Source: Rhodospirillales bacterium
Lineage (GTDB): Bacteria > Pseudomonadota > Alphaproteobacteria > ATCC43930 > CGMCC-115725
Length of the DNA: 32,120 bases
Assembly (NCBI GenBank): GCA_027315365.1
Contig: DAHUYF010000168.1
Span: 1 to 32,120, forward strand
Reading direction: 5' to 3'
A program made the position numbers and the translations under genes. Position 1 is the stretch's first letter. The number at the start of each line of letters is the position of its first letter. Positions 1-32,120 of the stretch are shown piece by piece. The notes under the pieces are model-generated. The model made no database searches, was not told the origin of the DNA, and saw only the letters and a list, made by a program, of their open reading frames with translations.

Positions 1-2816
1 AGCGCCCAGGAGGGCAGCGCCGCGGCCGGGCGGTCCCGCTCGGCAAGCGGCTCGCGGCGGTCGGGTTTGGCGCGCTGCGGCGTCGCCAGCCGCCAGCCGC
101 GGCCGCGCCAGAGGCCGCCGCCGGGCTCGATCTCGATCGCCGCCGCGCCGGGTGCGGCTTCGAGGCCGCGGGCGACGAGGTGGTACCAGCATTGCTCGGG
201 CGGCGCCTGCCGGTTGCGCCAGCCGCAGATGTAGAGCCGGTCCTCGGCGCGGGTCAGCGCCACATAGAGCAGCCGCCGGTACTCGGCCTCGCGGCGCGCG
301 CGCGCCTCGGCGAGCGCCGCTTCCAGCGCCGGCGCGGCGCAGCCGTCATGCGCCTTCCACAGCGGCAGCCCCTCGCCGGTCCACAGCAGCGGCAGCGCCT
401 GGCGCGGCACCTGCATGGTGTCGGGCAGGAACACGATCGGCGCCTGCAGCCCCTTGGCGCCGTGCACGGTAAGCACGCGCACCTCGTTGCGCCCGCGCTG
501 CTCGAGGTCGCGCTTCACCTCGGTCTCGCCGGTGGCGAGCCAGTGCAGGAAGCCCTGCAGCGAAGGCCCGTGCATGCGCTCATAGGCGAGCGCCAGCGAC
601 AGGAACTCGTCGAGCGGATCCTCCGCCTCGGGGCCGAGCCGCGCCAGCACCGCGCGCCGGCCGCCCGCGGCGCCCAGCACCTCGGCGAAGAGCTCGTAAG
701 GCGGTGCGAAATCCGCGCGGGCCAGCAGCGCGCCGAGCCGCTGCGCGGCCGCGGCGAAATCCGGCTGCTCGCCAGCGCGCGCGCGCAGCTCCTGCCAAAG
801 CGAGCGCCGGCGCGGGAAGGCCAGATCGAACAGGCGCTCGTCATCGAAGCCGAAGAGCGGCCCTTTCAGCACCGTGGCCAGCGTCAGATCGTCGTCGGGC
901 AGCAGCAGGAACTGCCCCAGCGCCATCATGTCCTGCACCGCGAGCTGGTCGGTGAGCAGCATGCGGTCGACGCCGGCGACCGCGACCTCGACCTGCTTCA
1001 GCGCGCGCACCAGCTCGGTGACGAAGGCGCCGCGCCGCCGCACCAGCACCATGACGTCGCCCGCCTGCACCGGCCGGTCGCGCGCCGCCAGCCGCTCGCC
1101 GCGCTCGAGCCAGCCTTTGATGGTGGCGGCGATGGCCTGCGCCAGCAGCGCTTGCGGCGCGCGCAGCCGGCGCTGCTCCAGCGGCAGCTCCCAGGGCGCG
1201 GCGTCGGGCGCGGCGTCGGGCTCGACCGGCGGCCACAGCTCGACCAGCCCGGCATGGCCCTCGCGGAACGGAAGATGACGGATCGGCGCGCCGTCGAGCG
1301 CTACGCCGTCGCCCGCTTCGGCGCGGGCGAAGACCGCGTCGACGGCGGCGAGCACCGCGTCGGTCGAACGGAAGGAAATGTCGAGATCGACGCTGCGCCA
1401 GGAGCGTTGCGCCGCGGCCACGCGCGCCGCGAAATGTGCGCGCAGGCGCAGGAAGGCCTGGGGATCGGCGCGCTGGAAGCTGTAGATCGACTGCTTGGCG
1501 TCACCGACCGCGAAGATGGTGCGGCGCTCGGCGCGCGCGCCCTCGCCGGCGAAGAATTCGTCGGCCAGCGCCTGCACCACCTGCCACTGCTCGGGGTTGG
1601 TGTCCTGCGCCTCGTCGATCAGGATGTGGTCGAGGCCGCCATCGAGCTTGAACAGCACCCAGGGCGCCACCCCCGGGCGCTGCAGCAGATCGCGGGCGCC
1701 GAGCACGAGATCGTCGTAATCGAGCAGCGCGCGCGCGCTCTTGTGCCGCTCATAGGCCCCGAGCAGCGCGTCGCCCAGCCGCACCAGCGCGGTGGTCGCG
1801 GCATGGAGCGCCGCGGCGCCGCGCGCGGTCACGACCGCGGCCAGGCGTTCGGCCTCCGCCGCCAGCGCCGCCGCCGCCGCGGGCTGCCGCTCGGCGAGCT
1901 TCTTGGTCATGATGTTGGCGCGGCGCGGTCCTTCCCGGGTGAAGAAGGCGCGGAGATACTCGTCGAACAGCAGCACGCGATCGCTCAGGGATGCGGCGAG
2001 CCAGTCGTCGAGCCGGCGGCCGCATTTCTGGTCGTTGACGCCGCTTTGCAGCAGCAGCGACGCCGCGCGCCGGAGCGCGCCGCCCTCGAAGGCGGCATCG
2101 CGGCAGGCGGCGGCGACGATCCCGTCCTCGCTGGCGCCGGCGGCGAGGCCGAGCCGGTCGGCGAGCGACGCGGCGAAGGCCTCGGAGCCGCCGTCGAGCG
2201 CGCGGACGAGGCGCGCGCGCTCCAGCGCGAGCGCGCCGATCAGCGCATCGAAGCTGCGCTCGGGGATATGCCGCGTCACTTCGGCGAGCGCTGCGGCGAG
2301 GCCGTCATCGCCGCCGCGCGCCGCCGCCAGCACCGCCTCGCGCGCCGCCGCCAGCGCCTCGGCGGCGCTGCGCTCGTCCATCACCTCGAAATGCGGCGCA
2401 ACGCCGGCCTCGATCGGGAAGCGGCGCAGCAGCGACTGGCAGAAGGCGTGGATGGTCTCGATGCGCATGCCGCCCGGCGCGTCGAGCACGCGGGCGAAGA
2501 GCTGGCGCGCGCGCTGCAGCAGCGCCGCATCCGGCAGCGCGCCGGTGAGCGCCAGCAGCTCCTGCGCCAGTTCGCCCTCGCCGCGCACCGCCCAGAGGCC
2601 GAGACGCTGGTTGATCCGGTTCGCCATCTCGGCCGCGGCCGCCTTGGTGAAGGTGAGGCACAGGATGCGCGTCGGCGATGCGCCCGCCAGCATCAGCGCC
2701 AGCACGCGGTCGGTGAGCACCTTGGTCTTGCCGGTGCCGGCCGAAGCGGCGACCCAGACCGAGGCGGCGACGTCGGCGGCCTCCTGCTGGCGCTTGCCGG
2801 GATCGGGTGCGGTCAT
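1..2816 (-). CDS. addA: AddA, double-strand break repair helicase-nuclease subunit (partial, C-terminus outside window)
   Basis: UvrD-like helicase subunit of the AddAB complex, which resects double-strand breaks for RecA-dependent repair in the cytoplasm. The ATG at 2816 opens a frame with no stop to the window edge, about 938 residues. The Walker A motif ASAGTGKT lies at residues 24-31, followed by KVLTDRVLAL. Further along are IETIHAFCQSLLRRFP, the Walker B segment HILIDEAQDTNPEQWQ, then AVGDAKQSIYSFQRADP, VLTVHGAKGL and YVALTRAEDRLYICGW, all classic superfamily 1 helicase motifs. The C-terminal nuclease domain is beyond position 1. The start overlaps the addB stop by 4 bases (ATGA), so the two subunits are probably translationally coupled. 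Identity is secure. Confidence 0.96.
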   Translation of the reverse strand, partial: MTAPDPGKRQQEAADVAASVWVAASAGTGKTKVLTDRVLALMLAGASPTRILCLTFTKAAAAEMANRINQRLGLWAVRGEGELAQELLALTGALPDAALLQRARQLFARVLDAPGGMRIETIHAFCQSLLRRFPIEAGVAPHFEVMDERSAAEALAAAREAVLAAARGGDDGLAAALAEVTRHIPERSFDALIGALALERARLVRALDGGSEAFAASLADRLGLAAGASEDGIVAAACRDAAFEGGALRRAASLLLQSGVNDQKCGRRLDDWLAASLSDRVLLFDEYLRAFFTREGPRRANIMTKKLAERQPAAAAALAAEAERLAAVVTARGAAALHAATTALVRLGDALLGAYERHKSARALLDYDDLVLGARDLLQRPGVAPWVLFKLDGGLDHILIDEAQDTNPEQWQVVQALADEFFAGEGARAERRTIFAVGDAKQSIYSFQRADPQAFLRLRAHFAARVAAAQRSWRSVDLDISFRSTDAVLAAVDAVFARAEAGDGVALDGAPIRHLPFREGHAGLVELWPPVEPDAAPDAAPWELPLEQRRLRAPQALLAQAIAATIKGWLERGERLAARDRPVQAGDVMVLVRRRGAFVTELVRALKQVEVAVAGVDRMLLTDQLAVQDMMALGQFLLLPDDDLTLATVLKGPLFGFDDERLFDLAFPRRRSLWQELRARAGEQPDFAAAAQRLGALLARADFAPPYELFAEVLGAAGGRRAVLARLGPEAEDPLDEFLSLALAYERMHGPSLQGFLHWLATGETEVKRDLEQRGRNEVRVLTVHGAKGLQAPIVFLPDTMQVPRQALPLLWTGEGLPLWKAHDGCAAPALEAALAEARARREAEYRRLLYVALTRAEDRLYICGWRNRQAPPEQCWYHLVARGLEAAPGAAAIEIEPGGGLWRGRGWRLATPQRAKPDRREPLAERDRPAAALPSWA

Positions 2817-5764
2817 TCGCCGCCCTCGCCCAAGACCGACCATTCCTTGATCCGCGCCAGATGCGCGTAATCGGAATATCGCGGCGCGCGGTCCGGCCGC
2901 GGCACGGCGCGGTAGGGCGTGTCGGGATTGTCGAAGCCGGCGATCAGCTGCGCCAGGCCCTGCAGCGCATCGTCGATGAGGCGGCGCAGATCCTCCGCGT
3001 TCTTCGCCGGCATCACCGGCTCGCCGGCGGGATCGCCGCCGGTGAGCCGCCAGTATTCGAGCCCGGTCACGAACTCGGCGGCGAGACCGGCGAAGCCGCC
3101 ATTCTCGGCAATCGCCGCCTCGAGCGGCAGCTGCGGCGAGAATCCGAGCGCCACCTCCTCCGTCTTGGGCACGGCGCCGGTCTTGTAGTCGACCAGCACC
3201 AGCCCGCCCTCGCGGCGGCGGTCGATGCGGTCGGCCTTGGCGGTAAGCGTGAAGCTGCCCGCCGGCGCCGACAGCTCGAGCCGGCCGGCGAGCTCGCTGC
3301 CGATCAGCGCCAGATGGCGACGGCGCTCGCGCTCCCCGGCGATGAACCAGCGCGCGATGCGCTCGAAGCGCGGCCACCAGAAGGCGCGCACGCCGGGCCG
3401 CTCCAGCGCGGTGCCGAAGGCGGCGGCGCCCAGCGCCAGAAGCTGCGCCTCGGCATCCTCCGGCAGCGCGGCGGGATGCCGGCGCAGGAAGCCGTCGAGC
3501 GCGGCGTGGATCGCCTCGCCGCGCTCGGCCGCGCCGGGATCGGCGTCGATCGGCTCGAGCGCGCTGAGCCGCAGTATCTTGCGCGCATAGATCGCATAGG
3601 GATCGCGCATCCAGGTCTCGACCTGGGTCACCGAGAGCGCGCGCGGCCGCGCCGCGAGCGGCGGGCGCGGCGCCGGCGGCGGCAGCACGATGCGACGCTC
3701 GGGCCGGTCGAGCAGCGCCTGCCAGGCGAGCGGGCCGCCCGAAGGAAGCGGCTGCCAGGCGAGGCCGGCGGCGGCCATCACCGTGTCGAGGCGCAGCAGC
3801 CAGCGCGACGGCACTGTGGGCGCGCCTTCGACGCGGCTGGCGCGGGTCATCACCGCCTCGCGCGCGCCCAGCGCCTGAACGAAATCATGCGCCGCGGCGC
3901 CGATGCGGCGCTCGGGCGGCGGCAGGCCGAAATCGCGGCGCATCGGCCGCGACAGCCAGGGGTCGCTCTCGGTCTCGGGCGGCCAGACGCCTTCGTTGAG
4001 GCCGCCGAGGACGACCAGATCCGCCTGCTGCAGCCGCGCCTCGAGCAGGCCCCAGATGGCGAGCCGCGGATGCCGGCCGTAGCGCGGCCGCACCACCGGC
4101 CGGGCGATCAGCGCCGCGAAGAGCGCGGGATAGTCGCGGCCGGCGATCGGCGGCAGCCGGTCGGCGCCGGCCAGCAGCTCCGCCACGAACTCGGCCGCGG
4201 CTTCGCCCGCCTCGGCGCGCCACAGCCGCTCGGCGCCGCTCTCGGCCTCGCTCGCCGCCAGCGCCTCGGCGGCGGCGATATGCGCGCGCAGCAGCGCCGC
4301 GAGCCCGACCTCTTCGGCGGCGAGCGCCTGCAGCAGCGGCGCCAGCGCCGCTTCGAGCGTCGCCGCCAGCGCCACGAGGTCGTGCTCGCGCGGCAGCACC
4401 GCGGCGAGCCCGGCCAGGCCCGGCGCCGGGCGCGGGCCGCGCAGCGCCGCGATCTCCAGCCGGCGTACCAGCGCGCGGCAGTCCTCCGGCGCGCGGCCGG
4501 CGGCGGCGAGCGGATGCTTCAGCGCAGCCAGCAGCGGCAGCGGCGCGAGGTCCTCGGCGGCGAGATCGAGCACCAGGCGCAGGAAGAGGCCGGGCGGCGT
4601 CTTGTCCAGGGCCGCGCCGGCGCTGTCGTCGATCTCGATCTCCCAGCGCTTCAGCTCGGCCGCGACGCGCCGCGCCAGGCCGCGATCGGGAGTGACCAGC
4701 GCCGCGGTCTTCTCCGGCGTCTCCAGCGCCTGGCGCAGCAGCAGTGCGATCGCCGCCGCCTCTTCCTGCGGCCCGGCGCAATCGAGCCGCATCAGCCCCT
4801 GGAGCGCCGCCTGGTCGATGCCGGCAAGCTCGCGCCAGCGATGGCTTTCGACCGCCGGGCGCAGCGCCTCGGCGACGAGCCGCCGCCGCCCCGAGGGTCC
4901 GTGCGCCAGGCCGGGCGCCGGCCAATCCGCCACCAGCGCCGCATCGGCCTCGAGGCGCTTCAGCAGCAGCGCCAGGAGATGCTGCGGATGGGCGGGGTCG
5001 CCGGCGACCGCGTCCCAATCCTCGATGCCGCGGTCGAGGCCGGGCAGCACCACTGCGCCCTGCGGCAAGCGCGCCACCACCGCCATCAGCTCCGCCACCG
5101 CGGCGACGCCGCCGGTCATTCCCGCGGCGATGATGCGCGTCGCCGGCGGGTGGCTCCGCCACGCCTCGGCCTGGGCGCGCAGCACCAGGTTGCGGCGGGT
5201 CGCGGGGTCGATGCCGCCGAGCTCGGCCAGATGCCGCGGCCAATGCTCGGTGAGGATGGCGAGGAACTCCAGCACCTGCTGCCAGTGCTGGGCGAGCTCG
5301 GCCGGCACCAGCCCGGCGAGATGCGCGACGTCGCTGCCCTCGGTCTCGACCTCGTCGAGGAAGCGCGACAGCGCCAGCGCCAGCGGCGCCGCCTGGCCGG
5401 CGGTGAGCGGCCCGCTGCCCCGCGCGCGGCCCCAGGCGAGCACCAGCCGGGTGAGCGCCAATTGGCGCTGCAGCTCCGGCACCGCCGGCGGGATATCGAC
5501 GCCGCTCGGCGCCGCGCCGTCATCGCTGCCGAACGCCAGCTCCTCGGCATCGACATCGCCCACCGGCACGAGCCGCGGCAGCAGCAGCGCGCGGCCGGCG
5601 CTGGCGCGCAGGAACGCCTCGCCGAGCGCCCGCGCCGCGCGCCGCGTCGGCAGCAGGATGGTGATCCGCGCCAGCGCCAGGGGATCGTCGCCGCTCTCCG
5701 CGCGCAGCCCCGCGACCAGCGCGTCGAGGAAGGGGAGGTCGGAGGCGATGGTGAAGAGACGCAT
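2813..5764 (-). CDS. addB: AddB, double-strand break repair protein
   Basis: Partner subunit of AddA, 983 residues, a normal length for alphaproteobacterial AddB. The N-terminus (MRLFTIASDLPFLDALVAGL) leads into a degenerate helicase-like region that has no Walker A motif but contains LLPTRRAARALGEAFL. The C-terminal RecB-family nuclease domain shows AERGEAIHAALDGFL, then AKADRIDRRREGGLVLVDYKTG near residue 850, which holds the catalytic Asp and Lys. Bacillus AddB has four Cys residues binding an iron-sulfur cluster around this domain. I see only two Cys in this protein, both well upstream (LDCAGPQ and PEDCRAL), so a cluster is unlikely. The ATG at 5764 is the first good start. A 102-base gap separates it from murU upstream. 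Confidence 0.95.
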   Translation of the reverse strand: MRLFTIASDLPFLDALVAGLRAESGDDPLALARITILLPTRRAARALGEAFLRASAGRALLLPRLVPVGDVDAEELAFGSDDGAAPSGVDIPPAVPELQRQLALTRLVLAWGRARGSGPLTAGQAAPLALALSRFLDEVETEGSDVAHLAGLVPAELAQHWQQVLEFLAILTEHWPRHLAELGGIDPATRRNLVLRAQAEAWRSHPPATRIIAAGMTGGVAAVAELMAVVARLPQGAVVLPGLDRGIEDWDAVAGDPAHPQHLLALLLKRLEADAALVADWPAPGLAHGPSGRRRLVAEALRPAVESHRWRELAGIDQAALQGLMRLDCAGPQEEAAAIALLLRQALETPEKTAALVTPDRGLARRVAAELKRWEIEIDDSAGAALDKTPPGLFLRLVLDLAAEDLAPLPLLAALKHPLAAAGRAPEDCRALVRRLEIAALRGPRPAPGLAGLAAVLPREHDLVALAATLEAALAPLLQALAAEEVGLAALLRAHIAAAEALAASEAESGAERLWRAEAGEAAAEFVAELLAGADRLPPIAGRDYPALFAALIARPVVRPRYGRHPRLAIWGLLEARLQQADLVVLGGLNEGVWPPETESDPWLSRPMRRDFGLPPPERRIGAAAHDFVQALGAREAVMTRASRVEGAPTVPSRWLLRLDTVMAAAGLAWQPLPSGGPLAWQALLDRPERRIVLPPPAPRPPLAARPRALSVTQVETWMRDPYAIYARKILRLSALEPIDADPGAAERGEAIHAALDGFLRRHPAALPEDAEAQLLALGAAAFGTALERPGVRAFWWPRFERIARWFIAGERERRRHLALIGSELAGRLELSAPAGSFTLTAKADRIDRRREGGLVLVDYKTGAVPKTEEVALGFSPQLPLEAAIAENGGFAGLAAEFVTGLEYWRLTGGDPAGEPVMPAKNAEDLRRLIDDALQGLAQLIAGFDNPDTPYRAVPRPDRAPRYSDYAHLARIKEWSVLGEGGE

Positions 5765-5804
5765 GGGGCTCAGCCTCCGGGCGCGATCGCGGTATCGCCC
5801 CGCC

Positions 5805-5836
5805 CCTCCCTCCCGCCAGAGGCGAGGTCAGGGAGG
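5805..5836. repeat. Hairpin in the murU-addB gap
   Basis: CCTCCCT (5805-5811) pairs with AGGGAGG (5830-5836). A nested CGCC/GGCG stem (5814-5817 with 5821-5824) surrounds the loop AGA. It lies in the only real gap of the tsaE-to-addA gene run. There is no T-run, so it is not a standard terminator. It may be a short GC-rich intergenic repeat or may modulate addB expression. Confidence 0.45.
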
Positions 5837-5866
5837 CGGCGGGCCACGGACTCGTCACATCGAAAC

Positions 5867-6592
5867 CTACCGCTCCGTGCGATGGGTCGCGAGACGTTCC
5901 TCGGCGAGTGCCAGGCCGTGCGGCGTGCCGATATGGTACCACTCGCCGTCATGGACGATAGCGGCGAGCCGGCCGGCGGCTATCGCGCGGTCGTAGAGCG
6001 CGTTGAGCGAGAACCGGCCCGGCGCGCAGTCGGCGAACAGCCGCTTCGAGAGCAGCTGCACTCCGGCGAAGAGATGCGGCGCCACCTCGCGCTCGCCGCG
6101 CCGGCGCGGATGGCCCAGCGGGTCGATGATGAAGTCGCCGCGACCGTCATAGCCCAGCGCGGTGACCGTGCGCTGCAGCAGCAGCACCGCGTCGTGGCGT
6201 TCGGGATCGAAGGCGCGCGCCAGCCGCAGCAGCGCCGATTTCTTGCCGTCGAGCCAGAAGACGTCGGAATTGACCACGTAGAAGAACTCGTCGAGCAGCG
6301 GCAGCGCCTGCAGCACGCCGCCGCCGGTCTCGAGCAGCGTCTCCTCCCGCGACACGGTGATCGCCGGCGGCGCCGGGCGGGCCGCGAGATGCCGCTCGAT
6401 CATCGCCGCCTTCCAATGCGCGTTGACGACGACGCGCTCGACGCCGGCATCGGCGAGGCGGTCGATGGCGTGATCGAGCAGCGCCCGGCCGCGCAGCGGC
6501 ACCAGCGGCTTCGGCAGGTGCTCGGTGATCGGGCGCAGGCGCAGGCCGAGCCCGGCCGCCAGCACCATGCCGGAGGTGGGGGCGAGGTTCAT
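5867..6592 (-). CDS. murU: MurU, N-acetylmuramate-1-phosphate uridylyltransferase
   Basis: A sugar-1-phosphate nucleotidyltransferase of 241 residues. The nucleotide-binding signature VLAAGLGLRLRPITEHLPKP spans residues 10-29, the metal-site NSD motif is in FFYVVNSDVFW near residue 109, and WYHIGTPHGLALAE is near the C-terminus. In the known anabolic recycling route of Pseudomonas, AmgK phosphorylates MurNAc to MurNAc-1-phosphate and MurU converts it to UDP-MurNAc, bypassing the fosfomycin-sensitive MurA step. amgK lies immediately upstream with a 4-base ATGA overlap, which supports MurU over other sugar nucleotidyltransferases. Exact substrate is inferred from family and context. Confidence 0.88.
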   Translation of the reverse strand: MNLAPTSGMVLAAGLGLRLRPITEHLPKPLVPLRGRALLDHAIDRLADAGVERVVVNAHWKAAMIERHLAARPAPPAITVSREETLLETGGGVLQALPLLDEFFYVVNSDVFWLDGKKSALLRLARAFDPERHDAVLLLQRTVTALGYDGRGDFIIDPLGHPRRRGEREVAPHLFAGVQLLSKRLFADCAPGRFSLNALYDRAIAAGRLAAIVHDGEWYHIGTPHGLALAEERLATHRTER

Positions 6593-7596
6593 GCGGCGGA
6601 GGGGTGGGACGGGATGCCGCGGCGATCGGCGGGAATGTGGCGATCGAGCCAGCGCGCCAGCGGCGCCAGCGCGGGATGGGCGAGATCGCCCTCGATCAGC
6701 CGCCAGACGCGCGGGATGTGCGCGAGATAGGCGCCCTTGCCGTCGCGCCGCGAGAGGCGGGTGAAGATGCCGACGATCTTGCAGTTGCGCTGCGCCCCCA
6801 GCACGGCATAGGAGGCGGCGAACGCCGCGCGGTCGAGCGTGGGGAAAGCCGCGAGATAGCGCGCGCGCATCGCGGCGGCCAGAGCCTGCGGCACATCGCG
6901 GCGCGCATCCTCCAGCAGCGAGACGAGATCGTAGGTCACGGGCCCGATCACCGCGTCCTGGAAATCGAGGAGGCCGCAGGCGGCGATCCCCTCGCGCCCG
7001 TCGAGCAGCATCAGGTTGTCGACATGGTAGTCGCGCAGCACCAGGCTCGCCGGCACGCCACGCGCCGGCGGCAGCAGCCGGCGCCAGAGCGCCAGATACT
7101 CCTCGCGCAGGCCCGGCTCGGCGGCCCGTCCGGTCATCGCCGGCAGGTACCAGTCGACCAGCAGCACCGCCTCGGCGAGCAGCCGTTCGTCGTCATAGGG
7201 CGGAACCTGCGGCGGCGCCGCGTCCAGGCCGCGATGGAGCGCCACCAGCAGGTCGACGGCGAGCGCATAGAGCGGCTCCTCCGCCGCGCCGTCGGCCAGG
7301 AGCCGCGTATAGGTGGCGTCGCCGAAATCCTCGAGCAGCAGCAGCCCGGCGGCGACGTCCTCGGCGAGGATGCCCGGCGCGCTGAAGCCCAGGCCGCGCA
7401 GCAGGCGGGCGATCGCCAGGAACGGCCGCACATCCTCCTGCGGCGGCGGCGCGTCCATCAGCACCGCGCGGAAGGGCGGCGCCTCGAGCCGGTCGTAGCG
7501 GCGGAAGGAGGCGTCGCCGGCGAGCGTGCGGCGCGCCGCGTCGCCCCAGCCGGCAGCGGCGAGGAACCCGGCAATGAGCTCGGCCCGCTCAGCCAT
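6589..7596 (-). CDS. amgK: AmgK, N-acetylmuramate/N-acetylglucosamine anomeric kinase
   Basis: A 335-residue member of the aminoglycoside phosphotransferase (APH) kinase fold. It has an N-terminal nucleotide-binding segment (LAGDASFRRYDRL), the catalytic loop VLRDYHVDNLMLL with catalytic Asp189, and the metal-binding LLDFQDAVIGPVTYDL with Asp211. Pairing with a MurU-type nucleotidyltransferase indicates a cell-wall-sugar kinase, not an antibiotic resistance enzyme. It overlaps murU by 4 bases and tsaE by 8 bases, so all three are likely co-transcribed. In the known pathway it phosphorylates the C1 hydroxyl of MurNAc and GlcNAc using ATP. Confidence 0.88.
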   Translation of the reverse strand: MAERAELIAGFLAAAGWGDAARRTLAGDASFRRYDRLEAPPFRAVLMDAPPPQEDVRPFLAIARLLRGLGFSAPGILAEDVAAGLLLLEDFGDATYTRLLADGAAEEPLYALAVDLLVALHRGLDAAPPQVPPYDDERLLAEAVLLVDWYLPAMTGRAAEPGLREEYLALWRRLLPPARGVPASLVLRDYHVDNLMLLDGREGIAACGLLDFQDAVIGPVTYDLVSLLEDARRDVPQALAAAMRARYLAAFPTLDRAAFAASYAVLGAQRNCKIVGIFTRLSRRDGKGAYLAHIPRVWRLIEGDLAHPALAPLARWLDRHIPADRRGIPSHPSAA

Positions 7597-8068
7597 CGGC
7601 GATGCCCTGAAGCCGCTCGGCCCAGGCGCCGGCGGCGGCGAGCCGCGCGGTGCGCGCGCCGGGATCGCGCCCTTCCGCCAAGGCCAGCAGCAGGTGCCCG
7701 GCGGGCAGCAGCGCGCCCAGCCGCTCCGGCCATTCGATCAGGCTGATGCCGTCGCCCCAGGCCTCCTCGATGCCGAGCTCGAGGGCTTCTTCCGGCGCGC
7801 GCAGGCGATAGAGGTCGAAATGCCACACCGGCGGCTTGCCGGCGAAGGCGTAGATCTCGACCAGGGTGAAGGTCGGGCTCGGCACTTCGGTCGCGGCGCC
7901 GCCACAGGCGCGGATGAAGGCGCGGGCGAAGCTGGTCTTGCCGCTGCCGAGCGGGCCGGCGAGAGCGATGACATCGCCCTGCCGGGCGCGCAAGGCCAGC
8001 CGCGCCGCGAGGCGGGCGGTGGCGGCCTCATCCGGCAATGCGACGAGCAACTCTCGGGCGGCGATCAC
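7589..8068 (-). CDS. tsaE: TsaE, tRNA t6A biosynthesis ATPase
   Basis: A small P-loop ATPase of 159 residues needed, with TsaB, TsaC and TsaD, for threonylcarbamoylation of A37 in ANN-decoding tRNAs. The Walker A motif AGPLGSGKTSF has Lys44. Family motifs follow in order: PSPTFTLVEIY, WHFDLYRLRAPEEALELG and ISLIEWPERLG. The start is a GTG at 8068, with AAGGGG six bases upstream as a Shine-Dalgarno. It is the first gene of the tsaE-amgK-murU-addB-addA run. The gene before it (Gfo/Idh) ends 55 bases upstream on the same strand, so readthrough is possible. Confidence 0.94.
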   Translation of the reverse strand: MIAARELLVALPDEAATARLAARLALRARQGDVIALAGPLGSGKTSFARAFIRACGGAATEVPSPTFTLVEIYAFAGKPPVWHFDLYRLRAPEEALELGIEEAWGDGISLIEWPERLGALLPAGHLLLALAEGRDPGARTARLAAAGAWAERLQGIADG

Positions 8069-8108
8069 GGCGCCCCTTGTATCCCGTTCCGCCGCACCGC
8101 CGCAACCG

Positions 8109-8122
8109 CCGCGGCGCCGCGG
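8109..8122. repeat. 14-base GC palindrome upstream of tsaE
   Basis: CCGCGGCGCCGCGG is a perfect palindrome directly after the stop of the Gfo/Idh gene and 41 bases before the tsaE start. It has no T-run. It may contribute a weak transcript end or may be fortuitous in this GC-rich DNA. Confidence 0.35.
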
Positions 8123-8123
8123 G

Positions 8124-9122
8124 TCAGGGCGCCTCGACCGGCTCGACCGCGCCGCTGGCGGCGGAGCGGAAGATGGCTTCGAGCGCGGCGATGTTGGCGA
8201 TCATCTCGGATTGCGGCACGGGATAGGGGGCGCGGCCTTCGGCGGCATCGGCGAAGGCCTCGAGATTGGCGCGCACCGCCGGGGCGGCGGGGTAGTCGCG
8301 GCTCTCGGGCCGCTCGCCGCGCCGGCAGGTGGTGAGCACCCAGCCCTCCGGCGCCTCGGGATGCGCCTTGTCGCGAACCTCGGCCCAGCCGCGATTGCCG
8401 AAGACGGCAAAGCGCCCGGCGAAGGGGGTGGCCAGGATCGCCGAGAGCAGCAAATTGGCGCCGGACTTGAACGTGACCAGCGCGCCCAGCGTGTCGCCGT
8501 TGACGAGATCGCTGCCGAGCGCGCGGGCGCTGGCAAAGGCGCGCTCGGCCGGGCCGAGCAGCCCCACCGCGAGGTCGAGCTGATGGATGCCGGTGGCGGT
8601 CATCGGGCCGGCTGGCGCCTCGGCGGCGCTGAGGCGCCAATTCGCCGGCGGCAGGCTCAGGAACTTGTCCTGGCTGAACGCCGCTTCGATCTGCAGCAAG
8701 GTGCCGAGCGCGCCGCTCGCCGCCAGCCGCTTCACCTCCTGCATCGGCGGCTCGAAGCGGCGCTCGTGCCCCACCGCGAGCACCACGCCTGCCGCGTTGC
8801 AGAGCCGCACCGACTCCCTGACGTCGGCGAGGCGCAAGGCCAGCGGCTTCTCGCAGAAGACGTGCTTTCCGGCCGCCGCCGCGGCGGCGATCTGCCCGGT
8901 GTGGAGGGTGTGCGGCGTCGCCAGCACGACGCCCTTGATGGCGGGATCGGCCAGCGCCTCGGCGAGGCCGGCGGAGACGGCGATGCCGCGCCGGCGCGCC
9001 CATTCGGCCGATGTCGGGTCGGGATCGACGGCGCGACGGACGCGCAGCTTGCCGCTCTCCGCCAAGGTCGCGGTAATGATCCGGCCCCACCAGCCCAGCC
9101 CGACGACCGCAACCTCCAGCAT
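8124..9122 (-). CDS. Gfo/Idh/MocA family NAD(P)-dependent oxidoreductase
   Basis: Cytoplasmic dehydrogenase of 332 residues. The Rossmann fold begins at the N-terminus with VAVVGLGWWG (residues 4-13). The family's EKP motif is in HVFCEKPLAL with Lys92, followed by VGHERRFEPPM and the C-terminal-domain motif MTATGIHQLDLAVGLLG, which carries the catalytic His and Asp positions. The family oxidises sugars, inositols and related hydroxy compounds, or reduces imines and biliverdin; the substrate cannot be read here. GGAGGGG upstream of the ATG is a good Shine-Dalgarno. It is divergent from the ferredoxin-NADP reductase gene across 110 bases, and is not part of the DNA repair/cell-wall run. Confidence 0.88.
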   Translation of the reverse strand: MLEVAVVGLGWWGRIITATLAESGKLRVRRAVDPDPTSAEWARRRGIAVSAGLAEALADPAIKGVVLATPHTLHTGQIAAAAAAGKHVFCEKPLALRLADVRESVRLCNAAGVVLAVGHERRFEPPMQEVKRLAASGALGTLLQIEAAFSQDKFLSLPPANWRLSAAEAPAGPMTATGIHQLDLAVGLLGPAERAFASARALGSDLVNGDTLGALVTFKSGANLLLSAILATPFAGRFAVFGNRGWAEVRDKAHPEAPEGWVLTTCRRGERPESRDYPAAPAVRANLEAFADAAEGRAPYPVPQSEMIANIAALEAIFRSAASGAVEPVEAP

Positions 9123-9232
9123 CGACCCCTCCGGCCCGCCCGTTCATGCGCGCTGCGGGCTTAGCAGATCGCAATTGCGCCGCGCCAGCGCCGCCGCCAT
9201 GGTAGCGCCGGTCGCGGCGGAGGCGAGAGGCG

Positions 9233-10252
9233 ATGGCGGGCGAGGTGCAGCGGGGGGATGTGGCGATCATCGGCGCGGGGCCGGTCGGGCTCTTTGCCGT
9301 CTTCGAATGCGGCATGCTGAAGATGCGCTGCCATGTGATCGACGCGCTCGACGTGCTGGGCGGGCAATGCGCGGCGCTCTATCCCGAAAAGCCGATCTAC
9401 GACATTCCGGGCCACCCCCGCATCGACGGCGCAGCCCTCATCGACCGGCTCGCCGAGCAGGCGGCGCCGTTCCATCCGGTCTATCACCTGGCGCAGCAGG
9501 TGGAGCGGCTGGCGGCGCTGCCGCAGGGCGGGTTCCGCATCGAGACCTCGCTCGGCACGGCGATCGAGACGCGCGCAGTGATCATCGCCGCCGGCGCCGG
9601 CGCGTTCGGGCCGAACCGGCCGCCGCTGCCCGGAATCGAGGGCTTCGAGGGCAAGAGCGTCTTCTACCTGGTGAAGCGGCGCGAGGATTTCCGTGGGAAG
9701 CGCGTGGTCATCGCCGGCGGCGGCGACAGCGCCGTCGACTGGGCGCTGTCGCTAGCCGAGGTGGCGGCGCAGGTGATGGTGGTGCATCGGCGGCCCAAAT
9801 TCCGCGCCGCGCCGGAATCGGCGGCGCGGCTCGAGCAGCTGGCGCGCGCCGGCCGCATCGAGCTGGTCATCCCCTATCAGCTTCACGGGATCGACGGCGG
9901 CGACGGACGGATCGAGGCGGTGATCGTCGCCGATCTCGAGGGCCGGACGCGGCGCCTGCCGGCCGACCGGCTGCTGCCCTTCTTCGGGCTGTCGACCGAT
10001 CTCGGGCCGATCGCGGGATGGGGCCTGGCGCTCGAGCGCCACCACATCGCGGTCGATCCCGCGAGCTGCCGGAGCTCGGCGCCCGGCATCTTCGCCATCG
10101 GCGACGTCGCGACATATCCCGGCAAGCTCAAGCTCATCCTCTCGGGCTTCGCCGAGGCGGCGCTGGCGGCGCATGCGATCTTCCCGCTGGCGCATCCCGG
10201 CGAGGCGCTGCATTTCGAATACTCCACCACCAAGGGCCTGCCGGGGAGCTGA
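9233..10252 (+). CDS. Ferredoxin--NADP(+) reductase, thioredoxin-reductase-like type
   Basis: A flavoprotein of 339 residues that moves electrons between NADPH and ferredoxin or flavodoxin. The FAD-binding motif VAIIGAGPVGLFAVFECG starts near residue 10, and LGGQCAALYPEKPIYDIPG follows. The NADPH-binding motif IAGGGDSAVDWALSLAE is mid-protein, and the second FAD motif GIFAIGDVATYPGK precedes LILSGFAEAALAAH. No CxxC disulfide is present in the NADPH domain, which separates it from thioredoxin reductase. The C-terminal EYSTTKGLPG tail matches YumC/FNR2-type enzymes. The ATG at 9233 has a GAGG-rich stretch just upstream. Confidence 0.92.
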   Translation: MAGEVQRGDVAIIGAGPVGLFAVFECGMLKMRCHVIDALDVLGGQCAALYPEKPIYDIPGHPRIDGAALIDRLAEQAAPFHPVYHLAQQVERLAALPQGGFRIETSLGTAIETRAVIIAAGAGAFGPNRPPLPGIEGFEGKSVFYLVKRREDFRGKRVVIAGGGDSAVDWALSLAEVAAQVMVVHRRPKFRAAPESAARLEQLARAGRIELVIPYQLHGIDGGDGRIEAVIVADLEGRTRRLPADRLLPFFGLSTDLGPIAGWGLALERHHIAVDPASCRSSAPGIFAIGDVATYPGKLKLILSGFAEAALAAHAIFPLAHPGEALHFEYSTTKGLPGS

Positions 10253-10274
10253 ACCGCCGGGCGGCGATCGCCGC

Positions 10275-10304
10275 GAGACAGCCGCCGCGCCGTCATGCTA
10301 CGCT
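10275..10304 (+). promoter_or_regulatory. Candidate promoter of the MAPEG gene
   Basis: GAGACA (10275-10280) and TACGCT (10299-10304) are separated by 18 bases, and the -10 is preceded by TGC, an extended -10 arrangement. The predicted start of transcription is about 30 bases before the ATG at 10341. Matches are partial, so this is tentative. Confidence 0.35.
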
Positions 10305-10340
10305 TTGGGGCACAAGAACGTCATCGGGGGAAACGCGGTC

Positions 10341-10727
10341 ATGACGATCGAACTCAAGATGCTGCTGTGGTCGGTGGTGCTGACTTTCGTCCAGGTGCTG
10401 GTCGCGTCGATGGGCGCCAACCAGCAGGCCGGGCTGGCGACGCTCGCCGGCAATCGCGAGGACATGCCGGAACTCACCAGCTGGGCCGGGCGGGCGCAGC
10501 GCGCCCACCGCAACATGCTGGAGAACCTGCCGCTGTTCATCGCGTTGGTGCTGATCGCGCAGCTCGCCAACCGCACCAATGCGATGACCGCGCTCGGCGC
10601 CGAGCTGTTCTTCTGGGCGCGGCTGGCGCAGGCGGTGCTCTACATCGCCGGCGTGCCCTGGCTGCGCACGCTCGCCTGGCTGGTCTCGGTGGTCGGGCTC
10701 ATCCTGATCTTCCTGCAGCTGGTGTAG
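10341..10727 (+). CDS. MAPEG family membrane protein
   Basis: A 128-residue integral membrane protein. Four hydrophobic helices are visible: MLLWSVVLTFVQVLVASMGA, LPLFIALVLIAQLA, LFFWARLAQAVLYIAGV and LAWLVSVVGLILIFLQLV. The loop motif RAHRNMLENLPLF between helices 1 and 2 is the MAPEG signature (membrane-associated proteins in eicosanoid and glutathione metabolism). Bacterial members are poorly characterised; some have glutathione transferase activity. I chose the ATG at 10341 because GGGGGAAA precedes it and the homologous region begins here; the frame is open further upstream, but into the end of the preceding gene. Confidence 0.87.
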   Translation: MTIELKMLLWSVVLTFVQVLVASMGANQQAGLATLAGNREDMPELTSWAGRAQRAHRNMLENLPLFIALVLIAQLANRTNAMTALGAELFFWARLAQAVLYIAGVPWLRTLAWLVSVVGLILIFLQLV

Positions 10728-10792
10728 CGCGCTCATCGCTTTACCTTCGACGTAATCGACAGCAGCGGAGCGACGGCGAGATCATGCGCTCC

Positions 10793-10833
10793 GGCGCGGC
10801 GCGGGCGGCCGATGGGGCCCTCCGCGCCGCGCC
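10793..10833 (+). repeat. Strong GC hairpin just before the SnoaL-like gene
   Basis: GGCGCGGCGC (10793-10802) pairs perfectly with GCGCCGCGCC (10824-10833) across a 21-base loop. It ends three bases before the Shine-Dalgarno GAGGAG of the next gene. It has no T-run. It could slow transcripts coming from the MAPEG gene or affect ribosome access. Confidence 0.45.
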
Positions 10834-10848
10834 GCAGAGGAGTGCGAC

Positions 10849-11217
10849 ATGACCGATATCAATCTCACCGAACTCGTGGACCGCTACATCGCGATGTGGA
10901 ACGAGACCGACGGCGGGCGCCGCCGCGCGCTCATCGCGCGTGTCTGGACCGAAGGCGCGTCCTATCTCGATCCGGCGATGCGGGGCGACGGCCGCTCCGG
11001 CATCGATGCCATGGTCGAAGGCGTGCAGCAGCGCTTCCCGGACCACCGCTTTCGCCGCACCAGCGAGGTCGACGCGCATCACGACCGGCTGCGCTTCTGC
11101 TGGGAGCTGGCGCCGGCGAGCGGCCCGGCGCTGATCAAGGGCACCGATATCGGCATCGTCGACGCCGGCCGGCTCGCCGCGGTCACCGGCTTCTTCGACC
11201 AGATGCCGCAGGGGTGA
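10849..11217 (+). CDS. SnoaL-like / NTF2-fold protein
   Basis: A small cytoplasmic protein of 122 residues with the cone-shaped NTF2-like fold. The N-terminus LVDRYIAMWNETDGGRRRALIARVW and the following EGASYLDPAMRGDGRSGIDAM are typical of SnoaL-like proteins. RLRFCWELAPASGPALIKGTD and GRLAAVTGFFD give the curved sheet strands. Such proteins include small-ligand isomerases, cyclases and hydratases, but no specific reaction can be assigned. GAGGAG at 10837-10842 fixes the ATG at 10849. It converges on divL. Confidence 0.8.
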   Translation: MTDINLTELVDRYIAMWNETDGGRRRALIARVWTEGASYLDPAMRGDGRSGIDAMVEGVQQRFPDHRFRRTSEVDAHHDRLRFCWELAPASGPALIKGTDIGIVDAGRLAAVTGFFDQMPQG

Positions 11218-11240
11218 CGACGATAGCGAGCGCGTGACTA

Positions 11241-11286
11241 CCCCCACCCCGACCTTCGTCCGTGACGGGGCAGCGAGGGGTGGGGG
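11241..11286. repeat. Inverted repeat between convergent SnoaL-like gene and divL
   Basis: CCCCCACCCC (11241-11250) is the exact reverse complement of GGGGTGGGGG (11277-11286), with 26 bases between. It lies in the 85-base gap between two convergent stop codons. It may help end transcription from both sides or be a copy of a GC-rich intergenic repeat. Confidence 0.5.
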
Positions 11287-11302
11287 CGAGCGCCGCGGAC
11301 GC

Positions 11303-13768
11303 CTAATCGCCGGCCGAGCGGCGGGCGGCGAGTTCGGAGGGAAGAGCGGCGGGCGCGGCGGGGGTCGCGTTCAGGTAGCAGGTGACGGTGGTGCCGCTGC
11401 CGGGGCGCGAATCCATCTCCACCGTGCCGCCATGCAGCTCGATGAAGCTCTTGACCAGCGACAATCCCAGGCCCGGGCCGGATTGGCGCGCATTGGGGCT
11501 GCCGCGCTCGAACTTCTCGAAGATGCGCGCCTGATCCTCGCGCGGCACGCCGACGCCGGTATCGGCGACGATCAGCGCCACGCGATCGGCGATGCGGCGC
11601 GCGGCCAGCGTCACCGTGCCGCCGGGCGGGGTGAATTTGAGCGCGTTGGAGATCAGGTTGAACAGCGCCTGCTTCAGCCGCCTCTCGTCCGCCAGCAGCG
11701 CGCCGATATCGGTCGGGCAGTCGAAGTCGAGCTTCAAATTCTGCTTGCGCGCGCGCTCGCGGGTCAGCGACAGCACGCTCGACATCAGCGTGTGGATGTC
11801 GACGTCCTGCGTCTCGAGCGTCATGTAGCCGGCCTCGATGGTGGCGAGGTCCAGGATGTCGTTGATCAGCGACAGCAGCCGGTGCGAGCTGTCGAGGATG
11901 CCGCGGCTGTAGTCGAGCTGGCGCGGGCTGAGGTCGCCGAAATACTGGTTGGTGAGGATCTCGGCGAAGCCGATGATGGCGTTCAGCGGCGTGCGCAACT
12001 CGTAGGAGACGTTGGCGATGAACTCGCTCTTGAGCCGGCCCGCGGTCTCCAGCGCCTCGTTGCGCTCGCGCAGCGCATGCTCGACCCGGGTCGAGTCGGT
12101 GACGTCGAGATAGCTCAGCAGCGTGTTGCCGTCGGGCAGCGGCACGATCACCGCTTGCAGCATCGAGCCGTCGCGCCGCGCCAACCGCGTGCTCTCGGCG
12201 GTATGCGCGGTGAGCCTCGCGATGATGCGGCGCTTGATCGCCGGCCAGTCGCCGCCGTCATCGTAGAAGGCGCGCTGCTTCTCGATGATCTCGCCGACAT
12301 GCGGCTCGCCCAGGAGGTCGGCGGGCGCCAGCTGCCACATCTGCGCATAGGCCGGGTTCGACAGCTTGAGCCTGCCGTCGCTGCCGTAGACGGCGACCGC
12401 TTCGTAGAGATTGTCGAGCGTCTCGCGCTGCACCTCGATCATGGTGTTGTAGGAGCGTTCGAGCGCCAGCTTGTCGGTCACCTCCTCATAGACGAAGGTG
12501 AGGCCGCCGAAGGGATGCGGCGAGACGACCAGACGCAAGGTGCGCTCGTCCGGCAGATGCAGCAGCTCCTCCTGCGGCTCGATCAGCGAGGTGAACATGG
12601 CGAGCTGCTGGCGCTTGAAGGCGCGGAAATCGGCGTGCTCGGGAATCCGCCGGCGCTCGCGCAGCCGCTCCAGCACTTCGTCCAGCGTCGGCGCGGTGGC
12701 GAGCCACTCCTCCTCAAGCCGCCAGAGATGGCCGAAGGCGGTGTTGTGGAAACTGAGCCGCATGTCGGGGCCGTAGATGGCGATGGCGACCGCGACGTTC
12801 TCCAGCACGTCGGCATGTGCGGCGATGTGGCGCGCCAGCTCCGCCTGGATGTTCTCGAGGTCGGTATAGTCCTCGGCGTAGCCGAGGAGATCGCCGCTGC
12901 CGGCCAGCGGCGCCTCGTTGAATTCCATCAGCCGGCGCGAACCCGCGACGACGATGTGGTGGCTCTCCGATTGCGGCACCGCCGAGTTGCGCGCGCGGAC
13001 GGCGAGCGCGCGGCCATTGTCGCCGATGACGCCGGCGGCGATCTCGCGGCCCTCGGCCAGCACTTTTGCCGACGGCGCGTCGAGCGCCGCGGCGTAGGCG
13101 CGGTTGCAATCGACCAGCCTGAGTTCGGCGTCGCGGCGCCAGACCGGCAGCGGCAGCGCATCGAGCATGGCGCGCAGCCGGTCGCGCTGCTGCTGGAGCT
13201 GGGCGCGCTCGGCGGCGGCGGCGACGCGGCTGGAACCGTCGAGGAAGGCGACGATGTCGGTGCCGGCGACGCGGCGGCCGACCGCGTCGAGCTGGGTCGA
13301 GCCGTCGCCAAGGCGCAGGCTCTGCTGGAAGGCGGTGCCGTCGGCGCAGAGCTGCTTGATCGCCGCTTCGAGCGCGGCCGCGTCCTGGCGCTCGGCACGC
13401 GCCAGGAGGTCGGGGAGGCCCGGCGCCGCCACGTCGCCCAGCGCCTTGAGCGAGCCCGCAAAGAAGCGCTCCTCGCCGGCGCAGGCCCGCCACAGCGCCA
13501 GCGGCAGCCCGCCCAGCACGCCCTCGGCCTCGGCCAGCGACGCGGCGAGACGGTCGCGCTCGGCGGCCAGATTGCGCGCCTGCCGGCGAGCCTGCACCAG
13601 GAGCAGCCCGGCCGCGACCAGCAGGGCAAGCAGCCCGCCGCCGGCGATCAGCGGCGCGGTCGCGGCGTCCGGCGCGGCGAAGGCGGGCGCGGGCGACAGC
13701 ACCGCCGTCCCGGCAACGCCGAGCCACGCCGTCAGCCGCACCGCGTAACCTCTTGACCTATCAAACAT
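11303..13768 (-). CDS. divL: DivL-type PAS sensor pseudokinase (Tyr in place of phospho-His)
   Basis: An 821-residue membrane sensor. A signal-like N-terminus (LTAWLGVAGTAVLSPAPAFA) precedes a transmembrane helix (LIAGGGLLALLVAAGLLLV), a coiled segment and at least three PAS-like domains, around AMLDALPLPVWRRDAELRLV, VAVAIAIYGPDMRLSFHNTA and YEAVAVYGSDGRLKLSNPAY. The dimerisation box reads ANVSYELRTPLNAIIGF, so Tyr589 (codon 12002-12004) replaces the usual His. The ATP domain is intact: NLISNALKFTPPGG, DTGVGVP, IFEKFERG and GPGLGLSLV. Tyr at this position is the hallmark of Caulobacter DivL, which binds DivK and tunes CckA-CtrA cell-cycle phosphorelay. Orthology is inferred from that residue and architecture. 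Confidence 0.88.
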   Translation of the reverse strand: MFDRSRGYAVRLTAWLGVAGTAVLSPAPAFAAPDAATAPLIAGGGLLALLVAAGLLLVQARRQARNLAAERDRLAASLAEAEGVLGGLPLALWRACAGEERFFAGSLKALGDVAAPGLPDLLARAERQDAAALEAAIKQLCADGTAFQQSLRLGDGSTQLDAVGRRVAGTDIVAFLDGSSRVAAAAERAQLQQQRDRLRAMLDALPLPVWRRDAELRLVDCNRAYAAALDAPSAKVLAEGREIAAGVIGDNGRALAVRARNSAVPQSESHHIVVAGSRRLMEFNEAPLAGSGDLLGYAEDYTDLENIQAELARHIAAHADVLENVAVAIAIYGPDMRLSFHNTAFGHLWRLEEEWLATAPTLDEVLERLRERRRIPEHADFRAFKRQQLAMFTSLIEPQEELLHLPDERTLRLVVSPHPFGGLTFVYEEVTDKLALERSYNTMIEVQRETLDNLYEAVAVYGSDGRLKLSNPAYAQMWQLAPADLLGEPHVGEIIEKQRAFYDDGGDWPAIKRRIIARLTAHTAESTRLARRDGSMLQAVIVPLPDGNTLLSYLDVTDSTRVEHALRERNEALETAGRLKSEFIANVSYELRTPLNAIIGFAEILTNQYFGDLSPRQLDYSRGILDSSHRLLSLINDILDLATIEAGYMTLETQDVDIHTLMSSVLSLTRERARKQNLKLDFDCPTDIGALLADERRLKQALFNLISNALKFTPPGGTVTLAARRIADRVALIVADTGVGVPREDQARIFEKFERGSPNARQSGPGLGLSLVKSFIELHGGTVEMDSRPGSGTTVTCYLNATPAAPAALPSELAARRSAGD

Positions 13769-13858
13769 TTCCCCACGATCGGCGACCCCGCAACGGTCCG
13801 CCGACGCGTCGATTATGACGCGATCCCGATAATTTAGCAGGCGAAAAAAAGCGCCGGC

Positions 13859-15154
13859 TCAGTAACGGTAATGTTCGGGCTTGTAGGGGCCGCTCTCGGC
13901 CGCGCCGATATAGGCGGCCTGCTCGGGGGTCAGCTTCGTCAGCTTGACGCCAAGCTTGCCGAGATGGAGCGCCGCCACCTTCTCGTCGAGGTGCTTGGGC
14001 AGCACGTAGACCTTCTTGTCGTACTTTCCCGCGCTGGTGAAGAGCTCGATCTGCGCCAGCACCTGGTTGGTGAAGGACGCGCTCATCACGAAGCTGGGAT
14101 GGCCGGTGGCGCAGCCGAGATTGACCAGCCGGCCCTTGGCGAGAACAATGAGGCGCTTGCCGTCGGGGAAGACGACCTCGTCGACCTGCGGCTTGACCTC
14201 TTCCCATTTGTAGTTCTTGAGCGCCGCGATCTGGATCTCGCTGTCGAAATGGCCGATGTTGCAGACGATGGCGCGGTCCTTCATCCGGCGCATGTGCTCG
14301 ACGGTGATGACGTCGATGTTGCCGGTGGCGGTGACGAAGATGTCGCCCTGCGCCGCCGCCTCGTCCATGGTGACGACCTCGTAGCCTTCCATCGCCGCCT
14401 GCAGCGCGCAGATCGGATCGATCTCGGTGACCATGACGCGGGCACCCTGGCCGCGCAGGCTCGCCGCCGAGCCCTTGCCGACATCGCCGTAGCCGGCGAC
14501 GACCGCGATCTTGCCGGCGAGCATGACGTCGGTGGCGCGCTTGATGCCGTCGACGAGGCTCTCGCGCACGCCGTAGAGATTGTCGAATTTCGACTTGGTG
14601 ACGCTGTCGTTGACGTTGATCGCCGGCACCTTGAGCTTGCCCGCCTTCATCATCTCGTACAGGCGATGCACGCCGGTGGTGGTCTCCTCGGAGATGCCGC
14701 GCACCTCCTTGAGCAGCTCGGGATACTTGTCGTGCAGGATCTTGGTGGCGTCGCCGCCGTCATCGAGCACCATGTTGGGGGTCCAGCCGCCGGGACCGCG
14801 CAAGGTCTGCTCGATGCACCACTCGTACTCCTCCTCGCTCTCGCCCTTCCAGGCGAAGACCGGGATGCCGCGCTCGGCGATGGCGGCGGCGGCATGATCC
14901 TGGGTCGAAAAGATGTTGCAGGAGCTCCAGCGCACGCTGGCGCCGAGCGCCATCAGCGTCTCGATCAGCACCGCGGTCTGGATGGTCATGTGCAGGCAGC
15001 CGGTGATGCGGGCGCCCTTCAGCGGCTGCTGCTTGCCGAATTCCGCGCGCAGCGCCATCAGCCCCGGCATCTCGGTCTCGGCAATGGCGATCTCGCGCCG
15101 GCCCCAACCGGCAAGCGAGATATCGGCGACTTTGTAGTCGGCGGCAGCGGCCAT
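13859..15154 (-). CDS. ahcY: S-adenosylhomocysteine hydrolase (adenosylhomocysteinase)
   Basis: NAD-dependent enzyme that splits S-adenosylhomocysteine into adenosine and homocysteine, removing the inhibitor of methyltransferases. Length is 431 residues. Visible motifs are [46 protein letters not shown], the NAD site [38 protein letters not shown] and the C-terminal KPEHYRY. Many alphaproteobacterial homologues carry a roughly 40-residue insert before EETTTG; it is absent here, as in the human enzyme. Two ATG codons are adjacent (15157 and 15154); AGGGAG lies just upstream and either could be used. It has its own candidate promoter after a terminator. Confidence 0.96.
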
Positions 15155-15195
15155 CATCCTGCTCCCTGGAAACACGCGAAGAATTCAAGCGCCGG

Positions 15196-15225
15196 CATAT
15201 AGCAGCGCCGCTGCGCTGCGGCAAG
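15196..15225 (-). promoter_or_regulatory. Candidate ahcY promoter
   Basis: Reading the minus strand, CTTGCC (15220-15225) and TATATG (15196-15201) are 18 bases apart, a reasonable match to an alphaproteobacterial housekeeping promoter. It lies between the Enzyme I terminator and the ahcY start, leaving a leader of roughly 35 bases. Confidence 0.5.
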
Positions 15226-15294
15226 ATCAAGATTGGTATACGAACGACGAGAAACGCCGACGGGGAAGAAAGATCACCGCCGTGAAGAGCGGCG

Positions 15295-15330
15295 AAAAAT
15301 GGGCGGCATGGGCCGGCGCCCATCGCCCAT
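15295..15330 (-). terminator. Intrinsic terminator after the Enzyme I gene
   Basis: On the minus strand ATGGGCG pairs with CGCCCAT, and an inner ATGGGC pairs with GCCCAT around a GCCG loop, with a two-base bulge. The stem is followed at once by five T residues. It begins 22 bases past the Enzyme I stop and cleanly separates the phosphotransferase operon from ahcY. Confidence 0.85.
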
Positions 15331-15351
15331 CCGGGTCAATCCCGCGCTCGC

Positions 15352-17133
15352 TCAGGCGAGATCGTTGAAATCGTCGAGCAGGCTGGCGATGCGCGCGTCG
15401 TCCAGCTGGTCCATGATGGCGCGGGCGCGGCGGGTGGCGGCGACGAGATCGAGCGCGCGCACGCGCTGCTTGACGCGGCCGATCTTGCCCGGCGCCATCG
15501 ACAGGTCGCGGATGCCGAGGCCGAGCAGCAGCGCGGTGAAGCGCGGATCGCCCGCCATCTCGCCGCACAGGCTGACGCCGATCCGCGCGCGCAGCGCCGC
15601 CTCGACGGCGAACTGGATGAGCCGCAGCACCGCCGGGTGCAGCGGGTTGTAGAGATGCGCCACCTGCTCGTCGCTGCGGTCGATGGCGAGCGTGTACTGG
15701 ATGAGGTCGTTGGTGCCGATGGCGAAGAAGTCGCTTTCGGCGGCGAGCGCGTCGGCGGCCAGCGCCGCGCCGGGGATTTCGATCATGACGCCGAGCGGCG
15801 GCGGCGGATCGGCGATCTTGACGCCGCGGCGCTTCAGCCGCCGCGCCACCTGCGCCAGCGCCTCGCGCACCTTGCGGATCTCGTCGACCGAGGAGATCAT
15901 CGGCAGCAGGATGCGCATCGGCCCCTCGGCGCCGGCGCGCAGCATGGCGCCGAGCTGAGCGTCGAGCAGGCGACGATCCCTGAGCGACAGCCGGATGGCG
16001 CGCAAGCCCAGCGCCGGGTTGGCGCCTTCGCCGCCCTGCATGTCGGCCAGCGGCGCGGCGAGCTTGTCGCCGCCGACATCGAGGGTGCGGATGGTCACCG
16101 GTCGCCCGCCCATGCCGCGCACCAACCCGCGATAGGCCTCGAACTGCTCCTCCTCGTCGGGCAGATCCTCGCGGTTCATGTAGAGGAACTCGCTGCGCAC
16201 CAGCCCCAGCCCCTGCGCCCCGGCGGCGAGCGCCTGCTCGAGCTCGCGCGGCAGCTCGAGATTGGCTTGCAGCGTGATCTCGACCGCGTCGCGCGTCACC
16301 GCCGGCAGACGGCGCAGCCGCGACAGCTGGCGCACCTCGCGCTCCAGCGTCTCGCGCAGCGCCTCGTAGCGGGCGATCGTCTCGCGCCGCGGGTTGATGA
16401 CGACGGCGCCCTCGGTGCCGTCGAGGATCACGGTGTCGCCGGGCGCGACCTGGGTGAGCAGCCCGGCGACGCCGAGCACCGCCGGCAGCCCGAGCGCCCG
16501 CGCCATGATCGCGGTGTGGCCCTCGGGGCCGCCCAGCACCGCGGCGAAGCCGGCGACGCGGCGCGGATCCATCAGCGCGGTGTCGGCCGGCGTCAGCTCC
16601 TCGGCGAGGATCACCGCGCCCTCGGCGACGTGCTGCAGGGCGGCGTAGGGCGTCTTGGTGAGATTGCGGATGAGCCGCGCGCCGACCACGCGGATATCCT
16701 CGCCGCGCGCCGCGAGATAGGCGTCGCCCATGGCGGCGAAGCGGTCGCCGATCTCGCCGATCTCCATCTGCACCGCGCGCTCGGCATTGACGCGCTCCTC
16801 GGCGATGCGGCGCGCGACGCCGCGCACCAGGCGCGAGTTGGTCAGCATGGCGATGTGCGCGTCGAGGAGATAGCCCATCTCCTCCGCCGCCGAATCCGGC
16901 AGCGCCGCCGCCTTGCCCTTGAGCTTCTTGAGCTGCTTCAGCGACGCCGCGAGCGCGCCGGCGAAGCGCTCGCGCTCGGCCTCGACGCAGTCGGCGGCGA
17001 CGCGGTATTCGGGAACGGCGATCTCGCCGCCGTCGCTGACGAAGGCGGGACCGACGGCGATGCCGGGAGAGACGCCGAGCCCGTGCAGCACGCGCTCGCT
17101 CCCGGGCTTGTCGGCGGCGTCGTCAGTCCTCAT
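15352..17133 (-). CDS. ptsP: Phosphoenolpyruvate-protein phosphotransferase (PTS Enzyme I)
   Basis: Enzyme I takes phosphate from phosphoenolpyruvate and passes it to HPr. The 593-residue protein begins near LHGLGVSPGIAVGPAFV without an N-terminal GAF domain, unlike EI-Ntr of enterobacteria. The phospho-His is in GGPEGHTAIMARALGLPAVLG (His206); the usual RTS before the His is PEG. C-terminal PEP-binding motifs follow: TIRTLDVGGDKLA, NPALGLRAIRLS, AIGTNDLIQYTLAIDR and SLCGEMAGDP with the active Cys523. It overlaps the HPr gene by 11 bases and is last in the operon. Naming as ptsP or ptsI is a matter of convention; the chain here appears regulatory. Confidence 0.94.
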   Translation of the reverse strand: MRTDDAADKPGSERVLHGLGVSPGIAVGPAFVSDGGEIAVPEYRVAADCVEAERERFAGALAASLKQLKKLKGKAAALPDSAAEEMGYLLDAHIAMLTNSRLVRGVARRIAEERVNAERAVQMEIGEIGDRFAAMGDAYLAARGEDIRVVGARLIRNLTKTPYAALQHVAEGAVILAEELTPADTALMDPRRVAGFAAVLGGPEGHTAIMARALGLPAVLGVAGLLTQVAPGDTVILDGTEGAVVINPRRETIARYEALRETLEREVRQLSRLRRLPAVTRDAVEITLQANLELPRELEQALAAGAQGLGLVRSEFLYMNREDLPDEEEQFEAYRGLVRGMGGRPVTIRTLDVGGDKLAAPLADMQGGEGANPALGLRAIRLSLRDRRLLDAQLGAMLRAGAEGPMRILLPMISSVDEIRKVREALAQVARRLKRRGVKIADPPPPLGVMIEIPGAALAADALAAESDFFAIGTNDLIQYTLAIDRSDEQVAHLYNPLHPAVLRLIQFAVEAALRARIGVSLCGEMAGDPRFTALLLGLGIRDLSMAPGKIGRVKQRVRALDLVAATRRARAIMDQLDDARIASLLDDFNDLA

Positions 17134-17434
17134 CGAAGCCGCCGCAGATCAGCTCGGCAAGCGCCGCGACCGCGCGCTCGGCCTCGGGACCGCTGGCGCG
17201 CAATTCGATGGCGGTGCCGGGACCGGCCGCGAGCATCATCAACCCCATGATCGAGCGGCCGGAGACCGCGGCGCCGTTCTTGGCCACCATGATCTCGGCG
17301 TCGAAGGTGTAGGCGAGCTTGACGAAGCGGGCGGCGGCCCGGGCGTGCAGCCCGCGCTTGTTGCAGATGGTGACGGTACGCCTGAGCGGCTCGGCGCTGC
17401 CGGCGCCCGGCGCCATGCCGTCGTCCCCGTTCAT
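17123..17434 (-). CDS. ptsH: HPr phosphocarrier protein
   Basis: Small phosphocarrier of 103 residues between Enzyme I and EIIA. The catalytic site NKRGLHARAAARFV has His30, and the regulatory-serine region GRSIMGLMML has Ser61, equivalent to Ser46 of Bacillus HPr and the target of HPr kinase. It has about 15 extra N-terminal residues (MNGDDGMAPGAGSAE) compared with E. coli HPr. The start overlaps the EIIA stop by 4 bases (ATGA). Presence of hprK in the same operon supports dual phosphorylation at His30 and Ser61. Confidence 0.95.
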   Translation of the reverse strand: MNGDDGMAPGAGSAEPLRRTVTICNKRGLHARAAARFVKLAYTFDAEIMVAKNGAAVSGRSIMGLMMLAAGPGTAIELRASGPEAERAVAALAELICGGFDED

Positions 17435-17838
17435 CCTCTGACGTCGGCGAGCAGCTGGGAGGCGACGTTGATGTATTTGCGTCCGGCCTCCTGCGCGCCG
17501 CGCACGGCGCTCGCCAGCGTCTCGCTCTGCCGCAGGCTGGCCAGCTTGATCAGCATCGGCAGGTTGATGCCGGCGATGACCTCGATCTTGGCCTTGTCCA
17601 TGACCGAGATGGCGAGGTTCGAGGGAGTGCCGCCGAACATGTCGGTGAGCAGCACGACGCCGTCGCCGGCATCGACCTCGCCGACGCAGCGCAGGATGTC
17701 CTGCCGCCGCTTCTCCATGTCGTCCTCGGGGCCGATGCAGACGGCGGCGATGTTGCGCTGCGGCCCCACCACGTGCTCGAGCGCGGCGACGAACTCGGCG
17801 GCCAGCCGCCCATGGGTGACGAGTACCATTCCGATCAT
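17431..17838 (-). CDS. PTS EIIA component, mannose (EIIA-Man) type
   Basis: A 135-residue cytoplasmic EIIA protein. The phospho-acceptor is His9 in MVLVTHGRLAAEFV, and VVLLTDMFGGTPSNLA is the characteristic EIIA-Man motif. No EIIB, EIIC or EIID gene is nearby, so it probably has a regulatory role. In related alphaproteobacteria such EIIA proteins link the phosphotransferase state to cell envelope, carbon or nitrogen control. AAAGGA lies seven bases before the ATG. It overlaps rapZ and the HPr gene by 4 bases each. Confidence 0.93.
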   Translation of the reverse strand: MIGMVLVTHGRLAAEFVAALEHVVGPQRNIAAVCIGPEDDMEKRRQDILRCVGEVDAGDGVVLLTDMFGGTPSNLAISVMDKAKIEVIAGINLPMLIKLASLRQSETLASAVRGAQEAGRKYINVASQLLADVRG

Positions 17839-18794
17839 GGGATGTCCTTTATCGGGCTGTCCGCCGCGACCATCGCCGCCGATTGGTCGAGGTCGCGGTG
17901 GCCGAGGCCGACCGGCCGGCCCTGGCGGCTGAGCCAGGCGGCGAGGCGCTCGGCAACGTAGACGGAGCGATGACGGCCGCCGGTGCAGCCGACGGCGATG
18001 GTGAGGTAGCTCTTGCCCTCGCTCTCATAGCGCGGCAGCAGCGGCCCGAGCCAGGCGCAGAGCCGTTCGAAGAAGGGCGCGAAATCGGCATCGGCCTCGA
18101 TGAACGCGCCGATGGCGGCGTCGCGCCCGGTGAGCGGGCGCAGCGCCGGCAGGTAATGCGGGTTGCGCAGGAAGCGCACGTCGAGCACGAGATCCGCGTC
18201 GCGCGGCAAACCATGGCGATAGGAGAAGGAGGTTACGAAGATGGTGATGCCGGGTGCGGCATCGAGTGCGAAATGCCCATGAAGCAGCCGTTTCAGATCC
18301 CCCGGGCTGAGGGCGGTGGTATCGATAACGAGGTCGGCGCGATCGCGCAAGGGGGAGACGCGGCGGCGCTCCAGCGCGATGCCGTCGGTCACCGGCCGGT
18401 CGCCGGCGAGCGGGTGGCGCCGGCGCGTCTCGGTGTAGCGCCGCACCAGCCGGTCGTCCTCGCAATCGAGGAAGACGATGCGCAGCTCGATGCCGTGCTC
18501 GGCCACCAGGCGGTCGAGCGCCGCCAGCAGCGAGCCGACGCCGAAATCGCGCGTCCGGACATCGACGCCGAGCGCCAGCGGCGGCCGCTGCGACGGCGCG
18601 CGCAGCAGATCCGGCAGCAGCGTCAGCGGCAGATTGTCGACCGCCTCGTAGCCCATGTCCTCGAGTGCCTTGAGCGCGGTCGAGCGGCCGGCGCCGGACA
18701 TGCCGGTCACCACCAGCAGGCGGCCGCGCGGCGGCGGCCGCACCGGCGGGCGCTTCAGCGCCGACGCGGCCTCGGGTGCGGCGGGATCGCTCAT
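17835..18794 (-). CDS. rapZ: RapZ family nucleotide-binding / RNase adapter protein
   Basis: A 319-residue P-loop protein. The Walker A region is VTGMSGAGRSTALKALEDMG, with Arg37 where Lys is usual. DNLPLTLLPDLL, FLDCEDDRLVRRYTETRRRHPL and the C-terminal AVGCTGGRHRSVYVAERLA are family hallmarks. In E. coli RapZ senses glucosamine-6-phosphate and guides RNase E to the sRNA GlmZ. In alphaproteobacteria its target is unclear. Its place between hprK and EIIA, with 4-base overlaps on both sides, suggests a shared role in phosphotransferase-linked envelope or amino-sugar sensing; that is inference. Confidence 0.94.
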   Translation of the reverse strand: MSDPAAPEAASALKRPPVRPPPRGRLLVVTGMSGAGRSTALKALEDMGYEAVDNLPLTLLPDLLRAPSQRPPLALGVDVRTRDFGVGSLLAALDRLVAEHGIELRIVFLDCEDDRLVRRYTETRRRHPLAGDRPVTDGIALERRRVSPLRDRADLVIDTTALSPGDLKRLLHGHFALDAAPGITIFVTSFSYRHGLPRDADLVLDVRFLRNPHYLPALRPLTGRDAAIGAFIEADADFAPFFERLCAWLGPLLPRYESEGKSYLTIAVGCTGGRHRSVYVAERLAAWLSRQGRPVGLGHRDLDQSAAMVAADSPIKDIP

Positions 18795-19228
18795 GATGCG
18801 GCAGAGAGCGCGCCGGGCGCGTGCCCGCGCAGCGCCAGGCGGAGCTTGGCCGTCGCCGAGGCGGCAAACGGCGCCAAGCGCAGCAGCGGCACGCGCACCG
18901 CCAGCAGCGTGCAGAACTCGGGCTCCGGCAGGCGCTCGACCGCGTCCGGCGCGACGAGATCGACGACCAGGCGGAGCGGCGCCGCGGCGATTGTCGGCAG
19001 GCCAACGATGCCGAGGCCGCGCACCTCCATCCGGCCGGCGATGGTCGCCGGCGCGCGCATCTCGAGCCCGGCGCCGACGCGCTCGAGTTCGGTCTGGTCG
19101 TCGGCGACGAGACGCGCGCCCTCGTCGATGAGGCGCAGCGCAAGATCGGACTTGCCGCTGCCGGACGGCCCCCGCAGCAGGATGCCGTCGCCGCCGAGCG
19201 CGACCGACGTGGCATGGACGCGGATCAT
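18791..19228 (-). CDS. hprK: HPr kinase/phosphorylase, short alphaproteobacterial form
   Basis: A 145-residue protein containing only the catalytic core. It lacks the N-terminal domain of the roughly 310-residue Gram-positive enzyme. Walker A is RGPSGSGKSDLAL with Lys26; LVADDQTELER follows, and the HprK signature appears as GRMEVRGLGIVGLP. It phosphorylates HPr on the regulatory serine (Ser61 here), and may remove it. It heads the hprK-rapZ-EIIA-HPr-EI operon. The ATG has no Shine-Dalgarno and sits very close to a candidate -10 box, so the transcript may be leaderless. Confidence 0.93.
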   Translation of the reverse strand: MIRVHATSVALGGDGILLRGPSGSGKSDLALRLIDEGARLVADDQTELERVGAGLEMRAPATIAGRMEVRGLGIVGLPTIAAAPLRLVVDLVAPDAVERLPEPEFCTLLAVRVPLLRLAPFAASATAKLRLALRGHAPGALSAAS

Positions 19229-19236
19229 GGCCGGTT

Positions 19237-19265
19237 TAGGTGCGCCGCTCGCGGCGCAAAGTCAA
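19237..19265 (-). promoter_or_regulatory. Candidate hprK operon promoter
   Basis: On the minus strand TTGACT (19260-19265) and CACCTA (19237-19242) are 17 bases apart. The -35 is a strong match, the -10 is weak. The -10 ends only eight bases before the hprK ATG, which would place transcription start at or next to the start codon. Confidence 0.38.
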
Positions 19266-19335
19266 TGCCCCGGCATTACCGGATTAATTTTAGCGAAATC
19301 GAAATCAACCAGTGGTTTGCCGGCATCGCGATACC

Positions 19336-19373
19336 CGCAACCGGTAGACAGGTCATGGTTGCTGCCGGTTGCG
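19336..19373. repeat. Inverted repeat between chvG and hprK
   Basis: CGCAACCGG (19336-19344) and CCGGTTGCG (19365-19373) are perfect reverse complements across a 20-base loop. This lies in the 171-base gap after the chvG stop. No T-run follows, so it may stabilise the chvG 3' end or act as a protein site. Confidence 0.45.
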
Positions 19374-19399
19374 CTTGCTGCACCGCACGCGGGTCGCGC

Positions 19400-21097
19400 T
19401 CAGCCCACCGGCAGGCGGACGGTGAAGCGCGCGCCGATGACGCGGCCGGTCGGATCGCGGCGATTCTCGGCGCGGATGGTGCCGCGATGCGCCTCGACGA
19501 TCTGCTTGGAGATCGAGAGGCCGAGACCGGAATGGGTGCCGAACTTCTCGCCGGCCGGCCGCTCGCTGTAGAAGCGCTCGAAGATCGCCTCGAGCTTGCC
19601 GTCGGGCAGGCCGGGGCCCTCGTCCTCGACGGTGATCACCACCCACGTCCCCTGGCGCAGCGCGGCGATGCGCAGCGCGGCGCCGGGCGGACTGAAGGAG
19701 AGCGCGTTGGCGATCAGGTTGCGGAACACCTGCACCAGCCTGCCCTCGATGCCGAGCACGGCGAGATCGCCCGCCGCCGTGCCGACCGGCCCGGGCAGCG
19801 ACAGCATGAGGCGCGGCGCGCGCTCGTCCGCCGTCTCCTGATGGACGTCGACCAGGGTTTCGAGCATGCGGCCGATCAGCACCGGCTCGAGCTCGACGCG
19901 CGAGAGTTCGGCGTCGAGGCGCGACGCGTCGGAGATGTCGGTGATCAGCCGGTCGAGGCGCTGCACGTCCTCGAGCACGACCGCGAGCAGCTTGCGCTGC
20001 TTGTGCGGATCGTCGACGCGCGCCGCGGTCTCGACCGCGCTCCTGAGCGAGGTCAGCGGGTTCTTGATCTCGTGCGCGACGTCGGCGGCGAAGCGCTCGA
20101 TCGCGTCCATGCGCGCCCAGAGCGCACCGGTCATCTCGCGGAAGGCGCCGGAGAGATCGCCGATCTCGTCGCCGCGGCGGGTGAAATCGGGGATCAGCAC
20201 CTGCCGGCCATGGCCGCGGCGCACGCGCTCGGCGGCGGCGGCGAGGCGGCGGATCGGCCGGCCGATGGTGCCGGCGAGATAGATCGACAGCAGCACGGTG
20301 ACACCGAGCGCGATGAGGAAGACCTTGAGGATCTCGAAACGCACGCCGCGCACCGCCTGATCGATCTCGGCGCTGTCGGTGGAGAGCAGCACCGCGCCCA
20401 GCACCTGGCGATAGCGCTGCACCGGCACCGCCACGCTCAGCATCAGCAGATTGCCGCCGCCGTCGCGCGCGCTGCGCACCGCCGAGGCGATGTCGCCGGC
20501 GAGCGCCGCCTGCACCTCCTGGTAATCGCCGGCGCTCTGCCGGGCGGCCTCGCGATAGGCGGGGTAGCGGCGCTCGCCCGGCAGCAGCGCCATCAGCCAG
20601 TCGTAGACCGCGGCGGCGACCTTCTCCGCCAGCGGCGTGTCGTCCGGCGGCGGCAGCTCGTTGATCTGCACCAGCCCGCCGGGGCCGCTGAGCGCGCGGC
20701 TGTCGGCGATGAGCTTGCCCTCGGCGTCGAACAGGCGGGCGCGGGTGTGCGTCGGCTCGACCAGGCGCTGCATCATCTGCCGCCCCAGCGCCGGCAGCAG
20801 CTGCTCGCCCTCGCCCAGGCTGTCGATCACCGCACCTTCGCCCAGCGCCGCGGCGAAGACCTGGCCCTGCGTCCTGAGCGCGTCGAGCTGCGCGTCGACC
20901 AGGCTCTGCTGGTATTCGCCGAGATAGAGCAATCCCAGCCCGAGCAGCCCCAGCGCCAGCACGTTGACGGCGAGGATGCGGCGGGTCAGCGGCGACAGCC
21001 GCCGGCGGCGGCGCGGCCGCGGCGCGGCGTCGGCCGCCGGCGCGACCGCCTCGTCGGCGGCCGCTTCAGCGGTCGCGGTAGCGATAACCGACGCCAT
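19400..21097 (-). CDS. chvG: ChvG-type sensor histidine kinase
   Basis: Inner-membrane histidine kinase, 565 residues from the ATG at 21097. An Arg-rich cytoplasmic start ([16 protein letters not shown]) precedes helix 1 ([20 protein letters not shown]), a periplasmic sensor domain of about 230 residues, helix 2 ([18 protein letters not shown]) and a HAMP linker. The H-box [17 protein letters not shown] has His342. The ATP domain has [33 protein letters not shown] and [18 protein letters not shown]. ChvG responds to acid and envelope stress in Rhizobiales. The chosen start overlaps chvI by 32 bases; the frame is open further upstream but that lies inside chvI. Confidence 0.92.
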
Positions 21098-21758
21098 AAA
21101 GGGTTTCGATCTGGGCGAAGCCGCCGTCGACCGCCTTGAACTTCTTGCGCAGCCGCTTGATGTGGCTGTCGATGGTGCGGTCATCGACATAGATGTGCTC
21201 GCCATAGGCGCCGTCCATCAGCTGATCGCGGCTCTTGACGTGGCCGGGACGCAGCGCCAGCGATTTCAGGATCAGGAACTCGGTCACCGTCAAATCGACA
21301 TTGGTGCCCTTCCAGCTGCATTGGTGGCGGGCGGGATCGAGCAGCAGCTCGCCGCGCTGGACGACCGGCTCGCTCTCGCCGCTGCCGCGCGCCAGCTCGC
21401 CGCGGCGCAGCAGCGCGCGGATGCGCTCGACCAGCAGGCGCTGCGAGAACGGCTTCTTGATGTAGTCGTCGGCGCCCATGCGCAAGCCCAGCACCTCGTC
21501 GACCTCGTCGTCCTTGGAGGTCAGGAAGATCACCGGCATCGCGCCCTGCTTGCGCAGCTGCCCCAGCAGCTCCATGCCGTCCATGCGCGGCATCTTGATG
21601 TCGAGGATGGCGAGGTCGGCCGGGTGCTGCGCCAGCCCGCGCAGCGCCTCGGCGCCGTCGGAGTATGTCCGCACCTGGAAGCCCTCGGCCTCGAGCGCGA
21701 TCGCGACCGAGGTCAGGATGTTCTTGTCGTCGTCGACGAGAGCGATGTTGTTCGCCAC
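21066..21758 (-). CDS. chvI: ChvI-type OmpR family response regulator
   Basis: DNA-binding response regulator, 230 residues from a GTG at 21758. The receiver domain has the acidic DDD at residues 9-11, phospho-Asp53 in [13 protein letters not shown], and Lys in [10 protein letters not shown]. The winged-helix domain ends with [34 protein letters not shown] and [10 protein letters not shown]. The frame is open further upstream, but the conserved N-terminus and GAAAGGCAAAGAG favour the GTG. It precedes and overlaps chvG. ChvI controls acid, envelope and exopolysaccharide genes and often neighbours pckA, which is also close by here. Confidence 0.94.
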
Positions 21759-21780
21759 GGCTCTTTGCCTTTCACGCGAT

Positions 21781-21834
21781 GTCGCCACAGCGACTTTCGC
21801 CTTCCGGTATGGCGGCTTTGTGGCGACGCTGTGG
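21781..21834. repeat. Overlapping inverted repeats upstream of chvI
   Basis: GTCGCCAC (21781-21788) pairs with GTGGCGAC (21820-21827), and CCACAGCG (21785-21792) pairs with CGCTGTGG (21827-21834). The two pairings share bases and are mutually exclusive. The site lies 23 bases upstream of the chvI start codon, inside its leader or promoter, and may be an operator or an RNA switch-like fold. Confidence 0.4.
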
Positions 21835-21871
21835 CAGGCGGTGGCCAACTGCCTGTATACGCATCAAGGCC

Positions 21872-22648
21872 TCAGCTTTCCAGGAAATAGCGCGTCGGCG
21901 CGCGGCCCAGCGCGCGGCGGAACATGCTGGTGAAGGCGCTGGGGCTCTGATAGCCGAGATCGAGCGCCACCGCGGTCACCTTCTGCCCGGTGGCGAGCCG
22001 ACCGAGCGCCGCGACCAGCCGCACCTGCTGGCGCCAGGCGCCGAAGCTCATGCCGGTCTCCTTGCGGAAGAGCCGCGCCAGCGTGCGGCTTGAGGCGCCG
22101 ACGCCGGCCGCCCAGTCCTCGAGCGTGCGCTCGCTGGCGGGATCCCCCTGGATCGCCTCGCAGAGGCGGCGCAGCCGTCCGTCCGCCGGCCAGGGCAGAT
22201 GCAGCGGCAGCACCGGCAGCGCCCGGATCTCGTCCAGCACCAGCGCCATGATCCGGCCGTCCGGCCCGGCCTCGTCATAGAGCAGCGGCAGTTCGACCGC
22301 GCGCAGGATGAGCTCGCGCAGCAGCGGCGAGACGGCGATGACGCAGCATTGCCGCGGCAGGTTCAGGGCCGCCTCGGCGCGGATGTAGAGGGTGCGCATC
22401 GCCACGTCGCCCCAGCTGCGGATGGAGTGCTCGGTTTCCGCCGGCATCCAGACGGCGCGGTTGGGCGGCACCACCCAGGTGCCCTGGCGCGTCCACACCA
22501 CCATCACCCCCTGGGCGGCGAAGACCAGTTGCGCCCGGCGGTGGCGATGCGGGGCGACGCGGCTGCCGTCGGGGAAGTCCTTGGCCATGGCCGCGATCGG
22601 CCGCGGCACGTCCTGGTAGTCCTCTGGATCGGTGCTGCGGCTTGGCAT
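21872..22648 (-). CDS. AraC family transcriptional regulator with cupin domain
   Basis: A 258-residue regulator. The N-terminal cupin-like sensor shows VAPHRHRRAQLVFAAQGVM and NRAVWMPAETEHSI. The C-terminal double helix-turn-helix spans LEDWAAGVGASSRTLARLFR and VTAVALDLGYQSPSAFTSMF, ending GRAPTRYF. The frame continues upstream to a TTG, but the ATG at 22648 lies a plausible distance from a good promoter, which a start at 22702 would overlap. It is divergent from an MFS gene, an arrangement typical of a regulator controlling its neighbouring efflux pump (as NimR and NimT in E. coli). Ligand unknown. Confidence 0.9.
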   Translation of the reverse strand: MPSRSTDPEDYQDVPRPIAAMAKDFPDGSRVAPHRHRRAQLVFAAQGVMVVWTRQGTWVVPPNRAVWMPAETEHSIRSWGDVAMRTLYIRAEAALNLPRQCCVIAVSPLLRELILRAVELPLLYDEAGPDGRIMALVLDEIRALPVLPLHLPWPADGRLRRLCEAIQGDPASERTLEDWAAGVGASSRTLARLFRKETGMSFGAWRQQVRLVAALGRLATGQKVTAVALDLGYQSPSAFTSMFRRALGRAPTRYFLES

Positions 22649-22672
22649 GGGCGCTCGTGTCTGTTTCTCGAT

Positions 22673-22702
22673 ATAATATGGCAGACTAGCGCGAGCAGGC
22701 AA
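22673..22702 (-). promoter_or_regulatory. Candidate araC-type regulator promoter
   Basis: On the minus strand TTGCCT (22697-22702) and TATTAT (22673-22678) are 18 bases apart, a good housekeeping-type match. The stretch ATATAATAT is also AT-rich on the plus strand and could serve the divergent MFS gene. Confidence 0.5.
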
Positions 22703-22757
22703 CGACCGTCAGGATTATGTTTTTTCCGGGATGGACATTGCCGCCGGAGCCGGAGCC

Positions 22758-23951
22758 ATGGACAAGTCGCGCCTGACCGTCGCCTTCCTCAATCTCGGGC
22801 ACTTCCTCGACCATCTGGCGATGCTGATCTATGCCACCGCGGTGCTGGTGATGACCGGCCGCTTCGGCCTCTCCTACGAGGCGATGCTGCCGCTGTCGCT
22901 GGGGGGATTCATCGCCTTCGGCGGCGGCTCGCTGCCGGCGGGCTGGCTTGGCGACCGCTGGGGCCGGCGCAACATGATGATCCTGTTCTTTCTCGGATTG
23001 GGCGCGGCGCTGATGCTGACCGGGCTGGTCGAGACGCGCTGGCAGATCGTGGCCGGCCTCACCCTGATCGGCATCTTCGCCTCGATCTATCACCCGGTCG
23101 GCATCGCCATGCTGGTGAAGGACCAGGCCAGGGTCGGCCGCGCGCTCGGCTGGAACGGCGTCTGGGGCAATCTCGGCCTCGCCTGCGCCGCCTTCATCGC
23201 CGGCTGGTTCGCCGATCGCCTGAGCTGGCGCGCCGCCTTCATCGTGCCGGGCGCCGTCACGGTCGCCGCCGGCATCGCCTTCGCCCTGCTGGTGCCGCCG
23301 AGCGCGGCGCTCGCGGCGCAGCCGCGCAGCCGCGATCCCCGCCACCTGCCGGATGCGCAGGCGCGCCGGGTCTTCGCGGTCCTCGCGCTCGCCACCGCGT
23401 GCAGCGGCGTGATCTTCGCCGCCACGACCAACGCGCTGCCCAAGATCTTCGACGAGCGACTGACGGCGCTGGCGCACACCACCGCCGGCATCGGCACGCT
23501 GGTCTCGGCCGTCTATGTCGTCGCCGCCATGGCGCAGCTCGTGGTCGGCCAGCTCATCGACCGCCACTCGCTGCGCGTCGTATTCCTGGTCCTGGCGCTG
23601 CTGCAGGTGCCGCTACTGGCGCTGGCCGGGCTGCTGAGCGATTGGGCGATGCTGCTGGCGGCGGTGGCGATGATGTTCGTCATCTTCGGCATCATCCCGA
23701 TCAACGACGCCATGGTGGCGCGCTATGCGCATGAGAGCTGGCGCTCGCGCGTCTACGCGCTGCGCTACGTCGTCTCCTTCGGCGCAAGCCTGCCGGCGAT
23801 CCCGCTGGTGGCCTATCTCCAGCCCAAGGCCGGCGGCTTCGTGCCGCTGTTCGGCGTGCTCGCCGCGATCGCGCTGGGCACGCTGGCCGCCGCCCTGCTG
23901 TTTCCCGGCGGCGCCCGCAGCGCGGCGCCGGTGCGCGCCGCGGCGGAGTAG
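22758..23951 (+). CDS. MFS transporter
   Basis: A 397-residue multi-spanning membrane transporter with about 12 hydrophobic helices. The major facilitator signature in the loop between helices 2 and 3 is GWLGDRWGRRNMMI, and GQLIDRHSLRVVF is the repeat in the second half. LNLGHFLDHLAMLIYATAVL near the start resembles fosmidomycin-resistance-like exporters. An upstream ATG at 22731 adds nine residues (MDIAAGAGA), but GGAG five bases before 22758 makes this start better. Divergence from an AraC regulator suggests regulated efflux of a small molecule. The substrate cannot be told. Confidence 0.88.
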   Translation: MDKSRLTVAFLNLGHFLDHLAMLIYATAVLVMTGRFGLSYEAMLPLSLGGFIAFGGGSLPAGWLGDRWGRRNMMILFFLGLGAALMLTGLVETRWQIVAGLTLIGIFASIYHPVGIAMLVKDQARVGRALGWNGVWGNLGLACAAFIAGWFADRLSWRAAFIVPGAVTVAAGIAFALLVPPSAALAAQPRSRDPRHLPDAQARRVFAVLALATACSGVIFAATTNALPKIFDERLTALAHTTAGIGTLVSAVYVVAAMAQLVVGQLIDRHSLRVVFLVLALLQVPLLALAGLLSDWAMLLAAVAMMFVIFGIIPINDAMVARYAHESWRSRVYALRYVVSFGASLPAIPLVAYLQPKAGGFVPLFGVLAAIALGTLAAALLFPGGARSAAPVRAAAE

Positions 23952-24248
23952 CGGCCGCAGGGGGCAACCCGAGGGCGCCGGTCCGCGCCGCTTCGGTAGC
24001 CCGGCGAGGCTTGACTTCCGCGCCCCGGTAGGCGATGCGGAAGGGGCGTGGACGGGGCTCGTCCGGCTCGCCAGAACGGCGAGGCAAAGGGGGCAGCGGC
24101 AGCTACCGGGGCGGGAACAAAGCCGGGATGCCGGGCGTTCTGCTGCCCATCGACCGTCCGGGCGCGCGGGCGTCGTCTGCGGCGAGGGCCGCTGCCGGCG
24201 ATTTCAGCCAATAATCGACGTCGAAGAGGCGTTCATAGAATAGGGATC
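23952..24248. other. Gene-free leader region before pckA
   Basis: No convincing gene is seen. Short inverted repeats are present: CTTCCGC/GCGGAAG (24015-24021 with 24037-24043), CAGAACG/CGTTCTG (24072-24078 with 24136-24142) and GGGCAGC/GCTGCCC (24091-24097 with 24142-24148). The last two interleave, a pseudoknot-like order. Seven-base repeats can arise by chance in such GC-rich DNA. The region may hold a degenerate intergenic repeat, the pckA promoter, or both; I could not identify clear -35 and -10 boxes. Confidence 0.4.
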
Positions 24249-24254
24249 AGGAGG
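24249..24254 (+). promoter_or_regulatory. Strong Shine-Dalgarno of pckA
   Basis: AGGAGG lies eight bases before the GTG at 24263 and decides that start codon, since there is no ATG at the conserved N-terminus. Confidence 0.8.
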
Positions 24255-24262
24255 TCAAGGCC

Positions 24263-25882
<1,620 letters not shown>

Positions 25883-25887
25883 GAAGA

Positions 25888-25978
25888 AGCCGTCAGCTAT
25901 CAGCCGTCGGCTGTCAGTTACTGGTTGTCAGCCTTCCGGCTTTGGGGCTCTCATGGCTGAGGGCGATAGCTGACGGCT
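25888..25978. repeat. 14-base inverted repeat with internal CAGC-type repeats
   Basis: AGCCGTCAGCTATC (25888-25901) and GATAGCTGACGGCT (25965-25978) are perfect reverse complements. Between them are related units such as CAGCCGTCGGCTGTCAG and TTGTCAGCC. The right arm ends two bases before the hydrolase ATG. It looks like a short repeat cluster; it could form a terminator-like stem after pckA or mask the next start. Confidence 0.6.
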
Positions 25979-25979
25979 G

Positions 25980-26942
25980 ATGGCTATGATCGAGCACCGC
26001 TTCGTCGAGGCCAACGGCCTCCGGCTGCATGTCGCCGAGCTGGGCGCGGGGCCGGCGGTGGTGCTGTGCCATGGCTGGCCCGAGACATGGTATTCCTGGC
26101 GCCACCAGATGGTCGCGCTCGCGGATGCGGGCTTTCGCGTGCTGGCGCCGGACATGCGCGGCTACGGGCGCAGCGACCGGCCCGAGGCGATCGAGGCCTA
26201 TACCCAGCTGCACATCGTCGGCGACATGGTCGGTCTGCTCGACGCGCTCGAGATCGGGCAGGCGGCGATCGTCGGCCATGATTGGGGGGCGCCGGCGGCA
26301 TGGCACTCGGCGCTGATGCGGCCGGACCGCTTCCGCGCCGTGGCCGGGCTGAGCGTGCCCTATCGGCCGCGCGGCAGGATCAGCGCCATCGACGCGTTCA
26401 AGCGCGCCGGCATGGATACCATCTACATGATGTATTTCCAGCAGCCGGGCATCGCCGAGGCCGAGTTCGAGCGCGACATCGCGCGCGCGCTGCGCAGCGT
26501 CTACTACTCGGCCTCCGGCAGCCTGCCGCCGGGCAAGAAGTGGAACGCCTTCGTGCCCGCGGGCAAGGGGCTGCTCGACACCACCTTCGATACCGAAATG
26601 CCGCTGCCCTGGCTCGGCGCCGAGGATCTCGCCGAATACGTCAAGGACTTCACCGCCAGCGGCTTCCGCGGCGGCTTCAACTGGTACCGCAATCTGCAGC
26701 GCAATTGGGAGCTGATGGCGCCGTTCGCCGGCTCGCCGATCATGCAACCTTCGCTGTTCATCGCCGGCACGCGCGACGGCGTCATCCGCATGCCGGGCAT
26801 GCGCGTCGGCCTGGACGAGATGCGCCCGGTGCTGCCGGGGCTGCGCCAGAGCGTGCTGATCGAGGGCGCCGGGCATTGGGTGCAGCAAGAGGCGCCGGCG
26901 GCGGTGAACGCGCTGCTGATCGAGTTTTTGCAGGGGCTGTAG
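25980..26942 (+). CDS. Alpha/beta hydrolase, epoxide hydrolase-like
   Basis: A 320-residue alpha/beta-fold hydrolase. The oxyanion motif LCHGWPETWYSWRHQ is near residue 30, and the nucleophile is Asp101 in VGHDWGAPAAW, as in epoxide hydrolases and haloalkane dehalogenases. NWYRN in the cap supplies a candidate catalytic Tyr; the acid is probably Asp in IAGTRDGVI and the base His in GAGHWVQQE. HGWPE plus a cap Tyr favours soluble epoxide hydrolase. The ATG at 25980 is used; an in-frame ATG at 25986 is equally possible and neither has a strong Shine-Dalgarno. It is followed after one base by the MDR reductase. Confidence 0.88.
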   Translation: MAMIEHRFVEANGLRLHVAELGAGPAVVLCHGWPETWYSWRHQMVALADAGFRVLAPDMRGYGRSDRPEAIEAYTQLHIVGDMVGLLDALEIGQAAIVGHDWGAPAAWHSALMRPDRFRAVAGLSVPYRPRGRISAIDAFKRAGMDTIYMMYFQQPGIAEAEFERDIARALRSVYYSASGSLPPGKKWNAFVPAGKGLLDTTFDTEMPLPWLGAEDLAEYVKDFTASGFRGGFNWYRNLQRNWELMAPFAGSPIMQPSLFIAGTRDGVIRMPGMRVGLDEMRPVLPGLRQSVLIEGAGHWVQQEAPAAVNALLIEFLQGL

Positions 26943-26943
26943 C

Positions 26944-27957
26944 ATGTCCGTCCGGCAGAACCGCCAAGTGCGGCTGAAATCGCGCCCCTCGGGGATTCCG
27001 CAGGCCGAGCATTTCGAGATCGCCGCGGCCCCGCCGCCGGAGCCGCAGACCGGCGAGTTCGTGGTGCGCAACCGCTATCTCTCGGTCGATCCTGCCATGC
27101 GCGGCTGGGTCGGCGCGGTCGCCAATTACGCCAAGCCGGTCGGCCTCGGCGAGGTCATGCGGGCGCGCGCCGTCGGCGAGATCGTCGCCTCGCGCCACGC
27201 CGATTACCGCGTCGGCGATACCGTGGTGGGCTGGCTCGGCTGGCAGGAATACGCGCTCTCCGACGGCAGAGGCATCATCCGCCGCGTCAAAGAGACCGAT
27301 ATCCCGCTGTCGGCGGCGCTGGGCGTGCTCGGCATGAACGGCGTCACCGCCTATTTCGGCCTGCTCGAGGTGGGCCAGCCCAAGCCGGGCGAGACGGTGG
27401 TGGTGTCGACCGCGGCGGGCTCGGTCGGCTCGGCGGTGGGGCAGATCGCCAAGCTGCGCGGCTGCCGCACGGTGGGCATCGCCGGCGGCGCCGAGAAGAC
27501 CCGGCTCTGCCGCGAGGAGTTCGGCTACGACGCCGCCATCGACTACAAGGCTGCGGCCGATCTCGACGCGGCGCTGGCGGCGGCCTGCCCCGGCGGCATC
27601 GACGTCTATTTCGACAACACCTCGGGCGCGATCAGCGACGCGGTGCTGCGCCGGATCAACAAGCGCGCCCGCATCGTCATCTGCGGCACGGCATCGCTGG
27701 CGAGCTGGGATCCCTGGCCGTCGGGCCCGCGCGTCGAGCGCCACCTGCTGGTCAAGAGCGCGCGCATCGAAGGTTTCCTCGTCTTCGATTACGAGGACCG
27801 CACCGAGGAGGCGGTGGCGCAGCTGGCCGCCTGGGTGCGCGAGGGCCGGCTGCGCTATCGCGAGGATGTGCTGGACGGTATCGAGGCCGCGCCCGACGCC
27901 ATCGCCGGGCTCTATCGCGGCGAGAATCTCGGCAAACGCCTGATCCGGCTGGCGTGA
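26944..27957 (+). CDS. MDR family NADP-dependent oxidoreductase (leukotriene B4 dehydrogenase/CurA-like)
   Basis: A 337-residue zinc-independent medium-chain reductase. The N-terminus RQVRLKSRPSGIPQAEHFEI and RNRYLSVDPAMRGWVG are typical of the LTB4 12-hydroxydehydrogenase group. GVTAYFGLLEVGQPKPGE leads into the NADPH-binding motif VVVSTAAGSVGSAVGQIAKL, and the C-terminus ends YRGENLGKRLI. Such enzymes reduce alpha,beta-unsaturated carbonyls. It lies one base after the hydrolase stop, so the two are co-transcribed and may act on the same reactive compounds (epoxide and enone detoxification); that link is inference. Confidence 0.91.
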   Translation: MSVRQNRQVRLKSRPSGIPQAEHFEIAAAPPPEPQTGEFVVRNRYLSVDPAMRGWVGAVANYAKPVGLGEVMRARAVGEIVASRHADYRVGDTVVGWLGWQEYALSDGRGIIRRVKETDIPLSAALGVLGMNGVTAYFGLLEVGQPKPGETVVVSTAAGSVGSAVGQIAKLRGCRTVGIAGGAEKTRLCREEFGYDAAIDYKAAADLDAALAAACPGGIDVYFDNTSGAISDAVLRRINKRARIVICGTASLASWDPWPSGPRVERHLLVKSARIEGFLVFDYEDRTEEAVAQLAAWVREGRLRYREDVLDGIEAAPDAIAGLYRGENLGKRLIRLA

Positions 27958-27986
27958 CCGCGTGGCGGCGGCGTCCCCTGATACGC

Positions 27987-28136
27987 TCAGGCGCCCGGTC
28001 CGATCTCGTTCAATCGGTCTTCCGCCTCGCGCAGCATCCGCTCGAGTTCGCGACGCACGCGCTCGTCATCCATGCCGCGGAGGAGCTGTCGATAGCGTTC
28101 AATTGATTCGCGAAGTACACATTTTTCACTCTCCAT
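27987..28136 (-). CDS. Small hypothetical protein (49 aa)
   Basis: A short minus-strand frame starting with ATG at 28136 and ending at 27987. The product begins MESEKCVLRESIERYRQLL, continues RGMDDERVRRELERMLREAE and ends DRLNEIGPGA. It is strongly helical and charged, with heptad-like spacing of Leu and Arg/Glu, much like small alphaproteobacterial proteins built on a YRxLL...RxxLExxLxEAExxL pattern. The reading frame closes with a stop about 36 bases upstream, so no longer version exists. Shine-Dalgarno is poor. It lies opposite the two flanking plus-strand genes, in otherwise empty DNA. Function unknown. Confidence 0.55.
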   Translation of the reverse strand: MESEKCVLRESIERYRQLLRGMDDERVRRELERMLREAEDRLNEIGPGA

Positions 28137-28280
28137 TACAGAGTAACGCCCGCCTCGGCCCCGACGATCTCACCTTCAACTGGGGGTGGCAACTTGGGTT
28201 ACACTTCAACCGATGATTCGGCCTAAGGGCGCCGGCCGGCCCGCCTGCGGCAAAGAACCAGTGGACCGCGCCGGACGTTG

Positions 28281-28290
28281 TTGCTAGCAA
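28281..28290. repeat. Palindrome upstream of Nramp gene
   Basis: TTGCTAGCAA is a perfect 10-base palindrome directly next to the Fur-like box. It may be part of the same operator or an independent site. Confidence 0.35.
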
Positions 28291-28291
28291 T

Positions 28292-28306
28292 TGCAAATCA
28301 TTCTTA
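28292..28306 (+). promoter_or_regulatory. Fur-like metalloregulator box before the Nramp gene
   Basis: TGCAAATCATTCTTA, read on the other strand as TAAGAATGATTTGCA, matches 10 of the 14 specified positions of the 7-1-7 Fur consensus TGATAATNATTATCA. It sits 17 bases upstream of the chosen Nramp start, where a bound Fur, Mur or similar repressor would block expression when metal is plentiful. Confidence 0.45.
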
Positions 28307-28323
28307 GTTCTGGATGCACGCGC

Positions 28324-29568
28324 TTGACCGATTTCGCCCTCCGCCGTCCGCCCTTGCGCAAGCTCGCCTGGCTCGCCGCGCTGGGCCCCGGGCTCATCGT
28401 CATGCTCGCGGACACCGATGCCGGCAGCATCATCACCGCGGCGCAAAGCGGCGCGCAGTGGGGCTATCGGCTGCTGCTGGTGCAGCTGCTGCTGGTGCCG
28501 GTGCTCTACATCGTACAGGAGCTGACGGCGCGCCTCGGCCTGGTCACCGGCCGCGGCCATGGCGAGCTGATCGCCGAGCATTTCGGCCGCGCCTGGGCCT
28601 GGCTCTCGGTCTCGACGCTGGCGGTGGCCTGCGTCGGCGCACTGATCACCGAACTCTCCGGCCTGGCCGGGGTGGGGCTGCTGTTCGGCGTGCCGGCCTG
28701 GATCAGCGTCAGCCTCACCGCCGGCGCCATGATCCTGATGGTGCTGACCGGCTCCTACCGCTCGGTCGAGGGCGTGGCGGTGTCGCTGGGCCTGTTCGAG
28801 CTCGCCTTCATCGGCGTCGCCTGGGCGGCGCATCCCGACCCCGCCGCGATGCTCGGCGGGCTGACGCAGCTGCCGCTCGGCGACCACGCCTATCTCTATC
28901 TGGTCACCGCTAACATCGGCGCGGTGATCATGCCGTGGATGATCTTCTACCAGCAATCGGCGGTGGTGGAGAAAGGGCTGGGCCCGGCCCATCTGCGCCT
29001 CACGCGGCTGGAGACGATGGCGGGCGCGGTGCTGACGCAGCTGATCATGGCGGCGGTGCTGGTCGCCACCGCCGCCACCATCGGCCGCGCCCGGCCCGAC
29101 GCGCCGCTCGACACGGTGCAGCAGATCTCCGACGCGCTGCTGCCGTTCCTCGGGCCGCGGCTCGGGCGCATCGTCTTCGCCGCCGGCATGAGCGGCGCGG
29201 CGCTGGTCGCCGCCATCGTGGTCTCGCTCACCGCCGCCTGGGGGGTGGGCGAGGTGGCGGGCTTCAAGCGCTCACTCGAGCATCACCCGCTCGAGGCGCC
29301 GTGGTTCTACGGCATCTTCAGCTTCTGCCTGGTGGTCGCGGCGGCGCTGGTCGCCTCGGGGGTCGATCTGGTGCGGCTTAGCGTCGGCGTGCAGGTGCTG
29401 AACGCGCTGCTGCTGCCGATCGTGCTCGGGTTCCTCTACCTGCTGGCGCTGAAGGCGCTGCCCGACGCCTGGCGGCTCAAAGGCCTCTATGCCTGGGTGG
29501 TCGGCGCGGCAATGGCAATGACCGCGGGCTTCGGCGTGGTCGCGGGGCTGATCGGTCTGGTGAATTAG
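28324..29568 (+). CDS. Nramp family divalent metal transporter (atypical motifs)
   Basis: A 414-residue membrane protein with about 11 hydrophobic helices. Helix 1 reads LGPGLIVMLADTDAGSIITA: the canonical metal-binding DPGN is DAGS here (Asp32 kept, Asn replaced by Ser35). Helix 6 reads NIGAVIMPWMIFYQQS: the canonical MPH is MPW (Met203 kept, His replaced by Trp). So the Asp and Met ligands remain while the Asn and His differ. It may carry manganese, iron or another divalent ion. The start is uncertain: TTG at 28324 is chosen; a TTG at 28291 would place the coding region over the Fur-like box. It converges on polA. Confidence 0.87.
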   Translation: MTDFALRRPPLRKLAWLAALGPGLIVMLADTDAGSIITAAQSGAQWGYRLLLVQLLLVPVLYIVQELTARLGLVTGRGHGELIAEHFGRAWAWLSVSTLAVACVGALITELSGLAGVGLLFGVPAWISVSLTAGAMILMVLTGSYRSVEGVAVSLGLFELAFIGVAWAAHPDPAAMLGGLTQLPLGDHAYLYLVTANIGAVIMPWMIFYQQSAVVEKGLGPAHLRLTRLETMAGAVLTQLIMAAVLVATAATIGRARPDAPLDTVQQISDALLPFLGPRLGRIVFAAGMSGAALVAAIVVSLTAAWGVGEVAGFKRSLEHHPLEAPWFYGIFSFCLVVAAALVASGVDLVRLSVGVQVLNALLLPIVLGFLYLLALKALPDAWRLKGLYAWVVGAAMAMTAGFGVVAGLIGLVN

Positions 29569-29719
29569 CCCGCCCGGCGCCGTGAATTGAGATTCATCTC
29601 TTGAGCCTGGGCGAGCGGGCGCGGCCCCGGTGAGGGCCCCGGCGAGAAGCATCCCCAGCAGTGCCTGCGGATAGCCCGCCTTCAAGGAATGGGTGATGGC
29701 TCACTACGGATGAACATCG

Positions 29720-29735
29720 ATTCATTTTTTGACCG
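29720..29735 (+). repeat. 16-base direct repeat, copy 1
   Basis: ATTCATTTTTTGACCG occurs here and exactly again at 29853-29868, 133 bases downstream. Both copies are followed by G-rich sequence containing GAG. Confidence 0.8.
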
Positions 29736-29756
29736 CGGGGAGTGGCAATGACGCAT

Positions 29757-29800
29757 GCCGGTTGTTTCCCGGCGAAAAAACAAAGCGCCTGTCCGCTTTG
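29757..29800. repeat. Two adjacent hairpins between the direct repeats
   Basis: GCCGG/CCGGC (29757-29761 with 29769-29773) is followed by an A-run and then CAAAGCG/CGCTTTG (29781-29787 with 29794-29800, six-base loop). The first stem followed by AAAAAA would read as a terminator on the minus strand only if the T-run followed, which it does not. Confidence 0.5.
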
Positions 29801-29836
29801 ATCGATCATCCGCGTCGAGGGCGGGACGGAGGCTCG

Positions 29837-29864
29837 CAAAAAATGAGCCTTTATTCATTTTTTG
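29837..29864. repeat. AT-rich hairpin overlapping the second direct repeat
   Basis: CAAAAAATGA (29837-29846) pairs perfectly with TCATTTTTTG (29855-29864) around an eight-base loop, GCCTTTAT. The stem is almost entirely A and T, unusual in this genome. Confidence 0.65.
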
Positions 29865-29868
29865 ACCG
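29853..29868 (+). repeat. 16-base direct repeat, copy 2
   Basis: Exact second copy of ATTCATTTTTTGACCG. Its first part also forms the right arm of the AT-rich hairpin at 29837-29864. Confidence 0.8.
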
Positions 29869-29940
29869 AGGCGAGGATGCGGGCCGCTCTCCGAGGGGAA
29901 ATCGTGCCCGTGGCTCCCACTGGCGCTGAGTGCGTTGTGC

Positions 29941-29973
29941 GACGTGGATGCGCGGGACGAGACGGCGCATGAC
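29941..29973. repeat. Degenerate palindromic intergenic element
   Basis: ATGCGC (29948-29953) and GCGCAT (29965-29970) are the arms of a short palindrome flanked by GACGTGG and GAC. Read on the minus strand it resembles a decayed copy of the GC-rich palindrome (TCATGCCCGG... type) scattered between genes of many alphaproteobacteria. The resemblance is from memory. Confidence 0.35.
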
Positions 29974-30059
29974 GACTGCGCCATCGCGGTCGACGCCGCT
30001 CAACCGGAGAGCCCTGGCTGGTGCGGGAGAAACGCGGGACGCGGCCGAGCGCGGCAGCC

Positions 30060-32120
30060 TCAGTGCGCCTCGTCCCAATTGGCCGCCGTGCCGGTCTCGA
30101 CGGTGAGCGGCACGGAGAGCGTCAGCGCCGGAGCGCAGGCCTGCTCCATCACATCCTTCGCCAGCGACGCGGTCCGCTCCGCCTCGTTCTCCGGCGCCTC
30201 GAAGACCAGCTCGTCATGGACCTGCAGCAGCATGCGCGCCTTGAGGCCGGCGCGGCTCAGCGCCGCCGGGATGCGGATCATGGCGCGCTTGATGATGTCG
30301 GCGGCGGTGCCCTGCAGCGGCGCGTTGATCGCCTCGCGCTCGGCATATCCCCGCCGCGCCGGGTTGGCGTCCTTGATGCCGGGGAGATAGCAGCGCCGGC
30401 CGAACAGCGTCTCGACATAGCCGCGCTCCCGGCACTCCGCCTTGCAGCGGTCCATATAGGCGCGGATGCCGGGGAAGCGCGCGAAATAAGCCTTGATGAA
30501 CTCCGCCGCGTCGGCCTGCGGCACCTGGAGGCGCTGCGCCAGGCCGAAGGCGCTCATGCCGTAGAGGATGCCGAAATTGATCGCCTTGGCGCGGCGGCGG
30601 ATGTCGCCGGTCATCTCGTCCATCGGCACGCCGAAGACCTCGCTGGCGGTCAGCGCGTGGATGTCGGCGCCGGCGCGGAACGCCTCCTTGAGCGGGCCGA
30701 CATCGGCCATATGCGCCGCCAGCCGCAGCTCGATCTGGCTGTAGTCGGCCGAGATCAGCACATGGCCGGGCTCGGCGACGAAGGCGCGGCGGATCTTGCG
30801 GCCCTCCTCGGTGCGGATCGGGATGTTCTGCAGATTGGGATCGGTCGAGGACAGCCGGCCGGTGATCGCGCCGGCGAGCGAGAAGCAGGTGTGGACGCGG
30901 CCGGTCCGGGGGTTGATCTCCTCGACCAGCGCGTCGGCATAGGTGCTCTTGAGCTTGGCGAGCTGGCGCCAGTCGAGCACGCGCGCCGGCAGATCGTGGG
31001 TGAGCGCCAGCTGCTCCAGCACCGCGGCGTCGGTGCCGTAGGCGCCGGTCTTGTTCTTGCGGCCGCCGCCGAGGGCGAGCTCGTCGAACAGCACCTCGCC
31101 CAATTGCTTGGGCGAGCCGATGTTGAAGGGATGGCCGGCGAGGCGATGGATCTCCTGCTCGAGCTCGGAGAGCCGCGCGGCGAAATCCTGCGACAGCCGG
31201 TTGAGCTCGGCGCGGTCGACGCGGATGCCGGCGCGCTCCATCTCGGCGACGACGCGCACCAGCGGCCGCTCGATGGTCTCGTAGAAGGCGAGCCGGCGCT
31301 CGGCGATGAGCCGCGGCTTCAGCAGGCGATGGAGGCGCAGGGTGATGTCGGCGTCCTCGGCGGCGTAGTCGCGCGCCTTCTCCAGCGGCACGGCGGCGAA
31401 GCCGATATGCCCCTTGCCGCTGCCGGCGACGTCCTTGTACTTGATGGTGGCGTGGCCGAAATGGAGATCGGCCAGTTCGTCGAGGCCGTGGCCGTGCAGC
31501 CCGCCTTCCAGCACGAAGGAGATCAGCATGGTGTCGTCGACCGGTGCCACGGCGATGCCATAGGCGGCGAGCACCGCGACATCGTATTTTATGTTCTGCC
31601 CGATCTTGAGCACGCCGTCGTCCTCGAGCAGCGGCTTCAGCCGCGCCAGCGCCGCGGCAATTGGAATCTGCTTCAGCACCGCGGGCGCGGCGGCGAGATC
31701 GAGTTCGCCCGCGCCGTTGGCGCGATGCGCCAGCGGCACGTAGCAGGCCTCGCCCGGCTCCAGCGCCAGCGACAAACCCACCAGCTCGGCATCCGCCGGG
31801 TTGAGCGAGGTGGTCTCGGTATCCACCGCCACGACGCCCTTGGCGGCGGCGGCGGCGATCCAGGCGTCGAGCTCGGCGATCTCCTGCACCAGCGCGTAGC
31901 GGCGCTCGACCTGGCGTAGATCGGGCGCCGGCGGCAATGCCATCGGTTCGGCCGCCGCGGGCGCGACCGAAGCGGCGGCGACCGGCGCCGCACCGTTCCC
32001 CGTGCCGAGCCGGGTCTCGACCCGCGCCAGCAAATTCTTGAAGCCGTTGTCGCGCAGGAAGGCGCCGAGCCGCTCGCGGTCGGGCGGCTTCACCGCGAGA
32101 TCGTCGAGCGGCAGGGTCAG
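30060..32120 (-). CDS. polA: DNA polymerase I (partial, N-terminus outside window)
   Basis: Family A polymerase for gap filling and Okazaki fragment processing. The 686 residues present run in frame off the window edge; the missing part would hold the 5'-nuclease domain. The 3'-5' proofreading exonuclease is intact: GVVAVDTETTSLNP (catalytic Asp codon 31821-31823), GQNIKYDVAVL and RDYAAEDADITLRL. Polymerase motif A is LISADYSQIELRLAAHM, motif B RRRAKAINFGILYGMSAFGL, and motif C LLQVHDELVFEAP (Asp codon 30213-30215). The C-terminus NWDEAH is typical. It converges on the Nramp gene across a 491-base gap. Confidence 0.97.
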   Translation of the reverse strand: MTLPLDDLAVKPPDRERLGAFLRDNGFKNLLARVETRLGTGNGAAPVAAASVAPAAAEPMALPPAPDLRQVERRYALVQEIAELDAWIAAAAAKGVVAVDTETTSLNPADAELVGLSLALEPGEACYVPLAHRANGAGELDLAAAPAVLKQIPIAAALARLKPLLEDDGVLKIGQNIKYDVAVLAAYGIAVAPVDDTMLISFVLEGGLHGHGLDELADLHFGHATIKYKDVAGSGKGHIGFAAVPLEKARDYAAEDADITLRLHRLLKPRLIAERRLAFYETIERPLVRVVAEMERAGIRVDRAELNRLSQDFAARLSELEQEIHRLAGHPFNIGSPKQLGEVLFDELALGGGRKNKTGAYGTDAAVLEQLALTHDLPARVLDWRQLAKLKSTYADALVEEINPRTGRVHTCFSLAGAITGRLSSTDPNLQNIPIRTEEGRKIRRAFVAEPGHVLISADYSQIELRLAAHMADVGPLKEAFRAGADIHALTASEVFGVPMDEMTGDIRRRAKAINFGILYGMSAFGLAQRLQVPQADAAEFIKAYFARFPGIRAYMDRCKAECRERGYVETLFGRRCYLPGIKDANPARRGYAEREAINAPLQGTAADIIKRAMIRIPAALSRAGLKARMLLQVHDELVFEAPENEAERTASLAKDVMEQACAPALTLSVPLTVETGTAANWDEAH

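Follow-up and report, generated by a model that had tools for sequence, protein, structure and literature searches.

The window, by which we mean the whole 32,120-nt stretch analysed (contig DAHUYF010000168.1 of the Rhodospirillales bacterium assembly GCA_027315365.1), carries on its minus strand an 821-aa open reading frame (11303–13768) whose translation contains no internal stop. Pfam, structure matching, phylogenetic trees and an AlphaFold model identify it as divL, encoding a DivL orthologue with a transmembrane (TM) segment, four PAS-like folds, and DHp and CA domains. Along the minus strand, the genes are ordered chvG–hprK–rapZ–PTS IIA–HPr–ptsI–ahcY–divL–(insert)–tsaE–phosphotransferase–nucleotidyltransferase–addB-like nuclease. 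The upstream syntenic neighbour ahcY (13859–15175, minus strand; Pfam AdoHcyase) occupies the same order in loci L289, L290 and L291, and tsaE (7589–8068, minus strand; Pfam TsaE, 119.7 bits) serves as the downstream marker. The insert between divL and tsaE (8124–10727) encodes a minus-strand Gfo/Idh oxidoreductase and two plus-strand products, a member of the pyridine-nucleotide-disulphide-oxidoreductase family and a MAPEG protein. The plus strand also has an open frame of 840 aa running antisense to divL (11234–13756), which was taken as a by-product of the GC-rich genome and not as a gene.

The preliminary description of this DNA had placed a TM helix ahead of the PAS domains, and a clear TM-like stretch is indeed found at residues 40–58 (13595–13651; Kyte-Doolittle 2.57), within a predicted helix spanning residues 40–87. 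Residues 14–32 are weakly hydrophobic (best 19-residue Kyte-Doolittle mean, 1.32) and followed by an A-F-A-A motif; the N-terminus of a DivL from the same genus (L034 of genome G003) has a similar layout, and a signal-peptide heuristic, positive for 56 of 145 DivL rows, proved too rough to be of use. The AlphaFold model, computed from 45 rows (pLDDT 85.5, pTM 0.41), comprises a helix that begins at residue 40 and, after it, four PAS-like folds—a count that is our reading of the strand order in the model—and the DHp and CA domains, all encoded on the minus strand. PAS-like fold 1 (residues ~88–178; 13235–13507) is deduced from the order of modelled strands and helices, with no Pfam match listed there. 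Fold 2 (~204–300; 12869–13159) is accompanied by a PAS_8 match (197–230), while for fold 3 (~324–430; 12479–12799) Pfam reported two PAS_7 stretches, with best-only coordinates at 451–563, i.e. those of fold 4 (~453–556; 12101–12412). The DHp domain spans residues 557–645 (11834–12100; HisKA at 580–647) and the CA, or ATP-binding, domain residues 651–800 (11369–11818; HATPase_c at 694–801). HisKA (71.3 bits) and HATPase_c (102.3 bits) both scored above their cut-offs, and PAS families were matched as well.

Translation and alignments bear out that the motif VSYELRTPLN, starting at residue 587, puts Tyr589 (codon 12002–12004, TAC on the minus strand) in the place of the phospho-accepting His, and that the ATP-binding boxes are intact, with N708, D736, G738, G740, F753, G766 and G768 all canonical in the alignment. 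Tyr also occupies this position in G002, a separate assembly (~82% identical) and the sole other genome of the genus with a match covering the site, whereas the eight other kinases of the window's genome that were aligned all possess His (8/8). For these reasons Tyr589 does not look like the outcome of chance or of a single-base error, which the preliminary description had considered as a possible refutation. Comparing the window gene with that of G002, pN/pS ranged from 0.05 to 0.22 across PAS, DHp and CA, with the lowest of the three values in the DHp domain (0.049) and 0.187 in the CA domain, showing that the ATP-binding fold of this DivL is under purifying selection.

The identity as DivL was borne out by the best structure match, tree, synteny and partner genes. 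Among PDB sequences, the best match of the window protein was Caulobacter DivL (4q20; 193 bits, vs. 150 bits for the next entry). The modelled DHp-CA module likewise aligned best with 4q20 in VIA-align (Z 24.8, rmsd 4.2, 224 residues), whereas Foldseek ranked 4q20 fourth by E-value and aligned the kinase modules at 42–43% identity. As the next chain scored just 1.2 Z units lower (Z 23.6), the fold alone would not decide the matter. In a quick LG+G4 tree, 163 DivL rows formed one clade against seven other kinases of the window's genome (SH-aLRT 100), and in a mixture-model tree 95 DivL rows again formed one clade against four other kinases; the window protein fell inside the DivL clade in both. 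Both trees are quick reconstructions whose root lies on long outgroup branches, with a long-branch warning, and take as outgroups the genome's nearest kinases, without a named PleC or DivJ.

Synteny extends to named relatives. Sinorhizobium meliloti Ak57 and Rhizobium NLR16a share the order chvG–HPr kinase–PTS IIA–HPr–ahcY–divL–tsaE–nucleotidyltransferase (the HPr kinase being annotated "serine/threonine protein kinase" and, in Rhizobium, chvG "sensor histidine kinase"), and Sphingomonas parapaucimobilis has ahcY–divL–tsaE–phosphotransferase–nucleotidyltransferase–PD-(D/E)XK nuclease. In these three records, divL carries a generic name and is directly adjacent to tsaE; the acceptor is Tyr in all three as well as in one Shinella record.

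A CckA–ChpT–CtrA phosphorelay had been held to be implied by the presence of DivL, and a genome search for cckA, chpT, ctrA and divK recovered all four. CtrA (at C42) scored 422 bits against a cut-off of 350. ChpT, also at C42, exceeded the cut-off of Pfam PF10090 and stayed below those of both NCBIfam ChpT models (134.0 vs. 225 and 126.8 vs. 240 bits). CckA resides on C166, its sole PDB matches at E ≤ 1e-30 being the CckA entries 5idj and 5idm; two HDFNN-type kinases, on C48 and then C6, had been dropped as CckA candidates before. The sole PDB match of the DivK candidate at E ≤ 1e-20 was Caulobacter DivK, and PleD, above its cut-off, directly follows DivK on C173. Neither DivJ nor PleC was identified, the best score against the DivJ model among the six kinases scored being 244 bits (cut-off, 1000). 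In itself, the window divL is an ordinary DivL copy, one more from a genome equipped with DivK and the CtrA relay. The general form of the claim did not stand: a DivK branch does not follow from DivL alone, as DivK was absent at E ≤ 1e-30 from 27 of 160 DivL-positive genomes tested.

Nor did Tyr hold up as the diagnostic feature of DivL. The residue is described in PMC4211667 as conserved throughout DivL homologs with the exception of one Ala. Our survey found genuine orthologues with His, with other residues (Phe, Val, Cys, Thr) or without a kinase module. In an evenly drawn sample of the class, with DivL matches at E ≤ 1e-75 in 162 of 289 genomes and one DivL tallied per genome, the acceptor was Tyr in 127, His in eight and another residue in 18 cases, while eight copies had no kinase module and one a stop codon. 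(Of these genomes, 158 were also tested for DivK and comprise 123 with Tyr, eight with His, 18 with another residue, eight without the module and the one with the stop; the four that complete the tally, G000, G245, G290 and G315, all have Tyr.) Acceptor calls are unsure where the module is badly decayed, e.g. in L166, L169, L176 and L177. That the eight copies without a module might have it in another nearby frame was dismissed, the flanking stretches analysed yielding no DHp-CA match better than E 0.01. Within the window's family (f1; 39 genomes), DivL was found at E ≤ 1e-90 in 30 genomes and the site was covered in 28, with Tyr in 23 (window included) and His in five; all five His copies belong to genus g11, which also contributes three Tyr copies. 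In family f37 (25 genomes, two genera), His was present in 23 of 23 DivL copies, one-contig genomes among them, together with E590 and with all six ATP-box residues checked intact. Across 213 aligned DivL rows, a set that over-represents the window's family and f37 and is not an even sample, 150 had Tyr and 33 His. No report of a His-bearing DivL was found in a search of an open-access library.

The survey also turned up several irregular loci. In L043 (G287) the acceptor codon itself is a TAG stop, beyond which the remaining DHp domain can still be read; seen in one assembly, this may be an error, a nonsense mutation or a truncation. DivL of G150 is spread over two frames, a 543-aa PAS part and a 280-aa DHp-CA part with Tyr and intact boxes (L230 and L247), by a frameshift or a true split, and G082 possesses two DivL copies (L046, L068), both with Tyr. 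No DivL was detected at the thresholds used in G011, G020, G024 and G329 of genus g9 in the window's family (for G329 the sole threshold applied was E ≤ 1e-90) or in G025–G028 of family f2; divL may have been lost in these genomes, though most of the window's family has it.

Tyr at the acceptor goes with DivK. Among the 158 class-sample genomes, DivK was present in 114 of 123 with Tyr, 7 of 8 with His, 7 of 18 with another residue, 2 of 8 without a kinase module and in the single stop-codon genome (1/1); Tyr genomes thus contrast with other-residue (His aside) and module-less genomes (114/123 vs. 9/26; Fisher p = 5.5e-10, uncorrected for kinship). Six of the 131 DivK positives (G040, G121, G150, G154, G235, G303) are weak matches (E 1e-31 to 1e-35, 47–52% identity) that may be other receivers. 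These counts agree with and extend the association of DivK with the kinase module of DivL published in PMC2877005 and PMC4211667. According to PMC2877005, a short DivL goes with an absent DivK. Genus g159 is an exception, L181 (G269) and L225 (G190) being without a kinase module (no flank DHp-CA match better than E 0.01) in genomes that have DivK (73% identity); another exception is mentioned in PMC9430884.

In Caulobacter, R553 is needed for DivK docking, and the T557N exchange disrupts DivK binding (PMC4211667). The former residue is conserved, its equivalent Arg592 being Arg in 150 of 150 Tyr rows. At the latter, residue 596 (codon 11981–11983), the window protein has Asn where Caulobacter has Thr557, as do 118 of 150 Tyr rows in total; docking can therefore not be copied from Caulobacter residue by residue.

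His and Tyr codons (CAC or CAT vs. TAC or TAT) are one transition apart. The DHp domain of the His-bearing G316 is 91% identical to that of the window, with about one residue in ten differing, the Tyr/His exchange included. The mixture-model tree, built from an alignment that omitted the acceptor residue, required a minimum of seven changes at this position; one lies between the other kinases (His) and DivL, which leaves six within DivL, one of which may be a reversal to Tyr within genus g11. In an earlier 170-row tree, the 20 changes included a single step from His to Tyr at the base and five steps from Tyr to His. The trees place the His-DivLs as reversions from Tyr. If His were ancestral, all Tyr rows would have to group together, a grouping rejected by the AU test (30 Tyr rows held as one clade among 45 rows: a cost of 575 log-likelihood units, p-AU 9e-5), and ancestral His was rejected with it. 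Two other origins were likewise discarded: paralogy, as 29 of 33 His-DivLs have ahcY and/or tsaE alongside in short flanks (both in 24, neither in 4), and domain replacement, as DHp and CA of all 33 score higher against a Tyr-DivL than against every member of a panel of 23 non-DivL kinases, drawn from the window's and some other genomes rather than from each His-DivL's host.

The His-bearing DivLs of f37 and g11 share with the window protein the clade and mostly the ahcY/tsaE neighbourhood, and differ in the acceptor; of all 33 His rows, 26 have intact ATP boxes and 7 damaged ones. A link between His and ATP-site loss did not hold in five independent pairs (median p 0.25). Raw counts from the 99-row tree set gave damage in 7 of 15 His vs. 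2 of 78 Tyr rows with truncated rows dropped; in the full row set, the ATP-box test is failed by 24 of 150 Tyr rows too, for some only because of a contig or frame end. The CA domain of f37 is under purifying selection like that of Tyr-DivLs, with pN/pS of 0.17–0.30 (three pairs, synonymous sites saturated or nearly so) vs. 0.19–0.49 in six Tyr pairs; the L159/L162 pair, whose ATP boxes are gone, gave 0.63.

What, then, does a DivL with Tyr at the acceptor do? That the gene is decaying or Tyr589 an assembly error is scarcely credible: the window does come from a 215-contig assembly, but the same Tyr in the separate same-genus assembly and in most family copies (23/28) speaks against it, and so does the low pN/pS across PAS, DHp and CA. 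We consider it very improbable, too, that the protein is a PleC-, DivJ- or PdhS-type kinase that lost its His independently and merely looks like DivL. Generic as well as DivJ and PdhS NCBIfam models matched it, and no DivL model was among the best 25 of 82 families; yet all 25 scores were below cut-off (for instance 186.5 bits vs. 1000 for DivJ, NF050805, and 134.7 vs. 2000 for PdhS, NF041593), and tree, synteny and best structure match point to DivL. An active kinase autophosphorylating on Tyr589 is improbable, although the entry title of 4q20 still reads "tyrosine kinase" and the boxes are intact in a CA domain under purifying selection. Caulobacter DivL is reported to have no kinase activity (PMC4211667), and Phe, Val, Cys, Thr or an absent module elsewhere in the clade means that not every member of the family needs a Tyr that can be phosphorylated.

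With considerable confidence, we favour a DivL orthologue that acts as an acceptor-dead pseudokinase, sensing DivK~P and steering CckA, with Tyr fixed once at the base of the clade and His returning later. To the orthology and the partner genes, both observed, we add the biochemistry by inference. With Tyr as acceptor, the protein would be unable to pass on a phosphoryl group; its DHp-CA module would dock DivK, preferring DivK~P, and the docking state would be relayed to CckA, setting whether CckA phosphorylates or dephosphorylates ChpT and CtrA. Sensing of DivK~P and control of CckA, both carried over from Caulobacter, are the most likely roles. Tyr, presumably fixed a single time at the clade base, would have been retained in most lineages that keep DivK—with nine of 123 Tyr genomes lacking DivK as a counterpoint—without being indispensable, given the several apparent returns of His.

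With Caulobacter crescentus DivL (4q20; PMC4211667), the window protein shares the Tyr acceptor, intact N, G1, F and G2 boxes, N-terminal PAS domains, the docking-site Arg, and DivK and CckA in the genome; besides Asn596 for Thr557, it differs by Phe601 for Tyr562 and by the 42–43% identity over the kinase module. Rhodobacterales DivLs, as described in PMC2877005 and PMC9430884, belong to the same gene family and share a PAS-rich sensor part, but are mostly short without DHp-CA, some degenerate, in genomes without DivK, whereas the window keeps both. A further reference point is the Caulobacter Y550H mutant, which still binds DivK~P, acquires an autophosphorylation that DivK~P stimulates, and impairs growth (PMC4211667). 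His-DivLs would be its natural counterparts and are putative kinases by this analogy, which suggests that some lineages live with a Y550H-like state of predicted activity; DivK was present in the three f37 genomes tested. More tentatively, and at somewhat under even confidence, kinase death could be reversible in nature: His would have been lost once and regained by single-base changes in several lineages (one in the window's family), f37 DivLs would be kinases brought back to life that respond to DivK and feed into the CtrA relay, and in some other His lineages the damaged ATP site would keep the protein silent as a second lock.

The survey around the window gene matters more than one more DivL. 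DivLs that differ at the acceptor, some of them ~90% identical in the DHp domain, are natural matched pairs that bear on the purpose of the silence, on the use of an ATP site without catalysis and on a possible rewiring of the cell cycle by a revived DivL; relatives that seem to have regained the catalytic His offer a route to test why the DivL enzyme was switched off.
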